Assembly: GCA_029946105.1 (NCBI GenBank)
Contig: JAQSDW010000218.1
Span: 1 to 64,000 of the forward strand
Origin: Reyranella sp.
GTDB lineage: Bacteria; Pseudomonadota; Alphaproteobacteria; Reyranellales; Reyranellaceae
Direction: 5' to 3'
DNA: 64,000 bases
This document shows positions 1-64,000 of this stretch, piece by piece; position 1 is the first letter of the stretch; each line of letters opens with the position of its first letter. A program made the translations under genes and the position numbers. The notes under the pieces were generated by a model that saw only the letters and a list, made by a program, of their open reading frames with translations, made no database searches and had not been told where the DNA came from.

Positions 1-22
1 CCGTCGGCCGCCGCCCGGCGCT

Positions 23-1159
23 CTACTTCGCCGGCCGACCCAATACCTCAGCCGTATGCTCGCCGAGCCTGGGTGAGGGGCGGGCGGAGCGGGGGCGCGC
101 ACGGTCGAAGGTGATGGGAATGCCCACCACCTTGGGGCCGCCCCCGGGCAGCTGCTGCACCAGCTTCGACGCGGCGAACTGCTCACTGGTCGCCACCTCG
201 CCGATGTCGTTCACCGGCGCGCACGGCACGCCCGCCTTGTCCATCGCCGCCAGCCAGTGCGCACGCGTCTGCTGCTTGAGTGTCGCCGCGATCATCGGCA
301 GCAGCTCGGTCTTGTTGGCCACGCGCTCGGCGCTCTTGGCAAAGCGCGGATCGGTGGCCCAGTCGGTCCGCCCCAGTACCGCAGCGCAGCGCGCCCATAG
401 CCGGTCGTTGCCGGGCGCCAGGCAGATCGGATGATCGGCGGTCTCGAAGGTCTGGTAGGGCACGATCACCGGACTGCCGGTGCCGTGGCGCTTCGAGATT
501 GTGCCGTTGGCGATGTAGTTGTTCACCGAGCCTTCGACCCAATGCACCGCCGAGTCGAACAGCGACGTGTCGACCAGGCAGCCTTTGCCGGTCTTGTCGC
601 GCATGCGCAGCGCCGCCAGCGCGCCGATGGTGCAGAACATGCCGGTCGCCTTGTCGTTGATCGAGGCGCCGCAGAAGGTCGGCGGATCTTCTGCCCGGCC
701 GGTCACGCTCATCATGCCACCATAGGCCTGCAGCAGCGGATCGAAGCCCGGCTTCATCCTCAGCGGCCCCTCGTAGCCGAAGGCCCAGATCGAGCAGTAG
801 ATGAGGCGCGGATGGCGCTTCAGCATCGCCTCGGGCCCGATGCCGATCTCGTCGACGACGCCGGGCCGCAGGTTCTGGATCAATATGTCGGCGCTCTCGC
901 AAAGCTTGTTCAACGCCTCAATATCGGCCGGCAGTTTCAGGTCGAGCACGACCGAGCGCTTGTTGCGGTTCTGGCTGTGGAAATAGAGCGAGGCGCCGTC
1001 ATGGGCGAACGGAGGGCCCCAGATGCGGGCATCGTCGCCCTCGGGCTTCTCGATCTTGATGACGTCGGCGCCCATGTCGGCCAGCAGCACCCCGGCGAGC
1101 GGACCGGCCAATGCCTGCCCCACCTCGATCACGCGAATTCCGTCGAGCGGTAATGTCAC
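23..1159 (-). CDS. Class III (CaiB/BaiF) CoA transferase
   Basis: Predicted to move CoA between acyl-CoA and a free carboxylic acid in the cytoplasm. The 378-residue length and the N-terminal GIRVIEVGQALAGPLAG and ADVIKIEKPEGDD blocks are typical of family III. Asp169 in INDKATG sits exactly where the catalytic aspartate of formyl-CoA transferase lies. The start is GTG, preceded by a purine-rich GAGAGAGAGG Shine-Dalgarno. It is divergent from the amidohydrolase at 1291, with a 131-bp shared promoter region. The substrate cannot be read from the sequence; the gene nearest the left edge has no visible operon partner. Confidence 0.93.
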   Translation of the reverse strand: MTLPLDGIRVIEVGQALAGPLAGVLLADMGADVIKIEKPEGDDARIWGPPFAHDGASLYFHSQNRNKRSVVLDLKLPADIEALNKLCESADILIQNLRPGVVDEIGIGPEAMLKRHPRLIYCSIWAFGYEGPLRMKPGFDPLLQAYGGMMSVTGRAEDPPTFCGASINDKATGMFCTIGALAALRMRDKTGKGCLVDTSLFDSAVHWVEGSVNNYIANGTISKRHGTGSPVIVPYQTFETADHPICLAPGNDRLWARCAAVLGRTDWATDPRFAKSAERVANKTELLPMIAATLKQQTRAHWLAAMDKAGVPCAPVNDIGEVATSEQFAASKLVQQLPGGGPKVVGIPITFDRARPRSARPSPRLGEHTAEVLGRPAK

Positions 1160-1290
1160 GATGCCTCTCTCTCCGACGCTGTGCCTTCAGATGTTGGTAA
1201 AGAGACGGCGCACGCCCGTAAAGATCATGTTCGCGACGGGGGAAGGCCACCGCGCTATAGTCCGCCCAAGAAAGCACGGGGGACACCAGG

Positions 1291-2562
1291 ATGCGGCTGC
1301 TGATCGAGCATGCGACGGTCTGGGACGGCAGCGGTGCGGCGCCATTTCCGGGCCAGGTGTTGATCGAGGGTGAGCGCATTGCGGCAGTGGCGCCTGCCGG
1401 CCAGGCGATCGCGGCCGCCGAAGGCGCGGAGCGGCTCGATGCCGGAGCGAAGTTCCTCATGCCTGGTCTGGTCGAGGGCCATGCCCATCTTTCCTTCGTC
1501 GACACGCCGCGCGGCACCGCGTTGGGCGAGCTGCCGCCGGAGGACCACGCACTCCTCACCATGGATGCGGCACGCAAGCTGCTGGGCGCCGGCTTCACCA
1601 GCGCCTGCTCCGCGGCGGCGGCCAAGATCCGCCTCGACGTCGCGGTGCGCGACGCCATCGAGCGCGGCCACACCGACGGGCCGCGGCTGCTGACCGCGAG
1701 CCCCGAGCTCACCGTCACCGGCGGTCTGGGCGACGGCCGCCGCCTGCATCTGCACCAGGAGAGTTTCGGCGTCGCCGTCGACGGGCCCGACGAGGTCCGG
1801 CGCATGGCGCGGCTTTGCCTGCGCGAGGGTTGCGACACCATCAAGCTCAACATCTCGGGCGACGTCGGCACCGAATCGGCGCTGGCTGAAGCCACGGTCA
1901 TGACCGACGCCGAGGTCGCGGCTGGTGTCGAGGCCGCTCACACCATCGGCCGCCGCGTTGCCGCCCATGCCCGCGCCTCCAACTCGGTGAAGCTGGCGCT
2001 GCGCCATGGCGTCGACATCATCTATCACTGCGACTTCGCCGACGATGAGGCGCTCGACATGCTGGAAGCGGCCAAGGACCGCGTCTTCACTGGCCCGGCC
2101 ATCGGCCTCGTGGTGAACCGGCTGGAGAGCCTGCGTGGCGACAACTCGGTGCAGGGCCAGGTCGCTCTCGAGCGGCTAAAACCGCTCTACGAGGCGACCT
2201 GCCGTGTGCATGTCGAGATGCGCAAGCGCGGCATCCGCATCGTGGTCGGCGGCGACTACGGCTTCGCCGCCAACCCCCAAGGCACCAACGCGCGCGACCT
2301 CGAACACTTCGTGACGCATTTTGGTTTCAGCCCCAGCGAGGCGCTGCAGTCCGCGACCCGGACCGGTGGCGAGATCATGATGCGCGGCCACGAGCTCGGC
2401 CAGATCAAGCCGGGTTTCCTTGCCGACCTGCTGCTGGTCGACGGCGATCCCCTGGGAGACGTGCGCGTGCTCCAGGACAAGGCGCGGCTCGCGATGATCG
2501 TGAAGGGCGGCCTACGTTACGTGACCTGTGAAGGCGCGCCCCATGTAAGAAGACTTCATTAG
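1291..2562 (+). CDS. Metal-dependent amidohydrolase (imidazolonepropionase-like)
   Basis: A 423-residue amidohydrolase-superfamily enzyme predicted to cleave amide or cyclic amide bonds. The N-terminal beta-sandwich strand leads into the metal-binding HxH of GHAHLSF (His64 and His66). Downstream are KLNISGDVG (candidate metal-bridging lysine), AHARASN, YHCDFADD and VVGGDYGF, and the C-terminal GFLADLLLVDGDPLGD closing motif, all usual in imidazolonepropionase-related hydrolases. No signal peptide is seen. It stands alone on this strand. Its last 39 codons have a diverged second copy at 4189-4308. Substrate unknown: peptidase-type (acyl-amino-acid) and hydantoin-type activities are both known in the family. 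Confidence 0.9.
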   Translation: MRLLIEHATVWDGSGAAPFPGQVLIEGERIAAVAPAGQAIAAAEGAERLDAGAKFLMPGLVEGHAHLSFVDTPRGTALGELPPEDHALLTMDAARKLLGAGFTSACSAAAAKIRLDVAVRDAIERGHTDGPRLLTASPELTVTGGLGDGRRLHLHQESFGVAVDGPDEVRRMARLCLREGCDTIKLNISGDVGTESALAEATVMTDAEVAAGVEAAHTIGRRVAAHARASNSVKLALRHGVDIIYHCDFADDEALDMLEAAKDRVFTGPAIGLVVNRLESLRGDNSVQGQVALERLKPLYEATCRVHVEMRKRGIRIVVGGDYGFAANPQGTNARDLEHFVTHFGFSPSEALQSATRTGGEIMMRGHELGQIKPGFLADLLLVDGDPLGDVRVLQDKARLAMIVKGGLRYVTCEGAPHVRRLH

Positions 2563-2627
2563 AGGGCATATCGGTCAAATTGAGGGAGGAGATTGGCCAT
2601 CGGCCGAGCCTGGCGAGCACGATCAGA

Positions 2628-2646
2628 ATTGCATATATGCTGCAAT
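2628..2646. promoter_or_regulatory. 19-bp palindromic operator-like site, copy 1
   Basis: The sequence ATTGCATATATGCTGCAAT has half-sites ATTGCA and TGCAAT, extended by flanking GA/TC to an 8-bp inverted repeat. It lies 56 bp upstream of the small membrane gene at 2702. A 16/19 identical site occurs at 61880-61898, upstream of an ABC-importer gene. The form suits a dimeric regulator such as a GntR-family protein, but no such regulator is encoded in the window. Confidence 0.5.
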
Positions 2647-2701
2647 TCCACCTTATTTCGAAGACAGCTTTTGCCGATGAGACCGACCTGATGCGGATTC
2701 G

Positions 2702-2953
2702 ATGCACGCTCGAGAGCTCAACCTCCTCCTCTTGGTGCTGCTGCTGAGTGCAGGGGCCTGTCTCTGTCTTTCTTTCCGGGAAAATTGCCAGAGGACGATC
2801 GGCCTGAGGAGACACTTTCGGTCGTCTGGGTTCGCGATCCTTTCCGCCCTCATGCTGGTGTTCTTTCAGGTGGGGTTGAAGCAGCCTGCGCGACCGTTCC
2901 TGGTCATTTTGCGCTCAGCTTGGCCATCGGCGGGGGCCGGGGCTCGACCTTGA
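2702..2953 (+). CDS. Small two-helix membrane protein, hypothetical
   Basis: Would encode 83 residues with two hydrophobic stretches, one at about residues 8-24 (leucine-rich) and one at about 43-60. I do not recognise it. It starts 56 bp after the operator-like palindrome and ends 2 bp before the next small gene, giving a tandem arrangement with the hydrolase at 3220. Codons use more T- and A-ending forms than the flanking genes, as throughout 2563-4080. The Shine-Dalgarno is weak, so it could be spurious. Confidence 0.35.
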   Translation: MHARELNLLLLVLLLSAGACLCLSFRENCQRTIGLRRHFRSSGFAILSALMLVFFQVGLKQPARPFLVILRSAWPSAGAGARP

Positions 2954-2955
2954 AG

Positions 2956-3177
2956 ATGAGAGTCGATCGATCTTCCAAGGTTCCGCGGCCTCCCGGAAGT
3001 CGCAATTCTATCTGGATTGCAGCACTGGCGGTGTTGGCGGCAGCCGTCGATATTGCGGCAGCCTCCATCGGGTTGGATGCGAAGACCTGGCGCTTCTATT
3101 CGGCGTTGGTTGCAACGGGATGTTCGGGCTTGTTGTTCGGGCGTGCCATTGTTCTCGCGGGCGCGTTTGGTGCTTGA
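2956..3177 (+). CDS. Small two-helix membrane protein, hypothetical
   Basis: A 73-residue reading frame beginning MRVDRSSK, with a basic N-terminus and two predicted membrane helices (about residues 17-34 and 43-66). It follows the 2702 gene by 2 bp and its stop abuts the hydrolase reading frame, so the three may be co-transcribed. No family recognised. The in-frame upstream extension to 2785 overlaps the neighbouring gene and is less likely. Confidence 0.4.
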   Translation: MRVDRSSKVPRPPGSRNSIWIAALAVLAAAVDIAAASIGLDAKTWRFYSALVATGCSGLLFGRAIVLAGAFGA

Positions 3178-3219
3178 TTGGATAGTGATCGTTCGCTCCC
3201 AGGAGGCTTACTGAGCATC

Positions 3220-4077
3220 GTGTTCCGTCTGGCTCGCATCTTCGCCGTTTTCCTCCTGCTGACCGCGATGTTCGGTGCTGCCGTTGTTTGGGTCGGCATT
3301 CCCTATCTGGAACGCCGGTGGGCCTTCTTTCCGGCGTCGTCTGCTTCTGCACAACTGTGGCAAATGCCGGTGGACGCGATGGAGGTTTCGTTTCCAACTT
3401 CGGATGGCGACCGCCTGACGGGCTGGTTCTTTGGCAGCAAGGGACCGCAGAACGGGATTACGGTGCTTCTGCTGCATGGCAATGAAGGCGTTCTCCCGGA
3501 TTATTTGCCGGAGGTCCAGATTCTTCAGACGCTCGGCTTCAATATGCTGTTGTTCAACTATCGAGGCTTCGGCAAGAGTGAAGGCACTACACTGGGGGAG
3601 ACGACGCTCGACCTCGATGGGGCGGCGGCACTGCGCTACCTGACGAACGAGCGCGGCATCGATCCCCACGCTATTGCACTGCTGGGCGTTTCCCTTGGTG
3701 CAGCAGTGGCGGCTGACCTCGCCACGACGTCGCCGTGCCGCGCTGTCGCTCTCCTCGGCGCCTTTGCATCTTCCAGGGAGCAGGTCGCCAGGCTGGAGGC
3801 TTGGCGTAGCAAGCCCTGGCTGCCGGAGTTTCTTCTCGATTTCCTGAGCAGCCCCTTCGACACGCTCGACATAATCGACCAGGCAAACTGCCCTGTACTG
3901 ATCATTCATGGCCAGAACGACAGATTTGTCCCAATTGAACAAGCTTGGGAACTCTATGATGCGGCACGGCCACCCAAGCGACTTATCGTCGTCCCGGGCG
4001 GCGCGCATGGTCTTCCGACCTCAGAAGGCCGCCGCTATCTCTCTGAGTTGGCTTCGTTCTTCATCAACAGACGATGA
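3220..4077 (+). CDS. Membrane-anchored alpha/beta hydrolase
   Basis: A serine hydrolase of the BEM46/YsgA-like alpha/beta group, about 285 residues. An N-terminal hydrophobic helix (about residues 5-25) should anchor it with the catalytic domain in the periplasm. The fold is shown by LLLHGNEG (oxyanion), FNYRGFGKSEG, the nucleophile elbow GVSLGA, the acid in HGQNDRFVP and the histidine in GGAHGLP. I prefer the GTG at 3220. An AGGAGG lies 13 bp upstream, a little far; a TTG at 3178 or CTG at 3211 are alternatives. Codon usage differs from the neighbours, suggesting recent acquisition. Confidence 0.8.
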   Translation: MFRLARIFAVFLLLTAMFGAAVVWVGIPYLERRWAFFPASSASAQLWQMPVDAMEVSFPTSDGDRLTGWFFGSKGPQNGITVLLLHGNEGVLPDYLPEVQILQTLGFNMLLFNYRGFGKSEGTTLGETTLDLDGAAALRYLTNERGIDPHAIALLGVSLGAAVAADLATTSPCRAVALLGAFASSREQVARLEAWRSKPWLPEFLLDFLSSPFDTLDIIDQANCPVLIIHGQNDRFVPIEQAWELYDAARPPKRLIVVPGGAHGLPTSEGRRYLSELASFFINRR

Positions 4078-4188
4078 GGCGGGCAAGTCGCGCAAGCATG
4101 GTCGCCTGGCCGTTCCTTCGTCTCCTCTGCCCATCCCCGTAGGAGCGCATCAGGTGCTTGTTTACAGCGACTTGTGCCAACTCAACCG

Positions 4189-4308
4189 GGAAATGCTCTG
4201 GGAGATGTATGCGTGCCGCAGGAGAAGGCGCAGCTCGCGATGATCATGAAGGGCGGCGTGCGTTACGTGACCTGCGAAGGCGCACTGCATGTAAGAAGAC
4301 TGCACTAG
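4189..4308 (+). pseudogene. 3' remnant of a second amidohydrolase copy
   Basis: In frame, these 40 codons read GNALGDV...KGGVRYVTCEGA...HVRRLH and stop. They match the last 39 residues of the intact amidohydrolase (1291-2562) at 30 of 39 positions, and both copies share the terminal HVRRLH plus stop. No upstream part of the gene is present; sequence before 4189 does not align. It marks either a decayed tandem duplicate or the far edge of an insertion that brought in 2563-4188. Confidence 0.85.
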
Positions 4309-4478
4309 TCTTCGTAAAAATATATCTTCCTTGAGTGTTTTCGGCCATCTCGTCAGGCGAGGTCCCAAGGCGTTTAGTGCACTATTTCCGGGCTTATTTC
4401 TCTGCATTCCTTGTGCGCATTCATTCCTTGTGCAACTGTCTTGGCGAGTTTCATGAATTTGATCCGGCCGGAGGCCTA

Positions 4479-5033
4479 ATGCGCGCTGTCGATGGGATTG
4501 TTCGTTTCGATGGGAAGACACCAGGCGTTGCTGTGAAGGTGTCGACGCTGCTCGCCGTCGGTATTGCCCTGGCCTCGCCGCCGGCGCTGTCGCAAGGCGC
4601 CATGGGGTCTGGCGGAGTGCCGATGGCGCCTCAGCCGCGTGTCGCCCCGGCACCGCAGGCGCCCGCTGCACTCCAGGCCCCGGTCGTGGCGCCACAAATG
4701 CCACTCGTCATGCCGCCGCCCTCTGTCACCCAGTCTGGCACCACAAGTCAGCCTCAGAAGACTTTGAGGGTCATCAACAATTCCGAGACGGAACCGGCGA
4801 CAGTCGAGGCGCAATTCTCGAAAACGGCCAAGGGCACCGCAGGCGCCGGCCCCTCGCAATCCGTCAATAGTGGTTCCAACAGGGATCACATCGATCAAGA
4901 CGCCCAGACTGACATCAAGAAGGGGCTCACGACGTCCAGTGGAAATCCAACCAACGGACACGGCAGTCCCCAAAGAACCACTGTGGGCTCGACTCCGACG
5001 AATGGTATCGGCGGCATGGGAGGTGGGAGATAA
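4479..5033 (+). CDS. Secreted proline-rich protein, hypothetical (first of five-gene locus)
   Basis: A 184-residue exported protein of unknown function. ATG 4479 is chosen because GGAGG lies 5 bp upstream. A long, basic n-region precedes a hydrophobic core (about residues 22-35) and a likely cut after ALS. The mature protein opens QGAM...MAPQPRVAP, followed by a Pro/Ala-rich stretch. This signature recurs in the proteins at 5042 and 7786. The rest is Ser/Thr/Gly/Asn-rich and probably disordered, ending GGMGGGR. The segment PQKTLRVINNSE resembles the strand before the modules in its paralogues. Only 8 bp separate it from the next gene. Confidence 0.72.
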   Translation: MRAVDGIVRFDGKTPGVAVKVSTLLAVGIALASPPALSQGAMGSGGVPMAPQPRVAPAPQAPAALQAPVVAPQMPLVMPPPSVTQSGTTSQPQKTLRVINNSETEPATVEAQFSKTAKGTAGAGPSQSVNSGSNRDHIDQDAQTDIKKGLTTSSGNPTNGHGSPQRTTVGSTPTNGIGGMGGGR

Positions 5034-5041
5034 ATCATAAA

Positions 5042-6628
5042 GTGAAGGCGCGGCCATTGGCGCGCGCCCTGTCTCTGCTCGCCGCTGGCATCGGCCTGCT
5101 GTGGCAGCCAGCTTTCGCCCAGGGCCCCATGTCGCCGGGAGGCGGGGCCATGGCGCCCCAACCGCGCGTGGCGCCGCCACCACCGCCACCCCCGATCCCG
5201 CCGCCGGTAATGGCGCCCGCATCGCCCGGCATGCAGCCTGGCGCGCCGGCGTCTGTCGCGCCGCGCAGCGGGTCGACGTCAGACACCAACGTTCCCAGGA
5301 GTACCGTCAATGAGTTGCCGCGGCCGGCCGATCGTCCGTCGGTGACGACGGGTGGCAGCACGACCAAGAGCCCGGACACCGGTTCGCCTCCGCCTCAGAC
5401 CAGTTCGCCTTCGCCTCAGAATCGCGCGCCTGCGCCGACCGCCGGCAGCACGCCCGGGCGAGTGGCGCCGGTGGCAGCACCTGTCGCCCCCACCGTAGAT
5501 CGTTCGACGGCCATCGCTTCGGTGTCGAGAGGTCTGTTGCCGGCACGCGATGTCGCCGTCGTCACCACCGACGGCAGCGGCGGTGCGCGAACGCAGGTCA
5601 AGACCAACGACAAGGGCCAGTTCTCGTTCGGCCCGCTGTCGCCCGGCGTTCGCGACGTTACTTTCCCGATCGCCGATCTCCAGCGTGCGCTGTCGGACGG
5701 CGGGACCAAGAAGCGCTTGCCCAGCGTGACAGTCAGCCTGGTCGTTCCCGCCATGCCGGGCGCGGCACCGCGCGGCAATCTGGTCGCGCATACTTATTCG
5801 CGCATCGATCCCAACAAGGACATCCGCGCCAAGATCACGATTCCCAAGGACGGCAGCGGCGCGATCGTGGATTGGGGCGACGGCACGCCGCCGATCAACG
5901 TGGTCCGCCAGGGGTGGCCAATCGATGTCGGTAAGGAGCGCCGGCCTGTCGAAACGATCGGCACGATTTCGTTCGTGCCCAAGTTCCAGAAGATGCAGTT
6001 CTTCTCGCCGCCGCCCTGCGAGCCGTGGTGGCAGTGCGTGCCGCCGCCGCCGCCCGATGGCGATCCGCCGATGGACGATCCCTGGACGGAGCTCCCCCCC
6101 GAGACCTACCCGCCGCCGGAAGATCCCATCATCGAGATTGTCGAAATCGACGATCCGCCCAAGGTCGACCCGCCCCAGGTAGATCCTCCAAAGGTCGATC
6201 CACCCAGGATCGACGACAAGGGGAAGTTCGACATCGGGCCGCTGCTGGGCACCCGCGTGATCAACGTGTCCCTGCCGCAATCGGGCAAGATCGTCACCGA
6301 TCCGCCGAAGCCGCCGGTCAAGGTGGCACTCCTCCTGCCATCCGAACCACGCGCGGCCGTTGAGGCGATGAACGCCGGTGGACGGCCGCCGCTGGTTCGC
6401 GCGTCCGATCGGCTCTTCCTGGTCGAGCATATCTACGCGCCGGACACGACGGGCCAGACGCTGCGCGTCACGGTCACCGTGGCCAAGGACGGCGAGAGTG
6501 CGCTGGTCGACTGGGGCGACGGCACGCCGGTGACGAATGTTCGCCGCGACGGCAAGCCGATCGCCGCGGCCAGCGTCGACCACGAAGCCATCGGTCGCAT
6601 CCTTTTCGTCGAAGCCAAGAAAAAGTAG
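5042..6628 (+). CDS. Secreted proline-rich protein with two DWGDG modules
   Basis: A 528-residue exported protein, starting at GTG 5042. Signal peptide about 1-26 (PAFA|Q); the mature start QGPM...MAPQPRVAP runs into poly-proline. Residues 166-311 and 385-523 are two copies of one module. Each has a prealbumin/SpaA-like strand pair (DKGQFSFGPLSPG; DKGKFDIGPLLG), a central vxvLLxP strand, and a terminal KDGxxxxVDWGDGTPxxNV block like PKD or transthyretin-type beta domains. The linker carries CEPWWQC (Cys326/Cys332) and four VDPP-type pentapeptides. No enzymatic motif. I infer a cell-surface structural or adhesive protein. It shares its operon with an outer-membrane barrel. Confidence 0.8.
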   Translation: MKARPLARALSLLAAGIGLLWQPAFAQGPMSPGGGAMAPQPRVAPPPPPPPIPPPVMAPASPGMQPGAPASVAPRSGSTSDTNVPRSTVNELPRPADRPSVTTGGSTTKSPDTGSPPPQTSSPSPQNRAPAPTAGSTPGRVAPVAAPVAPTVDRSTAIASVSRGLLPARDVAVVTTDGSGGARTQVKTNDKGQFSFGPLSPGVRDVTFPIADLQRALSDGGTKKRLPSVTVSLVVPAMPGAAPRGNLVAHTYSRIDPNKDIRAKITIPKDGSGAIVDWGDGTPPINVVRQGWPIDVGKERRPVETIGTISFVPKFQKMQFFSPPPCEPWWQCVPPPPPDGDPPMDDPWTELPPETYPPPEDPIIEIVEIDDPPKVDPPQVDPPKVDPPRIDDKGKFDIGPLLGTRVINVSLPQSGKIVTDPPKPPVKVALLLPSEPRAAVEAMNAGGRPPLVRASDRLFLVEHIYAPDTTGQTLRVTVTVAKDGESALVDWGDGTPVTNVRRDGKPIAAASVDHEAIGRILFVEAKKK

Positions 6629-6644
6629 CTGTAGGGTCAAGTTC

Positions 6645-7706
6645 ATGAAAATCAGTCTGTTTGCCGTATCCGTCGTCGCGTCGAGTGTCGTCCTGGCGGG
6701 GCCTGCCCTTGCGCAATTGTCGCCGGGGACGACGACCAACACCACCGTGTCCACGGCGCCCACGGCGTCGGCGCAATCGACGGTCGTCAGCAGCGGCATT
6801 CAAAGCCAGAGCAATACGACGGCCTACGTCACCCTGCCGGGTATCAGTTCGGTGATTCAGCAGACGTTGCTGGGGCCGAAATTGGTCGGGCCGCGCGCGG
6901 GCGCGGAACTCAGCCCGATGAATGGCGGCCCGGGGCACAGCGGCGTGTCAGCGGGCGACGACCCGTGGGGCTGGCAGGCGTGGATCCAGGGCGGCGGCGG
7001 CAACACAGTAAACAGCCTGGCGACCGGCGGCTACAACATCGCCAACTACGGAACCCAGCTCGGCCTGCAGGCGCAGATTACGCCGAAGTTCCTGTTCGGT
7101 GTCAGCGGCTCCTGGCAGGGATCGAACGGCACGCTGAACGGCGGCTTCTCGTCGACCAACTCGACCTTCGGCGTCACGGCCTATGCCGGCTGGCAGTTCA
7201 ACGAGAACTGGAACGCCTCGGCGATGGCTGGCTACAGCGGTGGTTCGAGCTCGCTCACCAATTCCACCTCCAACTACAGCGCCAGCTATGGCAACAGCCA
7301 ATGGAACTTCCAGGGCGGGCTCAACGGCTACTACAAGGTGGGCGCCGTGGTCCTGGCGCCGATGGTGTCGATCCTCTATTCGCCGATCAACAGCTTCGGC
7401 TACACCGACAGCAACCTCGTCGTCGTGCCCGGCCAGACCACTTCGCTCACCCGCGGCTCGGCCGGCGGCTTCATCAGCCTGCCGCTGGAAAAGTGGCAGC
7501 CCTACGTCCGCGCCACCATCGAGCAGGACTTCGCCATGCCGACCGGCAGCGCGCCCAACGGCTCGACCGGCGGCACCGTGGGCGTCGGTGCCACGATCCC
7601 GCTCACCGACTCGCTCTGGGCCTCGATCGACGGCGGCTACAATTCGATCGGGCGCGTCGCGCTGTCGTCATGGTCTGGCAGCGCGCGTCTCAGCCTGCGA
7701 TTCTGA
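6645..7706 (+). CDS. Outer-membrane beta-barrel (autotransporter-type) protein
   Basis: A 353-residue protein. ATG 6645 is favoured because it opens MKISLFAVSVVASSVV, a clean signal peptide cut after ALA at residue 23. Residues 24-105 are Thr/Ser/Gln-rich and low in structure. From about residue 108 (WGWQAWIQGGGG) alternating hydrophobic/polar strands with many Gly, Asn and aromatic residues run to the C-terminus SARLSLRF. The terminal Phe is the usual recognition signal for outer-membrane insertion. It resembles a stand-alone autotransporter translocator domain lacking a long passenger. Its place between secreted proline-rich proteins suggests a port or anchor for them (inference). Confidence 0.82.
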   Translation: MKISLFAVSVVASSVVLAGPALAQLSPGTTTNTTVSTAPTASAQSTVVSSGIQSQSNTTAYVTLPGISSVIQQTLLGPKLVGPRAGAELSPMNGGPGHSGVSAGDDPWGWQAWIQGGGGNTVNSLATGGYNIANYGTQLGLQAQITPKFLFGVSGSWQGSNGTLNGGFSSTNSTFGVTAYAGWQFNENWNASAMAGYSGGSSSLTNSTSNYSASYGNSQWNFQGGLNGYYKVGAVVLAPMVSILYSPINSFGYTDSNLVVVPGQTTSLTRGSAGGFISLPLEKWQPYVRATIEQDFAMPTGSAPNGSTGGTVGVGATIPLTDSLWASIDGGYNSIGRVALSSWSGSARLSLRF

Positions 7707-7785
7707 TCTGCTTCGTTGGCATGGGCGGTGATTGCTCCATGGGGGCATTCACCGCTCGCAAATTTCGCCGGATTTTTTGGAGGAC

Positions 7786-9660
7786 ATGATGCGTCGACGG
7801 ATTGTATGCGCGGCAGGGGCAGTGCTCCTGGCCGGTCTCGGCGGCTGGGCACCACAGGCACTTTCTCAAGGCGCCATGACACCCCGGCCAGACATGCCGC
7901 CGCGCGTCGCACCGCCGCCGCCGCCGCCGCCACCTCCCATGGTCGCGCCGACCCCGCCAATGGTGCCCCTGGCCCCCGTGATGACGCCTCCGGCTCCGCC
8001 CGCTCCGAAACCGAAGGCGCCGACGGCCTCCGCTCCGGCGACGCCGGTCGCGCCAACTCCGACCCCAACCCCACCTCCGGCTGCGACCGCATCACAGGCC
8101 GTGCCGCGCGGCACCGCCGGCGCGCCGCCGCCCTACACGGACTCGCAGGTGAAAGCGCTGCCCGGGATCGGTGTGAGCTGGCAGAGCCCCAATGGCCCGC
8201 GTCAGGCCACCAGCGGCTCCAACGGTGACGTGTCGCTTGGCAAGTTGGGACCCGGCAGCCACGAACTGACCATCAATCAAAAGATTCTCGGCGCCGGTAC
8301 CGGCAACAAGCCCGCCGTTCTCGGCTTGTTGCTTCCGGCCGTGCAGAACGTGCGTGAAGGCGCGCGCCGCTATGTGACGGTCGTCGTCACGCCGGTCAAC
8401 GACCAGCCGACCCTCCGGATCAAGGTCGACGTCGACGCCAAGGGCCAAGTGTCCAATATCAACTGGGGCAATGGTATCGGCGTCAATGTCGCGGTCGGTG
8501 ACATTAACGGCGACGGGCAGTCGGACCTGAAGCTGTTCGAGGATCTCGCCAAACGCAACACGTCCGGCGAGACCAAGCTTGCGTTCGTTCTCCCGCTGGC
8601 TCGCATGGGAACGGGACCGGGCGGGCCCTCCGTGCCGGCGCCGGCGGGGCTGCGCGGTGGCTTCATTATTCCGCTAATCGCCGTGGTCGCCCTCCAAGGC
8701 CCTGGCGGCGCCTCGGTCGGCACGGGCAAGACCGACAACACGGGCCAGATCGCCTTTCAGAATCTGCCGGCCGGCCGCTACACCGCCCGGCTCGAGGGCA
8801 AGGACCTGCCAGCGGGCACCTCCGGCCCGGTGACCGCTATCGCGACCGTCAACGGCACGGAGACGGCGCGCACGACCTTCGACGTGCCGGCCGGCGGTGC
8901 CAGCACGCGCAGCTTCGACCTGCCCTTCGATGTCGGTCCGCCGCCGCCCGGTCTTACGGGTACGACGGCCGTCGTGTCGCTGCTCGTTCCCGCCGGCATA
9001 GCGGAGGCGAATTCGGCGCTGCAGGAAGTAAGCAAAACGCCCTTGGGTACCTCGCAGGGAAATGCCGGGACGCCAGTCACCGGCACGCCCCCGGCTCCAG
9101 CGCTCGATCCGTTGACCGACGGGCTCCTAATAATCCGTTACATCGGCGTGACCGCGACAGGTCCCAGTGGCGTGCGGCAGACGCGGAGCGACGGCGAGGG
9201 CTGGACGCGGTTCGACAAGCTGCCGATCGGTAACACGATCCTCGAATTCAGCGGCGCGGACCTTGCGTCGGCACTGAAGGCGACGGTGGGGCCGAACACG
9301 CCGCAGCCGCAAAAGACCCTGATCGAACTGCTGGTCGTCATCGCGATCGTGGCGATAAAGACGGACGGCATGCCGGTGGTCTTCACCGGATCGGTGCCGG
9401 CCAGTGCCGTGAAGACTCTTAAGGCTGACCTTCGAGTCGGCCGCGACGGCAATCTCATGGACGTCGATTTTGGCAATGGTCCGCAGTTGCCGCAGACTCT
9501 GACGAAGACGGGGCCTGGTACGTTGATCTTGACGGCCCCCAATGGTGTCATTCCGCTTAGCCCGGCGTTTGTGAAGTCCCTGCAAGATCGCGCAGACAAG
9601 GCCCCCCCCGGCATGGTGGAAGCGAATACTGCGATGCTGGATGTAAGCACCACGCGATGA
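7786..9660 (+). CDS. Secreted proline-rich protein with three prealbumin-like modules
   Basis: A 624-residue exported protein; ATG 7786 (or 7789) follows TTGGAGGA. Signal peptide about 1-27 (QALS|Q), then QGAM...PPRVAP and about 80 residues of Pro/Ala. Modules at roughly 126-263, 297-425 and 447-620 each begin with a prealbumin-like pair (NGDVSLGKLGPG; NTGQIAFQNLPAG; GEGWTRFDKLPIG). Modules 1 and 3 contain NWGNG or DFGNG in place of DWGDG. Residues 238-250 (GDINGDGQSDLKL) look like a dockerin-type calcium loop. Residues 181-195 and 510-525 resemble type IV pseudopilin/DUF1559 signatures. The sequences G[IM].EAN.A...VS.T close modules 2 and 3. Function unknown; a surface fibre or adhesin is plausible. 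Confidence 0.78.
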   Translation: MMRRRIVCAAGAVLLAGLGGWAPQALSQGAMTPRPDMPPRVAPPPPPPPPPMVAPTPPMVPLAPVMTPPAPPAPKPKAPTASAPATPVAPTPTPTPPPAATASQAVPRGTAGAPPPYTDSQVKALPGIGVSWQSPNGPRQATSGSNGDVSLGKLGPGSHELTINQKILGAGTGNKPAVLGLLLPAVQNVREGARRYVTVVVTPVNDQPTLRIKVDVDAKGQVSNINWGNGIGVNVAVGDINGDGQSDLKLFEDLAKRNTSGETKLAFVLPLARMGTGPGGPSVPAPAGLRGGFIIPLIAVVALQGPGGASVGTGKTDNTGQIAFQNLPAGRYTARLEGKDLPAGTSGPVTAIATVNGTETARTTFDVPAGGASTRSFDLPFDVGPPPPGLTGTTAVVSLLVPAGIAEANSALQEVSKTPLGTSQGNAGTPVTGTPPAPALDPLTDGLLIIRYIGVTATGPSGVRQTRSDGEGWTRFDKLPIGNTILEFSGADLASALKATVGPNTPQPQKTLIELLVVIAIVAIKTDGMPVVFTGSVPASAVKTLKADLRVGRDGNLMDVDFGNGPQLPQTLTKTGPGTLILTAPNGVIPLSPAFVKSLQDRADKAPPGMVEANTAMLDVSTTR

Positions 9661-9670
9661 TGACCGACCC

Positions 9671-10513
9671 ATGGGCGTCATGGGTTTTCGCCTAGCCAGT
9701 ATCGCGACCGTAATGGCGATACAGGCGGCAATGTTGGCCGCGTGCGGACACGCCGGGCCGGGCCGCGATACGACAGCCGCCGGGATTGCACAGGCGGCAG
9801 GTCTGGAGGCTGGCACGTCGACCGGTGCGGTCTTCGCCCTTCAGGTCTATCGGCGGGATGACGGCAGAGCGGGGCCGCTCTTCGTCTACATCGAGGGCGA
9901 TGGTCTCGCCTATCTCGACGCACGCACGCCTTCCACCGATCCGACGCCGGTCGATCCGCTGGCGCTGCGCCTGGCCGCGGCCGACCCGGGCCCGGCCGTG
10001 CTCTACCTCGCGCGGCCCTGCCAGTTCGCATCAGGCCGTGCCGACCCGCGCTGCAGCGTGCGCGCCTGGACGACCGCCCGGTTCGGCGCCGACGTCGTGG
10101 CGTCGATCGACGGCGCCATCGATCGCGCGCATGCGATGGCGCCCGCCCGGCCGCTGGTGCTGGTGGGCTATTCCGGCGGCGGGGTTATCGCTGCCCTCGT
10201 GGCCGCGCGCCGCACGGATGTGGCGCTGCTGGTCACGATCGCGGCGCCTCTCGACGTGGCGGACTGGACCCGCCGCATGGGCGTGTCGCCACTCGATGGG
10301 TCGGGGTCTCCGCTCGATCATGTGGATCGCCTCTCCGGGGTGCGGCTGGTCGCCTTCGCCGGACAGCAGGACAAGACGGTGCCCGTCGCATCGATTGCGT
10401 CCGCCGTCGAAAAGTTCGGCCCGTCCGCGGAGCTGATCGTCGTGCCGGAATTCGATCATCGCTGCTGCTGGGTGCGTGACTGGCCGCGTCTGCGCGCGCA
10501 AGCGCTGCGGTAG
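9671..10513 (+). CDS. Alpha/beta hydrolase lipoprotein
   Basis: A 280-residue hydrolase predicted to be lipid-anchored. The signal sequence ends MLAAC, with Cys25 as the acylation site. The catalytic set is Ser168 in GYSGGG, Asp234 in GQQDKTVP and His263 in EFDHRCC. FVYIEGDGLAY and LARPCQFA are usual in esterase-like family members of proteobacterial envelopes. It begins 10 bp after the modular protein gene and so is read as the last gene of the five-gene locus, perhaps processing or maturing its surface partners (inference). ATG 9680 is a possible alternative start. Confidence 0.8.
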   Translation: MGVMGFRLASIATVMAIQAAMLAACGHAGPGRDTTAAGIAQAAGLEAGTSTGAVFALQVYRRDDGRAGPLFVYIEGDGLAYLDARTPSTDPTPVDPLALRLAAADPGPAVLYLARPCQFASGRADPRCSVRAWTTARFGADVVASIDGAIDRAHAMAPARPLVLVGYSGGGVIAALVAARRTDVALLVTIAAPLDVADWTRRMGVSPLDGSGSPLDHVDRLSGVRLVAFAGQQDKTVPVASIASAVEKFGPSAELIVVPEFDHRCCWVRDWPRLRAQALR

Positions 10514-10519
10514 CCGAGT

Positions 10520-11599
10520 CTACTTCGGCCGCGGCTCGCGAAGCTTCGTATCCGGTGGGGCGAGCTTGCCACGCCGCAGCAGCTTCACCGCGGTGAGAAG
10601 CGCCCGCGCTGCGTTCCGCGTTTCCTCCTGGAAGGCGCGGTCGGCGTCGAGGGCGTGATGGCTCTCGGCATAGGGCTCGTAGTAGCCGACGTAGCGGTCG
10701 ATCGCCGATTTGTGCCCGGCGCCGATCAGGCCCATGTCGCCCAGCCAGTCGGCGAGCGAACGGCGGAGCGTCTCGATGCCGGCGGTGTCGCCATGCACTA
10801 CCACCGAGAAGGCGCGGCCGGCGAGGTGACGCGGATAGTCCCAGCCGCGCGCTTCGATCGCCTTGGCCTTGGCCGGGTCCTTGCCCGAGGTCGAGGTCGG
10901 GTCGGGGTTGCCGCCGTCGGCGCAGACCAGCCGATCGATCATCGCCTTCAGTGGTGTCGGTGCCTGATACCAGTGCACCGGCGTCACGATCATGATGCCG
11001 TGCGCCGCCACCCACATCGGGTAGATCTCGGCCATCCAGTCGTTCACCTGGCCCAGCGAATGGTTGGGATAGCAGGAGCAGGGCCAGTGGCAGAGCGGCA
11101 TCGCCGTCGAGACGCAGGCCTTGCAGGGATGGATCTGGCGGCCGAACTCCGACGTGAGGCGGCTGAGGTCGAGCAGGTCGACCTCGACGCCACGCGCACG
11201 TCGCAGCGTCGCCTCGGCGATCTTGGCCAGCCGCCAGCTCTTGGACATCTCGCCGGGGCAGGTCTGGTCGCTGCGCGGCGAGCCGTTGATCAGAAGGATG
11301 CGCGACGGCGCCGTGGCCGATTTATGCCGGCGCTCGGCCGCTGCGATGGCGGCGCGCGTGGCCAGCCATTCGGTGGAAAGCTGGTAGTCGGGATTGGCGA
11401 AGCCGGCGCCGGCGCGGCGCGTGTCGGGCGCCTTCCGGCTATGGGTGTAGGCCTCCCACGCCGCCGCCGTGATCCGCTCGATCTCGCTTTTCAAGGGCGA
11501 GAAGGCCGGGTCGTGGAAGCGCTCGGCCAGGCGCGCCGCGAAGGCCGCCCGGGTGAGCGTCGCGCTGGGCATGCCCTTGCGGACGTTGATTTTGGCCAT
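10520..11599 (-). CDS. NAD(P)H-dependent FMN reductase/flavodoxin-fold oxidoreductase with Cys cluster
   Basis: A 359-residue protein. ATG 11599 is preferred over the upstream codon because GAGGAAG precedes it. The N-terminal 95 residues are helical and unrecognised. The flavodoxin-like core begins at RILLINGSPRSDQT (FMN phosphate loop), with TPVHWYQAPTPLKAMIDR forming the second flavin loop. Between them is an unusual cluster at Cys159, 162, 170, 174 and 176 (C-x2-C-x7-C-x3-C-x-C) that could bind iron-sulfur or zinc. Likely a quinone, nitro or metal reductase. It converges with the hydrolase at 9671, leaving a 6-bp gap. Confidence 0.82.
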   Translation of the reverse strand: MAKINVRKGMPSATLTRAAFAARLAERFHDPAFSPLKSEIERITAAAWEAYTHSRKAPDTRRAGAGFANPDYQLSTEWLATRAAIAAAERRHKSATAPSRILLINGSPRSDQTCPGEMSKSWRLAKIAEATLRRARGVEVDLLDLSRLTSEFGRQIHPCKACVSTAMPLCHWPCSCYPNHSLGQVNDWMAEIYPMWVAAHGIMIVTPVHWYQAPTPLKAMIDRLVCADGGNPDPTSTSGKDPAKAKAIEARGWDYPRHLAGRAFSVVVHGDTAGIETLRRSLADWLGDMGLIGAGHKSAIDRYVGYYEPYAESHHALDADRAFQEETRNAARALLTAVKLLRRGKLAPPDTKLREPRPK

Positions 11600-11734
11600 G
11601 GCTTCCTCTCCGCGTCGCGGGCTCAACGCGCGGCGAAAGCCAAAGTTGCAGGTTCAGCAGGAAAATGGTAAGAAAAAGACTATTCTGGTGGACTTCGGTC
11701 TCGCGCCAAACACCATCCAATCCCTGGAGTTTCC

Positions 11735-12187
11735 ATGCCCCGTTCGACCAAGCGGCGGCGTCGCCGCGACGCGCCGACGCCCCGAAAACTCGGCCTTTTC
11801 CTGCGCCATCTCGCCCGCACCGGTTCCGTGAGCGACGCCGCCCGGCGGATCGGGGTGAGCCGCAACACGCTCTACCGCCTGCGGCGGTCGGACGAGGCTT
11901 TCGCGCGGCGCTGGGCGATGGCGCTGGATGGCGCGCTCGACGAGGCCTACACCGAGGCGGTGCGCCGTGCGGTGGTCGGCACCGAGCGGCCGGTATTCCA
12001 TCGCGGCCGGCCCGTGGGGGCGATCCGCACCTACAACGACAGGCTCCTGATGTCGCTGCTCCGTCTGCACTGGCGCAGCTTTTCCGGACAGAATTCTGGA
12101 CAGATTTCTGGACAGGCCAAAAGTGACAGTCCGGCGTCCTCTTCGGGCGTCGCTACTGAGCGGCGCCACCTGCCCACGGAGACATGA
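11735..12187 (+). CDS. Orphan terminase-small-subunit-like helix-turn-helix protein
   Basis: A 150-residue basic protein (MPRSTKRRRRRD) with a DNA-binding HTH at about residues 18-52 (LRHLARTGSVSDAARRIGVSRNTLYRLRRSD). The region after it (AFARRWAMALDGALDEAYTEAVRRAVVGTERPVFHRGRPVGAIRTYNDRLL) has the layout of phage terminase small subunits: charged helix, GxExPVFxxGxxVG, then the YND block. No phage genes surround it. The C-terminus carries three SGQ repeats from a 12-bp tandem repeat, and the tail looks unstructured. The last 35 bp overlap the convergent gamma-glutamyltransferase gene. A domesticated regulator is possible. Confidence 0.7.
   Translation: MPRSTKRRRRRDAPTPRKLGLFLRHLARTGSVSDAARRIGVSRNTLYRLRRSDEAFARRWAMALDGALDEAYTEAVRRAVVGTERPVFHRGRPVGAIRTYNDRLLMSLLRLHWRSFSGQNSGQISGQAKSDSPASSSGVATERRHLPTET
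12083..12118 (+). repeat. Three 12-bp tandem repeats inside the HTH gene
   Basis: Copies TCCGGACAGAAT, TCTGGACAGATT and TCTGGACAGGCC lie head to tail and in frame, encoding SGQN, SGQI and SGQA. The 12-bp unit keeps the frame on expansion or contraction, so copy number may vary between strains. Confidence 0.9.
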
Positions 12188-13709
12188 TCTCGTTCATGCC
12201 GGTGAGCTCACCCGTCTCGGGATCGCGCACGATGCACGACGGGTTGGCGAAGCCCAGCGGCGAGACCTGATTGCCGACCTCGACGATCGGCAGGCGCGCC
12301 GCGATCGCCTTCTTCACCGCGTCGGGCAGGTCGCGGTTGACCCGGATGGGCCCGACGCCGGAGACGTCGATGCGCGGCTGATGGAAGGCCGCCTCCACGT
12401 CGAGGCCGCGGTCGATCAGCATCAGCGAGAGCTGCGCCACCGCGGGCACGATGCGCCGGCCGCCCGAGGCGCCGATGCAGAACCACGGCTTGCCGTCCTT
12501 GGCCACGACCACGGGACAGATGTTGCAAAGCGGCCGCTTGCCGGCGGCGATCGAGTTGGGCCGGTTGGGTTCGGGATCGAACCACAGCATGCCGTTGTTC
12601 ATGGTGATGCCGGTCTTCGGCAGCATCACGTTGGACCCGAACAGGCTCATCAGCGTCTGCGTCAGAGCCACCATGTTGCCTTGCGAGTCGGCCGCACAGA
12701 AATGCGTCGTGCAGGTGTCGGTGGGCTTGTCGCCCAGCGTCTTCAGCCGCTCGTCGTAGGCGGTGTGCATGCCCTCGGCGATGGCGGCGAAGAAGGCGGC
12801 ATCGGGATTGCCTTTGCCCTTGGTCGCTTCGCCCGCGAGTTCGATGGTTCGGCGCAGCGTCGGGCCGGCGGTGAGGCCGCCCGCGACATTGATGGTGACG
12901 CCGTGATGCTCGAACGACAGCGGCTCGACGATGCGGGCCTCGTAGTTATTGAGGTCGTCGAGGGAGATCGCCGACCCGCCGGCCTGCAGGTCGGCCGCGA
13001 TGTCGCGGGCCAGCGCGCCCTCGTAGTATTCGCGTGGGCCGCCGTCGGCCAGGCGCCGCATGGTCTCGCCGAGGTTGCCGAGCTTGAGATGGCGCACCGT
13101 GCCCTGCCAGTCGTTGGTCGGCACGCGACCCTCGTCGCAAAGATAGGCGGCCTTGGAGGCCGGGAACTTGGTGAGGTGCTTTGCGCCGTTAGCGATCATC
13201 ACCTGCATGTACCAGTCGAGTTCCATGCCGCGTTCGGCCAAGGCGACGCCCGGTGCCAGCACGTCCTTCCACGCCATGGTGCCGAAGCGCTCGAGCGCCT
13301 TGCCGAGGCCCGCGACCATGCCGGGCACGGCGATCGAGTGGTAGCCGACCTCGTTCCTCTGCTCGAGGATGTCGGGCCAGGCGAAGGGATTGGCGGGGCC
13401 GGGGCCGGTGATCTTGTAGGTTGCGGGATCGAGCTTCTTCGCGGAGATCGGGCCGTAGTCGATCGTGTAGGCGCGGCCTTCCTTGGCGTTCCAGATGGTC
13501 ATGAAACCCACGCCGCCGATGCCGCTCATCCACGGCTCGAGGGCGCCGATCGCCATGCCGGTGGCGACGGCGGCATCAATGGCGTTGCCGCCCTGGCGCA
13601 GGATGGCGGCGCCGACTTCAGCGGCTCTGCAATTCTGGGCCACGACGACGCCCTTGCCGCGCACGGCCTGTTTGGTGATCTTAAGTTGCCGTGTCAGCGA
13701 CTCGCTCAT
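12153..13709 (-). CDS. Gamma-glutamyltransferase family protein
   Basis: A 518-residue Ntn-hydrolase homologous to gamma-glutamyltranspeptidase, which cleaves or transfers gamma-glutamyl groups from glutathione-like substrates. The autoprocessing nucleophile is Thr334 in DTCTTHFC, separating large and small subunits. GGNAIDAAVATG, IGGVGFM and the small-subunit ASGGRRI loop are in place. Unlike the periplasmic E. coli enzyme, no signal peptide is seen, so it is probably cytoplasmic. The Shine-Dalgarno GAGGAG lies within a perfect 18-bp palindrome. Its 3' end overlaps the HTH gene on the other strand by 35 bp. Confidence 0.92.
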   Translation of the reverse strand: MSESLTRQLKITKQAVRGKGVVVAQNCRAAEVGAAILRQGGNAIDAAVATGMAIGALEPWMSGIGGVGFMTIWNAKEGRAYTIDYGPISAKKLDPATYKITGPGPANPFAWPDILEQRNEVGYHSIAVPGMVAGLGKALERFGTMAWKDVLAPGVALAERGMELDWYMQVMIANGAKHLTKFPASKAAYLCDEGRVPTNDWQGTVRHLKLGNLGETMRRLADGGPREYYEGALARDIAADLQAGGSAISLDDLNNYEARIVEPLSFEHHGVTINVAGGLTAGPTLRRTIELAGEATKGKGNPDAAFFAAIAEGMHTAYDERLKTLGDKPTDTCTTHFCAADSQGNMVALTQTLMSLFGSNVMLPKTGITMNNGMLWFDPEPNRPNSIAAGKRPLCNICPVVVAKDGKPWFCIGASGGRRIVPAVAQLSLMLIDRGLDVEAAFHQPRIDVSGVGPIRVNRDLPDAVKKAIAARLPIVEVGNQVSPLGFANPSCIVRDPETGELTGMNEIMSPWAGGAAQ

Positions 13710-13714
13710 CGATG

Positions 13715-13732
13715 CTCCTCAAATTTGAGGAG
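13715..13732. promoter_or_regulatory. Perfect 18-bp palindrome covering the GGT ribosome-binding site
   Basis: CTCCTCAAATTTGAGGAG is fully self-complementary and begins 5 bp upstream of the GGT start codon. Its GAGGAG is the gene's Shine-Dalgarno. It may be an operator for a dimeric repressor between the divergent GGT and sigma-factor genes. An RNA stem that hides the ribosome site is another option, though the absence of a loop makes a DNA site more likely. Confidence 0.55.
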
Positions 13733-13821
13733 GGACTGTAGCGGGGCCTGATTTCGCCACAAACCCCGTTAGACTGCAGGGCGGACGGGCCGAAGGGGAT
13801 TGTCCGAGAAAGATCGCAGGC

Positions 13822-14367
13822 GTGACGGAACTGAACCAGACCGACCTGCAGACGCTCGTGACGGGCAACAAGCGCGCGTGGGACAGGTTTGTCACCGCGG
13901 CCGCACCCCTCATCAATGCTGTCGTGCGGCGCACCATGTCGTCCTACCGTTTGGGCGAGGACGACGTCTTGGATGCGGCCCAGGACGTCTTTGTGCGCCT
14001 TTGCGCCGGCGATTTCCGGCTGCTCAAGACCTACGATCCGGCGCGGGCCGGCCTCAGCACCTGGCTGGCCGTGGTCGCCCGGTCGGCCGCTGTGGATCAT
14101 TTGCGTCGCCGCCGGCAGGCCACCGAACCGCTCGACGACGTGCCGGAATCGGCCCTCGGGGTCGAGGACAAGCACGTCGAAAAACTCCAGATTCCCCAAG
14201 GGCTTCTGACCGAACGTCAAACCTTGATCTTGAAGTGCCTGTACGACGAGGAGCGCGACGTTTCCGAAGTGGCGGTCTTGCTCAAGATCGACGCCCAGAC
14301 GGTCCGCAGCACCCATCATAAGGCCCTGTTGCGATTGCGGGCTCATTTCGGCGAGGAACCACCCTGA
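13822..14367 (+). CDS. RNA polymerase sigma factor, ECF type
   Basis: A 181-residue sigma-70 family protein with only regions 2 and 4. Region 2 includes RRTMSSYRLGEDDVLDAAQDVFVRLC and the -10 contact segment STWLAVVARSAAVDHLRRRRQ. Region 4 has the HTH ERDVSEVAVLLKIDAQTVRS. The start is GTG 13822. It heads a five-gene row with an anti-sigma-like membrane protein, a CpxP-like protein and the DUF1800/DUF1501 pair, so it probably answers an envelope or metal signal and activates its own operon. It diverges from the GGT gene. Confidence 0.9.
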   Translation: MTELNQTDLQTLVTGNKRAWDRFVTAAAPLINAVVRRTMSSYRLGEDDVLDAAQDVFVRLCAGDFRLLKTYDPARAGLSTWLAVVARSAAVDHLRRRRQATEPLDDVPESALGVEDKHVEKLQIPQGLLTERQTLILKCLYDEERDVSEVAVLLKIDAQTVRSTHHKALLRLRAHFGEEPP

Positions 14368-14432
14368 AATCGGATCGTGGAATCGGGGATGAAACGGGGC
14401 TTTATGACGTATTGAGGGCAAGAGAGGGTGCA

Positions 14433-14963
14433 ATGAGCACGGAACGCGTATCCCGGACCGACAAGGAGCTGTGGCGGAGCATCGCCCCGGAACGGGGTGT
14501 CGCGCCTGAAGCAGTGTCGGACATCGATTTCGCCGCCTGGCTGGAAGGCCGCCTTCCCGAGGCGGCTGCGGCGCGGATCGAAGCGGCGGTTGGCGCCGAT
14601 CCGGCGTTGCGGCGCGCGGCCCTCGATCTCGCGGATATTTTGGGCAAGCCGCTGCCGGCGGCACCGGCCCGACTGGCCGTGCGCGCCCAGGCGCTGGTTG
14701 GTTTCGACGCCGAGCGCGAGACCGGTCGCAGTGGCGGCTGGTTCGGCCGCTTGTTCGCCTCCGGGCCGCTCTTCGCCCTGCAGCGCGCGGCGATGATCGC
14801 CATGGTGGTCGTGGTGGCGGGCGCCGGCTTCGTGATGGGCGGTGGCCTGGGCGATTCGTTTGCCCAGCAGAGATATGGCTCGGACGTTCAAGGCGCCTCG
14901 AGCACGACGACGACCACCACGTCGAGCGAGCTGAGCGACTTCTTCGTCAGCGACGGCATCTGA
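14433..14963 (+). CDS. Anti-sigma-like single-pass membrane protein
   Basis: A 176-residue protein likely to hold the preceding sigma factor inactive. The cytoplasmic part (about 1-110) has the helix DIDFAAWLEGRLPEAAAARIEAAVGADPA, placed like the anti-sigma domain of ZAS proteins but without the His-x3-Cys-x2-Cys zinc ligands. One transmembrane helix spans about residues 116-140 (AAMIAMVVVVAGAGFVMGGG). A short Thr/Ser-rich tail is left outside. Position just after a sigma gene supports the call; direct proof of binding is lacking. It ends one base before the next start codon. Confidence 0.72.
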   Translation: MSTERVSRTDKELWRSIAPERGVAPEAVSDIDFAAWLEGRLPEAAAARIEAAVGADPALRRAALDLADILGKPLPAAPARLAVRAQALVGFDAERETGRSGGWFGRLFASGPLFALQRAAMIAMVVVVAGAGFVMGGGLGDSFAQQRYGSDVQGASSTTTTTTSSELSDFFVSDGI

Positions 14964-14964
14964 C

Positions 14965-15558
14965 ATGGGCTCGCGGCTGATCCAGGTTCTGCTCGGCCTG
15001 TCGCTTTTGTTGAACACCTTCGTGCTGGTGGGCTTCGTCTACAGCAGCTGGATTTCGCCGCCGACCTTCGAGCGGCATATGCCACCACCACCACCGCCGC
15101 CACCGGGCACCCGGCCGAGCCCTGTCGAGATGCTGATCAAGGATCTCGGGCTCGACGATGGCCAGCGTGATGCGCTGCGGGGCCAGTTGGAGCTCTATAC
15201 AGCCGCGCGGCGCGAGCGCTTCCGCGAGATCCAGAAGATCCGCGATCAGACAGCGGCCGAACTCGCGCGGCCGCAGATCGACATGACGCGGATCGACGGG
15301 TTGATCGACCAGATCACCAAGTTGCGGGCGGACCAGTGGAAGGAAAGCCTGCATGCCATGGCTCAACTCGAGCCGCAGCTGCGCCCCGATCAACGCGAGC
15401 GCCTGCATGTGCTGCTCGTCGAGCGCTTTGCCGGTGCGCCGCCGCCGCCACCGCGTCCGCCGGGTGGTCCCGGCGGTCCTGGGGGCGGCCCACCGCCGGG
15501 TCCCGGTGGCCGGACACCGGGCGCCCCCGGCCCGGGACCTGGCCGTCCACCTCAATAG
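14965..15558 (+). CDS. CpxP/Spy-like periplasmic sensor protein (heavy-metal sensor family)
   Basis: A 197-residue membrane-tethered periplasmic protein. One N-terminal helix (about 5-27) is followed by PPPPPPPG, then a helical domain (about 50-150) with LGLDDGQRDALRGQLELY and a second LRPDQRERLHVLL. These are degenerate forms of the LTxxQ motif of CpxP/Spy. The tail from residue 155 is Pro/Gly-rich. Family members bind unfolded proteins or metal ions and feed back on envelope-stress signalling, which fits its place behind a sigma/anti-sigma pair. Confidence 0.75.
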   Translation: MGSRLIQVLLGLSLLLNTFVLVGFVYSSWISPPTFERHMPPPPPPPPGTRPSPVEMLIKDLGLDDGQRDALRGQLELYTAARRERFREIQKIRDQTAAELARPQIDMTRIDGLIDQITKLRADQWKESLHAMAQLEPQLRPDQRERLHVLLVERFAGAPPPPPRPPGGPGGPGGGPPPGPGGRTPGAPGPGPGRPPQ

Positions 15559-15571
15559 GAGGAGCGTCGTC

Positions 15572-17095
15572 ATGACCGTTCGTCTCCACCGGCGTGGTTT
15601 CGTCACAGGTACGGCGGCACTTTCCGCGGCACTGTGGGCGCCGCGCCCGGGGCGCGCGGCCGCCGCAATGGATTTCGACGAGGCGCGTCACCTGCTGTCG
15701 CGGACGGCTTTCGGCGCAACGCCGGCCGAGATCCGCGCCATCGAGGCGCTCGACTATCCCGCCGCGGTTGACCAGCTGCTGGCGACGTTCCGGCCGACGG
15801 CCGCAACGGCCGCGCCCGGCTGGGCCAATGACGGACTGGGAGCACTCCGCGATCAGCAGAAGGCGATGGCCAAGGTCACTGCCGACGGCAGGGCCGTGCA
15901 GGTCCAGCCGCCCTTGCAGGAACAAGGCCGTGAGCTGCGCAACTGGTGGATCGAGGAGATGCTGGCGACGGATCAGCCTCTGGTCGAGCGCATGGTGCTG
16001 TTCTGGCACAATCACTTCACGTCATCGCTGACGAAGACCTACTATCCGGGCTCGCTATACCGGCAGAACGAGATGTTCCGGGCCAGCGCCTTCGGCAACT
16101 TCGCCACCCTGCTGAAATCGGTGGCCCGCGATCCGGCGATGCTTCTCTACCTCGACGGCGTGCGCAACGTGGCGCGCCAGCCCAACGAGAACTTTGCCCG
16201 CGAGTTGCTGGAGCTGTTCACGCTCGGCGAGGGCCACTACACCGAAAGCGATATCAAGGCCGCGGCGCGCGCCTTCACCGGCTGGAGCGTCGATCGCGAG
16301 ACCGGCCGGTTCGTCGAGCGCGCCGGCCAGCACGACGACGGCGAGAAAACTTTCCTCGGCCAGACCGGCCGCTTCGGCGGCGACGAGATCATCGCCATCC
16401 TGCTGAAGCATCCGCGCACCGCCGAGACCATCGTCGAGAAGATGTGGCGCGAGTTTGTCTCGCTCACGCCCGACCCTGCCGCGGTGAAGCGCCTGGCCGC
16501 CCCGTTCCGCGACGGCGGTTATGAGCTCAAGCCGCTGCTGCGCGCGCTGCTCCTGCAGCCGGCGCTCCGCGATCCCGCCAACCGCGGCGCGCTGATCAAG
16601 TCGCCGGTCGACCTGATCGTCGGGACCGTGCGTGTCCTAGGCCTTCCGGTGCCGGAAAAGACCCAGCTTGCCCGCATGATGCAGGGCCTCGGCCAGAGCC
16701 TGTTCAATCCGCCCAACGTCAAGGGCTGGGCCGGCGGCGAGAGCTGGATCACGGCCTACACGCTGCTGCAGCGCCAGCAGATCCTGCGCCGTATCGTCGA
16801 GGCGACGACCGTGGCCTCGATGGAGGGCATGGGCGGCCGCCGCATGGACCGCCGCCAGGCCCAACCTGCGATGGAAGATACGCAGCAGATGATGGAGCCG
16901 CGGCCGGTCGAAGGCCGCAGCCTGCGCAACTCCAGCGGCGCGGCACGGCTCGGCCCGACGCTGCTCGGGGTGGATGCCGCCACCCTGTCGAAAACCTTGC
17001 TGCCGTTCGCGCCGATCGATGCGGTCGAGACCGGCGGCGCGCCGGGCGCGGTTGTTGCCGCGGCACTTCTCGACCCCGCCTACCAGTTGAAATGA
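15572..17095 (+). CDS. DUF1800 protein with Tat signal
   Basis: A 507-residue protein. ATG 15572 follows AGGAGG. The N-terminus HRRGFVTGTAALSAALWA is a twin-arginine export signal ending at about PGRAAAA. The DUF1800 body shows ARHLLSRTAFGATPAEI, RMVLFWHNHFTSS, NENFARELLELFTLGEGHYTE, ARAFTGW and FNPPNVKGWAGG. DUF1800 proteins are nearly always encoded beside DUF1501 proteins, as here, and their function is unknown. The low-complexity RMDRRQAQPAMEDTQQMMEPRP insert near residues 420-445 is probably a flexible loop. The start of the next gene is 10 bp away. Confidence 0.9.
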   Translation: MTVRLHRRGFVTGTAALSAALWAPRPGRAAAAMDFDEARHLLSRTAFGATPAEIRAIEALDYPAAVDQLLATFRPTAATAAPGWANDGLGALRDQQKAMAKVTADGRAVQVQPPLQEQGRELRNWWIEEMLATDQPLVERMVLFWHNHFTSSLTKTYYPGSLYRQNEMFRASAFGNFATLLKSVARDPAMLLYLDGVRNVARQPNENFARELLELFTLGEGHYTESDIKAAARAFTGWSVDRETGRFVERAGQHDDGEKTFLGQTGRFGGDEIIAILLKHPRTAETIVEKMWREFVSLTPDPAAVKRLAAPFRDGGYELKPLLRALLLQPALRDPANRGALIKSPVDLIVGTVRVLGLPVPEKTQLARMMQGLGQSLFNPPNVKGWAGGESWITAYTLLQRQQILRRIVEATTVASMEGMGGRRMDRRQAQPAMEDTQQMMEPRPVEGRSLRNSSGAARLGPTLLGVDAATLSKTLLPFAPIDAVETGGAPGAVVAAALLDPAYQLK

Positions 17096-17105
17096 GGAAG
17101 TGACC

Positions 17106-18188
17106 ATGACGTCACGCACCCTCATCCTGGTCGAGCTCAGGGGCGGCAATGACGGGTTGAACACGGTCATCCCGTACGCCGATCCGCTGTATCGCGAGCT
17201 GCGCGGGAGCATCGCACTGCCGCGCGAGCGCACCTTGCAGCTCGACGAGCGCGTCGGACTGCACGACAAGCTCGAGCCACTGATGGACTCGTGGAAGGCG
17301 GGGGACTTCGCGATCCTGCAGGGCGTCGGCTATCCCTACCAGAACCGCTCGCACTTCCGTTCCATCGAGATCTGGGACACCGCGTCGGCCTCGGGCCAGA
17401 CGCTGAGCGAAGGCTGGATCGCCCAGGCCTTCCAGGGCACCGCGCTGTCCAAGGGCGCCGGCGTCGACGGCATCGTGGTCGACACCAACTCCGTGCCGCT
17501 GACCGGTCCGTCGCTGCGCACCATCGTGATGCAGGATGCCGAGAATTTCCTGCGCCAGGCGCAGGCGATGAAGACCACGCCCGCCATGGCCGACGGCGGC
17601 AATCCGGCTCTGCGTCATCTCCTGAACGTACGCCACGAGGTCAACGCCGCCGCGGCGGGCTTGCGCGACAAGCTGCGCGACACGCCGCCGCCCGCCTTCG
17701 CCTACGGCAAGGAAACCGGCCTGCCCAGCCAACTCGATCTCACGACGCGCCTTGTGGTGGCGCGTGTGCCGGTGGTCGCCATCAAGGTGGCATTGGGCGG
17801 CTTCGACACACATGCCAACCAGACGCCGACGCACGAGCGGCTGCTCGCCGTGCTGGCGACGAACCTCGTGATTCTTCGCAAGAACCTCATGGCCGCGGGC
17901 CGGTGGAACGACGTGCTGGTGATGACCTACTCGGAATTCGGCCGTCGCGTGCGACCCAACGCCAGCGGCGGCACCGATCACGGTTCGGCGGCACCACAAT
18001 TCGTGTTTGGCGGCGGCGTGAAGGGCGGCCTGTATGGCGCCTATCCGCCGCTCGCCGATCTCCGGGATGGCGACCTGAAGCACACCGTCGATTTCCGCGG
18101 CGTCTTCGCGTCGGTGGCTCGGGGCTGCTGGGGCCTGCAGCGCGACTTCGGCCAGCGCCAGCCGCAGCGGCTCGACTTTCTCGCCTAG
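17106..18188 (+). CDS. DUF1501 (sulfatase-fold) protein without its own export signal
   Basis: A 360-residue DUF1501 protein. The alkaline-phosphatase/sulfatase-like fold is shown by ELRGGNDGLNTVIPY at the very N-terminus, GFDTHANQTPTHERLL, MTYSEFGRRVRPNASGGTDHG and the C-terminal GVFASVARG. Most family members carry a Tat signal before the LRGGNDG strand. Here only six residues precede it, and the frame is closed by the DUF1800 stop just upstream, so a missed signal is excluded. I infer export as a complex with the Tat-bearing DUF1800 partner. Confidence 0.9.
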   Translation: MTSRTLILVELRGGNDGLNTVIPYADPLYRELRGSIALPRERTLQLDERVGLHDKLEPLMDSWKAGDFAILQGVGYPYQNRSHFRSIEIWDTASASGQTLSEGWIAQAFQGTALSKGAGVDGIVVDTNSVPLTGPSLRTIVMQDAENFLRQAQAMKTTPAMADGGNPALRHLLNVRHEVNAAAAGLRDKLRDTPPPAFAYGKETGLPSQLDLTTRLVVARVPVVAIKVALGGFDTHANQTPTHERLLAVLATNLVILRKNLMAAGRWNDVLVMTYSEFGRRVRPNASGGTDHGSAAPQFVFGGGVKGGLYGAYPPLADLRDGDLKHTVDFRGVFASVARGCWGLQRDFGQRQPQRLDFLA

Positions 18189-18191
18189 GGT

Positions 18192-19601
18192 TTAGGCGCG
18201 GCCCGTCAGTTCCTGCCGCACCGAGCCGCGTTCGGCCTCGATGCGGATGAACCAGAGCAACAGCGCGGCGATGATTTTGATCGCCACCGGCAGCACGATG
18301 TAGACGAACATCAGCGCCGTTGTGCTGTAAAGACCCTTGGCCGGGTTGAAACCCAGCATCGCCGCCACCGGCAGAGAACCGGCGGCACCGATCGCGGTGG
18401 CGAGCTTGGTGGAGAGGGCCCACAGGCCGAAGTAGGTGCCCGTCTTGCCCCGCGACTCGCCGCCTTCCTGGGCGTTGATGACGTCGGCCAGGATCGAGGG
18501 CGGCAGTCCGTAGTCGGCGCCGATGCCCATCCCGGTAATCACGGAGATGGCCAGGAACCAATAGAAGTCGCCGGGTCCGATGGCGATCGCGAGGCTCATG
18601 GCGACGGCCGTGAGCACCATGCCTATGAACCAGGCCGCGGCCTTGCTGAGCTTGCGCGACAGCAGCAACCACAAGGGTACGCTGGCGGCGCCGGAGATGA
18701 AATAGACCAGCAGGATGATGCCGGCCTCCAGCTTACCGCCCTTCAGCACGTGCTCGACGTAGAACAGCATCACCGTCACCGCGACGCCCAGCGCCGCGCC
18801 GTTCACGACGAAGACCAGCAGCAGGCGGCGGAACAGCCGGTTCTTCAACGGCTGGAAGAAGGTGACGAAGACGTTGCTGCTGGCGTGGGTGACCGGCGGA
18901 TGCACGGAAGGTCCGGCCCACAACATGGTCGGTGCCGAGAGCACGATCAGGATGGGCAGGAAGGCCAGCCCCAGCATCGCATAGCCCGGCGCCTCGCCCA
19001 GCGTGGCGGTGAGATAGGTCGGCAGCACGACGGCCAGGGTCATGCCGAGCAGGCCGAATACCTCGCGGCCGACAGTCACCTTGGTGCGTTCGTTGTAGTC
19101 GTCCGACAGCTCGGCGCCGTGCGCATGGTAGCTGATCGAAACGCCGGAATAGCCGAGGTGGACCAGCAGCAGGGCGGCCAGCAGCCAGCCCGCCATCAGA
19201 TTGTGGTCGCCCAGGATCGAGTCGGGCGGATCGAAGAGCATGTAGAAGCCGCCGCCGAGAAACGGCGTCATCATGGCGACGAAAGCGAGGCGGCCGCGCC
19301 GTCCATACCGCGTGAAGCGATCGCTGATCAGGCCGATCACCGGATCCTGGATGGCATCGACGATGCGGGCGAAGATGAAAATCGCCCCCATGATGCCGAA
19401 GGAGAGCTTGATCACCTCGCCGTAGAAGTGGCTGACGTTCAGCACGACCGGAAGCGCCGCCATGGCCAGCGGCAGTTGCAGGGTCGAGTAGGCGACCAAA
19501 CGGTCGAACTTCACTTTCACCGGCGCGGCGGTGCCGTGCCCGGTCGATCCTGCGTCCACCCGTAAGCCTTCCTGTCTTCGGGGCTGCTTGGCGCGCCCCA
19601 T
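18192..19601 (-). CDS. MFS transporter of the GPH (sugar-cation symporter-like) type
   Basis: A 469-residue, roughly 12-helix inner-membrane transporter. The loop DAIQDPVIGLISDRFTRYGRRGR is the GPH/MFS-2 signature after helix 2, and YHAHGAELSDDYNERTKVTVGRE is the matching central motif. It is the last gene of the photolyase-oxidoreductase-DUF1365-methyltransferase row, 12 bp after the methyltransferase stop. MFS members of this kind are common at the end of such lipid-modification clusters. Substrate unknown, possibly a lipid precursor. Confidence 0.85.
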   Translation of the reverse strand: MGRAKQPRRQEGLRVDAGSTGHGTAAPVKVKFDRLVAYSTLQLPLAMAALPVVLNVSHFYGEVIKLSFGIMGAIFIFARIVDAIQDPVIGLISDRFTRYGRRGRLAFVAMMTPFLGGGFYMLFDPPDSILGDHNLMAGWLLAALLLVHLGYSGVSISYHAHGAELSDDYNERTKVTVGREVFGLLGMTLAVVLPTYLTATLGEAPGYAMLGLAFLPILIVLSAPTMLWAGPSVHPPVTHASSNVFVTFFQPLKNRLFRRLLLVFVVNGAALGVAVTVMLFYVEHVLKGGKLEAGIILLVYFISGAASVPLWLLLSRKLSKAAAWFIGMVLTAVAMSLAIAIGPGDFYWFLAISVITGMGIGADYGLPPSILADVINAQEGGESRGKTGTYFGLWALSTKLATAIGAAGSLPVAAMLGFNPAKGLYSTTALMFVYIVLPVAIKIIAALLLWFIRIEAERGSVRQELTGRA

Positions 19602-19613
19602 CGTTGCCGACAG

Positions 19614-20786
19614 TTATATATGCCTGAAGTGTGCCTGCAATACGTCCGTGCGGCGCGTCTTGAAGCCTGCGGCACAATAGGCGAGGTAATATCGCCACAT
19701 CCGGCGGAAACGCTCGTCAAAGCCCAGCTTTGTGACCTGATCGGCCACCCGGTCGAAGCGCCCGAGCCAGGTTTCCAGGGTGCGGGCATAGTCGAGCCCG
19801 AAGCTGTAGGCCTCGGCAAGCTTCAGCCCGGCGTGCCGGCACTGCTCGCGCAGCGACTGGGGCGACAGCAGCATGCCGCCGGGGAAGACATAGGTCTGTA
19901 TGAAATCCGGATGACGGCGGTAGCCTTCGAAGAACTCGTCGGCGATCACGATCGCCTGGACGATCGCCGAGCCGCCGGGTGCTGCATGGCGCTTCAGTGT
20001 CGCGAAATAGTCGGGCCAGTAGCGCTCGCCCACCGCTTCGATCATCTCGATCGAGACGATGTGGTCGTAGCGCCCCTCGATGTCGCGATAGTCGCGGAAC
20101 TGGAAATCGACGCGGTCGCCGAGTCCGGCGCGCTGCAGGCGGGCCTGGGCGTAGGCGAGCTGCTCGCGCGAGATCGTGATGCCGGTGACGCGCATGCCGC
20201 GCCGGGCCGCGGCTTCGGCGAAGCCACCCCAGCCGCAGCCGATCTCGAGGATGCTGTCGCCTTGGCGGGCGCCGAGCTGATTGAGGATGCGTTCGTACTT
20301 GGCGGCCTGGGCCGCTTCGAGTGCCGTGCCCTCGGCGCCGTCGTAGAGGGCGGAGGAGTAGGTCATCGTCGGGTCGAGCCACAGACCGTAGAACTCGTTG
20401 CCGAGATCGTAGTGGGCATGGATGTTGCGCTTGGCGCCCTCGCGCGAATTGTCGTGGCGGCGGTGCAGCAGCTTCAGGATCATGTTGTGAAAGACGTTGG
20501 TGCGGTTCACGCGCCCCAGCGCCTTTTCGTTGTCGGTGAGCAGCGACAGCAACCCCGGCAGGTCGGGCGAATCGCAGAGGCCGTCCATGTAGGATTCGGC
20601 GAAGCCGATGTCGCCGTCGAGCAGAATCTGGCGGAAGAAGCGCCAGTCCTTGACGTGGATCTCGGCCTGGCGTCCCGATCCCTCCGGGCCGAAACGGCGC
20701 ACCGTGCCGTCAGGCAGCCGCACCGTCAGCCGGCCCGCTGAAAGGTGGCCGAGAGCCTTCAGGACTAAACGGGCGGCGAGTGGCAT
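19614..20786 (-). CDS. Cyclopropane-fatty-acyl-phospholipid synthase family methyltransferase
   Basis: A 390-residue SAM-dependent enzyme acting on unsaturated fatty acyl chains of membrane phospholipids. The SAM loop is ILEIGCGWGGFAEAAA, followed by VTGITISREQLAYA. HAHYDLGNEFYGLWLDPTMTYSSA and the C-terminal ARTLETWLGRF, YYLAYCAAGF are CFA hallmarks. It starts 4 bp after DUF1365. Context with a flavin oxidoreductase and photolyase matches singlet-oxygen-induced clusters. There the related enzyme can make methylated precursors of furan fatty acids, so the product may not be a cyclopropane. Confidence 0.92.
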   Translation of the reverse strand: MPLAARLVLKALGHLSAGRLTVRLPDGTVRRFGPEGSGRQAEIHVKDWRFFRQILLDGDIGFAESYMDGLCDSPDLPGLLSLLTDNEKALGRVNRTNVFHNMILKLLHRRHDNSREGAKRNIHAHYDLGNEFYGLWLDPTMTYSSALYDGAEGTALEAAQAAKYERILNQLGARQGDSILEIGCGWGGFAEAAARRGMRVTGITISREQLAYAQARLQRAGLGDRVDFQFRDYRDIEGRYDHIVSIEMIEAVGERYWPDYFATLKRHAAPGGSAIVQAIVIADEFFEGYRRHPDFIQTYVFPGGMLLSPQSLREQCRHAGLKLAEAYSFGLDYARTLETWLGRFDRVADQVTKLGFDERFRRMWRYYLAYCAAGFKTRRTDVLQAHFRHI

Positions 20787-20790
20787 GAGG

Positions 20791-21672
20791 TCAGCGGCTC
20801 ACGAGCTGCGGAGGCGGGGCAGGTTTCCGATAAAATCTCGCCCGCTTCCGCCACAGTTGCAAGGCCTGCCAATGGATTCTCAGCACGACGCCCAGGGTCA
20901 TTGTCGGGTTGCAAAGAAAGCGGCGCAGCACCGCCCCGTCCGTCAGCGGCTCGCGCCGCCCGCCAACCGAGGTGGCCAGCATCAGCCCCTGGGCGTCGTG
21001 GTAGTTGACGTCGACATGGGCGATCTTCTCGTCCAGCCTGAAGCGGAACCGGTAGTCGCCCTCGACCGGCAGGAAGGGTGAGACGTGGAAGGCCTTGCGG
21101 CCGTCCAGCCAGGCGTCCGGCTCGATCGGCCGCCGGTCGTCATGATGGACGAGGTAGCAATGGCTTTCGCCGAAGGTGTTGTTGACCGCGCACAGCACCG
21201 CCCGCAGCGCGCCGGCGCGGTCGCGGCAGAACCAGAAGCTCACCGGATTGAACACGTAGCCCAGCATGCGCGGCATGGTCATCAGCGTGACCTCGCCATC
21301 GCAGACCGTGCCCAGGTCATGTTCGGCCAGGATTTCCTGCAGCCAGGCATCGAGATCGCCGCCATCGCGCCCGCCATGGTCGGCGCGCCGGAAGGAGACG
21401 AGGCCCGCGCGGTCGAGTTTTAGCCAGCGGCCCGCGGCGGCATCGAGCGTGCCGAGGTCGAGGCAGAGATAGGCGACGCGATAGCGAAAGGCGTTTTCCC
21501 GCGGGCGCTGGCGCCGATGCACGACGGTGGCGTTGACGATGCTGTGGGTCGCTTCTGACCCCCTCCGGCCTTCGGCCACCTCCCCCGCAGACGGGGGAGG
21601 GGAATCAAATTCCTCCCCCGTCATCGGGGGAGGTGCCCCCGCAAGGGGGCGGAGGGGGTCGAGAGAAATCAT
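20791..21672 (-). CDS. DUF1365 protein with in-frame palindromic-repeat insertion
   Basis: A DUF1365 protein of about 293 residues. The family core starts at SIVNATVVHRRQRPRENAFRYRVAYLCLDL and includes MLGYVFNPVSFWFC, NNTFGESHCYLV and KAFHVSPFLPVEGDYRFRF. The ATG at 21672 overlaps the previous stop as ATGA, the usual coupled start. If it is used, residues 5-39 are encoded entirely by a GC-rich palindromic repeat inserted without breaking the frame. A start inside the repeat (ATG 21624) or at a GTG near the core would also give a full-length domain. The function is linked to lipid modification by context only. Confidence 0.85.
   Translation of the reverse strand: MISLDPLRPLAGAPPPMTGEEFDSPPPSAGEVAEGRRGSEATHSIVNATVVHRRQRPRENAFRYRVAYLCLDLGTLDAAAGRWLKLDRAGLVSFRRADHGGRDGGDLDAWLQEILAEHDLGTVCDGEVTLMTMPRMLGYVFNPVSFWFCRDRAGALRAVLCAVNNTFGESHCYLVHHDDRRPIEPDAWLDGRKAFHVSPFLPVEGDYRFRFRLDEKIAHVDVNYHDAQGLMLATSVGGRREPLTDGAVLRRFLCNPTMTLGVVLRIHWQALQLWRKRARFYRKPAPPPQLVSR
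21557..21660. repeat. GC-rich palindromic element, copy A (in a coding region)
   Basis: About 104 bp. The outer arms GACCCCCTCCG and CGGAGGGGGTC are perfectly complementary. Nested CACCTCCCCCG/CGGGGGAGGTG arms and short hairpins (GCCTTCGGC; CCCCCGCAAGGGGG) lie inside. Related copies are at 23121-23235 and 63064-63190. It lies within the 5' end of the DUF1365 gene. No transposase is present, so it resembles a non-autonomous or RPE-like element. Confidence 0.85.
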
Positions 21673-23060
21673 GTCCGTGCCGCGACAGGCAGGGGGATCG
21701 GGTTGAGCCCCGGGGTGATGATCGGGCGGTCGGCGACGACGCGCGGCGGATCGCCGATGCGGCGGTGCTCGTCGGGCCTGGCCCAGGGCCGGCGTACGCC
21801 GAGCTGCTCTGCGACGTCGAGGCCGGCCGACAGCGCATCCTCGTGGAAGCCGTAGCCGCAGTAGCTGCCGCAGAAATAGGTGTCGCGCACGCCCTGGATC
21901 GCATGCAGGCCGCGCTGCGCCCGGATCGCGGCGGCGTCGTACATCGGATGATCGAAGGCGAAGCGCGCGTAGGCCGCCGCGGGCAACGGCGTGCGGCCGG
22001 GATTGACCGAGACGAACAGCGGCGTCTCGTCCGGCAGGTTTTGTAGCCGGTTCATCCAGTAGGTGACACTCACGGCCTGCTCCCCGGCCCTCATCGCGTC
22101 GGATCGGCGATCGGTGACATAATTCCAGCTCGACCAGACACTGCGCCGCTTCGGCATCAGGGACAAATCGCCGTGCAGCCAGACCTCGTTCGAGGAATAG
22201 GCGAAGCAGCCCAGCAGGTCGCGTTCCGGCGCGTCGGCATCCTCCAGGAGCGCCAGCGCCTGGTCGGCGTGGCAGGCCAGCACGATCTTGTCGAAGCGAT
22301 CCCAGTGGCCCGAGGCGTCGCGCACCTGGACGCCGCCCTCGGCGCCGGACGGGCCGCGCCGGATGGCGCGCGCGGGTGTCGCGAGGCGCGCCCTGGCACG
22401 CAGCGGCGTGGCGATGCGCTCGACATAGGAGCGACTGCCGCCGCTCACCGTGCGCCACTGCAGCTGCGGGCCGATCGTGAGCAGCCCGTGGTTGTTGAAG
22501 AAACGCACGAAGCTCTGCGCCGGATAGTCGAGCATGCGGCCCATCGGCGTCGACCAGATGCAGGATGCCATCGGCACCAGGTAGCGGTCGCGGAAGGCTT
22601 TGCTGAAGCCCGCGTCGTCGATGAAGTTGCCGATGGTGAAGTCGAGGTTCTCGCATTCCTCGAGCAGGCGAGGCGCCAGGCGGTTGAAACGCAGGATGTC
22701 GTGCGTCATGCGCAGGAACGAGGGTCGCATGACGTTGCGCCGCTGGCCGAAGTAGCCCGCGAAGGAGCTGCCGTATTCGAACCGACCCTCGTCGAGACTG
22801 ACGGCAAACGACATGTCGGAATTCTCGGTCGGCACGCCGAGGTGATCGAACAGGGCGATCAGGTTGGGATAGTTGCGCTCGTTGAACACGATGAAGCCGA
22901 CATCAACTGGCCGTGTGCCGCCCGCCACTGGTGCGTCGACCGTGCAGGAATGACCGCCGAAACGATCCTCGCGCTCGTAGAGCACAACCTCATGCTTGCG
23001 GCTCAACAACCAGGCTGCGCCCAGTCCGGCAACACCGGCGCCAATGACGGCGATCTTCAT
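21669..23060 (-). CDS. FAD-dependent amine-oxidase-type oxidoreductase (desaturase-like)
   Basis: A 463-residue flavoprotein. The N-terminus MKIAVIGAGVAGLGAAWLLS and YEREDRFGGHSCTVD form the dinucleotide-binding fold. ATG 23060 is chosen since it opens the Rossmann strand and GGGAG lies upstream. FNERNYPNLIALFDHLGV, LVPMASCIWSTP and the C-terminal FCGSYCGYGFHEDALSAGLDVAEQL match the oxidoreductases encoded beside DUF1365 and CFA-like genes. In alphaproteobacteria such proteins act on fatty acyl chains, reported as desaturase steps toward furan fatty acids (family knowledge; the substrate here is inferred). Confidence 0.88.
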   Translation of the reverse strand: MKIAVIGAGVAGLGAAWLLSRKHEVVLYEREDRFGGHSCTVDAPVAGGTRPVDVGFIVFNERNYPNLIALFDHLGVPTENSDMSFAVSLDEGRFEYGSSFAGYFGQRRNVMRPSFLRMTHDILRFNRLAPRLLEECENLDFTIGNFIDDAGFSKAFRDRYLVPMASCIWSTPMGRMLDYPAQSFVRFFNNHGLLTIGPQLQWRTVSGGSRSYVERIATPLRARARLATPARAIRRGPSGAEGGVQVRDASGHWDRFDKIVLACHADQALALLEDADAPERDLLGCFAYSSNEVWLHGDLSLMPKRRSVWSSWNYVTDRRSDAMRAGEQAVSVTYWMNRLQNLPDETPLFVSVNPGRTPLPAAAYARFAFDHPMYDAAAIRAQRGLHAIQGVRDTYFCGSYCGYGFHEDALSAGLDVAEQLGVRRPWARPDEHRRIGDPPRVVADRPIITPGLNPIPLPVAART

Positions 23061-23120
23061 TCGAAGCAACTCCCTGACATTCATCATACATACGCCGATG
23101 ACGGCGGGACGGATGAGGAT

Positions 23121-23235
23121 GACCCCCTTCGCCCCCCTTCGGGGGCACTTCCCCCGCAAGCGGGGGCAGAGAACTAGAGCCTTCTCCTCCCCCGTTATCG
23201 GGGGAGGTGGCCGAAGGCCGGAGGGGGAAGGCCCC
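23121..23235. repeat. GC-rich palindromic element, copy B
   Basis: Begins GACCCCCTTCGCCCCCC and ends at about GGCCGGAGGGGGAAGG. The inner pair CTCCCCCGTTATCGGGGGAG forms a tight hairpin identical in style to that of copy A. It fills the gap between photolyase and the flavin oxidoreductase, so the operon is read through it or restarted after it. Confidence 0.8.
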
Positions 23236-23243
23236 AGCCGAGA

Positions 23244-24659
23244 TCAAGCGTTGCGCTTGATCGTCCGGAAAGCGACCAGCGCGCGTTCGCGGGCGGCGGC
23301 GTGGTCGACGAGACGGGCCGGATAGATTTCCGGCGGCAGCGGCTGCTTGGCGGTCCACGGCCGATGGATGGCTTCCGCCGGCAGGCTTGCGAGTTCGGGA
23401 ATCCAGCGGCGCACGTAGTCACCGCTGGGATCGAACTTCTCGCCCTGCAGGACAGGGTTGAAGACGCGGAAGTAGGGCGCGGCATCGGCGCCGCTGCCGG
23501 CGACCCATTGCCAGCCGGTGGCATTGTTGGCTGGATCGGCATCGACCAGCGTGTCCCAGAACCAGCGCTCGCCGGCGCGCCAGTCGATCAAAAGATCCTT
23601 GGTGAGGAACGAAGCCGTGATCATGCGCACGCGATTGTGCATCCAGCCCGTCGTCCATAATTCGCGCATGCCGGCGTCGACGATCGGATAGCCGGTGCGG
23701 CCGCGCCGCCAGGCCTCCAGCGTGCCGGTCGCTTCCTGCCACGGAAAGACGTCGAACTCGGGCCGGAAGTTGCGCTGCGCCAGATCGCCGAAATGGAACA
23801 GGAGATTGTAGGCGAATTCGCGCCAGCCGAGCTCGGCCAGGAATTTCTCGACGGCGGCGGAATGGCCGAGGCCGGTCGCGGCGCGCCAGATCTGGCGCGG
23901 GCTGATCTCGCCAAAGGCAAGATGCGGCGACAGGCGCGAGGTGCCGTCGACTCCCGGCAGATCGCGCGCCTGCCGGTAGCGCGCCAGCGCATCGTCGAGG
24001 AAATCCGTGAGCCGCCGCGCCGCCGCCGCTTCGCCCGGCGTCCACCTCGTGCGCATGCCGCCCGCCCAGTCCGGCGCGGTCGGCAGGAGTTTCCAGTCCG
24101 CGAGCTTGTCGCTCGTCGGCCAGGTGCCCGGTCCGGGCAGGACCTTGGGCGCGGGCAGGGGCGTGCTGGGCAGCCGCAAGGCGCGGCAGGCGCGCCAGAA
24201 TGCGGTGAAGACCTTGAACGGCTGGCCGGTCTGGGTCGCCACTTCCCACGGCTCGAACAGCAGGTTGGCCTTGTGGCTTTCGGCGATCACGCCGCGGGCC
24301 GTAAAGGATTGTTTTAGCCGCGCGTCGCGATCGCGTGCGCCTTGGCCGTAGACGCGGTTCCAGTAGACCGACGTGGCGCCGCAGGCTGCCGCCAGCTCGG
24401 CGATGGCCGGCTCGGCCGGGCCCTGCCGCAGCACCAGCCGCGAGCCCAGCGCGCGCAGCGAGGCATCGAGCGAGGCGAGGCTATGATGCAGCCACCAGCG
24501 CGAGGCGGCGCCCGGCGCCCGCACGCCCTCGGTTTCCCCGTCCAGCACATAGACCGGCACCACGGGCTGGCCGGAGCCGAGCGCCGCCAGGAGCGCGGGG
24601 TTGTCCGCCAGGCGGAGGTCGTTGCGAAACCAGACGATGCATGCCGACATGGTCGGCAT
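23244..24659 (-). CDS. phrB: Deoxyribodipyrimidine photolyase
   Basis: About 471 residues; repairs UV-induced cyclobutane pyrimidine dimers using FADH- and light. The N-terminal antenna domain is IVWFRNDLRLADNPALLAAL. The FAD-binding C-terminal half has TSRLSPHLAFGEISPR, ELGWREFAYNLLFHF, RTGYPIVDAGMRELWTTGWMHNRVRM and the DADPANNATGWQWVAGSGADAAPYFRVFNP signature of class I CPD photolyases. The start could be ATG 24659 or 24650; neither has a strong Shine-Dalgarno. It leads the lipid-modification row, as in singlet-oxygen regulons of other alphaproteobacteria. Confidence 0.95.
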   Translation of the reverse strand: MPTMSACIVWFRNDLRLADNPALLAALGSGQPVVPVYVLDGETEGVRAPGAASRWWLHHSLASLDASLRALGSRLVLRQGPAEPAIAELAAACGATSVYWNRVYGQGARDRDARLKQSFTARGVIAESHKANLLFEPWEVATQTGQPFKVFTAFWRACRALRLPSTPLPAPKVLPGPGTWPTSDKLADWKLLPTAPDWAGGMRTRWTPGEAAAARRLTDFLDDALARYRQARDLPGVDGTSRLSPHLAFGEISPRQIWRAATGLGHSAAVEKFLAELGWREFAYNLLFHFGDLAQRNFRPEFDVFPWQEATGTLEAWRRGRTGYPIVDAGMRELWTTGWMHNRVRMITASFLTKDLLIDWRAGERWFWDTLVDADPANNATGWQWVAGSGADAAPYFRVFNPVLQGEKFDPSGDYVRRWIPELASLPAEAIHRPWTAKQPLPPEIYPARLVDHAAARERALVAFRTIKRNA

Positions 24660-24682
24660 ACGCTCGGGATTGCGGAGTGGAT

Positions 24683-24791
24683 CACCCTTCAAGACGCGGT
24701 CCTGCGGACCGCTCCTCAGGGTGAGGTATTTACTGGTACAACGAACAACCTCATGCTGAGGAGGCTGCGGAGCGGCCGTCTCGAAGCATGG
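24683..24791. repeat. Inverted pair of 44-bp palindromic repeats
   Basis: The left unit (24683-24726) and right unit (24748-24791) are similar in inverted orientation. Each contains a GCGG...CCGC hairpin and ends in CTCAGGGTGAGG or CTCATGCTGAGG. The pattern matches the CCTCATCCTGAGGAG...CGTCTCGAAGGATGAGG class of dispersed repeats in alphaproteobacteria. It sits between eipB and photolyase and may act as a transcript-processing or termination site. Confidence 0.75.
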
Positions 24792-24813
24792 GCAACAGTA
24801 TGAGTGCCCCCGC

Positions 24814-25614
24814 CTAGGACCTGGGGCACACCGGCACTTTGTGCATTTCCAGGCTCGCCAGGTCGGCGGTGACGGACAGCAGGCCGGTTTCGACCGTCAG
24901 CCGGTCGAGCACGCCGTTGTCGAACACCAGCGCCGTCACCGAGAACAGCGGCTTCTGGTCCTGCTGCCGGCCGCGGGTGAAGTTCATGAACACCGGCCAC
25001 GATTTGCCGCCGGGCAGCGCGACCGGCTTGTCGGCCGGGCGGGGGCTGCGCACCGTGGCCTTGTCCTGTTCCGTGACCTCGATCAGGAAAGCATCGCCGA
25101 TCACTTCGGCATCGAACATCAGGGCCGGGAAGGACGCGGCGCCAGCGTTCAGCCGGTCGATCAGATGGGCGATGGCCGCTGTCGGCAGCAGCGTGGGCGG
25201 CGGCAGGGTGAACAGGTTGGGCGGGCTGCCAGCATAAATCACCTCGGCGCGCAGGTCGCCCGCCTGGCGCTGGACCTTGCCCTTGATCTCGCGCGGGTTG
25301 CCGTTCTGGGTCTGCACGACGCCGTAGCGGAAGGCGTTGCGCGTCTCCTCGCTGTCGAGCTTGGAGGCCAGGCTCATCTTCCACGAGGCGGTGAGCGCGA
25401 TCTCGGTCTTGATGTTGCGCTTGAGGTGCCAGCCGGCGCAATCCTGGGTGAGATCGTGCACGGCCGTGCCGATACGCGGCGCATTGGCGGCGGCGCCCAG
25501 GCGCAGCACATATTCGGCGCGGTGCGGCATGATCTCGGCCGCGGCTTCCCCGGACCACAGAAGCGTGGGTGACAGCAGGGCAAGCGTGGAGACGAAACTC
25601 ACAAACGGACGCAT
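24814..25614 (-). CDS. eipB: EipB-type cell-envelope integrity protein (DUF1849)
   Basis: A 266-residue periplasmic protein of the EipB/DUF1849 family, needed for envelope integrity in Brucella. The signal peptide is about residues 1-26 (GEAAA|E). The mature domain begins EIMPHRAEYVLRLG and carries QDCAGW (Cys59) and a near-terminal KVPVC (Cys263), the two cysteines that form the family's spiral-closing disulfide. ATG 25614 is supported by the clean signal peptide. It is divergent from an L,D-transpeptidase gene with only 46 bp between, so shared control is likely. Confidence 0.9.
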   Translation of the reverse strand: MRPFVSFVSTLALLSPTLLWSGEAAAEIMPHRAEYVLRLGAAANAPRIGTAVHDLTQDCAGWHLKRNIKTEIALTASWKMSLASKLDSEETRNAFRYGVVQTQNGNPREIKGKVQRQAGDLRAEVIYAGSPPNLFTLPPPTLLPTAAIAHLIDRLNAGAASFPALMFDAEVIGDAFLIEVTEQDKATVRSPRPADKPVALPGGKSWPVFMNFTRGRQQDQKPLFSVTALVFDNGVLDRLTVETGLLSVTADLASLEMHKVPVCPRS

Positions 25615-25660
25615 GGCGGCACCTTGCGCACGAGGCCAGGGGCGGTCAATCGTGCGCGCC

Positions 25661-26182
25661 ATGACTTGGCGGCAACTTGTGGCGGGATTTTGGTCGAAGC
25701 TCTGGCCCGGGGTCTGGTTGGGCCAGGCCGATCCGCCGGCCATGGCGTCGGCCGACCGGCAGGCCGACACGGTAGAGGTCTTCAAGGCCGCGCGCCGGCT
25801 GGAACTCAAGAGGGCCGGCGGCGTGCTGAAGAGTTATCGCGTGGCGCTGGGATTTGAGCCGGAGCGGCACAAGGAGCGCGAGGGCGACGGCCGCACGCCC
25901 GAGGGCGCCTACACGATCGACGCCCGCAATCCTAAAAGCACCTTCCATCTCTCGCTGCGCGTCTCCTATCCCGACGACAGCGACACGGCGCAGGCCGCGG
26001 CGCGGGGCGTGCCGCCCGGTGGCGACATCTATATCCACGGCCAGCCCAACGGCCCGCGCAAATTCACATCAGGCCATCCGGACAAGGACTGGACCACCGG
26101 CTGCGTCGCCGTCACCGATGCGGAGATGCGTGAGATCTGGTCGCTGGTGCCCACGGGCGCGCGCGTGGTCATCCACCCGTGA
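25661..26182 (+). CDS. L,D-transpeptidase (YkuD) family protein
   Basis: A 173-residue cell-wall enzyme expected to make 3-3 peptidoglycan cross-links or attach proteins to the wall. The YkuD core has DGRTPEGAYTIDARNP, the catalytic His in IYIHGQPNG and Cys in TTGCVAVTDAEM. A hydrophobic, tryptophan-rich N-terminus (about 1-28) may serve as an uncleaved anchor or signal. An in-frame GTG lies 9 bp upstream. It shares a divergent promoter with eipB; pdeM follows 7 bp downstream. Confidence 0.88.
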   Translation: MTWRQLVAGFWSKLWPGVWLGQADPPAMASADRQADTVEVFKAARRLELKRAGGVLKSYRVALGFEPERHKEREGDGRTPEGAYTIDARNPKSTFHLSLRVSYPDDSDTAQAAARGVPPGGDIYIHGQPNGPRKFTSGHPDKDWTTGCVAVTDAEMREIWSLVPTGARVVIHP

Positions 26183-26189
26183 TGCTGGC

Positions 26190-26900
26190 ATGACGCCCAC
26201 CATGAACGCCTTCGACTTCGAATGTGCCGGCGAGACGCTGCAGGCGCTGCCGCAGGGCGCGCTGTACTGGCCGGCGCGTCGCCTGTTGGCCGTGGCCGAT
26301 CTGCATCTGGAGAAGGGTTCGTCCTATGCCGTCGCCGCACGCAAGCTGTTGCCACGCTACGACACGCGCCAGACGCTGGCGGCGCTCGGCGCGCTGATCG
26401 ACGCGCTGGCGCCCAAGACGGTGGTGTGCCTGGGCGATTCCTTCCACGACCGCGAGGCCGCCGCCCGCCTGCCCGACGACGAGCGCGGCGAGATCGAGCG
26501 CCTGACCCGGCGCACGCGCTTCGTCTGGATCGCCGGCAACCACGATCCCGCGCCGCCGCCTGCCGGATGGGGCGAGGTCGCCGAGGAAATCGCCGACGGC
26601 CCCATGGTGTTCCGTCACGAGGCGCACTTCGGCCCGGTGCGCGGCGAGATTTCCGGCCATTACCATCCCGTCGCCGCCTTGACGGTGCGCGGCCGCGGCT
26701 TTCGCAGGCGCTGCTTCCTGACAGATGGCCGGCGGCTCATCCTGCCGGCGTTCGGCGCCTATGCCGGCGGCCTCAATGCGCTGGATCCCGCGATCGCGCA
26801 ACTTTTCCCCGACGACTACGACGCGCTGCTGGTCGGCCGTGACGCAGTGCGACGGCTGTCGTGGCGGCAGCTCCGGCCGGATGCGGCGGCGTTGGGGTGA
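26190..26900 (+). CDS. pdeM: PdeM-type DNA-repair-associated metallophosphoesterase
   Basis: A 236-residue calcineurin-like enzyme of the ligase-associated DNA damage response endonuclease PdeM family. Metal ligands are in ADLHLEKGSSYA, CLGDSFHD, IAGNHDPAPP and ISGHYHP. FLTDGRRLILPAFGAYAGGLNALDP is the family C-terminus. Start ATG 26190 or 26202. PdeM usually neighbours an exonuclease, helicase and ATP-dependent DNA ligase; none is seen here, so it appears separated from its partners. Confidence 0.9.
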   Translation: MTPTMNAFDFECAGETLQALPQGALYWPARRLLAVADLHLEKGSSYAVAARKLLPRYDTRQTLAALGALIDALAPKTVVCLGDSFHDREAAARLPDDERGEIERLTRRTRFVWIAGNHDPAPPPAGWGEVAEEIADGPMVFRHEAHFGPVRGEISGHYHPVAALTVRGRGFRRRCFLTDGRRLILPAFGAYAGGLNALDPAIAQLFPDDYDALLVGRDAVRRLSWRQLRPDAAALG

Positions 26901-27521
26901 GGGGGAGTGTATTAGAAACTGGAGGAGCTTCAGGGGTTCAGGTTAATGTTAGCGCCGGAAGCGTGGCTACTCCCATCCAACTTGTGACAGGAGCCGGTGC
27001 CTAGTTTCGTGGTCCCGGTGGTGTCCCGCTCTCCACGCGGGCGAAGCAAGGGGTTTCAGGTCCCAGGACCTGACCGCGAGCCACTGGCGCAGAGGCGCAA
27101 GCCCTGCGGACCAACAATATAGTCGATGCTTCCCTCATGGCCGTCAGGGAGGCGCCGCAAACGACGCGACCAGAGGAACAATACCCGCGCACCTTAACCC
27201 CTTGGCGCGGTCGTCTGCCTGCAGTGCTTGCTCCCTCGCGGGGGGCCTGTGCTGCAGGCCGCCCGACCGGACATGCCCGGCCCCTCGACCGCGCCCTCGC
27301 GAATCATGGGGGCGCAGGTCGCAACAATCAGTCGGTTCGTGGAAGGTCACTCCAGCGGATCGGCGCAAATGCCGGGAGAAATCCGGCGAGCCCTCTCGTC
27401 GCCCCGGGCCATTGGGGCGATGTCCCGTGACCACCGGCCTCCTCGTCCCCACCGTCTTCGGACGCCGAGGGGATTGCCGGTTTCCAGGGGACTCCAGAAC
27501 CGCGTGGAGCGGACAAATCCA

Positions 27522-27561
27522 GACAACTCCAGACACACCGTTTCAAGTGTCAGGAGTTGTC
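27522..27561. other. Long hairpin in the gene-free stretch
   Basis: Arms GACAACTCCAGACAC and GTGTCAGGAGTTGTC pair over 14 of 15 positions (one central A-A mismatch) across a 10-base loop. There is no T-run afterwards, so it is not a standard intrinsic terminator. Confidence 0.8.
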
Positions 27562-27823
27562 GGGAAAGACACCTCGTCGAGACGACGGGAGGAGTGACAG
27601 CACTCTAAAATCTTTGACCATGCCCCGGCCGGCGCATTCGCCGGTTACGCTCCAATCGAGGAGGAGGGGTTCGTCCCGCGGTCATGTGCCGTGCGTAGCA
27701 ACGAATGGCTGCCCTCGCTGGAGACCGTCCAGTGGCAGGGTGGACCGAAGGCGCGAGAAAACGTGCCCCAATATGGACTTAGACGGTCTGCTGCGGCTTT
27801 CGGACCGCAGGTCGATGTTCCGA

Positions 27824-27882
27824 TGTCACACGTCCCTGTCACAGAAAATGTCACAACTTGGTGTGACACTTTGGGTGTGACA
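27824..27882. promoter_or_regulatory. Five-copy heptamer array TGTCACA / TGTGACA
   Basis: TGTCACA occurs at 27824, 27837 and 27849, and its reverse complement TGTGACA at 27862 and 27876. Spacing is 12-14 bp throughout. The third and fourth form a perfect inverted repeat with a 6-bp gap. It lies just beyond the stop codon of the hydratase gene. A multi-site operator is the simplest reading; iteron-like binding is another. Confidence 0.6.
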
Positions 27883-27894
27883 CGCCCGCCGCTA

Positions 27895-28695
27895 CTAGCG
27901 CGGCAGGTCGTACTTGAGGGTCACCTCGCCGAGACCGTCGATCTTGCCGGTGGCGGTGCTGCCGGGCGGCACGAACTGGCAGGCGACCATGCTGCCGGTC
28001 GAGACGATCATGCCCTTCTTCAGGGTCTTGCCATGGTCGCCCAGCTTGTTGGCGAGCCAGGCCAGCGAATTGTAGCAGTGGCCCAGCACGTCGCCGGAGT
28101 GGCCTTCGCGCACCACCTTGCCGTCGAAGGAGATCGAGCCCTCGAGGTTGCCGAGGTCGAGCTTGGCCCAGTCCTTGGTCGGCTTGGCCAGCAGCGAGCC
28201 GCCGTTCCAGCCTGCATCCATGATCAGCGGATTGACGGCGAGGCGGCTGTAGTCGGCGCCGCGGTCCTCGATCAGCTCGAAGCCGGCGCGGGCCGAGCCG
28301 ACGTAGGGCGCGATCGAGTCCTTGTCGTAGTGCTTCTTCTTCGGCTTGGGCACGTCGGCGTTCACTGTGAGGATGATCTCGAGCTCGACGCCCAGCCGCG
28401 TCCAGCGGTCGGCGCGGACGGTGGCCTTGTGCTCGAACACGCGCTTCTTGCGGATCGGCCCGTAGGCGGGACCGCGCAGGCCGGTCTGTTCGAAGATCTG
28501 CGGCGAGGTGAGAGCAATCTTGTAGCCCACCAGCGGGCCCTGCTTCACCACCTGCTTCTTGAGGAAGGCGTCCTGGACCTTGTAGGCGAGGCGTTCATCG
28601 TCGGTGGCGAATTGCGACGGCCACCAGCCGACGACGGCGCGGGCCTTGTCGACCTGATGCAGCCAGTTGGCGACCTTGGCGATGTTGAGGGCCAT
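27895..28695 (-). CDS. 2-keto-4-pentenoate hydratase/fumarylacetoacetase-family protein
   Basis: A 266-residue enzyme resembling MhpD/TesE hydratases, which add water to 2-hydroxypenta-2,4-dienoates in aromatic meta-cleavage pathways. Visible blocks are YKVQDAFLKK, GPLVGYKIALTSPQIFEQTGL, LGVELEIILTVNAD (metal-binding Glu pair), ARAGFELIEDR and the C-terminal GSMVACQFVPPGSTATGKIDGLGEV. The start at 28695 follows GGAGGAAG. No other aromatic-degradation genes lie nearby. It diverges from the MobA-like gene. Confidence 0.88.
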   Translation of the reverse strand: MALNIAKVANWLHQVDKARAVVGWWPSQFATDDERLAYKVQDAFLKKQVVKQGPLVGYKIALTSPQIFEQTGLRGPAYGPIRKKRVFEHKATVRADRWTRLGVELEIILTVNADVPKPKKKHYDKDSIAPYVGSARAGFELIEDRGADYSRLAVNPLIMDAGWNGGSLLAKPTKDWAKLDLGNLEGSISFDGKVVREGHSGDVLGHCYNSLAWLANKLGDHGKTLKKGMIVSTGSMVACQFVPPGSTATGKIDGLGEVTLKYDLPR

Positions 28696-28743
28696 CGTTC
28701 TTCCTCCCCTTGCTTGATCTCGTGCGGGCCGCATAGTGCCACC

Positions 28744-29448
28744 ATGGCGGCGAAAGAGTTGCAAAATTTTGGGCCCGTGCGCGCCGGCGCGCTCGTGGGT
28801 GTCGTGCTGGCGGGCGGCGAGGGCAAGCGCATGGGGCCGGGGCCGCTGAAACCTCTGCGCCGGCTGGCCGGCCGGCCGATGGTGGCCCATGTCGTCGCGC
28901 GCCTGCGGCCGCAGGTCATGGACCTCGTGGTGATCGCCAACGAACCCGCCGCGGCCTTCCGCGCGCTCAAGGTGGCGGTGATCGCCGATCCGCCCGACAT
29001 CCGGCGCGCCGCCAAGCGCGAAGGCCGCAAGCTCGGGCCACTGGCCGGAATCCTGGCCGGCATGGAATGGGCGCTGGCGCATCATCCGCATGCCGGCTGG
29101 ATCCTGACGGCGCCGGCCGACGTGCCGTTCCTGCCGCTCGATCTCACCGTTCGTCTTTGTGGCCATATGCATGTGCCGGAGCCCGACGTGCTGATGGTGC
29201 GCCACGGCCGTCGCCGCGAGCACACGATCGCGGTCTGGTCGGTGAAGCTCGCCGCCGATCTCCGGCGCGCGGTGCTGGAGGAGGGGGTGCGCCGGGTCGA
29301 GGAATTCGCCCGCCGCTATAACTTTGCCGAGCTGGTCTGGCCGGGTCGGGCGGACCCGTTCCTGAATGTCAACACGCCGGCCGAATTCGCGCTGGCGACG
29401 CAGCGGCTGGCGTCAAGTTTCCGTGACCACAGGCTATCGAAGCGATAG
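28744..29448 (+). CDS. MobA-like molybdenum cofactor nucleotidyltransferase
   Basis: About 234 residues, GT-A nucleotidyltransferase fold. The nucleotide loop VVLAGGEGKRMGPGPLKPLRRLAGRPMV matches MobA-type LAGGxSxRMGxxK with small changes. ILTAPADVPFLPLDL supplies the metal-binding Asp, and FLNVNTPAEFALA is the family C-terminus. Likely attaches GMP (or CMP) to molybdopterin in the cytoplasm. A hairpin (29432-29450) overlaps its stop codon. MobA is best supported; a MocA-like role cannot be excluded. Confidence 0.85.
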   Translation: MAAKELQNFGPVRAGALVGVVLAGGEGKRMGPGPLKPLRRLAGRPMVAHVVARLRPQVMDLVVIANEPAAAFRALKVAVIADPPDIRRAAKREGRKLGPLAGILAGMEWALAHHPHAGWILTAPADVPFLPLDLTVRLCGHMHVPEPDVLMVRHGRRREHTIAVWSVKLAADLRRAVLEEGVRRVEEFARRYNFAELVWPGRADPFLNVNTPAEFALATQRLASSFRDHRLSKR

Positions 29449-29450
29449 CC
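29432..29450. other. Hairpin at the end of the mobA-like gene
   Basis: GGCTATCG and CGATAGCC pair perfectly over a 3-base loop, spanning the TAG stop. No T-run follows, so termination would have to be Rho-linked or the structure may serve mRNA stability. Confidence 0.6.
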
Positions 29451-29515
29451 GGCGTATGACGGACGGTGCCTTTGGCTTGGCGTATGATCCCGCTATCACC
29501 ATTGAGGAGACCCGC

Positions 29516-29776
29516 ATGACCAAGACCCGCATCGCCATCGCCTCGGCAATCGCCTCGGCCCTCGCCGCCGCCCTGGTGGCGCCGATGGCCGTCCAGGCCC
29601 AGGGCAACATGGAGAAGTGCTACGGCATCTCCAAGGCCGGCAAGAACGACTGCCAGACCGCGAGTTCCTCGTGCGCCGGTACCTCCAAGAAGGACGCGCA
29701 GACCGACGCGTGGCTCAGCGTCCCCAAGGGCGCCTGCGAGAAGATCGTCGGCGGCAGCCTCGCCGCCAAGAAGTAG
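29516..29776 (+). CDS. bufA1: Bufferin precursor peptide (DUF2282, BufA1 type)
   Basis: An 86-residue exported precursor of a ribosomally made, modified copper-buffering peptide. The signal peptide (about 1-28) ends AVQA|Q, and the mature part has four cysteines (Cys35, 46, 53, 74) in EKCYGISKAGKNDC, SSCAG and KGACEKI, as in bufferin-1 peptides. DUF692 and DUF2063 genes follow at once. In Caulobacter the homologues are copper-induced and selected cysteines are turned into thiooxazole rings; that chemistry is inferred here from the operon. Confidence 0.88.
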   Translation: MTKTRIAIASAIASALAAALVAPMAVQAQGNMEKCYGISKAGKNDCQTASSSCAGTSKKDAQTDAWLSVPKGACEKIVGGSLAAKK

Positions 29777-29780
29777 TCTC

Positions 29781-30620
29781 ATGGATCTGGTCACCGGCAT
29801 CGGGCTGCGCGCGCCGCATCTTGCGGAGATCGCACGCGACCGGCCGGCGACCGGCTTCCTCGAAATCCACGCCGAGAACTATCTCGGCGCCTCGCCTGCG
29901 CGCCAGATGATCGAACGCCTGCGCGAGACCAATACCTTTTCGATCCACGCTGTCGGCCTGTCGCTGGGCTCCGCGGAAGGCCTCGACGAGCGCCATCTCG
30001 ACCGTGTCGCCGCGCTGGTGAAGCGGCTCGAGCCGGCTTACGTGTCGGATCATCTGTCGTGGAGCGTCCACGGCGGCCGCTATTTCAACGACCTCCTGCC
30101 GCTGCCCTACACCGAGGAAGCACTCGACGCCGTGGTGCGCAACGTCGGGCGCCTGCAGGAGGCACTGGGCCGCCAGGTTTCGATCGAAAATCCGTCCTGC
30201 TATCTGGCGTTTGCCCATTCGACGCTCACCGAGCCGGAGTTTCTGGCGGAGCTGGCGCGACGGAGCGGCTGCGGTCTGCTGCTCGACCTGAACAACATCG
30301 TCGTGACGGCGCACAACCTGCGCCTCGATCCACACGATTGGCTGCAGGCGCTGCCGGACAAAGCGATCACCGAATATCACCTGGCAGGCCATGCCGTGAA
30401 CGACTGCGATGGCGAGCCCCTGCTGATCGACGATCACGGCAGCCGCGTCGGCCCCGAGGCTTGGTCCCTGTTCGACGAAATCGTCAGGCGCTACGGCGCG
30501 CGACCCACCCTCATCGAATGGGACACCGACATTCCCGCCCTTTCCGTGCTGCTCGACGAAGCCGCGAAGGCCGACCGCGCGATCACGATGGCGAACCCCG
30601 ATGCAGCTCGCGCTGCCTGA
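29781..30620 (+). CDS. bufB: DUF692 multinuclear iron enzyme (BufB)
   Basis: A 279-residue TIM-barrel protein of the MNIO (DUF692) family that modifies cysteines of the bufferin peptide. It begins 4 bp after bufA1. Candidate iron ligands appear in EIHAENYLG, SIHAVGLSLGS, YVSDHLSWS, IENPSCY, LLDLNNIVV, EYHLAGH, DDHGSRV and IEWDTDIP, matching the conserved His/Asp/Glu set. It needs the DUF2063 partner downstream, whose start lies inside this gene (20-bp overlap). Confidence 0.92.
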   Translation: MDLVTGIGLRAPHLAEIARDRPATGFLEIHAENYLGASPARQMIERLRETNTFSIHAVGLSLGSAEGLDERHLDRVAALVKRLEPAYVSDHLSWSVHGGRYFNDLLPLPYTEEALDAVVRNVGRLQEALGRQVSIENPSCYLAFAHSTLTEPEFLAELARRSGCGLLLDLNNIVVTAHNLRLDPHDWLQALPDKAITEYHLAGHAVNDCDGEPLLIDDHGSRVGPEAWSLFDEIVRRYGARPTLIEWDTDIPALSVLLDEAAKADRAITMANPDAARAA

Positions 30621-31383
30621 TCTCCAGGCAGCGTTTGCTGCCCATGTTGCCGGCGTCGATCGCCCCGATCTGGTTGCAGCTGTTGTTGGCGACACGATCC
30701 CCGCCGAGGCACGGCTGCGCGTCTATCGACATCATGTGAGCCACAGTCTCTCGGCAGCACTCGCCGCGACCTTTCCCACGGTGCAGGCCTTGGTAGGCGA
30801 GGCGTTCTTTCGCGGCCTGGCGCAGGGCTTCGTCGCCGAGGCGCTGCCCGCGCAGCCGGTGCTGACCGAATATGGCGCCGAGTTCCCGGCCTTCGTCGCG
30901 ACCCATGAGCCCGCACGCGCCTTGCCGTACTTGGCCGACATTGCCAGCCTCGACTGGGCACTGAACGTCGCCTTCCACAGCCCGGAGGGGCGGCGGGTCG
31001 CCGCGGTCGACCTGGCCGGGATCGCGGCGGAGCGGCTGCCATCGCTCTCGATCGTCCTGCCCGAGGGCGCGAGCTTGATCCGCTCGCTCTACCCGATCGA
31101 CCGGATCTGGAAAGCCTCCCAGCCCGGCGCCTCCGCCGACACGGTCGACCTGGAGGCTGGCCGGGCGGATCTTCTGGTGCTGCGCCGGGCCGACGATGCG
31201 GCGTTCATTGTCCTGGACACGGGCGAGGCGGCCTTCGTGGCCGCGCTGGTCGAGGGAGTCTCTCTAGAGAGCGCGGCGGAGGGCGCGCTGAGCGCCGATC
31301 CTTCATTCGATCTGTCTGCGGCCTTCGCCCGACTGCTTACTTTGGAGGCATTTGCTGCGTTGCAGCAGAGCTGGGGTGGGTAG
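30601..31383 (+). CDS. bufC: DUF2063 partner protein (BufC)
   Basis: A 260-residue protein with the N-terminal DUF2063 domain that recruits the precursor peptide to the DUF692 enzyme. ARLRVYRHHVSHSLSAALAATFPTVQALVG is the family signature, followed by YLADIASLDWALNVAF. It overlaps bufB by 20 bp, so the two are translationally coupled. The DoxX-like bufD gene often found next is absent; dksA follows after 185 bp. Confidence 0.9.
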   Translation: MQLALPDLQAAFAAHVAGVDRPDLVAAVVGDTIPAEARLRVYRHHVSHSLSAALAATFPTVQALVGEAFFRGLAQGFVAEALPAQPVLTEYGAEFPAFVATHEPARALPYLADIASLDWALNVAFHSPEGRRVAAVDLAGIAAERLPSLSIVLPEGASLIRSLYPIDRIWKASQPGASADTVDLEAGRADLLVLRRADDAAFIVLDTGEAAFVAALVEGVSLESAAEGALSADPSFDLSAAFARLLTLEAFAALQQSWGG

Positions 31384-31568
31384 CCTTTCAAAGGCTCCCG
31401 AATATGACCTTTTGTTAAATGGATTTTATGTTGCAGCGCACGACAAGAATCCACCGCCGGCCATGAACGATCTTGCAGCGTAACCGACCGTCCCTATACT
31501 CCGCGCGCCTTGAAAGTCCGCCTTTCCCCGAGGCGGATGTGCAGTCGCTGCGAGTGGAGTTGCCGACG

Positions 31569-31994
31569 ATGTCGATTACGTTGCCGCAGAATTACCGGCC
31601 TACCGACCGCGAATCTTTCATGAACCCGATGCAGCAGGAGTACTTCCGGCAGAAGCTGCTGAAGTGGAAGAACGAGCTGATCGAAGAATCCAATCAGACG
31701 TTGCAGAACATGCAGGAGGAGAGCCTGGCGCAGCCCGATCTCGCCGATCGAGCCACCGCCGAGACCGACCGCTCGCTCGAACTGCGCACCCGCGACCGCT
31801 TCCGCAAGCTGATCTCCAAGATCGATCAGGCCATGAAATCGATCGAGGAAGGCACTTACGGATATTGCGAGGAGACCGGCGAGCCGATCTCGCTGAAGCG
31901 GCTTGAGGCTCGTCCGATCGCGACGCTCTCGGTCGAGGCGCAGGAGCGCCACGAGCGCATGGAACGGACGCGCCGTGACGAAGGCGCCGACTGA
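31569..31994 (+). CDS. dksA: DksA-type RNA polymerase-binding regulator
   Basis: A 141-residue secondary-channel regulator that, with ppGpp, tunes rRNA and amino-acid promoters. The coiled coil is about residues 15-80 (YFRQKLLKWKNELIEESNQT ... ADRATAETDRSLELRTRDR). The tip residues DxxDxA appear as PDLADRATAE. The zinc finger is degenerate: GYCEETGEPI and IATLSVEAQ keep only one of four cysteines, as is usual in alphaproteobacteria. ATG 31569 is preferred to upstream in-frame codons. Transcription converges on the amidohydrolase at 32001. Confidence 0.93.
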   Translation: MSITLPQNYRPTDRESFMNPMQQEYFRQKLLKWKNELIEESNQTLQNMQEESLAQPDLADRATAETDRSLELRTRDRFRKLISKIDQAMKSIEEGTYGYCEETGEPISLKRLEARPIATLSVEAQERHERMERTRRDEGAD

Positions 31995-32000
31995 TACTCT

Positions 32001-33461
32001 CTAGCTCTTCGCCTCGTTCTGCATATCCTGACGATTGAGCGCGCGGCCCGCACGGCCGCCGCCGGGCTTGCCGTCGCGCCATGCGATGGCGCCGTTGCAG
32101 ATCACCGTATCGATGCCCCTGGCCGGCGCGATCGGCTTCTCGAAGGTCGCCGTGTCGATCACCGTGGCCGGATCGAAGATGCAGAGGTCGGCGTAGAAAC
32201 CGGCCTTCACCTCGCCGCGCTTGGTGAGGTGGAAGCGTTGCGCCGAATATGACGTCATGCGGCGCACGGCGTCCTCCAGCGAAAAGAGCTTCAGGTCGCG
32301 TGAGTAGTGGCCGAGCACGCGCGGGAAGGTGCCCCATAGGCGCGGATGCGGATGGGCGTCGAACGGGATGCCGTCCGAGCCGATCATCGCGCCGGGGTGG
32401 GCCATCGCCGCCTGCACGTCCTTCTCGTCCATCATGAAGTAGATGGCGCCTGCGGGCTGGATGCGGTCGGCGGCTTCCTTCATCGAGCAGCCCATTTCCT
32501 GGGCGATATCCTTGAGGTCGCGACCGCTCAGCCCGGGCACCTTGTCGGACCAGGTGATCAGCACCTTGTCGGCGCGCTCCAGCATGTCGGAGCGCAGGAT
32601 CGTCGAGCCGGCGATATACGGATAGACATCGAAGGCGATCTGCTGCTGCTTCATCGCGTCGGTGAACTTGGGCAGGGTCTCCGCCATGCGGCCGAAATTC
32701 GTGCGGCCCGAATTCTTGTGGTGCGAGACGATGATTTCCGCGCCGGCGCGGCGGCCGATCTCGAAGGTCTCGTCCATCGCCTTGATGATATGATCGCCCT
32801 CGTCGCGCATGTGCGCGGTGTAGACGCCCTTCCATTTGCCGAGCGGCGCGGCCACTTCGGCGACCTCGTCGGTGGAGGCATGGCTGGACACGGCATAGAA
32901 CAGGCCGCTCGACATGCCGATCGCGCCCTGTTCCAGGCTCTGGTCGAGCAGCTCGCGCATCTGCTTGATCTCGGGTGCCGTGGCGACGCGGTTGAGATCG
33001 TCACCCATGGCGTTCATGCGGAGCGTCCCGTGGCCGATCAGGAAGGCGCCGTTGATCGCGGGCATGGCCGCCTCGACCTTCTTCGCGAAGCCCGCGAAGT
33101 CCTTCGAGAGGTTCTCCTTCTTCTTGATGATCAGCGACATCCAGTGGCCGACCTCGGTGTGAAGATAGGGTGCAGCCGAGACGCCGCAATTGCCGCAAAC
33201 CACCGTGGTCACGCCTTGGCTCGCCTTCATCGCCATTGTGGGATTATCGATCAGCGCGGTGTCGTCGTGCGTATGCACGTCGATGAACCCCGGCGCCACG
33301 ACCTTGCCCGTGGCATCGATCTCGTTGTCGCCCTTCAGCGAGCCCGGCGCGCCGACCGCGGCGATACGGTCGCCCTTCAGCGCCACGTCGCCGGCGAACA
33401 GCTTCTTGCCCGTGCCATCGGCCACCTGGCCGTTGCGGATGACGATGTCGTAAGCGGCCAT
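32001..33461 (-). CDS. N-acyl-D-amino-acid deacylase-type amidohydrolase
   Basis: A 486-residue metal-dependent hydrolase of the D-aminoacylase group. The start at 33461 follows AGGAGTTCC. Metal and active-site motifs: GFIDVHTHDD (His63, His65), VVCGNCGVS (structural/metal Cys), HMRDEGDHIIKAMDE, IVSHHKNSG, and IGSDGIPFDAHPHPRLWGTFPRVLG. These mark the family that releases D-amino acids or hydrolyses N-acyl amides. Its start overlaps nothing but lies 10 bp after the M81 gene stop, suggesting one operon for breakdown of modified peptides. Confidence 0.92.
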   Translation of the reverse strand: MAAYDIVIRNGQVADGTGKKLFAGDVALKGDRIAAVGAPGSLKGDNEIDATGKVVAPGFIDVHTHDDTALIDNPTMAMKASQGVTTVVCGNCGVSAAPYLHTEVGHWMSLIIKKKENLSKDFAGFAKKVEAAMPAINGAFLIGHGTLRMNAMGDDLNRVATAPEIKQMRELLDQSLEQGAIGMSSGLFYAVSSHASTDEVAEVAAPLGKWKGVYTAHMRDEGDHIIKAMDETFEIGRRAGAEIIVSHHKNSGRTNFGRMAETLPKFTDAMKQQQIAFDVYPYIAGSTILRSDMLERADKVLITWSDKVPGLSGRDLKDIAQEMGCSMKEAADRIQPAGAIYFMMDEKDVQAAMAHPGAMIGSDGIPFDAHPHPRLWGTFPRVLGHYSRDLKLFSLEDAVRRMTSYSAQRFHLTKRGEVKAGFYADLCIFDPATVIDTATFEKPIAPARGIDTVICNGAIAWRDGKPGGGRAGRALNRQDMQNEAKS

Positions 33462-33471
33462 AATGGAACTC

Positions 33472-34971
33472 CTAGGCTTCATTGCGGCCGAGCCGCATGT
33501 CGAGGTCGAACGGATAGAGCGGCCGCTTGACCCTGGTGTACTTGAAGAGCTTGAGGTCGGAAGCGGTGCAGCCGTCGCCGTCGCACATCACGATATGCTT
33601 GGCGATCGGCTCGAAGCCGGCGCGGAAATGCTGGCGCGACTTGATCAGCACGAACTTCTTGCGGCGCGGGTCGATGCCGCAATGGGTGAAGACGCCGAGG
33701 TCGTAGGGCTCGGCGCGCTTTTCGGAGACCACGATCTGCATCTTGCCGGTGTCGAGCACGGCGGTACGGCCCATGCGCACGGTCGTGCCGGTGGCCATCG
33801 GGCCGGTGACGGTGAATTGACCATCGGTAATGGCCTTCACCTTGCCGGTGATCCTGAGCGGCTTGCCCTTGAGGCCCATGGCCGGCATGTCGATCTTGCC
33901 GCCGAGATCCAGCGTCACCTCGGCGCCGACGCCCGCCTTGATCATCTGCTCGACGCAGCCGGGATCGCAGATCGGGCCGGCGCAGGCATCTTCCATGCCC
34001 TGGGCGATGGCCTCCTCGATGACGCTCATCACGTCCTGGGTGCCGCCCGAGGCGGTGTTGTCGCCATGGTCGGCCATCACCACCGGGCCGCCTTCCAGCG
34101 ACTTGGCACGCGCTACCTGAACCTGGAGCGGTTCGGGATGGAACAGGAAGCCTTCGCGCTTTTCCCATGCGGTATCGAGGATCTTGTTCAGCAGGACCTC
34201 GCCTTCGGCCGTGCGCTTGTCGCAGACGATGACGGAGGAGAGCGCGAGGTGAGGGATGTCGGCCTGTGGGAAGCCGCCGAACACCGAGGCGTTCAGTACC
34301 TGCCCGGTGTCCTCGGCCTGGTTGGCCATGCCCATCAGCGTCTTCATCGGCTCGCGCGATGGCGTATGGACCAGCGAGCTGCTCATGATCGGCCGGTTGC
34401 CCCACACCATCCTGGGCTCGATCTCGCCGGCCAGCGTCCGCATCAGCGTGCGCCCGGCGCGGCGCGCCGTGTCGGCCATGTCGATGTGCGGATAAGTGCG
34501 GTAGCCGGTGATGATGGTGGCGCCGTCGATCATGGCGTCGGTCATCTGGGTATGGAAATCGAGCGCCACGGCGATCGGCACGTCGGGCGCGATCTTGCGG
34601 ATGCGGTTCAGCAGTTCGCCTTCGCCGTCGTCATAGTGCTCCGCCACCATGGCGCCGTGCAGCGCCAGGAGGATGGCATCGCAACCCTTCCTGATCTCGT
34701 CGACGATGGCCGTTGTCATCTGCTCGTAGGCGGCCTTGGTGACAAGGCCCGAGGGATGGGCCGACGCGGCCATCGGCACGGTGAATTCGGCCCCGGCCTT
34801 GCGGGCGACCTCGATGAACCCCCCGAGCGAGGTATTGGTGCCCTCGGCTTCCTTGATGGCCAAGGGGCCGCTCAGATCGCCGGCGCGGGCGAAAGAGGCG
34901 ATCGGGGTGGGCAGGGGCGAGAACGTGTTCGTCTCATGCATCATCATCGCAACCACGAACTTTTTCGCCAA
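33472..34971 (-). CDS. M81 metallopeptidase (MlrC/microcystinase C-like)
   Basis: About 499 residues, cytoplasmic zinc peptidase family named after the enzyme that finishes microcystin degradation. The N-terminal zinc site is MMMHETNTFSP, with ALHGAMVAEHYDDGEG and VALDFHTQMTDAMIDGA downstream. PVVMADHGDNTASGG belongs to the conserved C-terminal half. I place the start at TTG 34971, as TTGGAGGCGG provides an SD 5 bp before it; the alternative is TTG 34983. It is co-transcribed with the D-aminoacylase-like gene, implying uptake and breakdown of unusual peptides. Confidence 0.88.
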   Translation of the reverse strand: MAKKFVVAMMMHETNTFSPLPTPIASFARAGDLSGPLAIKEAEGTNTSLGGFIEVARKAGAEFTVPMAASAHPSGLVTKAAYEQMTTAIVDEIRKGCDAILLALHGAMVAEHYDDGEGELLNRIRKIAPDVPIAVALDFHTQMTDAMIDGATIITGYRTYPHIDMADTARRAGRTLMRTLAGEIEPRMVWGNRPIMSSSLVHTPSREPMKTLMGMANQAEDTGQVLNASVFGGFPQADIPHLALSSVIVCDKRTAEGEVLLNKILDTAWEKREGFLFHPEPLQVQVARAKSLEGGPVVMADHGDNTASGGTQDVMSVIEEAIAQGMEDACAGPICDPGCVEQMIKAGVGAEVTLDLGGKIDMPAMGLKGKPLRITGKVKAITDGQFTVTGPMATGTTVRMGRTAVLDTGKMQIVVSEKRAEPYDLGVFTHCGIDPRRKKFVLIKSRQHFRAGFEPIAKHIVMCDGDGCTASDLKLFKYTRVKRPLYPFDLDMRLGRNEA

Positions 34972-35043
34972 AACCGCCTCCAACCCAAATTAAACCCTTG
35001 AGCAATCTACATAATGGCACGCCACCTGCGTCTGGAGGAGCAT

Positions 35044-35289
35044 TGCACCCAGTGCAGAGCTGCGTCGCGGAAGTATGGTGCGTTGCAAGAAAGACACACC
35101 CGGATTCGATCTCTTCATCGTCTAAATATGCGAATTTAGGGCTCTTTTTCGCCCTTGCAATCTCTTCGCAGGTGCACCATTCTCTGTGGGCAGCAAACGT
35201 CACCTCGGTGACCTTCATTGTTTGCTGTATGCCCGTCTTGGGCGTTTCCTCCCTAAACTCGGGCCGTGCTTGTCACGGCCCTTTTTTTT
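35044..35289 (+). ncRNA. Candidate small RNA ending in an intrinsic terminator
   Basis: Between two minus-strand genes (34972-35306) lies an A/T-richer stretch with several inverted repeats: TTGCAC/GTGCAG near 35044, AGGGC/GCCCT around a T-run near 35140, and GCCC/GGGC at 35231-35243. It ends with a strong plus-strand terminator (35261-35289). No plus-strand gene precedes that terminator, so it probably ends an unannotated transcript. The 5' end is unknown and no RNA family was recognised; 6S and SRP RNA hallmarks were not seen. Confidence 0.4.
35261..35289 (+). terminator. Intrinsic terminator, plus strand
   Basis: GGGCCGTG and CACGGCCC pair perfectly over a 5-base loop and are followed by eight T residues. 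On the minus strand no T-run follows the stem, so it does not serve the flanking minus-strand genes. Confidence 0.9.
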
Positions 35290-35306
35290 GGCGGTTTCCT
35301 CGAGGC

Positions 35307-36221
35307 TTATTCGGCGGCGAGCGGCCGCGGGAGCAGGATTTCGACGGCTTGATTACCCATTTCCTCAAGCAATCCGGCCATCACGCGCTCTAGGACGCCA
35401 GCCGTGGGCAGCCTCTCGAGCCTTGCTTCATCCATGTAGAGCGCGCGATTTATTTCGATCTGCAGTGCGTGGCGAGCGAGTGCCGGACGACCGTAGCGCT
35501 GCGTCGTGAAGCCACCTGCGTAAGGCTGGTTGCGCAGGACCCGCAGGCCGCGCTTAGCCAGCCAGTGCTCGGCGCATTCGACCAGCTCGGGCGCACACGA
35601 TTCGCCGTGGTTGTCGCCCAGCACGATATCGACGCGGGAATCGCGCTCACGCGGGGCCAGGCTCGACACGGACGACGGCATCGAATGGGCGTCGATCAGC
35701 AGCGCGGCGCCGAACCGGCCGTAGGTCTGTTCGACCAGGCTCGACAAAGTCAGATGATAAGGCCGCCAGCAGGTTTCGAGCCGGTGCTCGATCATTTCCG
35801 CCGGAACCCGGTCGCGGTAGATCGCCTCGCCACTGGCCGCCACGCGCGGGATCATGCCGAGGCCGGCGGCGACGCGGGTCGTCCGGTGATTGAGCGGGCG
35901 CGGCAGCGGTCCCTCGAACATCGCCGGATCGAGTTCGTAGGGTTCGCGGTTGGCGTCGACGTAGGAGCGCGGGAAGCGGGCAGCCAGAAGGGGCATGCCG
36001 AGCGCCGGTGCGGCACTAAACAGCTCGTCGACGAAGGCGTCTTCGGCCCGGCGCAAGGCGGCAAGCGGCACGGCGACCTGGGCGAGGAATTCGGCCGGAT
36101 AGCGCGAGCCGCTGTGCGGCGAGGCGACCACTATCGGGAGGGTCTGACGCTCCGGCAGGCGGAGGTCCAAGGCGTGATGACCGGGGTACTCGTGATCGGG
36201 CGGGGGCGACGCTAAATCCAT
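35307..36221 (-). CDS. N-formylglutamate amidohydrolase
   Basis: A 304-residue zinc hydrolase that splits N-formyl-L-glutamate, the last step of one histidine-degradation route, or a related substrate. VVASPHSGSRYPAEFL, DAFVDELF, ARFPRSYVDANREPYELDP, LLIDAHSMPS and ALQIEINRALYMDE are the family blocks. Start ATG 36221 is used; longer forms would run toward the tRNA gene. No other hut genes are near. Confidence 0.93.
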   Translation of the reverse strand: MDLASPPPDHEYPGHHALDLRLPERQTLPIVVASPHSGSRYPAEFLAQVAVPLAALRRAEDAFVDELFSAAPALGMPLLAARFPRSYVDANREPYELDPAMFEGPLPRPLNHRTTRVAAGLGMIPRVAASGEAIYRDRVPAEMIEHRLETCWRPYHLTLSSLVEQTYGRFGAALLIDAHSMPSSVSSLAPRERDSRVDIVLGDNHGESCAPELVECAEHWLAKRGLRVLRNQPYAGGFTTQRYGRPALARHALQIEINRALYMDEARLERLPTAGVLERVMAGLLEEMGNQAVEILLPRPLAAE

Positions 36222-36348
36222 CCCAGCCTCATAGCGCGCGGGGAGAGGCGCGTCACGCACCTGCTCTTGCCAAGCCCCGGGGAGCGATGTAGACGACCGG
36301 GCTTCCACGTCTGCCTGTGTTCCGACACAGCGCGACGCAAGCGGCGAT

Positions 36349-36423
36349 GGGCGCGTAGCTCAGCGGTAGAGCACTGTCTTGACATGGCAGTGGCCACAGG
36401 TTCGATCCCTGTCGCGCCCACCA
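36349..36423 (+). tRNA. tRNA-Val (GAC)
   Basis: A complete cloverleaf of 75 nt including encoded CCA. Acceptor GGGCGCG pairs with CGCGCCC. The D-loop is AGCGGTAGA, the anticodon stem CTGTC/GGCAG encloses TTGACAT with anticodon GAC at 36381-36383, and the T-arm is CAGGTTCGATCCCTG. No integrase or phage gene is adjacent. Confidence 0.97.
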
Positions 36424-36490
36424 TCGCCCCACCACAAGCTCTTGATCTCGATCGAGCGCCATCGGACTGTAGAACGTCACTGGAGTTCCG

Positions 36491-38536
36491 ATGTCCGATT
36501 TCTTCTCCCTCTACAGCCATGACTTTGTGCGCATCGCCTGCTGCGTTCCGCGCACCCGGGTCGCCGATGCGCCGTTCAACCTTGCCGAAACGCTGAGGCT
36601 GGCGGCCGAGGGGGACAAGGCAAGTGCCGGGCTCATGGTCTTCCCGGAACTCGGGCTGTCGTCCTATGCGATCGAGGACCTGTTGCTGCAGGACGCGCTG
36701 CTCGACGAGGTCGAGCGATCCATTGCCGAGGTCGTGAAGGCGTCGAAGAAACTCAATCCGGTCCTGATCGTGGGTGCACCGCTCAGGGTGCGCGGACGGC
36801 TCTACAACACCGCCATCGTCGTCCATCGTGGCACGATCCTGGGCGTGGTGCCCAAGATCTACCTGCCGAACTATCGCGAATTCTACGAGAAGCGGCATTT
36901 CGTGTCGGGCGCCAACGTGCTGGAGCCGGAAATCAGGCTCGCCGACCAGACGGTACCGTTCGGCAACGACTTCCTCTTCCGCTCGACCGGCAGTGTGCCG
37001 TTCACCTTCCACGTCGAGATCTGCGAAGACATCTGGGTGCCGGTGCCGCCGTCGAGTCATGCAGCCCTTGCCGGCGCGGAAGTGCTGGTGAACCTGTCGG
37101 CCAGCAACATCACGATCGGCAAGGCCGAGACGCGGCGTCTGCTGTGCGGCAGCCAGTCGTCGCGCGCCGTCGCGGCCTATGCCTATTCGGCGTCCGGGGC
37201 GGGCGAGTCGACGACCGATCTTGCGTGGGATGGCCATGCGGCCATCTTCGAATGTGGCGACCAGCTCGCCGAGTCAGAACGCTTCGCCAAGGAGTCGGTC
37301 GTCATCCAGGCCGATATCGACCTCGGCCGCATCCGCCAGGAGCGGCTGCGCTACAATGCATTCGCCGACTGCGCGGCCAACGAAGGCGAGCGCGTGACGC
37401 GTTTCCGCGCCCTCACGTTCGAACTCGATGCGCCGAAGAAGAGCGTGCCGCTACAGCGCGCCATCGAGCGGTTTCCCTACGTGCCGTCGGATCCGGCCAA
37501 GCTGCGCGACAATTGCTACGAGGCCTACAACATCCAGGTCCAGGGCCTGGCCCAGCGACTGCAGTCGAGCCGCGTCCAGCGCGCCGTCATCGGCGTGTCG
37601 GGCGGTCTCGATTCGACGCACGCGTTGCTGGTGACCTGCCGGGCGATGGACCTGCTGGGCCTCGATCGCAAGAACGTGCTGGCCTACACGATGCCGGGCT
37701 TCGGTACCTCGGACAAAACCCACAAGAACGCCTGGAAGCTCATGCGCGAGCTGGGCGTCACGGCGGCCGAGATCGACATCAAGCCGACGGCCAGGCAGAT
37801 GTTGACCGACATCGGCCATCCGTTCGGCCGCGGCGAGAAGGTCTACGACGTAACCTTCGAGAACGTGCAGGCAGGGCTGCGCACGGATTACCTGTTCCGG
37901 CTGGCCAACCAGCACAGCGGCATGGTGGTCGGTACGGGCGATCTATCGGAGCTTGGCCTCGGCTGGTGCACCTATGGCGTGGGCGATCACATGTCCCACT
38001 ACAATCCCAACGGCTCGGTTTCAAAGACGCTGATCCAGCACCTGATCCGTTTCGTTGCCGCCTCGGGCGATGTCGATACGGATACGGCCGCCACGCTGCA
38101 CGACATTCTCGATACCGAGATCTCGCCGGAACTGATTCCGCCGGGCGAGGGCGGCGTCATCCAGTCGACCGAGCAGTCGGTCGGTCCCTATGCATTGCAG
38201 GACTTCAATCTCTATTATCTGACGCGGCTCGGCTACCGGCCTTCGAAGATCGCCTTCCTCGCCTGGAACGCCTGGCACGATGTCGACAAGGGCGCCTGGC
38301 CGGCCAATGTGCCGGCGGGATCCAAGCGCGCCTTCACGCTGGAAGAGATTCGCAAGTGGATGACTCTCTTCCTGCGCCGTTTCTTCACCAACCAGTTCAA
38401 GCGTTCGGCGTTGCCCAATGGGCCGAAGATTTCGTCGGGCGGCTCGCTGTCGCCGCGTGGCGATTGGCGCGCCCCTTCCGACGGCAGCCCTGATGTATGG
38501 TTGGCCGAACTCGCCGGGCACGTCCCGGAGAAATAG
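36491..38536 (+). CDS. nadE: Glutamine-dependent NAD+ synthetase
   Basis: A 681-residue two-domain enzyme that amidates nicotinic acid adenine dinucleotide to NAD+. The N-terminal nitrilase-type glutaminase has the triad Glu53 (FPELGLS), Lys122 (PKIYLPNYREFYEKRHF) and Cys178 (ICEDIW). The C-terminal synthetase has the ATP loop GVSGGLDST (about 368-376), then GFGTSDKTHKNA and GTGDLSELGLGW. Length and fusion match the Mycobacterium-type enzyme. ATG 36491 follows GGAGTTCCG. Three genes follow closely on the same strand. Confidence 0.96.
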   Translation: MSDFFSLYSHDFVRIACCVPRTRVADAPFNLAETLRLAAEGDKASAGLMVFPELGLSSYAIEDLLLQDALLDEVERSIAEVVKASKKLNPVLIVGAPLRVRGRLYNTAIVVHRGTILGVVPKIYLPNYREFYEKRHFVSGANVLEPEIRLADQTVPFGNDFLFRSTGSVPFTFHVEICEDIWVPVPPSSHAALAGAEVLVNLSASNITIGKAETRRLLCGSQSSRAVAAYAYSASGAGESTTDLAWDGHAAIFECGDQLAESERFAKESVVIQADIDLGRIRQERLRYNAFADCAANEGERVTRFRALTFELDAPKKSVPLQRAIERFPYVPSDPAKLRDNCYEAYNIQVQGLAQRLQSSRVQRAVIGVSGGLDSTHALLVTCRAMDLLGLDRKNVLAYTMPGFGTSDKTHKNAWKLMRELGVTAAEIDIKPTARQMLTDIGHPFGRGEKVYDVTFENVQAGLRTDYLFRLANQHSGMVVGTGDLSELGLGWCTYGVGDHMSHYNPNGSVSKTLIQHLIRFVAASGDVDTDTAATLHDILDTEISPELIPPGEGGVIQSTEQSVGPYALQDFNLYYLTRLGYRPSKIAFLAWNAWHDVDKGAWPANVPAGSKRAFTLEEIRKWMTLFLRRFFTNQFKRSALPNGPKISSGGSLSPRGDWRAPSDGSPDVWLAELAGHVPEK

Positions 38537-38566
38537 AGACTGGCTTCCGCATAGAGAGGACGATCC

Positions 38567-38974
38567 ATGCCACTCGAGATCAAGAAGACCGTGCAGCAGA
38601 TGGTCGACGAGGCGAATGCCGCCATCGAGACCTTGCCGTTGGCCGAGGCGATGAAGGCCCATGGCGCCTCGGACGTCACCTTCATCGACATTCGCGATCC
38701 GCGCGAGCTGTGGCGCGATGGCACGATCCCCGGTGCCATCAACGTGACGCGCGGCATGCTCGAGATGTGGATCGACCCCAAGAGCCCCTACGCTAAGGAA
38801 TTCTTCCAGACCGGCAACAAGTTCGTGTTCTTCTGTGCCGGCGCATGGCGTTCGGCGCTCGCGACCAAGACGGCGCAGGACATGGGCCTGACGCCTGTCG
38901 CGCATTTCGAGGGCGGCTTCGGCGCCTGGAAGAAGGCCGGCGGTCCGGTACAGACGGTCGAACCCAAGAAGTAG
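38567..38974 (+). CDS. Rhodanese-domain sulfurtransferase
   Basis: A 135-residue single-domain rhodanese, cytoplasmic, able to carry persulfide sulfur. The active-site loop is CAGAWRS with Cys90 after KFVFF. FIDIRDPRELWRDGTIPGAINVTRGML is the CH2A-like region. It begins 30 bp after nadE and 17 bp before an acyl-CoA ligase; the acceptor is unknown. Confidence 0.93.
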   Translation: MPLEIKKTVQQMVDEANAAIETLPLAEAMKAHGASDVTFIDIRDPRELWRDGTIPGAINVTRGMLEMWIDPKSPYAKEFFQTGNKFVFFCAGAWRSALATKTAQDMGLTPVAHFEGGFGAWKKAGGPVQTVEPKK

Positions 38975-38991
38975 CCCGGGCGCGTCGACCC

Positions 38992-40593
38992 ATGGGCGCC
39001 GAGCAGCCGCTGGTTCCACAGCCGACCGCGGTCGACTTCCCCGAGTTCCTGTCGATCCCGGTCCGCCTCGCGCGCAACGCCGCGCTCTTTCCCGCCAAGG
39101 CCGCGGTCAAGTGCGAGGGCACGACACGAAGCTGGCGCGACTTCGACCGGCGGGTGAACAGGATCGCCCGCAGCCTGGCCGGCATGGGCGTCGGCCGTGG
39201 CGACAAGATCGCGATCCTAGCAGTCAATTCGATCGACTATCTGGAAACCTTCATGGGCGGCCTGCGTGCTGGCGCCTGCGTCGTGCCGCTGTCGACGATG
39301 GCGGCGGCGGACGCGCTCGAGAAGATGCTCGACGACTGCGACGCCAAGGTTCTGTTCTTGTCGGAGCGGTATCGCGGGCTTGTCGAACCCTATGAGGATC
39401 GACTGGGCAAGCTGATCGCCGGCGGTCGCATCGCCTACGATTTCGCCCGGCCGGGCTGGCGGAATTGCGAGGACTGGCTGGCGTCCGCCAGCGACGATGC
39501 CTTCTCGGTACCGATCGGCCTGCTCGATGATTTCAACATCATCTACAGTTCCGGCACCACGGGCCTGCCCAAGGGGATCCTGCACAGCCACGTCATGCGC
39601 GACATGCTGGCGGTGCGCTTCACGGCGTTCGACTACGGTCCGGACACGATCTCGCTGGCATCGACGCCGCTCTATTCGAACACGACACTCGTCTCGGTCC
39701 TGGCGACGATCGGTGTCGGCGGCACGATCGTCCTGATGACCAAGTCGGATGTGCCGAAGTTCCTGGAGATCGCTCAGCGGGAACGCGTGACGCATGCCAT
39801 GCTGGTGCCGGTGCAGTACCAGCGTATCCTGGCGCATCCGGCCTTCGACAAATGCGACCTTAGTTCATTCAAGGTCAAACTCTCGACCAGCGCGCCGCTC
39901 AGGGCGCAGATCAAGGCCGATTGCCTGGCCCGCTGGCCGGGGCGCCTGATCGAGATTTATGGGCTTACCGAGGGCGCGGGGAGCTGCACGCTCGAGGCCA
40001 ACCTCTATCCCGACAAGCTCCATACCGTGGGCAAGCCGGCCCTGGGCAGCGAGATCGTGGTCCTGGACGAGCAGGGCAGGGTGCTGCCGCAGGGCGAAGT
40101 GGGCGAGCTTGCCGGCCGCGCACCGCTGATGATGAAGGGTTATTACAAGCAGGACGACAAGACGCGCGAGCTCTTCTGGCACGATCGCGACGGCCGTCTG
40201 TTCTTCAAGTCGGGCGACATGGGCAAGATCGACGAGGATGGCTTCGTCGTCCTGCTCGATCGCAAGAAGGACATGATTATTTCCGGCGGCTTCAACGTCT
40301 ATGCCGCCGACCTCGAGGTGCTGCTGTTGAAGCATCCCGACGTGATCGACGCAGCGGTGATCGGCGTCCCGAGCGATCAATGGGGCGAATCGCCGATGGC
40401 GTTGGCCGTGCGGACGCCGGGCTCGATAGCGACGGCGGAGGAGATCCGGACCTGGGCCAACGAGCGGCTCAGCAAGACGCAGCGCCTTGTCGCGGTGGAG
40501 TTTCGCGATCAGCTTCCGCGCAGTACAATCGGCAAGATCATGAAACGCGAATTGCGGGCGCCCTACTGGGAAGGCCGAGCCAGCAAGATTTGA
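38992..40593 (+). CDS. AMP-forming acyl-CoA synthetase/ligase
   Basis: A 533-residue ANL-superfamily enzyme that activates a carboxylic acid through acyl-AMP to acyl-CoA. The P-loop is IIYSSGTTGLPKG; IYGLTEGAGSC is the A5 region, GDMGKIDEDGFVVLLDRKKDMIISGGFNVYAADLE the hinge, and the catalytic lysine lies in RSTIGKIMKRELR. Start ATG 38992. Substrate unknown; overall closest to medium-chain/aryl ligases. It is followed after 7 bp by a DUF3237 gene. Confidence 0.92.
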   Translation: MGAEQPLVPQPTAVDFPEFLSIPVRLARNAALFPAKAAVKCEGTTRSWRDFDRRVNRIARSLAGMGVGRGDKIAILAVNSIDYLETFMGGLRAGACVVPLSTMAAADALEKMLDDCDAKVLFLSERYRGLVEPYEDRLGKLIAGGRIAYDFARPGWRNCEDWLASASDDAFSVPIGLLDDFNIIYSSGTTGLPKGILHSHVMRDMLAVRFTAFDYGPDTISLASTPLYSNTTLVSVLATIGVGGTIVLMTKSDVPKFLEIAQRERVTHAMLVPVQYQRILAHPAFDKCDLSSFKVKLSTSAPLRAQIKADCLARWPGRLIEIYGLTEGAGSCTLEANLYPDKLHTVGKPALGSEIVVLDEQGRVLPQGEVGELAGRAPLMMKGYYKQDDKTRELFWHDRDGRLFFKSGDMGKIDEDGFVVLLDRKKDMIISGGFNVYAADLEVLLLKHPDVIDAAVIGVPSDQWGESPMALAVRTPGSIATAEEIRTWANERLSKTQRLVAVEFRDQLPRSTIGKIMKRELRAPYWEGRASKI

Positions 40594-40600
40594 GGACACG

Positions 40601-41071
40601 ATGACCGAACCGACGCTGCGCTCCTCGCACCTTTTTACCCTGACCCTGCAGGTCGACCCGAACATGACGGACGTCGGCGAGACGCCCTATGGGCGCCGTC
40701 GCATCGCCACCGTCACGGGCGGCAGCTTCGAAGGCGAGGAGTTGCGCGGCAGCGTGCTGCCATCGCCGGGCGGCGACTGGCTGCTGCTGCGGCGCGATGG
40801 CATCCTGCAGCTCGACGTGCGGCTGACCCTCAAGACCGACGACGGGCATCTCGTCTACATGAGTTATCGCGGCATGCGCCACGGGCCCGCCTGGGTGATC
40901 GAGCAGCTCAACAAGGGCGAGAAGGTCGATCCCAGCCAGTACTATTTCCGATCGCTGCCGTGGTTCGAGACGTCGTCGGAGAAGTATCGGTTCCTGAACC
41001 GGATCGTCTGCGTGGCGACCGGCCGGCGCGAGCCGACGGGGCCGGTCTACGAGGTTTTCCAGATCCTCTAG
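40601..41071 (+). CDS. DUF3237 family protein
   Basis: A 156-residue protein of the DUF3237/UPF0311 family, a small beta-barrel of unknown function. SSHLFTLTLQVD, GRRRIATVTGGSFEGEELRGSVLPSPGGDWLLLRRDGI and YFRSLPWFETSSEKYRFLNRIVCVATG are conserved blocks. It is often found beside acyl-CoA ligases and other degradation genes, as here. Its last 4 bp overlap the convergent hydrolase stop region. Confidence 0.9.
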   Translation: MTEPTLRSSHLFTLTLQVDPNMTDVGETPYGRRRIATVTGGSFEGEELRGSVLPSPGGDWLLLRRDGILQLDVRLTLKTDDGHLVYMSYRGMRHGPAWVIEQLNKGEKVDPSQYYFRSLPWFETSSEKYRFLNRIVCVATGRREPTGPVYEVFQIL

Positions 41072-41925
41072 CTTGCGATCCTGTCCAGCACGGGCAGGAT
41101 GTATTCGCGGAACTTCGCCGGGTTCTCGCTCATCGGGAAGTGGCCGAGTTCCTTCATGACCTGGACCTCCACTCCCTGGATCTGGGCTGCCGTGCGCAGC
41201 GTGTCCTCAGCGGTGCACGAGAAGTCGTACTCGCCGGTCAGCAGGTAGAGCGGACAGACGCTGGTGTCGATGCCCTTCACCCGCTCGCGCAGGTCGCCAT
41301 CGACCCGGTAGAAATAGAGGTCGCCCTTGAAGACGCCAGGGCCGCCTTGCATGTACATCCACAAGGTCTCGTACCGGCTCACATCCGGGCTCTGCGGTGC
41401 GATCAGGCCGGAGATCAGCGCGGCGCAGACTTCGCCACCGTGCACGTCGGGGCGATGCAGCCAGGCCGTGTCGTACCAGGGCTGCTGGAAATCGGCGGCT
41501 TCGAGCGCGATGAGTGCCCGGAACTCCGAGGCATGTTCGATCGCCAGGTTGAGCACGATGCGGCCGCCGATCGAGCAGCCCATGACGACCGGCCGGTCGA
41601 GTTCCATTGCCCGGCAGAAGGCGCGGATCGCTGCTGTATAGGAGGCCGTCGTCAGCCGGTACTCTGTCCGCTCCCAGCCGTCGGGCGGCGTCGACTTGCC
41701 GTGCCACGGCATGTCGAAAGCCAGCACCCGATAGCGTTTCGTGACGCCAGGGTCCGCCAGCAGATGGCGGAACTGTCGGCTGTCGGCGCCGGCGGTATGA
41801 AGGCAGACCAGGGGAATGCCGCCACCGCCTGCGGGGCCTGATTCCTCGAAGTAGACGCGATGGGCAACGCCATCGATCTCGAAGCGCACGTAGCGGCCGA
41901 TCACCGGGTCGATTGCCGGCGCCAT
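41068..41925 (-). CDS. Alpha/beta hydrolase
   Basis: A 285-residue cytoplasmic hydrolase. Motifs: PLVCLHTAGADSRQF (oxyanion), FDMPWHGKSTPP, nucleophile Ser in GCSIGGRI, acid in LTGEYDFSCT and His in ELGHFPMSENP. Resembles carboxyl-ester or C-C bond hydrolases; reaction not assignable. ATG 41925 follows GGAGGCGATCTG and lies 2 bp after the stop of the SCP2-like gene, so the two are one unit. Confidence 0.88.
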   Translation of the reverse strand: MAPAIDPVIGRYVRFEIDGVAHRVYFEESGPAGGGGIPLVCLHTAGADSRQFRHLLADPGVTKRYRVLAFDMPWHGKSTPPDGWERTEYRLTTASYTAAIRAFCRAMELDRPVVMGCSIGGRIVLNLAIEHASEFRALIALEAADFQQPWYDTAWLHRPDVHGGEVCAALISGLIAPQSPDVSRYETLWMYMQGGPGVFKGDLYFYRVDGDLRERVKGIDTSVCPLYLLTGEYDFSCTAEDTLRTAAQIQGVEVQVMKELGHFPMSENPAKFREYILPVLDRIAS

Positions 41926-41927
41926 GG

Positions 41928-42311
41928 TCAGATCGCCTCCGGAAGTCGGCGCGGCAGTGCCAGCAGGTCCTTGAAGTACTGCAGGTTCTGTAGCAATGGC
42001 CGCAGGTCGCCCTGCATCGACGCGGCACCACGCTTGGTGAGCGCAAAGAGGTCGTGCCAGCCGGGCTCGGGCATCGGCCGCCAATGGCGCTGCCAGGCCT
42101 CCTCGGTGCCGCTGATCGAGAATGCCACCGAGCGCAGCAGGCGGGGCCCGCGGGCAAGTTCGGCGAGCGCGCCCTCGCGCAGGCTAAGATAAAAGGGCTC
42201 CGCGCCGATATCGATGCGGCAGTCCGCGCTGAGCCAGCCGCCGCGACGGCGCAGATCACTATCGGCGGCGAGCAGGTCGGGCAGTCGGGCGAAGCGTTCG
42301 GCAGGGCTCAT
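41928..42311 (-). CDS. Small SCP2-like lipid-binding-domain protein
   Basis: A 127-residue protein. The pattern CRIDIGAEPFYLSLREGAL ... VAFSISGTEEAWQRHWRPMPEPGWHDLFALTKRGAASMQGDLRPLLQNL resembles SCP2 sterol-carrier domains: strand-turn-strand, then a tryptophan and a terminal LxGDxxxL block. The start overlaps the preceding stop as ATGA. It may bind a fatty acyl or isoprenoid ligand for the hydrolase downstream. The family call is from pattern only. Confidence 0.6.
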   Translation of the reverse strand: MSPAERFARLPDLLAADSDLRRRGGWLSADCRIDIGAEPFYLSLREGALAELARGPRLLRSVAFSISGTEEAWQRHWRPMPEPGWHDLFALTKRGAASMQGDLRPLLQNLQYFKDLLALPRRLPEAI

Positions 42312-43009
42312 TCCTGCAGAATGTACTCGATCTCCGATCCGTCGAAAGCCTTGAAAGCCGCCTTCACCCAGCGGCCGCGTTCGTCGAACCACTGGTCCAT
42401 GGTGATATCGCCGGCGTAGCGATAGTGCGTGGCTTCGATCGAACGCGATGCCGTCTTGATGGTCTCGCGGCCGAGATCGGTGATCTTCACCTTCGACGGC
42501 GTGCCGTACTGGGTATTGAGCAGGGTCGACTGCTTGACCTGATTCTGGTTCCAGTGGGTCGATGGCATCATGGTGGCCGGCAAGGTCTCGGCGACGGAAT
42601 TGTTGCGCTGCAGGCCCTGGTCGTTCATCGCGGCACCAGCAGCCGGCTCCGGGGCCTTCCGTTCGACCGCAAGCTGGTTGCCGTTCTGGTGCGCCTGCAT
42701 CGTGAACAGTTTGCCGTTGTCGTCGGTCTTGGTGTCGATCGATTGCAGGGTCGAGCCGTTCCATATCTCGTTGCCGCGATGGCTGTAGCGGTAGACCGTC
42801 ATCCCCATCGCCTTGACGGCAAAGTCGATCGAGGTCGACACGGCCCGCTTGTCGCCGCTGTGCTGAAACGTCAGCGTATGGGTGCCGATCGGCTGGCCAT
42901 TGCGATAGACCGTGAAGGAATGGGTGTTGCCGTACGGAAAATCATCCGCCGCGGCGGCCGATACCGCCCCCGTTGCAACAAGAATTGACGCAAGAAACAA
43001 CCGACGCAT
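42308..43009 (-). CDS. Exported DUF6134-like protein
   Basis: A 233-residue periplasmic protein. The signal peptide is about residues 1-21 (MRRLFLASILVATGAVSAAAA|D); ATG 43009 follows GGAGCTGGAAG. The mature domain begins THSFTVYRNGQPIGTHTLTF, with VSTSIDFAVKAMGMTVYRYSHRGNEIWNG and HYRYAGDITMDQWFDERGRWVKAAF, a beta-rich layout found in DUF6134 and lipid-A/LolA-like folds. It is coupled by ATGA overlap to the SCP2-like gene, hinting at an envelope-lipid role (inference). Confidence 0.75.
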   Translation of the reverse strand: MRRLFLASILVATGAVSAAAADDFPYGNTHSFTVYRNGQPIGTHTLTFQHSGDKRAVSTSIDFAVKAMGMTVYRYSHRGNEIWNGSTLQSIDTKTDDNGKLFTMQAHQNGNQLAVERKAPEPAAGAAMNDQGLQRNNSVAETLPATMMPSTHWNQNQVKQSTLLNTQYGTPSKVKITDLGRETIKTASRSIEATHYRYAGDITMDQWFDERGRWVKAAFKAFDGSEIEYILQE

Positions 43010-43072
43010 CTTCCAGCTCCTTGGTTCAATATACGTCGGAAACGTCCATCGGATCACCCTGCGATACCGTGC

Positions 43073-44257
43073 TCAGATGACCCGGTCCGCCCGCAACTGT
43101 TGGATAACGGCCGGGTCGTAGCCAAGTTCCTGCAGAATCTGGTCGGTATGCTCGCCGAGGCCAGGTGCCCGGCGGCGAATGGTGAGCGGCGTCCGCGACA
43201 GCTTCACCGGCTCCTGGAGCACCGGGACTGGCTTGCTCGCGCCGGGAAAGTCCATCGAGTGGAAGAACTTGGCGTCCTGCACGTGCTTGTCGTCCAGCGC
43301 CTGCTGCGGCGTGTAGACGGGGCCGGCGGGAATGCGGTTGGCCTCGAGGGCAGCGAGCGCCTCGGCAGCCGTCCGGGTGTCGCACCAAGCCTGCATGATC
43401 GCCGACAGCGCCTCGCCGTTGTCGCCACGCGCCAGGTCGTCCTTGAACCGGGGATCCTGGGCCAGGGCCTCGTTGCCCATCAGCTTGCACCATCGCACGA
43501 ACAGTGGCTGGCCGATGGTCATGGCGTAGATCCATCCGCCCTTGCACTTGAAGGTATCAGACGGGCCGGCGGTGAAGCCGCGGTTGAGCGTGGCGATGCG
43601 GTTGAGGCTGAGCATCGCCTGCTCGATCAGGTGCCCGTTGGTGATGTTGATGGCCGTGCGGAGGAGTGCCGTCTCGACCTTCTGGCCCTTGCCGCTCTTG
43701 GCCCGGTCGATCAGGGCGGCCAGCACGCCCACGGTGTTGAGTAAGGCGGTGCCGAAATCGACGAACGGCGCGTTCATGCGGGTCGGCACCTCGCCGTCGC
43801 CCGACAGGAACATCGCGCCCGACATTGCCTGGCCGATGGTATCGAAGCCCACACGGGTGGCGTACGGGCCTTCGGAGCCGAAGGTCGAGGTCGTGGCCAG
43901 GATGATCCGGGGGTTGATGGCGGAGATGGTGTCGTAGTCGATGCCCATCTTCTGCAGGTCTTCATAGGGCAGGTTGGCGATCACCACGTCCGAAACCGCG
44001 ACCAGCTTCTTCACGATCTCGCGGCCGGCCGGCTTCATGGGGTTGAGCGTAAGGCCGAGCTTGTTGCGGCCCATCTGGAGAAACATGGCGCCTTCGCCGC
44101 CCTCGACCACCGGGGTCACCCAGCGATCCTCGCTGCCCTCGAGCTTCTCGATCCGGATGACCTCGGCGCCGAGGTCGCCCAGCATCGTGCCGCAGAACGG
44201 GCCGGCGATGTAGCGACCGAAGTCGAGAACGCGAATTCCTTCCAGAACACCGGACAT
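43073..44257 (-). CDS. Class III CoA transferase
   Basis: A 394-residue formyl-CoA-transferase-like enzyme. GIRVLDFGRYIAGPFCGTMLGDLGAEVIRIEKLEG opens the fold and Asp167 in PFVDFGTALLNT is the expected catalytic residue. It is the last gene of the carboxylate block, 27 bp after the TRAP permease. It probably activates the imported acid to its CoA thioester, feeding the lyase encoded upstream in the same block. Confidence 0.93.
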   Translation of the reverse strand: MSGVLEGIRVLDFGRYIAGPFCGTMLGDLGAEVIRIEKLEGSEDRWVTPVVEGGEGAMFLQMGRNKLGLTLNPMKPAGREIVKKLVAVSDVVIANLPYEDLQKMGIDYDTISAINPRIILATTSTFGSEGPYATRVGFDTIGQAMSGAMFLSGDGEVPTRMNAPFVDFGTALLNTVGVLAALIDRAKSGKGQKVETALLRTAINITNGHLIEQAMLSLNRIATLNRGFTAGPSDTFKCKGGWIYAMTIGQPLFVRWCKLMGNEALAQDPRFKDDLARGDNGEALSAIMQAWCDTRTAAEALAALEANRIPAGPVYTPQQALDDKHVQDAKFFHSMDFPGASKPVPVLQEPVKLSRTPLTIRRRAPGLGEHTDQILQELGYDPAVIQQLRADRVI

Positions 44258-44284
44258 GAACCATTGCCTCCCAGGAGCCGCGCG

Positions 44285-46519
44285 TCAGGCCGTGCGACTG
44301 CGCCGGACCATTAGCAGAGCAACGGCCACCGTGGGAACGAGCATCGCAAGGCCCAACATCTCCATCTGTGCATTGCTGAGCGGCATGATCCCGCCCCCCG
44401 GCGTCGCCAGAACCAGGCCCCCCAGGATCAGGGCCACGCGCAGGGGCCACTCGAGCAGGCCGGCGTGGCGCAAGTCGCCGACCCAGGCGAGGTAGCCCTG
44501 GATGCCGCCGCAGATGAACAGGGTGCCGATCATGGCGGTGACCGCGAGATAGAGCGCCTCGACGTAGGGCACCGCGTCGCCGGGCGTGGCGGCCTGCAGG
44601 ACCAACGCAGGGTTGACCACGAAAAAGAACGGAATGAAGTAGATGATGCTGCCCACCCACATCGATTCCCAACCGGTCTTCATCGCTGGTGCACCGGCGA
44701 TACCGGCGGCTGCGAAAGAGGCGATCGCCACCGGCGGCGTGATCGACGACAGCATGCCCCAGTAGAAGATGAACATATGGACGGCCATCTTGTTGAGGCC
44801 GAGCTTCTCCAGCGCCGGCCCGACCAGGATGGCGAGGAAGATGTAGCAGGCGGTCGTCGTGAGACCGAGGCCCAGAATCAGGCTGGTTATGGCGCACATG
44901 GCCAGCAACAGCAGGGCGTTGCTGCCAGCGATGTTCAGCAGGTCGCCCGCCAGCGAGGCGATGACGCCCGTGAGCGAGAAGGCGCCGATCAGCAGGCCGC
45001 AGCCCGCCAGGATGCCGACCAGCTCGACGAAAGTTCGGCCATTGGCTTCGAGGAAGGCCACATACTTGGCGATTCCCCAGCGCTTCTCGCCGAAAATCTC
45101 GTTGAACACGACCAGCAGCATCAGGCCGCCGAGCGCGGGCAGGAGGATGGCGTTCATCCAGGCGTCGAAAACGCCTTCACCCGACGCGGCGAGCGCCTTG
45201 GCATAGTTTTCACCGCGAACCACCATGATCGCCGTGGCCAGTACGGCGGCTATGAGGTTGAGGAAGTTGACGGTCTTCCATTTCCCCGGCTGGGCCCACT
45301 GGTTCAGCACGAGCAGGAGGGCGGTGGCATAGAACGGGGCGTGGCTCTCGCGCTTGAAGTAGAGAAGCATCACGATCAGCAGGGCGATGACGAAGGCGTA
45401 ATACCAACCTTCCTTCAACGTCTGCCAGGCACTGGGCAGCTCGCTTCGCTCCAGTCCCTTGAGGCCGTGCCGGGCAGCGTACGCATCGACCTGCATGAAC
45501 AGGCCTGCGTAGTAGAGGAAAGCCGGGATGATCGCGGCGACCGCCACTTCGGCGTAGGTCGTGCCCATGAACTGGGCCATGACGAACGCGGTGGCGCCCA
45601 TCACCGGTGGCGCCAGCACGGCGCCCGTGGAGGCGCAGGCCTCGATGGCGCCGGAGTAGGACGGGGTGAAGCCCGTTTTCTTCATGGTCGGGATGGTCAT
45701 GGTACCGGCCGTCAGCACGTTGCTGACGATGCTGCCGGACATCATGCCGAGCAGGCCTGATGCGAAGATGCAGACCTTTGCCGCGCCGCCGCGGAAGGTC
45801 CCGCACATGGCAAAGGCAATGTTGATGAAGAATTTGCCGGCACCCGTCATCATCAGCGCGGTGCCGAATACCAGGAAGCCGATCACCACGTCGGCGAAGG
45901 CCTGGATCGGGATGCCCAAGAGGCTCTCGGTCGAGAGCATGTGATAGGCGGTGGTCTGTTCCAGGGTCGACTGATTGCCCTTGAGCGGCCCCAGCCAGCT
46001 GGCGCCGGCGAACAAGGGGTAGACGGTGAAGGGAAAGACGCTGAGCAGGAGGCTCCAGCCGCCGGTCCGGCGCAGCGCCTCCATCAGCACGATCCACATC
46101 AGGTAACCGGCCCAGATGACGGGCTGTGGCGGATCGCCGAACTCCCAGCCGAGCTCGGCTGCCTTGCGGATGTTGATCATCAGGTAGGCCGACGAAGCCG
46201 CCGTGCCGGCGAACAGCACGAAATCGTACCAGGCGATGCGTTCGACCGAGGCCTTCTCGCTCCCGGGGAATATCAGGAACGTGAAGGGCAGCATGCAGAG
46301 GATCAGGAGGTAGAAATATTCCGTGTTGAGCGGCGTGAAGCCCACGAAGAAGCGCAGCGTGAACTGCTGGTTGATACAGAGGAAGATCGTCGCCGCCGTC
46401 ATTGTCACCAGTGCCCAGCGCCAGACGCCGGTGAGCGAACGCGTGCGCAGGGTCTCGGCTTCGGCCGGACCTATCTGATGCGGGTCGTCGAAGACGACCC
46501 GCTCTGCCCGGTCGGTCAT
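44285..46519 (-). CDS. TRAP transporter fused permease (TAXI type)
   Basis: A 744-residue inner-membrane protein fusing the small (DctQ-like) and large (DctM-like) subunits. About four helices lie in the first 200 residues and some twelve after. GSIVSNVLTAGTMTIPTMKKTGFTPSYSGAIEACASTGAVLAPPVMGATAFVMA is the DctM core. Sodium-driven import using the TAXI receptor encoded just upstream (33 bp). Fused permeases are standard for TAXI systems. Confidence 0.93.
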   Translation of the reverse strand: MTDRAERVVFDDPHQIGPAEAETLRTRSLTGVWRWALVTMTAATIFLCINQQFTLRFFVGFTPLNTEYFYLLILCMLPFTFLIFPGSEKASVERIAWYDFVLFAGTAASSAYLMINIRKAAELGWEFGDPPQPVIWAGYLMWIVLMEALRRTGGWSLLLSVFPFTVYPLFAGASWLGPLKGNQSTLEQTTAYHMLSTESLLGIPIQAFADVVIGFLVFGTALMMTGAGKFFINIAFAMCGTFRGGAAKVCIFASGLLGMMSGSIVSNVLTAGTMTIPTMKKTGFTPSYSGAIEACASTGAVLAPPVMGATAFVMAQFMGTTYAEVAVAAIIPAFLYYAGLFMQVDAYAARHGLKGLERSELPSAWQTLKEGWYYAFVIALLIVMLLYFKRESHAPFYATALLLVLNQWAQPGKWKTVNFLNLIAAVLATAIMVVRGENYAKALAASGEGVFDAWMNAILLPALGGLMLLVVFNEIFGEKRWGIAKYVAFLEANGRTFVELVGILAGCGLLIGAFSLTGVIASLAGDLLNIAGSNALLLLAMCAITSLILGLGLTTTACYIFLAILVGPALEKLGLNKMAVHMFIFYWGMLSSITPPVAIASFAAAGIAGAPAMKTGWESMWVGSIIYFIPFFFVVNPALVLQAATPGDAVPYVEALYLAVTAMIGTLFICGGIQGYLAWVGDLRHAGLLEWPLRVALILGGLVLATPGGGIMPLSNAQMEMLGLAMLVPTVAVALLMVRRSRTA

Positions 46520-46552
46520 GAGAAGGTTTCCTTCTTGTCGATGCCGACCGAC

Positions 46553-47698
46553 TTATTCGAAGATTACGTCCATCCCGGCTTTCTGAAGCGCGGCTGCCCG
46601 TGCCTTCATCCACCCCTCGGCGAAGGCCTTGTCGTCGGACGGTCCGCCGGCGCTGTAGGCCTTCCAGGCATCCAGCATGACCTGCTGACGCTTCACCAGG
46701 TTGTCGTTGTGCTTTTGCGCCGCGTCGGTCCAGACGCCCTTCTCCTTGAAGGCGCGGATGGCGCCGTCGTGATAGGGCACGACCCAGGTGAAGTTCTGCG
46801 TCGACAGCGCCATGCCCTCGGCACCCGGAGCGCCCGTCTTGTAGTCGTTGTAGGTATCGATCATGGCCTTGGTGACGGCGTAGACCAGATCGGCCGGCCG
46901 GTCGGGGTAGGTCATGAAGATCGGATAGGCGTAGCTCGACATCGCCACCGGCGTCTGCGGCGACAGGCCGCCTGCGCCACACGTCACGTTCTGGGCGACG
47001 AAGTAGGGCGCCTTCTTGTGAACACGGGCCCAGCCCGCCTTGTCGTCCGCGGGCATGGGCGGCCATACAATGCCGCGAGGTGAACTGTCGGCTTCCTTGG
47101 ACTGCCCGGAGATGGTCGAACTCAATGCGGCGTCGGCCTCGTTGTTGATGATGCCCTTCCACATCGCGTTGTTCGACGAGAACTGGACGAGCGTCACGTC
47201 CTTCTCGGTGAGGTCGCCGAAGGCGATCAGCGCGATGGCGCCTTGCGTGAGGGCGGGTGAGCCCACCACGACCCCCAGGCGCTTGCCCTTGAGGTCCTTG
47301 ATCTGCTTGACGCCCGTGTCCTTGGCGACGGCGAGGCCGAGACCGTTGCAGGCGGTCGCCGACATCAGAAGGCGGCTGGGCTGGGGACCCCAGCTCTTGG
47401 CGCCGAACTCGAAGACGCCCTCCTGGGCGAAGTAGGTACCGATGCCCATCTGCGAGAGGATGGCCCGGTTGGCCTTCACCGGGGCAAGGCGGCCCGTGTC
47501 ATTGCCCGACGGCAGGATACGGACATCGGAGCCCAAGACCTTCTTGAATTGCTGGCCAATGGCGACGGCGATATTGAATCCCGAGGAGCCCGTATCGTAG
47601 GCCGTCCAGGACATTTCCTTGGGAATAGCCTGGCTGAAGGCCGGGCCTGAAATCAGCAACGCCAATACGGCGCCCGTAACGACGGAACGTCGAGTCAT
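46553..47698 (-). CDS. TAXI-family TRAP solute receptor
   Basis: A 381-residue periplasmic binding protein. Signal peptide about 1-22 (GPAFS|Q), preceded by TRR. SWTAYDTGSSGFNIAVAIGQQF, LPSGNDTGRLAPVKANRAILSQMG and DLKGKRLGVVVGSPAL are TAXI-type features. It delivers the substrate to the fused permease. TAXI receptors are known to take 2-oxoglutarate, glutamate and other acids; nothing here fixes the ligand. Confidence 0.9.
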   Translation of the reverse strand: MTRRSVVTGAVLALLISGPAFSQAIPKEMSWTAYDTGSSGFNIAVAIGQQFKKVLGSDVRILPSGNDTGRLAPVKANRAILSQMGIGTYFAQEGVFEFGAKSWGPQPSRLLMSATACNGLGLAVAKDTGVKQIKDLKGKRLGVVVGSPALTQGAIALIAFGDLTEKDVTLVQFSSNNAMWKGIINNEADAALSSTISGQSKEADSSPRGIVWPPMPADDKAGWARVHKKAPYFVAQNVTCGAGGLSPQTPVAMSSYAYPIFMTYPDRPADLVYAVTKAMIDTYNDYKTGAPGAEGMALSTQNFTWVVPYHDGAIRAFKEKGVWTDAAQKHNDNLVKRQQVMLDAWKAYSAGGPSDDKAFAEGWMKARAAALQKAGMDVIFE

Positions 47699-47773
47699 CT
47701 AGTCCTCCCTGAGCGTAGCGCCTTGTAGTCGGCACTCATCGCCGGGACATGTTGCCAAGTCGGAGGAGGGTGT

Positions 47774-48136
47774 TCAATCGAAGAAGGTGTTGGGCTTGAT
47801 GAAGAAAGCGAGCATCAGGCAGCCCTCGTCGGTCCAGGCCTCGTGGCGGCTGCCGGGCCGGCGCCAGACATAGTTGCCTGCCGTGCAGACGCCGGCGTGG
47901 TCGGCGAACGATCCTTCGAGCACGAAGGTCTGCTCGATGGCGACGTGCTCGTGGAGCGGAAGACGCGCGCCCGGCGCCCAGCGCATCAGCGCGGTCGACA
48001 TGCCCGTGGCCTTGTTCTCCATCAGGATCTTCCATTCGACACCAGGAAACCGCGTCGGCTGCCAGGACACGTCGGCGACATCGACGTAGGTCGAATCGGG
48101 GATCGCCTTTTCAATGATGAGGGTTTCGGCGTTCAT
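47774..48136 (-). CDS. Cupin-domain protein
   Basis: A 120-residue single cupin. Metal ligands appear in LPLHEHVAIEQTFVLEGSF (two His, Glu equivalent) and WRRPGSRHEAWTDEG (His), as in ChrR-like cupins. The start overlaps the lyase stop as ATGA, so the two are coupled. It might be a small dioxygenase, isomerase or sensor for the pathway intermediate. Confidence 0.85.
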   Translation of the reverse strand: MNAETLIIEKAIPDSTYVDVADVSWQPTRFPGVEWKILMENKATGMSTALMRWAPGARLPLHEHVAIEQTFVLEGSFADHAGVCTAGNYVWRRPGSRHEAWTDEGCLMLAFFIKPNTFFD

Positions 48137-49101
48137 GCGGCAGCCCTCTGTGCGGCGCGTTGTTTGGCAGCCTTGAGCGTGCCGCCACGCATGACGCGGC
48201 CGGGCAGGGGCCGTCCAACGACTTCCTCGGCGATCTTCGCGACCTCGATGAGCCGGTCGACGTCGAGGCCGGTTTCGACGCCCATCTCCTCGCACATGAA
48301 GGCGAAATCCTCGGTGCAGATGTTGCCGACAGCGCCCTCGGTGGCGGCGAACGGGCAGCCGCCCAGTCCGGCGATCGAGGCGTCGAATTTGGTGACACCC
48401 ATGCGTAGGCCGGCATAGGCCGCGGCCATGCCGGTGCCGCGTGTGTCATGCAGGTGGAGTGAGATCTCGAGCTCAGGCCATTTGGTGCGGATGGCGCCGA
48501 TCAGCCGCTCGATCGAGGCAGGCGTCGCCCAGCCCATGGCGTCCGTGAGCTTGATGCCCTTCAGCTTGAAGCCGGCCAGCACCGCCTCGTCGAGGGCGAG
48601 CTGAACGCGTTCGAGGATCAGCTTGGTCGACAGCTCACCTTCAAAGTTGCAGCCGAAGGCGCCCAGGATGGTGCCCCATTCGACCGGCATGCCGCGATCC
48701 TTGAAGGTCTTGAGCGACATGCGCTGCTCGACCATGGCGTCCGACACCGACTTGCCGATGTTCTTGCGCGAGAAGGTGTCGGAGGCGGTGACCCGCACGC
48801 CGCCATCGACATGCAGCGGCCCACGCAGCGCGCGCTCGAGGCCCTGTTGGTTGAGCCACAGGGCCGCGTACTCGATGCCGGGCTTCTGGCGGATGGCCGA
48901 GGCCACTTCCTCGGCGTCGGCCATGGTCGGCACGCGCTTGGGATTGACGTAGCTGACGCAGGCGATGTGCCTGAGCCCGGTCTCGGCCAGCGCCTCGATG
49001 AGGCGGACCTTCTCGGCGACCGGGATCACTTTCTTTTCCGACTGGAAGCCCTCGCGAGGGCCTTCCTCGGCAATCTCAACGCGCTTGGGCAAGTCAGACA
49101 T
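48133..49101 (-). CDS. Hydroxymethylglutaryl-CoA lyase-like enzyme
   Basis: A 322-residue HMGL/DRE-TIM metallolyase that would cleave a 3-hydroxy-3-methylacyl-CoA or citramalyl-type CoA ester. SLHLHDTRGTGMAAAYAG has the metal-binding HxH and IAGLGGCPFA the active-site Cys loop. The N-terminal motif reads EEGPREGFQSE, with Glu where classical HMG-CoA lyases have Asp (GPRDGLQ), suggesting a different acyl group. It sits with a CoA transferase and two carboxylate importers. Confidence 0.9.
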   Translation of the reverse strand: MSDLPKRVEIAEEGPREGFQSEKKVIPVAEKVRLIEALAETGLRHIACVSYVNPKRVPTMADAEEVASAIRQKPGIEYAALWLNQQGLERALRGPLHVDGGVRVTASDTFSRKNIGKSVSDAMVEQRMSLKTFKDRGMPVEWGTILGAFGCNFEGELSTKLILERVQLALDEAVLAGFKLKGIKLTDAMGWATPASIERLIGAIRTKWPELEISLHLHDTRGTGMAAAYAGLRMGVTKFDASIAGLGGCPFAATEGAVGNICTEDFAFMCEEMGVETGLDVDRLIEVAKIAEEVVGRPLPGRVMRGGTLKAAKQRAAQRAAA

Positions 49102-49120
49102 GGCGGAACTCCTCCGGGCG

Positions 49121-50626
49121 TCAGCCTTCTTCTTCCGTGAATGCTTCCTGTCGCGCTTTCTTGATACTGGGCAAGGCCATCAACAGCAGGAGTAGCGCGG
49201 TCGTAATCAGGAGGCCGAGGCTGATCGGCCGTTCGAGGAACACCATCGCATCGCCGCGCGATAGCAGCATGGCACGCCGGAAGTACTCCTCCATCTGCGG
49301 TCCGAGCACGAGGCCGAGCAGGAACGGTGCGCCCTCGCAGCCAAGCTTCACGAAGATGTAGCCCAGCACACCGAACATCGCGACCTGCAGGACGTGGAAA
49401 GTACTGTTCTGCAGGCTGTAGGCGCCGATGCAGCAGAACAGCAGGATCGCCGGGGCGAGGTAGCGGTAGGGAACCGTGAGAAGCTTCACCCACATGCCGA
49501 TCATCGGCAGGTTGATGATGACCAGCATGGCGTTGCCGATCCACATCGAGACGATCATGCCCCAGAAGAGATCCGGCTTCTTGGTCATGACTTCGGGCCC
49601 CGGCTGGATGCCCTGGATGATCATGGCGCCGACCATCAACGCCATTACGGCATTGGACGGGATGCCGAGCGTCAGCATCGGAATGAACGATGTCTGTGCG
49701 GCGGCGTTGTTGGCCGCTTCCGGGGCCGCCACGCCTTCAACAGCGCCCTTGCCGAATTCTTCGGGATGCTTGGAGAGCTTCTTCTCCAGCGTATAGGCCG
49801 AGAAGGCGCCCAACGTCGGACCGCCGCCGGGCAGCACGCCGAGCAAGGCACCAAGTGTGGTGCCGCGCAGGATGGCTGGAATGGACCGTCGGACTTCCTC
49901 GCGAGTCGGCCATAGCGAGCCGACCTTGATGGCTCCGCCTCGTTCCAAGTGTCGTTCGAGGTTGACCACGATCTCGGCGATGCCGAACAGACCCATCGCG
50001 ATCGGCGCGAAGTCGATGCCGTCGCTGAGTTCTGGAATGTCGAAGGTGAAGCGCTGGGCGCCGGTATTCACGTCGGTGCCAATCAGGCCGAACAGCAGGC
50101 CCAGGAACACCATGGCGATCGCCTTGGTGACCGAGCCGCTGGCCAACACGACGGCCGCGACGAGGCCCAACGCCATCAGGGCGCAATAGTCGGCGGGACC
50201 GAATTTCTGCGCCATGCGCGTCAGCGGTTCGGCGAAGATCACGATGATGATGGTGCCGACCGTGCCGGCGAAGAACGAGCCGACCGCCGAGATCGACAGG
50301 GCCGCACCCGCTCGCCCCTTACGTGCCATCTGGTAGCCGTCGAGACAGGTTACGACCGACGAGGCCTCGCCCGGCAGGTTGACCAGGATCGAAGTCGTCG
50401 AGCCGCCGTACTGCGCGCCGTAATAGATGCCGGCCAGCATGATCAGCGAGGCCGTCGGCGGCAGGTGGAAGGTGATCGGCAGCAGCATGGCGATGGTCGC
50501 GACGGGACCGATGCCGGGCAGCACGCCGATCAGCGTGCCGACCATGCAGCCCAGCAGGGCGTAAAGCAGGTTCTGCAGGCTGACGGCGACGCTGAGGCCC
50601 AGCGCGAGGTTATTCAGGAGCTCCAT
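49121..50626 (-). CDS. tctA: Tripartite tricarboxylate transporter, large subunit TctA
   Basis: A 501-residue, roughly 12-helix permease. GCMVGTLIGVLPGIGPVATIAMLLP and the second LGALLGVLPGGGPTLGAFSAYTLEKKLSK are the twin TctA signatures; EAANNAAAQTSFIPMLTLGIPSNAVMALMVGA is the central block. It pairs with tctB directly upstream. No TctC receptor is adjacent; the nearest Bug receptor is at 57074. Confidence 0.94.
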   Translation of the reverse strand: MELLNNLALGLSVAVSLQNLLYALLGCMVGTLIGVLPGIGPVATIAMLLPITFHLPPTASLIMLAGIYYGAQYGGSTTSILVNLPGEASSVVTCLDGYQMARKGRAGAALSISAVGSFFAGTVGTIIIVIFAEPLTRMAQKFGPADYCALMALGLVAAVVLASGSVTKAIAMVFLGLLFGLIGTDVNTGAQRFTFDIPELSDGIDFAPIAMGLFGIAEIVVNLERHLERGGAIKVGSLWPTREEVRRSIPAILRGTTLGALLGVLPGGGPTLGAFSAYTLEKKLSKHPEEFGKGAVEGVAAPEAANNAAAQTSFIPMLTLGIPSNAVMALMVGAMIIQGIQPGPEVMTKKPDLFWGMIVSMWIGNAMLVIINLPMIGMWVKLLTVPYRYLAPAILLFCCIGAYSLQNSTFHVLQVAMFGVLGYIFVKLGCEGAPFLLGLVLGPQMEEYFRRAMLLSRGDAMVFLERPISLGLLITTALLLLLMALPSIKKARQEAFTEEEG

Positions 50627-50627
50627 C

Positions 50628-51077
50628 TTACCAAACTCCCTGGATGACGGAGATATTCATCCCAAGCCCGACCTTGAACACGATGGTGCAGAGGATCGCC
50701 AGCACGATCATGTTGCCGATCACTTCCGTCAGCTTGAATTCTTCACCGCCCAGCGACGAAATGAAGACCAGGACGACGAGGGCAGGCAGCAATCCAGCAC
50801 GCTCGAACAGCAGCGCAAAGCAGACGATGCCGATGGTCACCATGGTGAGCGGCTTCCATTTCAGCTTCTCGACCGGCTCGCCGCCACTGACCGCGGCGAC
50901 GACGCAAATCAGCGCGCCGAGACCCAACAGAATGTAGGAGAGCATTCGCGGCACGTAGCCGGGGCCCATGCGCACGGCAGTGCCTTGCGCGAGCTTCTGA
51001 CCGAAATAAATGGCTATCAAGCCAAAGGCGATAAACATCAGCCCGGACAAAAAGTCCTTGCTCAGGAATCGGTTCAA
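50628..51077 (-). CDS. tctB: Tripartite tricarboxylate transporter, small subunit TctB
   Basis: About 149 residues with four membrane helices (GLMFIAFGLIAIYFG; MLSYILLGLGALICVVAAV; MVTIGIVCFALLFERAG; MIVLAILCTIVFKVGLGM). The start is put at TTG 51077, since GGGAGG precedes it by 5 bp and family members begin near the first helix; a longer ATG start at 51143 lacks a ribosome site. Accessory subunit of the TctA channel, separated by 1 bp. Confidence 0.85.
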   Translation of the reverse strand: MNRFLSKDFLSGLMFIAFGLIAIYFGQKLAQGTAVRMGPGYVPRMLSYILLGLGALICVVAAVSGGEPVEKLKWKPLTMVTIGIVCFALLFERAGLLPALVVLVFISSLGGEEFKLTEVIGNMIVLAILCTIVFKVGLGMNISVIQGVW

Positions 51078-51600
51078 CGACGCCTCCCAGAAACGCGTAG
51101 TCTTCAAATGTAGCGTTGGGCCCGAACCCCCAGGCCAGTACAAAACCTAGATAAACACAAATTTACCACTTTGCCCAAGCCCCAAGTTCGAGGGCGCAGC
51201 AACAGTCGGACTGCGATAGGGCAGGGCAAAGAGCGAACAATCGATGTAACAGCGTGACCGGAGCGTCTTCTGATCGGGGCGTCGCGACAGGCGCGACAAA
51301 GAGCGCGGTCAGCGATATCGCCGCCACGCAGAACCGGGCGACGGTGACCAATGGGATCGTTGCCTGGGAAAATACATTTACGGGAAGCGTAATGACGACA
51401 CTGAGAGTGTCTGGGCGCTGATGGCCTTTTGAGCGCGTGCTCCGCGGCGGCCTGGAGATTAAGTCGCTATCAGCTCGGCCAAGGCAAGCTCCCCCTTGGT
51501 CGATATTGCATGCGCACCGAGGGGCGAGCAAACTCCCGACCGAATGAACGACCGTTCAGGGGCTGTTTTGGCACGTAAGGGCGCGGACTATATCGGCACG
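51078..51600. other. Divergent intergenic region (tctBA / kinase-tetR)
   Basis: No convincing gene. A frame of about 120 codons exists on the minus strand but lacks a ribosome site and family features. It contains the 14-bp TetR-type palindrome at 51545-51558 and should hold the promoters of both flanking operons. Confidence 0.6.
51545..51558. promoter_or_regulatory. Probable TetR operator
   Basis: TGAACG-AC-CGTTCA is a perfect 6-bp inverted repeat with a 2-bp centre, the typical shape of TetR/AcrR operators. It lies 43 bp before the kinase start, and a TetR gene is second in the same operon, which fits autoregulation. Confidence 0.7.
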
Positions 51601-52647
51601 ATGGAGGTGCAGGAGAAGCACCGCTTCGACGAGCCATCGCTGGGCCTCTTCATGTCGGCACACGTCGAGGGCTTCGTGCCGCCGGTGCGGGCGGAGCAGT
51701 TCCGCGGCGGTCAATCGAACCCGACCTACCGCCTGGCAGACGGCGCCGGCCGGCACTATGTGCTGCGCCGCAAGCCGCCGGGCAAGCTTCTGCCTTCCGC
51801 TCACGCCGTCGATCGCGAATTCAGGGTCATTTCGGCCCTCAACAAGACCAACGTCCCGACGCCGCGGGCCTATGCACTGTGCGAGGACGAGAGCGTGGTC
51901 GGCACCGCCTTCTACATCATGGAATATTGCGACGGCCGCGTGCTTTGGGATCCGCTGCTGCCCGAGGTCGCCAAGGAGGGCCGGCTTGCAATCTATCGCG
52001 CCAAGTTCGAGGCGCTGGCCCGGCTCCATGCTGTCGACTATGCGGCGCTGGGGCTGGCCGATTTCGGGCGCCCCGGCAGCTATGTCGTTCGCCAGATCTC
52101 GCGCTGGGGCAAGCAGTACAAGGCCTCCGAGACCGAATCGATCGAGGCGATGGACAAATTGCTCGAATGGTTGCCGGCCCATCTTCCGTCCAACGAAGAG
52201 ACCGTGCTGGTCCACGGCGACTACCGGCTCGACAACATGGTCTTCCATGCCAGTGAGCCGCGCGTGCTCGGCATCATCGACTGGGAGATCTCGACGCTGG
52301 GCGATCCGTTGGCCGAACTCTCCTATCTCTGCATGCTGTGGCGGACGCCGAAGGATTGGGGCGGCCTCGAAGGCCATGATCTCGAAGCGCTCGGCCTGCC
52401 GACCGAGCACGACATGGTGAGCTACTACTGCGAACTGTCGAAGCGCGCCGTGCCGGACGCCGCGCTGTGGAATTTCTACATGGCCTACAATCTGTTTCGC
52501 GTTTCGTGCATCCGTCAGGGTGTCTATGCCCGTGCGCTCGACGGCACGGCGTCGAACATGCGCGCAGCGGAGTCCGGCAAGCTGGTGCGACCGGCGGCGG
52601 AACTCGGCTGGAAGATGGTCGAAAGTATCGACGGAGGAGCGAGATGA
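51601..52647 (+). CDS. APH-type phosphotransferase (ACAD10-like kinase)
   Basis: A 348-residue aminoglycoside-phosphotransferase-fold protein. FRGGQSNPTYRLADGAGRHYVLRRKPPG contains the ATP-binding Lys/Arg region, VHGDYRLDNMVF the catalytic Brenner motif and GIIDWEISTLGDPLAELSYL the metal-binding Asp. Relatives neighbour acyl-CoA dehydrogenases and phosphorylate hydroxyacyl-CoA, so a fatty-acid role is likelier than resistance. ATG 51601 is chosen as the operator palindrome would lie inside the gene if ATG 51544 were used. It overlaps tetR by ATGA. Confidence 0.88.
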   Translation: MEVQEKHRFDEPSLGLFMSAHVEGFVPPVRAEQFRGGQSNPTYRLADGAGRHYVLRRKPPGKLLPSAHAVDREFRVISALNKTNVPTPRAYALCEDESVVGTAFYIMEYCDGRVLWDPLLPEVAKEGRLAIYRAKFEALARLHAVDYAALGLADFGRPGSYVVRQISRWGKQYKASETESIEAMDKLLEWLPAHLPSNEETVLVHGDYRLDNMVFHASEPRVLGIIDWEISTLGDPLAELSYLCMLWRTPKDWGGLEGHDLEALGLPTEHDMVSYYCELSKRAVPDAALWNFYMAYNLFRVSCIRQGVYARALDGTASNMRAAESGKLVRPAAELGWKMVESIDGGAR

Positions 52648-53297
52648 CCAAGCGCAAGCCGGCGCAGACGGAAGCCGTGGCGCCCGCGATCGCCGACCGC
52701 GACCAGCGGCCGCCGATCGAGGCCATCCGTGCCGCGGCGTTCCAGCAGTTCGCCGAACGCGGCTATCCGGTGGTCACCGTCCGCGACATCATGAAGGCCT
52801 GCGGGCTGACGCAGGGCGCGCTCTACAATCACTTCAAGTCGAAGGACGAGTTGCTGCACGACATCATCGCCTCGACCCAGGGCGAACTCGAGCGGCTGTG
52901 CCAGCAGGCGGTCTCGGAGGCGGGCAGCGATCCGCGTGCCAAGCTCGCGGCGTTCGTCCGCGTCTACGTCATGCGCCATTGCCGGCTCCGGGTGGAGGCG
53001 CTGGTCGCCAATCGCGAGATCGGCTGGCTCGATTCCGGACGTGTCGCCGATATCCGGCGCAGCCGGCGCGCGATCCGGGACGTCGTCGTCGCCATCCTGG
53101 CGCAGGGCGTCGAGGGCGGCGTGTTCGATCCGCCGCTGACCGGCGGTCGCCGCGATCTCAAGGCCATCGCCATGGCCCTGCTCGATCAATGGACCCACGT
53201 ATCCATGTGGTATGGGCCAGGCGGCGAGATCACCGAGGAGGAGATGGCCCGGCTCTACGCCGACATGGCGCTACGTGCCGTCGGCGCCCGGCCCTAG
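52644..53297 (+). CDS. TetR-family transcriptional regulator
   Basis: A 217-residue repressor. The HTH is at about residues 35-70: FQQFAERGYPVVTVRDIMKACGLTQGALYNHFKSKDELL. The C-terminal ligand domain resembles FadR/AcrR types. The start overlaps the kinase stop as ATGA. Probable target: the palindrome at 51545-51558 in its own promoter; ligand perhaps an acyl-CoA, by context. Confidence 0.93.
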   Translation: MTKRKPAQTEAVAPAIADRDQRPPIEAIRAAAFQQFAERGYPVVTVRDIMKACGLTQGALYNHFKSKDELLHDIIASTQGELERLCQQAVSEAGSDPRAKLAAFVRVYVMRHCRLRVEALVANREIGWLDSGRVADIRRSRRAIRDVVVAILAQGVEGGVFDPPLTGGRRDLKAIAMALLDQWTHVSMWYGPGGEITEEEMARLYADMALRAVGARP

Positions 53298-53329
53298 GCA
53301 ATCTCTGCAGCATTCGGAGTAATCCGGAC

Positions 53330-54100
53330 ATGTATTTTCGTCTGGTGGCATTTGCGTTGGCCTTGCTGTCCGTCGAGGCGTGTACGCCCGAGACGACGAA
53401 TGCACCGCCGCCGACGAGCCGCGGCACGTCGGTTGCTGCGGTGCCAGTCAGTGGCGTCGTGCCGGCCGGGCGCTGGCGAGCCGTCCTGATCGCCGGCGAC
53501 AACAACAGCCCGGCCTTCGACAACGGCGTGCAGTCGATGCGCGCGAAGCTCGTCGCCCACGGCCTGAAGGACATCTCGGTCTATTCCTCGGATGGGCGGA
53601 CGGCGCCGGCCGAGCTCGCGAGCGTGGCCAACGTCGCCACGGCGCTGCGAACGGGCGGCGGCGATGCCTGTTTCGTCTTCGTCACCAGCCATGGCGAGGA
53701 GAGGGGTTTCTTCCTGCGCCCCGATCGACGGCTGTTCGATCCAGGCTCGCTCGACCGGGTGCTGAATGCCGGCTGCGGCGCGCTGCCGACGGTGGTGGTG
53801 GTGTCGGCCTGCCACAGCGGGACTTTCCTGACGCCCGACATGCGCAAGCCCAATCGCGTGATCCTGACCGCCGCTGCAACGGACCGCACCAGCTTCGGCT
53901 GCGGTGCCGGCGACCAGTACACCTACTATGACCAATGCCTGCTGCAGCAGTTCGACGGCGCTGCGACGTGGCGCGACCTCGCGGTCGCCACGCGCTCCTG
54001 TGTGGAGGCTCTCGAGCGCCGCATGGGCGTGTCGACGGCCTCGCTGCCGCAGACTTTCGTCGGCGCCCAGGTCCAGGACCTGCGGCTGCCGTTGCCCTAG
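53330..54100 (+). CDS. Exported C13-like (caspase-fold) cysteine peptidase
   Basis: A 256-residue envelope protein. The signal sequence ends LLSVEAC, with Cys18 as a possible but atypical lipidation site. The caspase-type dyad is His121 in FVTSHGEERGF and Cys161 in VVVVSACHSGTF, as in legumain-like (C13) peptidases. AVLIAGDNNSPAFDNGVQSMRAKLVAHG is the first strand-helix unit. Bacterial examples are poorly known. It follows tetR by 32 bp on the same strand; a functional link is unproven. Confidence 0.82.
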   Translation: MYFRLVAFALALLSVEACTPETTNAPPPTSRGTSVAAVPVSGVVPAGRWRAVLIAGDNNSPAFDNGVQSMRAKLVAHGLKDISVYSSDGRTAPAELASVANVATALRTGGGDACFVFVTSHGEERGFFLRPDRRLFDPGSLDRVLNAGCGALPTVVVVSACHSGTFLTPDMRKPNRVILTAAATDRTSFGCGAGDQYTYYDQCLLQQFDGAATWRDLAVATRSCVEALERRMGVSTASLPQTFVGAQVQDLRLPLP

Positions 54101-54109
54101 AAGCGGACC

Positions 54110-54496
54110 CTAGCCCATTACGGCGGTGAAATCGCAGGTCACGTGATTGGGCGCGGTGGCTGGCAGGGAAAGCGTGTGGCGTGCCGGCCGCGTGTCGGGG
54201 TCGGGAAACATCTGCGTCCACGGGCCGTTCAGCATCTTGCGGCCGACCGCCGGGTCCTTGACCCAGAAATTGACCTTGATGACGTCGTCGACCGTACCGC
54301 CCGCTGCTTCGACACAGGCCTTGATGTGCTTGAAGATATTCGCGATCTGCGCCTCGGCGTCCGGCGGCATGGTGTGGGTTTCGGGATCGCGGCCGCTTAT
54401 GATGCTCGACATCAGGATGTTGCCGATCATGCTGGCGTTGGGGATGGGGTTCTCGTGCTTGAAGCCCGCCCAGGTGATGCTCTTGCGCTTGGCCAT
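54110..54496 (-). CDS. RidA-family protein
   Basis: A 128-residue RidA/YjgF homologue, trimeric enamine/imine deaminase fold. IGNILMSSIISGRDPETHTMP, QIANIFKHIKACVEAAGGTVDDVIKVNFWVKD and ARHTLSL are family blocks. The classical Arg that binds the substrate carboxylate (xARxxV) appears as RPARHTL. ATG 54496 follows AGGGAGAG. Stand-alone, converging on the peptidase gene. Confidence 0.88.
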   Translation of the reverse strand: MAKRKSITWAGFKHENPIPNASMIGNILMSSIISGRDPETHTMPPDAEAQIANIFKHIKACVEAAGGTVDDVIKVNFWVKDPAVGRKMLNGPWTQMFPDPDTRPARHTLSLPATAPNHVTCDFTAVMG

Positions 54497-54576
54497 GTTT
54501 CTCTCCCTTTGCGTAGGGCGGGAGCATTGCATTTCGGTCGGCATTGGCAAATGGTCTCGGTCGGAGGAAACAACCA

Positions 54577-55377
54577 ATGACCGTCAGGAAATCGGACTCT
54601 CTCGTCGACTACGAGCGTGACGGAGAGATCGTCACCCTGACCCTCAATCGCCCTGAGAAACTGAACGCTTTCAGCGACGAGCTGGTGGGCGCCCTTTCCG
54701 ACGCGCTGCACCGCTTCGACATGGACGACGAGGCGCATATCGCCATCCTCAACGGTCGCGGCCGTGCCTTCTCGACTGGCGCCGACGTCCAGCAGCGCCA
54801 GCTCCGCAGCCGCGAGGAATTCCTCCGGCTGGGCGGACCGCAGGGACGCGGCACGCACTCGTCCGATCTTCTTACCAAGGCGGTCAACTGGAAGCCGGTG
54901 ATCGCCGCGGCGCACGGCTATGTCCTCGGCCTGTCCGTCGGCATCGTGCTGGAGTGCGATCTGGTCGTGGCCGAGGAGGGCACCCAGTTCCAGGTGACGG
55001 AAACATCGCGCGGCCTGGGTGCCGGAAAATACTGGGCCCTGATGCATTATCGCGGCGGCGGCGCCTTCACCATGGAGGCAGCGCTGACCGGTCGCTTCTT
55101 CACCGCCGAGGAGGCTTTTAGGGCCAACCTGATCAATCGCGTGGCGCCGAAGGGAAAGTATCTCGACACGGCGCGCGAGCTGGCGCGCGAAGTGATCAAG
55201 AACCCGCCGCTCAGCGTGCGCTCCACCGTGCGGATGCGGCGTTGGTACATGGATCGCCTCAGCCGCGAGGTCATGTTCATGACCGCGCCGGAGCGGCTCT
55301 ATCTCACTGAGGACTTCCAGGAAGCTGCTCGCGCCTTCACCGAGAAGCGCAAGCCGAAGCCCTTTAAGGGCCGCTGA
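54577..55377 (+). CDS. Enoyl-CoA hydratase/isomerase family protein
   Basis: A 266-residue crotonase. VTLTLNRPEKLNAFSDEL opens the fold and GRGRAFSTGADVQ and GYVLGLSVGIVLECDLVVAEEGTQFQVTE form the oxyanion hole and CoA pocket. The catalytic Glu of the second site is replaced: SRGLGAGKYWALMHYRGG. It may be a variant hydratase, isomerase or lyase. GGAGG precedes the ATG. Its last 14 bp overlap the convergent acyl-CoA ligase. Confidence 0.9.
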   Translation: MTVRKSDSLVDYERDGEIVTLTLNRPEKLNAFSDELVGALSDALHRFDMDDEAHIAILNGRGRAFSTGADVQQRQLRSREEFLRLGGPQGRGTHSSDLLTKAVNWKPVIAAAHGYVLGLSVGIVLECDLVVAEEGTQFQVTETSRGLGAGKYWALMHYRGGGAFTMEAALTGRFFTAEEAFRANLINRVAPKGKYLDTARELAREVIKNPPLSVRSTVRMRRWYMDRLSREVMFMTAPERLYLTEDFQEAARAFTEKRKPKPFKGR

Positions 55378-56977
55378 GCTTCACCAAGGCCATGTCGCGC
55401 AATCGCGCGCGCTGAACCTTCGGGCCGTTGGGCGAGGGCGTGACGGGAAACTCCGTCACGGCGAAGACGCGAACCGGCACCTTGTAGTTCGCCAGCCCCT
55501 GCCGGCAGTGGGCAATGACGGCTGCTTCGTCCAATGCGGCACCGGCCTCGAGGATGACGAAGGCGGCGGCACGCACGCCCTCGGGCCGCGGCACGGCAAT
55601 GGTCTGGCAGGCCGAGATGCCGGTGACCTTCTGGATATGTGTCTCGATCTCGAGCGGATTGACGAGGAAGCCCGAGAGCCGCAGCACGTCGCCCATGCGG
55701 CTCAAGAAAGTGAAGCCGCCTTCGCCGTCGAGTTCGGCCAGGTCGCCGGTGAGGACATAGCCGTCGGCCGTGATGGCCTCGGCGGTCGCGGCATCGTTGC
55801 CGTAGTAGCCGACCATCAGCGACGGGCCGGCGCATTCGAGGGCGCCGGGTTGCCCGACGCCGAGCAGTGCGCCGCTCTCAGGATCGCGGACGCGCACGTG
55901 GGAGAGCGGAGACGTCGGCACGCCGCCGCCCCGCTTGCGCCGCGCCAAGGCGGCATCGACCGGCTGGCGGGCGTACAGTGCCTGGACCTCGCTCATGCCG
56001 TAGAGACCACACAGCATCAGCCCGCGCGCCTCGGCCTGTTCGGGCAGAGCGTCGAGGGCTGCGTTGAAGGCGGCGTAGCCAGCCCATTTCACCGACGGAA
56101 ACGGCCTGTCGCCCGGCACTTCCTCGAGCAGGCGCGCATACATGTCGTCGCTGCCGAACATCGTGGTCGGCCGATACCGGGCGATCAATTTGGCGATCTC
56201 GTCGATCTCGTAGGACTCGACCAGCACGCAGGGCTTTCCCGCGGCGAGCGTGGCCAGCGTCTGGTTGAAGCCGTAGACGCCACACAAAGGCAGGATCGAA
56301 AGCGAGAGCGTGTCGGGCGCGGTGAAGTCGAAGACGCGCGCGACCTGCTGGGCGTGGCTGGCGATCGCGCCCTGCCTATGCAGCACGAACTTGGGCGCGC
56401 TGGTCGTGCCCGAGGTGGTGAAGATGTTGCAGGGCGCGCTCGTCTTGGCATGATTCACGCCGAACCGCGGACGCGACAACATGCGTTCGAAGGGAACGCG
56501 TCGCAGCCGTTCGATGGCCGGCGGAATGGATGCCGGCTCGTCACCGACCATGACGATGGCGGAGAGCCTGTCGAGCGCATCGGATTCGATGCCGGCCAGG
56601 ATCGCCAGGAAGTCGATACGGCGAAAGCCCGGCGCGCAGGCCAGCAGCTTGGCGCCGGAGCGGCCGACGATGTCTGCCACCTCGACGTCGCGATAGCGCG
56701 TGTTCACGGCGACGGCGATGGCGCCCAGTCGCGCGCAGGCGAAGTAGAGAATCGGATAGGCCGGCACGTTGGGCAGCCACAGCGCCACCCGGTCGCCCGG
56801 ACCGACGCCGAGATCGGCCAGCCCCTGCGCGGCGCGCAATGCGCTTTCCACCAGCTCGGCGAAGGTGAGCGTGCGGTCGCCATGGATGAAGGCCGGCGCC
56901 GCCGGCGTCTCGTCGGCGATGTCGGCGATCAGCGTCCAGACGTCGGCAGCAGGATGAGCGAGCGGCATGTGGCGCAA
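55364..56977 (-). CDS. AMP-forming acyl-CoA synthetase
   Basis: A 537-residue ANL enzyme (534 if ATG 56968 is used). The P-loop FTTSGTTSAPKFVLH, LYGMSEVQALYARQP, VLTGDLAELDGEGGFTFLSRMGDVLRLSGFLVNPLEIE and the terminal PNGPKVQRARLRDM (catalytic lysine) are present. Substrate unknown. It is divergent from the Bug receptor gene (96-bp gap). Confidence 0.9.
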   Translation of the reverse strand: MRHMPLAHPAADVWTLIADIADETPAAPAFIHGDRTLTFAELVESALRAAQGLADLGVGPGDRVALWLPNVPAYPILYFACARLGAIAVAVNTRYRDVEVADIVGRSGAKLLACAPGFRRIDFLAILAGIESDALDRLSAIVMVGDEPASIPPAIERLRRVPFERMLSRPRFGVNHAKTSAPCNIFTTSGTTSAPKFVLHRQGAIASHAQQVARVFDFTAPDTLSLSILPLCGVYGFNQTLATLAAGKPCVLVESYEIDEIAKLIARYRPTTMFGSDDMYARLLEEVPGDRPFPSVKWAGYAAFNAALDALPEQAEARGLMLCGLYGMSEVQALYARQPVDAALARRKRGGGVPTSPLSHVRVRDPESGALLGVGQPGALECAGPSLMVGYYGNDAATAEAITADGYVLTGDLAELDGEGGFTFLSRMGDVLRLSGFLVNPLEIETHIQKVTGISACQTIAVPRPEGVRAAAFVILEAGAALDEAAVIAHCRQGLANYKVPVRVFAVTEFPVTPSPNGPKVQRARLRDMALVKLSGP

Positions 56978-57073
56978 AGACTAGCGGAACACCGTTTCAT
57001 CTCAAGAGGCAGGATGCTTGACCCGGCACGGCGCTTGCTCGACGTTCCGTTTTGGGGATTGGGAGTCACTGCC

Positions 57074-58042
57074 ATGTATCGTCGTAGCTTGTTCGCCGCG
57101 CCGCTCGTTCTTGCCGCCACCTCGGCGCGCGCCCAGCAATGGGTGCCCAAGCAGCCGATCAAGATCCTGGTCGGCTACGCGCCCGGTGGCACTGCCGACA
57201 TAACGGCTCGCCTGGCGGCCGACGCCATCGCGCGCCAGCACGGCTACACCGTCATCGTCGACAACAAAACCGGTGCCGGCGGCTTCATTGCGCTGAAGCA
57301 GGTCGCGCAGGCAGCACCCGACGGCTACACGGTCGGTATCGGCATCATGGGCCAGGTCGCCGTCGGTCCGGTCGTGCCCGGCTCGCAGATCCCGCTCGAC
57401 CTCGACAAGGAGCTGGTGCCGATCGCCAATCTGGTCGGCGTGCCGATGGCGTTGATCGTGCGCATGGATGCACCCTTCAAGACCATTCCCGAACTGATTG
57501 CCTATGCCAAGGCAAACCCCGGCAAGCTCTCCTATGCCTCGACCGGTCTCGGCTCGACCAATCAGCTCGGCGCCGAGTTCCTCGCTGCGGAAGCGGGCGG
57601 ACTGAAGATGATTCACGTGCCTTATCGCGGCGGCGCGCCGGCCATCGCCGACGTGGCGGCGGGCAATGTCGATATCTTCTTCGCCAACGTCTCGGAGATC
57701 ATGGGCATGGTGCGCGGCGGCAAGGTGCGTGCGCTGGCGCTCGCGGCGTCGCGGCCCTCGCCGCTGGCGCCCGAGCTGCCGCTGCTCATCAAGGACATCC
57801 CCGCACTCGACATCAACAACTGGTTCGGGCTGTTCGGCCCTGCTGGCCTGCCTCCCGACATCCTGGCCGGTCTCAGCAAGCTCTTCATCAGTGCCATCAA
57901 CGATCCCTCGAACAAGGAAGCGCTCGAGAAGCAGGGCCTGGAGTCGCTCGGCCAGGATCCGGCGGCCTTCAAGGCCTACATCATGAAGGACCGCGAGCGT
58001 TGGGCGAAGGTGGTCAAGCAAGGCAACATCAAGGCTGAATAG
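57074..58042 (+). CDS. Bug/TctC-family periplasmic receptor
   Basis: A 322-residue solute-binding protein of the tripartite tricarboxylate family. Signal peptide about 1-20 (ATSARA|Q). The Bug core has PIKILVGYAPGGTADITARLAADAIA, VDNKTGAGGFIALKQVAQAAPDGYT, LSYASTGLGSTNQLGAEF and HVPYRGGAPAIADVAAGNVDIFF. It starts the hydantoinase row (13 bp before hyuA-like) and could serve the TctAB channel encoded at 49-51 kb. Confidence 0.93.
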   Translation: MYRRSLFAAPLVLAATSARAQQWVPKQPIKILVGYAPGGTADITARLAADAIARQHGYTVIVDNKTGAGGFIALKQVAQAAPDGYTVGIGIMGQVAVGPVVPGSQIPLDLDKELVPIANLVGVPMALIVRMDAPFKTIPELIAYAKANPGKLSYASTGLGSTNQLGAEFLAAEAGGLKMIHVPYRGGAPAIADVAAGNVDIFFANVSEIMGMVRGGKVRALALAASRPSPLAPELPLLIKDIPALDINNWFGLFGPAGLPPDILAGLSKLFISAINDPSNKEALEKQGLESLGQDPAAFKAYIMKDRERWAKVVKQGNIKAE

Positions 58043-58055
58043 CAAAGGACGTGTA

Positions 58056-60125
58056 ATGAGTGCGCCGCTGTCCCTCGGCATCGATATCGGGGGAACATTT
58101 ACCGATCTCGTCATCCACGACCCGCGCGACGGCCGCGCCATCATCTGGAAGGAAAGCACGACGCCCGACGATCCGGCGCGCGGCGCGCTGGAAGGCACGC
58201 GGCGCGTGCTTGAGAAAGCCGGCGTCCGCCCCGAGCAGGTCGGCCGCGTGGTCCATGCCACCACGCTCTTCACCAACGCGTTGATCGAGCGCAAGGGCGC
58301 CAGGACCGGGCTGTTGACCACGGCGGGCTTCGCCGACGTTCTGGAGATCGCGCGCGAGCGCAAGTACGAACTCTACGACCTCTTCATCGAGATGCCCAAG
58401 CCGCTGGTGCCGCGGCCGTGGCGTCGCGAGGCGAAGGAGCGGCTGGCGGCCGACGGCAGCGTCGAGATTCCGCTCGATGTCGAAGCAGCCCTCGCCGAGG
58501 TGGCGGAACTGGTGGAGCAGGGCGTCGAAAGCCTCGCCATCTGCTTCCTGCACAGCTACGCCAATCCCGTGCACGAGCGCGCCATCGCCGCGGCCGTCGC
58601 CGAGCGCTTCCAGAATCTCTCGATCTCGCTCTCGTCGGACATCGCCCCGGAGATTCGCGAGTATCAGCGCGCCAGCACGACCGTCGCCAATGCCTACATC
58701 CGGCCGCTGGCCGAGATCTATCTCGAACGCCTGGAAAAGGCGCTGAGCACGTCGGGCATTCCCGGCGGTCTCTTCCTCATGCTGTCCAACGGCGGCCTCA
58801 CGCATGTGAGCGAAGCCAAGCGCGCGCCGGTGCAGTTGCTGGAAAGTGGTCCGGCCGCCGGCGCCCTGGCCGGTGCCTGGTTTGGCAGGAACGCCGGACT
58901 GGAACGCGTGCTCGCCTTCGACATGGGGGGCACCACGGCGAAGCTCGCGCTCGTCGACGATGGCGAACCGCTGGTCGCCTATGGCTTCGAGGCCGCGCGC
59001 GAGAAGCGCTTTCTGCGCGGCTCCGGCCTGCCGATCATGATTGCCACCGTCGAGCTGATCGAGATCGGTGCGGGCGGCGGCTCGATCGCCAAGCGCAGCG
59101 ACCTCGGCACGCTGCAGGTCGGTCCCGAGAGCAGTGGCGCGCAGCCCGGCCCGGCGTGCTACGGCCGCGGCGGCACCAATGCGACCGTGACCGATGCGGA
59201 TCTGGCGCTGGGCTATCTCAACGCCGACTTTTTCTTGGGCGGCGCCATGAAGATCGACCGGGCCGCGACCGAAGCAGCGTTGGGAGGTCTCGCCAAGGCA
59301 CTGGGTGTCGAGCGTAACCGTGCCGGCTTCGGTGTGCACGATGTGGTGAACGAGAACATGGCGGGTGCCGCGCGCGTGGCAATTGCCGAGCGCGGCCGCA
59401 TCCCGGCCGAATACGCACTGCTGGCGACCGGTGGCGCGGGACCGGTGCATGCCTGGAACGTCGCCCGCAAGCTCGGCGTCACGCGCGTCGTCTGTCCGCC
59501 GGGTGCCGGCGCCGGCAGCACCATCGGCATGCTGATGGCGCCGGCGCGCGTCGATCGCGTCACGAGTTTTGGCGCCGCCCTCAGCGGCGCGGATTTCAGC
59601 CAGGCCGAGGCGATCTTCGCCGCCCAGGAGAAGGAGTCCCTCGACGTCCTGCGGCCGACCGGTGCCGACGCCTCGGGTCGGGTCGTGCGGCGTCTCGCCG
59701 ACATGCGCTACATTGGGCAGGGCAGCGAAGTCACCGTAGCGATGCCGTCGCCACTCACCGAAGCGGGCGTACGCGCGGCTTTCGAAGCCGCCTACAAGGC
59801 GTTGTTTGCCCGTACGCCGCCCGGCGCGGCGATCCAGTTCGTGGCGCTGCGGCTCTCGGTCAGCGCGCCGATGCCGGGTGCCGGCGGCAAGCTCGAACTG
59901 CCGCGCCATCCCTCAGTGCAGGCGCTGAAGGGGACGCGGCCGGTGTTCTTCGCCGATGCCGGCAAGATGCTGCCCACGAACGTCTATGATCGCTATGCCC
60001 TCGAGGCCGGCGTGGTCGTCCAAGGCCCGGCGGTGTTCGAGGAAGACGAAAGCACATTCATCGTCGGTCCCGGCGCCACGGCGCGCCTGCTGCCCGATGG
60101 ATCGATATTGGCGGAGGTCGTCTGA
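58056..60125 (+). CDS. hyuA: Hydantoinase/oxoprolinase subunit A
   Basis: A 689-residue ATP-dependent subunit of the hydantoinase/5-oxoprolinase family. LGIDIGGTFTDLVIHDP is the N-terminal actin-like ATP site; VVHATTLFTNALIERKGARTGLLTT and SSDIAPEIREYQRASTTVANAYI follow. The core FDMGGTTAKLALVDDGEP and AGGGSIAKRSDLGTLQVGPESSGAQPGPACYGRGG complete it. With subunit B it would open a cyclic amide such as 5-oxoproline or N-methylhydantoin. The stop overlaps the ATG of a 30-codon mini-gene leading to subunit B. Confidence 0.94.
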   Translation: MSAPLSLGIDIGGTFTDLVIHDPRDGRAIIWKESTTPDDPARGALEGTRRVLEKAGVRPEQVGRVVHATTLFTNALIERKGARTGLLTTAGFADVLEIARERKYELYDLFIEMPKPLVPRPWRREAKERLAADGSVEIPLDVEAALAEVAELVEQGVESLAICFLHSYANPVHERAIAAAVAERFQNLSISLSSDIAPEIREYQRASTTVANAYIRPLAEIYLERLEKALSTSGIPGGLFLMLSNGGLTHVSEAKRAPVQLLESGPAAGALAGAWFGRNAGLERVLAFDMGGTTAKLALVDDGEPLVAYGFEAAREKRFLRGSGLPIMIATVELIEIGAGGGSIAKRSDLGTLQVGPESSGAQPGPACYGRGGTNATVTDADLALGYLNADFFLGGAMKIDRAATEAALGGLAKALGVERNRAGFGVHDVVNENMAGAARVAIAERGRIPAEYALLATGGAGPVHAWNVARKLGVTRVVCPPGAGAGSTIGMLMAPARVDRVTSFGAALSGADFSQAEAIFAAQEKESLDVLRPTGADASGRVVRRLADMRYIGQGSEVTVAMPSPLTEAGVRAAFEAAYKALFARTPPGAAIQFVALRLSVSAPMPGAGGKLELPRHPSVQALKGTRPVFFADAGKMLPTNVYDRYALEAGVVVQGPAVFEEDESTFIVGPGATARLLPDGSILAEVV

Positions 60126-60217
60126 TGGCCGTCAGTGGAGCGCGCCACTCCAGTGGCACTCCTGGCTACATGAATGCGCAACTGGAGTTGCGCGCTCCGA
60201 TGAGGTGCTCGCCATGA
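60125..60217 (+). CDS. 30-codon coupling mini-ORF between hyuA and hyuB
   Basis: The ATG overlaps the hyuA stop (TGATG) and the TGA overlaps the hyuB start (ATGA). The 30-residue product has no recognisable fold. Most of the frame is made of an 18-bp inverted repeat and its spacer. It may exist only so that ribosomes cross the inserted repeat without leaving the message. Confidence 0.5.
   Translation: MAVSGARHSSGTPGYMNAQLELRAPMRCSP
60137..60198. repeat. Inverted repeat inserted between hyuA and hyuB
   Basis: Arms GGAGCGCGCCACTCCAGT and ACTGGAGTTGCGCGCTCC are complementary at 17 of 18 positions, with a 26-bp spacer. The right arm also belongs to a local palindrome GCGCAACTGGAGTTGCGC. It looks like a small palindromic element distinct from the 21.6-kb family. 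Confidence 0.8.
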
Positions 60218-61851
60218 CCCGCACATTCGATGCGATCGAGCTGGAGCTGCTCTGGCGACGCCTGATCTCGCTGGTCGACGAAGCGGCGGCGGCAATGGTG
60301 AGGACCAGCTTTTCCACGCTGGTGCGTGAAAGCTACGATTTCTCCTGCGTCGTCACCGATGCCGCGGGCCAGTCGCTGGTCCAGGCGAGCGAGAGCATCC
60401 CGAGCTTCATCGGCACGCTGCCCGAGACGGTGAAGCACTTCCTGCGCTTCTTCCCGCCCGACCAGCTCGAGCCGGGCGACGTGCTGATCACCAACGACAT
60501 CTGGCTCGGCACCGGACATCTGCCGGATATCACCCTAGCCAAGCCGATCTTCCGCGGCGGCAAGCTGATCGCTTTCAGCGCCACGACGGCGCACGCGCCC
60601 GACATCGGCGGCAAGATCAGGAGCCCCGAGCCGCGCGAGGTCTTCGAGGAGGGACTACAAATCCCGCCGATGAAGATGATCGCGGCCGGCAAGACCGACG
60701 AGACGCTGGTCACCATCATCCGCAAGAATGTGCGCACGCCCGACCAGACCATGGGTGATCTCTACGCCCAGATCGTGGCGCTCGACCTCATGGAAGACCG
60801 GCTGCTGGTCCTGATGGAGAATTACGACCTGCCGGACCTCACCGATCTCGCGCGCGAGATCCAGAGCCGCTGCGAGACCGCGATGCGCGCGGCCATCACC
60901 GAGTTGCCCGATGGCACCTACCACAGCGAGGTCAAGACCGACGGCATTATGGAGACGCCGATCACGCTCCGCCTGAAGCTCACCATCAAGGGCGACGAGA
61001 TCGCCATGGACTTTGCCGGCACCGATGGCCAGGTCGATCGCGCCATCAACTGCGCGCTTTGCTACACGACGGCGATGGCGATGTACGGGGTCAAGGTCTG
61101 CACCAGCCCCAACCTGCCCAACAACGAAGGCGCCTTCCGGCCGATCAGCCTCAGCGCGCCGCCGGGCTGCATCGTCAATCCGCAATTCCCCGCGCCCGGC
61201 GGCTCGCGCATGCTGATCGGCCACTATGTGCCGATGCTGGTGTTCGGCTGCCTGGGCCAGATCGTGCCGGAGCGCGTGATGGCGGCCTGTGGCTCGCCGA
61301 TGTGGGGCATGAACCAGTCGGGCGTGCGGGATGACGGCAAGGGCGGCGGCAAGCCCTACGCCAACATGTTCTTCTATAACGGCGGCATGGGCGGCAACAC
61401 GCAGCGGGACGGCGTCACCTGTCTCAGCTGGCCGTCCAACGTCTCCTCGACCTCGATCGAGATCAGCGAGCACATCGCGCCGCTGCGTTTCCATCACAAG
61501 AAGCTGCGTCCCGACTCGGGCGGCCCCGGCCGCCATCGCGGCGGCCTCGGCCAGGAAATCCTGATCGAGAGCCGGAGCGACACGCCGATCGCGGTCTCTT
61601 TCCTGGCCGAGCGCACGATCTTCCCGGCCTTCGGTATCGAGGGCGGCAAGGATGGCGCTCCAGGTGAACTCAGGATCAATGGCGCCAAGACAGACCCGAA
61701 GAAGCAGTACGTGCTGAACAAGGGCGACACGGTCTCGCTCGGCACGCCGGGTGGTGGCGGCCATGGCGATCCGAAGACACGGCCGGAAGCAGCGCTCGCG
61801 GCTGATGCGGCGGCGGGATACGTGACCGACCGGGCGGCGTATCGCGGATAG
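60214..61851 (+). CDS. hyuB: Hydantoinase/oxoprolinase subunit B
   Basis: A 545-residue catalytic subunit. TFDAIELELLWRRLISLVDEAAAAMVRTSFSTLVRESYDFSC opens the family, then GDVLITNDIWLGTGHLPDI, INCALCYTTAMAMYGVKVC, FPAPGGSRMLIGHYVP and the Gly-rich DSGGPGRHRGGLGQEILIES. ATG 60214 is the family-consistent start. It works with hyuA on a cyclic amide; the receptor and ABC importer on either side suggest the substrate is imported. Confidence 0.94.
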   Translation: MTRTFDAIELELLWRRLISLVDEAAAAMVRTSFSTLVRESYDFSCVVTDAAGQSLVQASESIPSFIGTLPETVKHFLRFFPPDQLEPGDVLITNDIWLGTGHLPDITLAKPIFRGGKLIAFSATTAHAPDIGGKIRSPEPREVFEEGLQIPPMKMIAAGKTDETLVTIIRKNVRTPDQTMGDLYAQIVALDLMEDRLLVLMENYDLPDLTDLAREIQSRCETAMRAAITELPDGTYHSEVKTDGIMETPITLRLKLTIKGDEIAMDFAGTDGQVDRAINCALCYTTAMAMYGVKVCTSPNLPNNEGAFRPISLSAPPGCIVNPQFPAPGGSRMLIGHYVPMLVFGCLGQIVPERVMAACGSPMWGMNQSGVRDDGKGGGKPYANMFFYNGGMGGNTQRDGVTCLSWPSNVSSTSIEISEHIAPLRFHHKKLRPDSGGPGRHRGGLGQEILIESRSDTPIAVSFLAERTIFPAFGIEGGKDGAPGELRINGAKTDPKKQYVLNKGDTVSLGTPGGGGHGDPKTRPEAALAADAAAGYVTDRAAYRG

Positions 61852-61879
61852 TATCGGGGATAGAAGACCGCGCTTCGGA

Positions 61880-61898
61880 ATTGCGCATATGATGCAAT
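61880..61898. promoter_or_regulatory. 19-bp palindromic operator-like site, copy 2
   Basis: ATTGCGCATATGATGCAAT keeps the ATTGC/TGCAAT half-sites and is identical at 16 of 19 positions to the site at 2628-2646. It lies 67 bp upstream of the ABC receptor gene, in promoter position. Confidence 0.5.
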
Positions 61899-61964
61899 CT
61901 CGATTGAACCGCATCCCGGCGGTCGTTAGGCTCGCCCTCGAATTAAGAAATACGGGAGGAAATA

Positions 61965-63050
61965 ATGAAGTTCTTTGCAATTGCGGGCATGGCCTTGTGC
62001 GCCACTGTCGGCCTGGCCGGTTGGTCGCCCGCCAACGCGCAAGCCAAACTGTGCGACAAGCCCATCCAGTTGGAGGGCTTCAAGACCTGCGCCGACATCG
62101 CCAAGGCCAAGGCCGAGGGCGCCTTCACTCTTTATTCGACCGATCCCGAGCAGGGCCAGGTCAAGCTGCTGGCCGCCTTCAACAAGGTGTTCCCCGAAAT
62201 CAAGACGAGCTACGTCCGCCTGCAGGCGGGCGCGCTCTACGCCAAGGTGCTGTCCGAGCGCCAGGCCAAGTCGTTCCTGGTCGACGTCATCCAGATCTCC
62301 GACATGGGCATGATCCTGGACTTCCAGCGCAAGGGCGGCTTCCGCCAGTACATCTCGCCGGAGATGGCGTTCTTCCCCAAGGAAGCCAAGAGCCAGCCGG
62401 AGGGCTTCTGGACCTGGGGTTCGGTCATCATGGCCGGCATCGCCTACAACCCCAACAACGTCTCGGCGGCTGATGCTCCGAAGAAGTGGGAAGACCTGCT
62501 CGACCCGAAGTGGAAGGACGCGATCAACGTCAAGGTGTCGAACTCCGGCCTGCAGCACGGTGTGTGGTACATGCTGCTGCCGATCCTGGGCATGGACTAC
62601 TTCAAGAAGTTCGGCGAGCAGAAGCCACGCGCTTTTGACTCCTACGTCCAGCAGTACGGTCGTCTCGTCGACGGCCAGGACAAGATCATCATGGGCGCAC
62701 AGTATTCGGGCTACATCGAGTTCAAGGCCAAGGGCGCGCCGCTTGCCTTCGTCTTCCCGGATACCGGCGTGCCGGCCGTGCCGGAGACCTACGGCATCGT
62801 CGACAATGCGCCACATCCCTATGCCGCCGAGCTGTTCATGGATTGGTTCCTCTCGCCGGTCGGCCAGAAAGCGCTGGCCGAGGCCCTGCTGCTCCACTCG
62901 CCGCGTTCGGACGTGCCGCCGCCGGGCGGGGCCGATACCGTGCCGCTCAGCAAGATGAAGCTGCTCTCGCCGGCCGACTGGAACGCCTTCGAGAAGGACC
63001 GTCCGTCCTTCGCCAAGGAATGGAATCGCATCGTCGGCACCGGGCGTTGA
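61965..63050 (+). CDS. ABC transporter periplasmic receptor (iron/polyamine/thiamine-type)
   Basis: A 361-residue class II binding protein. The signal peptide is about 1-25 (PANA|Q); GGAGG lies upstream of ATG 61965. FTLYSTDPEQGQVKLLAAFNKVFPEIKTSYVRLQAGALYAKVLSERQAKSFLVDVIQIS, KKWEDLLDPKWKD and HPYAAELFMDWFLSPVGQKALAE mark the FbpA/PotD-like family. The iron-binding tyrosines of FbpA are not evident, so an organic ligand is likelier. The permease follows after a palindromic element. Confidence 0.88.
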   Translation: MKFFAIAGMALCATVGLAGWSPANAQAKLCDKPIQLEGFKTCADIAKAKAEGAFTLYSTDPEQGQVKLLAAFNKVFPEIKTSYVRLQAGALYAKVLSERQAKSFLVDVIQISDMGMILDFQRKGGFRQYISPEMAFFPKEAKSQPEGFWTWGSVIMAGIAYNPNNVSAADAPKKWEDLLDPKWKDAINVKVSNSGLQHGVWYMLLPILGMDYFKKFGEQKPRAFDSYVQQYGRLVDGQDKIIMGAQYSGYIEFKAKGAPLAFVFPDTGVPAVPETYGIVDNAPHPYAAELFMDWFLSPVGQKALAEALLLHSPRSDVPPPGGADTVPLSKMKLLSPADWNAFEKDRPSFAKEWNRIVGTGR

Positions 63051-63063
63051 GGCACGCACTTTC

Positions 63064-63190
63064 TCCTCCCCTCGTCATACGAGGGGAGGTGTCCGCGCAG
63101 CGGACGGAGGGGTCATGAGCAACGCGTTCGCTGCTCATGACCCCTCCGTCGCCGTGAGACGGCGACACCTCCCCACTGCGTGGGGAGGAA
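63064..63190. repeat. GC-rich palindromic element, copy C
   Basis: A two-armed palindrome of about 127 bp. The centre GGAGGGGTCATGAGC / GCTCATGACCCCTCC is perfect, and outer arms GGGGAGGTGTC / GACACCTCCCC are perfect too. Each arm carries further hairpins (CCCCTCGTCATACGAGGGG; CTCCCCACTGCGTGGGGAG). It separates the ABC receptor and permease genes and carries the permease Shine-Dalgarno at its right end. Confidence 0.9.
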
Positions 63191-63200
63191 GGGTTTGAGG

Positions 63201-64000
63201 GTGCCGCGCCCGCGCATCAACGGGCAGGCCCTGACGACGCTCGCGATCCTCGGGATCGTGGGCTTCCTGGTCCTGCTGCCGATGATCTTCCTGGTCGAGG
63301 AGTCGCTGAACGTCGGCGACCCGATGGCTTTCCCGCCGGTCGAATTCGGCATCGCCAACTACATCTCGATCTTCGAGGAGGACTTCAAGACCGTGTGGAA
63401 CACGGTGGTTATCGCGGTGATGGCCACCGTGATGGCGATCTTCATCGGCTTCGCGCTGGCCTGGATCCTGACGCGGACCAACGTGCCGGGGCGCGAGAAG
63501 CTCGAGCGGCTGATGGAGCTGCCGTACTACATGACACCGCTGGTGGGCGCGCTCGCCTGGGCGGTGATCGCCGGGCCCAAGAGCGGCTTCATCAACCAGA
63601 TGTGGAAGGCGATCGGCGGCACCAACGACATCGCCGACATTTACACCCACTTCGGCATCGCCTGGGTGATGGCGCTGTTCGAGGGCACCGTCGCCTTCGT
63701 CATGATCTCGGCGTCGATGAAGTCGATGGATCCCGCGCTCGAGGAATCGGCGCGCGTCATGGGCGCCTCCAAGCTCCGCACCATGCTGACCGTGACTTTG
63801 CCACTGGTCATGCCGGGCGTGATGGGAGCGTCGCTGTTCGTCTTCGCCGAGATGTTGGGCTCGTTTGCGGCAGCCCTCGTGCTCGGCATTCCCGGACGCA
63901 TCTACGTCATCACCACGGCGATCTGGGACTCCACGCTTGCCTATCCGCCGGACTACGGGCGCGCCTCGGCCATGGGCCTGTCGCTGTTCATCGTCATGTT
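63201..64000 (+). CDS. ABC transporter permease, partial (runs off right edge)
   Basis: At least 266 codons of an inner-membrane permease for the receptor at 61965. GTG 63201 is chosen: GGGGAGGAA from the palindromic element lies about 10 bp upstream. An N-terminal helix (TLAILGIVGFLVLLPMIFL) and a periplasmic loop precede the transport domain. The ATPase-contact EAA loop reads EESARVMGASKLRTMLTVTLPLVMPG. The frame is open at the window end; family members often hold two such domains. Confidence 0.88.
   Translation, partial: MPRPRINGQALTTLAILGIVGFLVLLPMIFLVEESLNVGDPMAFPPVEFGIANYISIFEEDFKTVWNTVVIAVMATVMAIFIGFALAWILTRTNVPGREKLERLMELPYYMTPLVGALAWAVIAGPKSGFINQMWKAIGGTNDIADIYTHFGIAWVMALFEGTVAFVMISASMKSMDPALEESARVMGASKLRTMLTVTLPLVMPGVMGASLFVFAEMLGSFAAALVLGIPGRIYVITTAIWDSTLAYPPDYGRASAMGLSLFIVM

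Follow-up and report, generated by a model that had tools for sequence, protein, structure and literature searches.

EstA-type esterase autotransporters (type Va, GDSL lipases) combine a 12-strand translocator barrel with an outer-membrane hydrolase. In EstA the GDSL hydrolase is the passenger and forms one polypeptide with the barrel (PMC9289746). Autotransporters that are accompanied by a conserved neighbouring envelope gene are known from the pairs SadA-SadB and AtaA-TpgA (PMC8151025), but both pairs are of the trimeric kind (type Vc), with a partner that has not been described as a hydrolase. In Bartonella bacilliformis, the effect of a lipoprotein alpha/beta-hydrolase needs porin A, an outer-membrane barrel (PMC12669792). 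The two proteins are comparable to the locus described here by analogy only. Their barrel is of the porin type, about 209 kb separate the two genes, and the hydrolase, with 403 aa, is larger than the one encoded here. Two-partner secretion (type Vb) resembles our locus in that exported modular proteins are encoded beside a barrel, and prealbumin-like repeat proteins (CnaB, CarboxypepD_reg, SdrD_B) show a similar repeat architecture on exported proteins.

The locus is located on contig JAQSDW010000218.1 of a Reyranella sp. assembly (GCA_029946105.1). The window, i.e. the whole stretch of DNA analysed, comprises 64,000 nucleotides. An ORF check confirmed the positions of five plus-strand genes, g1 to g5 (Table 1), and the gaps of 8, 16, 79 and 10 bp that separate them in this order, as given in a first-pass annotation of the sequence. 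Homologues of the locus genes are present in six other Reyranella genomes, and g2 to g5 have dN/dS values of 0.23-0.48 among Reyranella homologues, which indicates purifying selection. Therefore, we regard g1 to g5 as real genes. A promoter and terminator scan detected no promoter-like site, and terminator-like sites were near chance level. An alpha/beta-hydrolase gene located upstream (3178-4077) was considered as a sixth member and rejected, because no homologue adjoins the locus in relatives. This gene sits between the two copies of a 69-bp direct repeat (2494-2562 and 4240-4308; 87% identical), which copies the 3' end of an amidohydrolase-like gene (1291-2562) just upstream of the locus.

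Table 1. Genes of the locus and repeat units of g2 (positions in the window)
Feature	Position	Strand	Description
g1	4479-5033	+	184 aa; short Pro-rich exported protein (predicted)
g2	5042-6628	+	528 aa, GTG start; Pro-rich N-terminus and two repeat units
g2 repeat unit 1	5519-6007	+	CnaB-like strands, LVVPA strand, WGDGT part
g2 repeat unit 2	6212-6625	+	sequence repeat
g3	6645-7706	+	353 aa; translocator-type autotransporter barrel (predicted)
g4	7786-9660	+	624 aa; Pro-rich N-terminus and repeat units
g5	9671-10513	+	280 aa; lipoprotein alpha/beta-hydrolase (predicted)

The g3 product matches the autotransporter beta-domain PF03797 (E 3e-22). Its AlphaFold2 model contains 12 strands within residues 110-352 (barrel pLDDT about 84), and a Foldseek search with this model returned EstA as the best match (1.2e-15), followed by NalP, EspP and BrkA. 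Compared with isolated autotransporter barrels, the target TM-scores were 0.72-0.80, versus about 0.56 for FapF. As in type Va proteins, the PF03797 barrel with its 12 strands is C-terminal and the last residue is aromatic (...RLSLRF). But g3 does not have the passenger of a type Va protein: the signal peptide is followed by about 85 residues, mostly with a pLDDT below 55 and with two predicted helices, before the barrel begins. The family match, the strand number and the fold neighbours thus bear out the earlier description of g3 as an autotransporter-like barrel with almost no passenger. A PDB sequence search with g3 gave nothing useful. Two-partner secretion was rejected for g3, since the barrel has 12 strands instead of the 16 of TpsB, and no POTRA or TpsB family was matched by any of the five proteins (Pfam, NCBIfam); the TPS domain typical of type Vb partners was likewise not matched by g1, g2 or g4 in a Pfam/NCBIfam scan. 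A curli- or Fap-like fibre was also rejected, because no fibre-subunit family was matched in Pfam and NCBIfam and g3 resembles FapF less than it resembles autotransporter translocators. We know of no described role for small passenger-less autotransporter barrels.

The product of g5 carries a lipobox (LAAC, residues 22-25, with Cys25) and the nucleophile motif GYSGG with Ser168. This lipobox, like the RLSLRF terminus of g3, had been noted before and was found in the sequence as described. Ser168, Asp234 and His263 as well as Cys117/128/265/266 are invariant in nine g5 sequences from two alphaproteobacterial families, which include Reyranella and the outgroup genus g179. Asp234 is the probable catalytic acid, as judged by its position. 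No Pfam or NCBIfam model reached its cut-off with g5. With the lipobox and the invariant Ser-Asp-His set, g5 is predicted to be a lipoprotein alpha/beta-hydrolase, in agreement with the annotation of a lipoprotein hydrolase at this position. In contrast to EstA, the hydrolase of this locus is thus a separately encoded alpha/beta-hydrolase lipoprotein and the barrel is passenger-less.

We subsequently compared the surroundings of g3 and g5 homologues outside Reyranella. In a set of 385 genomes of the class, the best g3 matches came from one other genus. In three genomes of that genus (G276, G367, G444), which belongs to another alphaproteobacterial family, a g5 homologue adjoins the barrel in the same order as in Reyranella. 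The pairing recurs in additional genomes of the family, often together with a second barrel without g5. Among 60 alphaproteobacterial g5 loci, 21 contain an autotransporter beta-domain, encoded by the adjacent gene in 20 of these 21; the 21 loci are distributed over 15 families. PF03797 was confirmed by Pfam in all ten barrel neighbours of g5 homologues that were tested. As a control, we scanned 20 stretches of 20 kb (400 kb) from the same genomes, at round coordinates fixed before inspection, and found 0 autotransporter beta-domains. The resulting Fisher p of about 9e-7 (window counts, 21/60 g5 loci versus control) is indicative only, because the loci are those of the better-scoring g5 homologues and independence between the families is incomplete. 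Of 26 further g5 loci sampled across Pseudomonadota, 11 have an adjacent barrel. An annotated autotransporter and an alpha/beta-hydrolase also stand side by side on the Pseudomonas plasmids pQBR57, pTTS12 and that of DN1 and on one Thalassospira plasmid; on three other inspected plasmids they are not adjacent, and a plasmid search with g3 as query gave no match.

None of these barrel-g5 loci outside Reyranella carries Pro-rich proteins. Because the pair recurs there without them, the hydrolase is the conserved partner of the barrel, g3 and g5 representing an old pair, and the Pro-rich proteins were probably a later addition that joined the locus within Reyranella. The barrel-hydrolase pair looks like a small surface system, apparently undescribed: a search of open-access papers yielded nothing on this locus or on a gene pair of a type Va autotransporter and a lipoprotein hydrolase. 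Glycosyltransferase, sulfatase or sugar-epimerase genes are found near the pair in several genomes. In three outgroup loci (L134, L136, L138), where the g5 homologues likewise have a lipobox-like (A/S)GC, the genes after the pair encode a long membrane-like protein (665-746 residues) and then a glycosyltransferase, in place of which L138 has a sulfatase. A Pfam scan assigned no family to this long protein in L134 or L138, nor to a 459-residue protein of L138. One of the outgroup genomes (G276) encodes two nearly identical small barrels (L134, L135), with a hydrolase beside one of them only.

Within the genus, we inspected 65 Reyranella genomes (G000, G007-G070). The g3 barrel is present in seven of them, with 73-100% identity. 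Scattered homologues, which the first-pass annotation had named as an argument against a common locus, were not what we observed: g2 and g3 occur together in the same seven genomes, 56 have neither, and two contain pieces of g2 alone. The constant core of the locus is g2-g3-g5. The order g2-g3-g4-g5 is found in the window, G054, G063 and G011. In G048 and G053, g2-g3-g4 can be followed as far as the contig end and g5 is located on a separate contig, where in G053 it stands behind the tail of g4. G012 has g2-g3-g5, with g4 absent. g1 is located upstream of g2 in only three of the seven genomes (window, G011, G012), and G053 carries g1-like genes at other sites. The gene order is constant across species with barrels differing by up to 27%. 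The expected conserved neighbourhood therefore holds within Reyranella, but the five-gene set does not extend to other alphaproteobacterial genomes. Two metagenome-assembled genomes (G070, L103; G029, L104) contain remnants of the locus, in which g2 runs into g5 and g3 and g4 are missing. This may be a true deletion or a mis-assembly at repeats.

The products of g1, g2 and g4 are paralogues sharing a Pro-rich N-terminus. They have in common a start resembling a signal peptide (assessed by eye as a hydrophobic core with an AxA-type end), the motif QG(A/P)M...P(Q)PRVAP together with a stretch rich in proline; prolines make up 28-38% of the N-terminal parts in g2 and g4. g1 is a paralogue of this N-terminus and does not have the CnaB-like domain of its relatives in L039 and L040. 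In g2, the N-terminus is followed by repeat unit 1, a CEPWWQC motif with an acidic DPP linker, and repeat unit 2. The unit of g2 and g4, about 160 residues long, is made up of CnaB-like strands, a strand of hydrophobic residues (VVPA, LLLP or LLLPAVQ) and a section containing WGDGT or WGNG. Repeat unit 1 of g2 was modelled as a single all-beta domain (pLDDT 82, pTM 0.78), and this model had no significant match among PDB folds; a PDB sequence search with g4 gave nothing useful. g4 passes the cut-off of CarboxypepD_reg (1.5e-9; 38.5 bits, cut-off 32.3), whereas g2 remains below it (18.2 bits) and below every other family cut-off. However, the CnaB, CarboxypepD_reg and SdrD_B models do not cover the WGDG-containing part that continues each unit. 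A g2 profile run against the 385 alphaproteobacterial genomes gave one weak match outside Reyranella, which lay in the Pro-rich N-terminal part (E 2.5e-5), and we therefore take the g2 family as restricted to Reyranella. The number of repeat units in g4 differs between Reyranella species. The genus provides a repeat-protein family in which related species have different unit numbers.

Based on these results, we propose a two-gene barrel-esterase envelope module to which exported repeat proteins specific for Reyranella were added, with g3 and g5 acting together at the surface; we give this reading a probability of roughly 0.45. The fold of g3, the lipidation signal of g5 and the linkage of the two genes point to such a cooperation. 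According to sequence and model, g3 would form a 12-strand barrel inserted in the outer membrane, in which a short plug or linker segment takes the place of the passenger. g5, which has both lipobox and catalytic residues, would be exported as a lipoprotein, presumably anchored in the outer membrane and exposed at the surface, and would be a serine esterase whose putative substrate is an acyl or acetyl ester in the envelope or at the surface. Together, they may form a two-gene counterpart of EstA, in which the barrel helps the hydrolase to reach or act at the surface. g1, g2 and g4 would be Sec-exported; g2 and g4, in which a Pro-rich stalk is joined to beta units in variable number, could decorate the envelope and might be substrates or binding partners of g3 and g5. 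Some observations count against the module. An autotransporter is absent beside about two thirds of the sampled g5-type hydrolases, and second barrels without g5 occur in genomes of genus g179, so neither protein strictly needs the other. Moreover, g4 is located between g3 and g5 in Reyranella, except in G012.

Three other explanations were weighed. Working like part of a split autotransporter, the g3 barrel could export or anchor g1, g2 and g4; export or anchoring by the barrel had been suggested initially. This surface display would agree with the co-occurrence and direct adjacency of g2 and g3 within Reyranella; the conserved QGxM...P(Q)PRVAP N-terminus of g1, g2 and g4 could serve as a docking signal, and one of the g4 relatives contains a PATR repeat (PF12951, 7.9e-12), which is typical of autotransporter passengers. 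But the barrel-hydrolase pair is widespread across Pseudomonadota without any Pro-rich protein, g3 is a 12-strand type Va barrel for which no POTRA was found, the Pro-rich proteins themselves lack a barrel, and g4 is dispensable (G012). Export or anchoring of the Pro-rich proteins as the function of the barrel is thus unsupported, and we consider it unlikely. The formation of fibres is likewise unsupported.

Just as unlikely in our judgement is a role of the hydrolase as a maturation or quality-control accessory of the neighbouring autotransporter, comparable to SadB or TpgA. Dedicated autotransporter neighbours are known for type Vc (PMC8151025). In many pairs the neighbouring autotransporter is a large protein whose passenger spans hundreds of residues (L219, L222, L239, L244; Pseudomonas plasmids), so there the hydrolase may act for this passenger and not for the barrel. 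However, g3 has no passenger to mature, and in g5 the catalytic residues are all retained. Less probable still seems the view that the envelope genes are unrelated, each acting alone, and that their cluster is incidental and held together by chance or shared expression. It would explain why g1 enters and leaves the locus and is found elsewhere in G053, and why g5 homologues are common without barrels, but hardly the adjacency of barrel and hydrolase in 15 families versus 0 in the 400 kb control, nor a gene order in Reyranella that is kept despite the divergence of the barrels. A bolder version of the module goes further: the passenger-less type Va barrel would act in trans by placing or activating a lipoprotein enzyme at the surface, as part of an undescribed phylum-wide two-gene surface-esterase system that was extended in Reyranella with its own repeat proteins. 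We regard this version as rather doubtful. The recurring hydrolase partner provides a concrete and testable idea for the function of small passenger-less barrels, and plasmid pTTS12 of Pseudomonas putida S12 offers a tractable laboratory example of the pair.

Within the g4 family, short patches match unrelated curated motifs at homologous columns where other species carry different sequence (window 9310-9360; residues 422-450 of g4 in L036; g4 of L037 and L043). The g4 relative of G054 contains the full PATR repeat (also TIGR02601, 1.8e-12), and g4 of G063 contains half a PATR. A prepilin-like LIELLVVIAI(I/V)A is present in g4 of the window, G063 and G053; the G063 segment, scanned alone against TIGR02532, scored 17.3 bits (cut-off 16.3). 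An FG-GAP-like patch, VAVGDFNGDGRA, is also found among g4 relatives. Donor DNA for the PATR-like patch was sought in four genomes with no convincing result, and a DUF1559 search of the own genome gave no match, the control set being equally silent. The patches may reflect convergence or patch exchange. Further downstream in the window (13822-17095), ECF-sigma-like, probable anti-sigma/membrane, Pro-rich membrane-anchored and DUF1800-like genes, as judged by eye, are arranged in a row.
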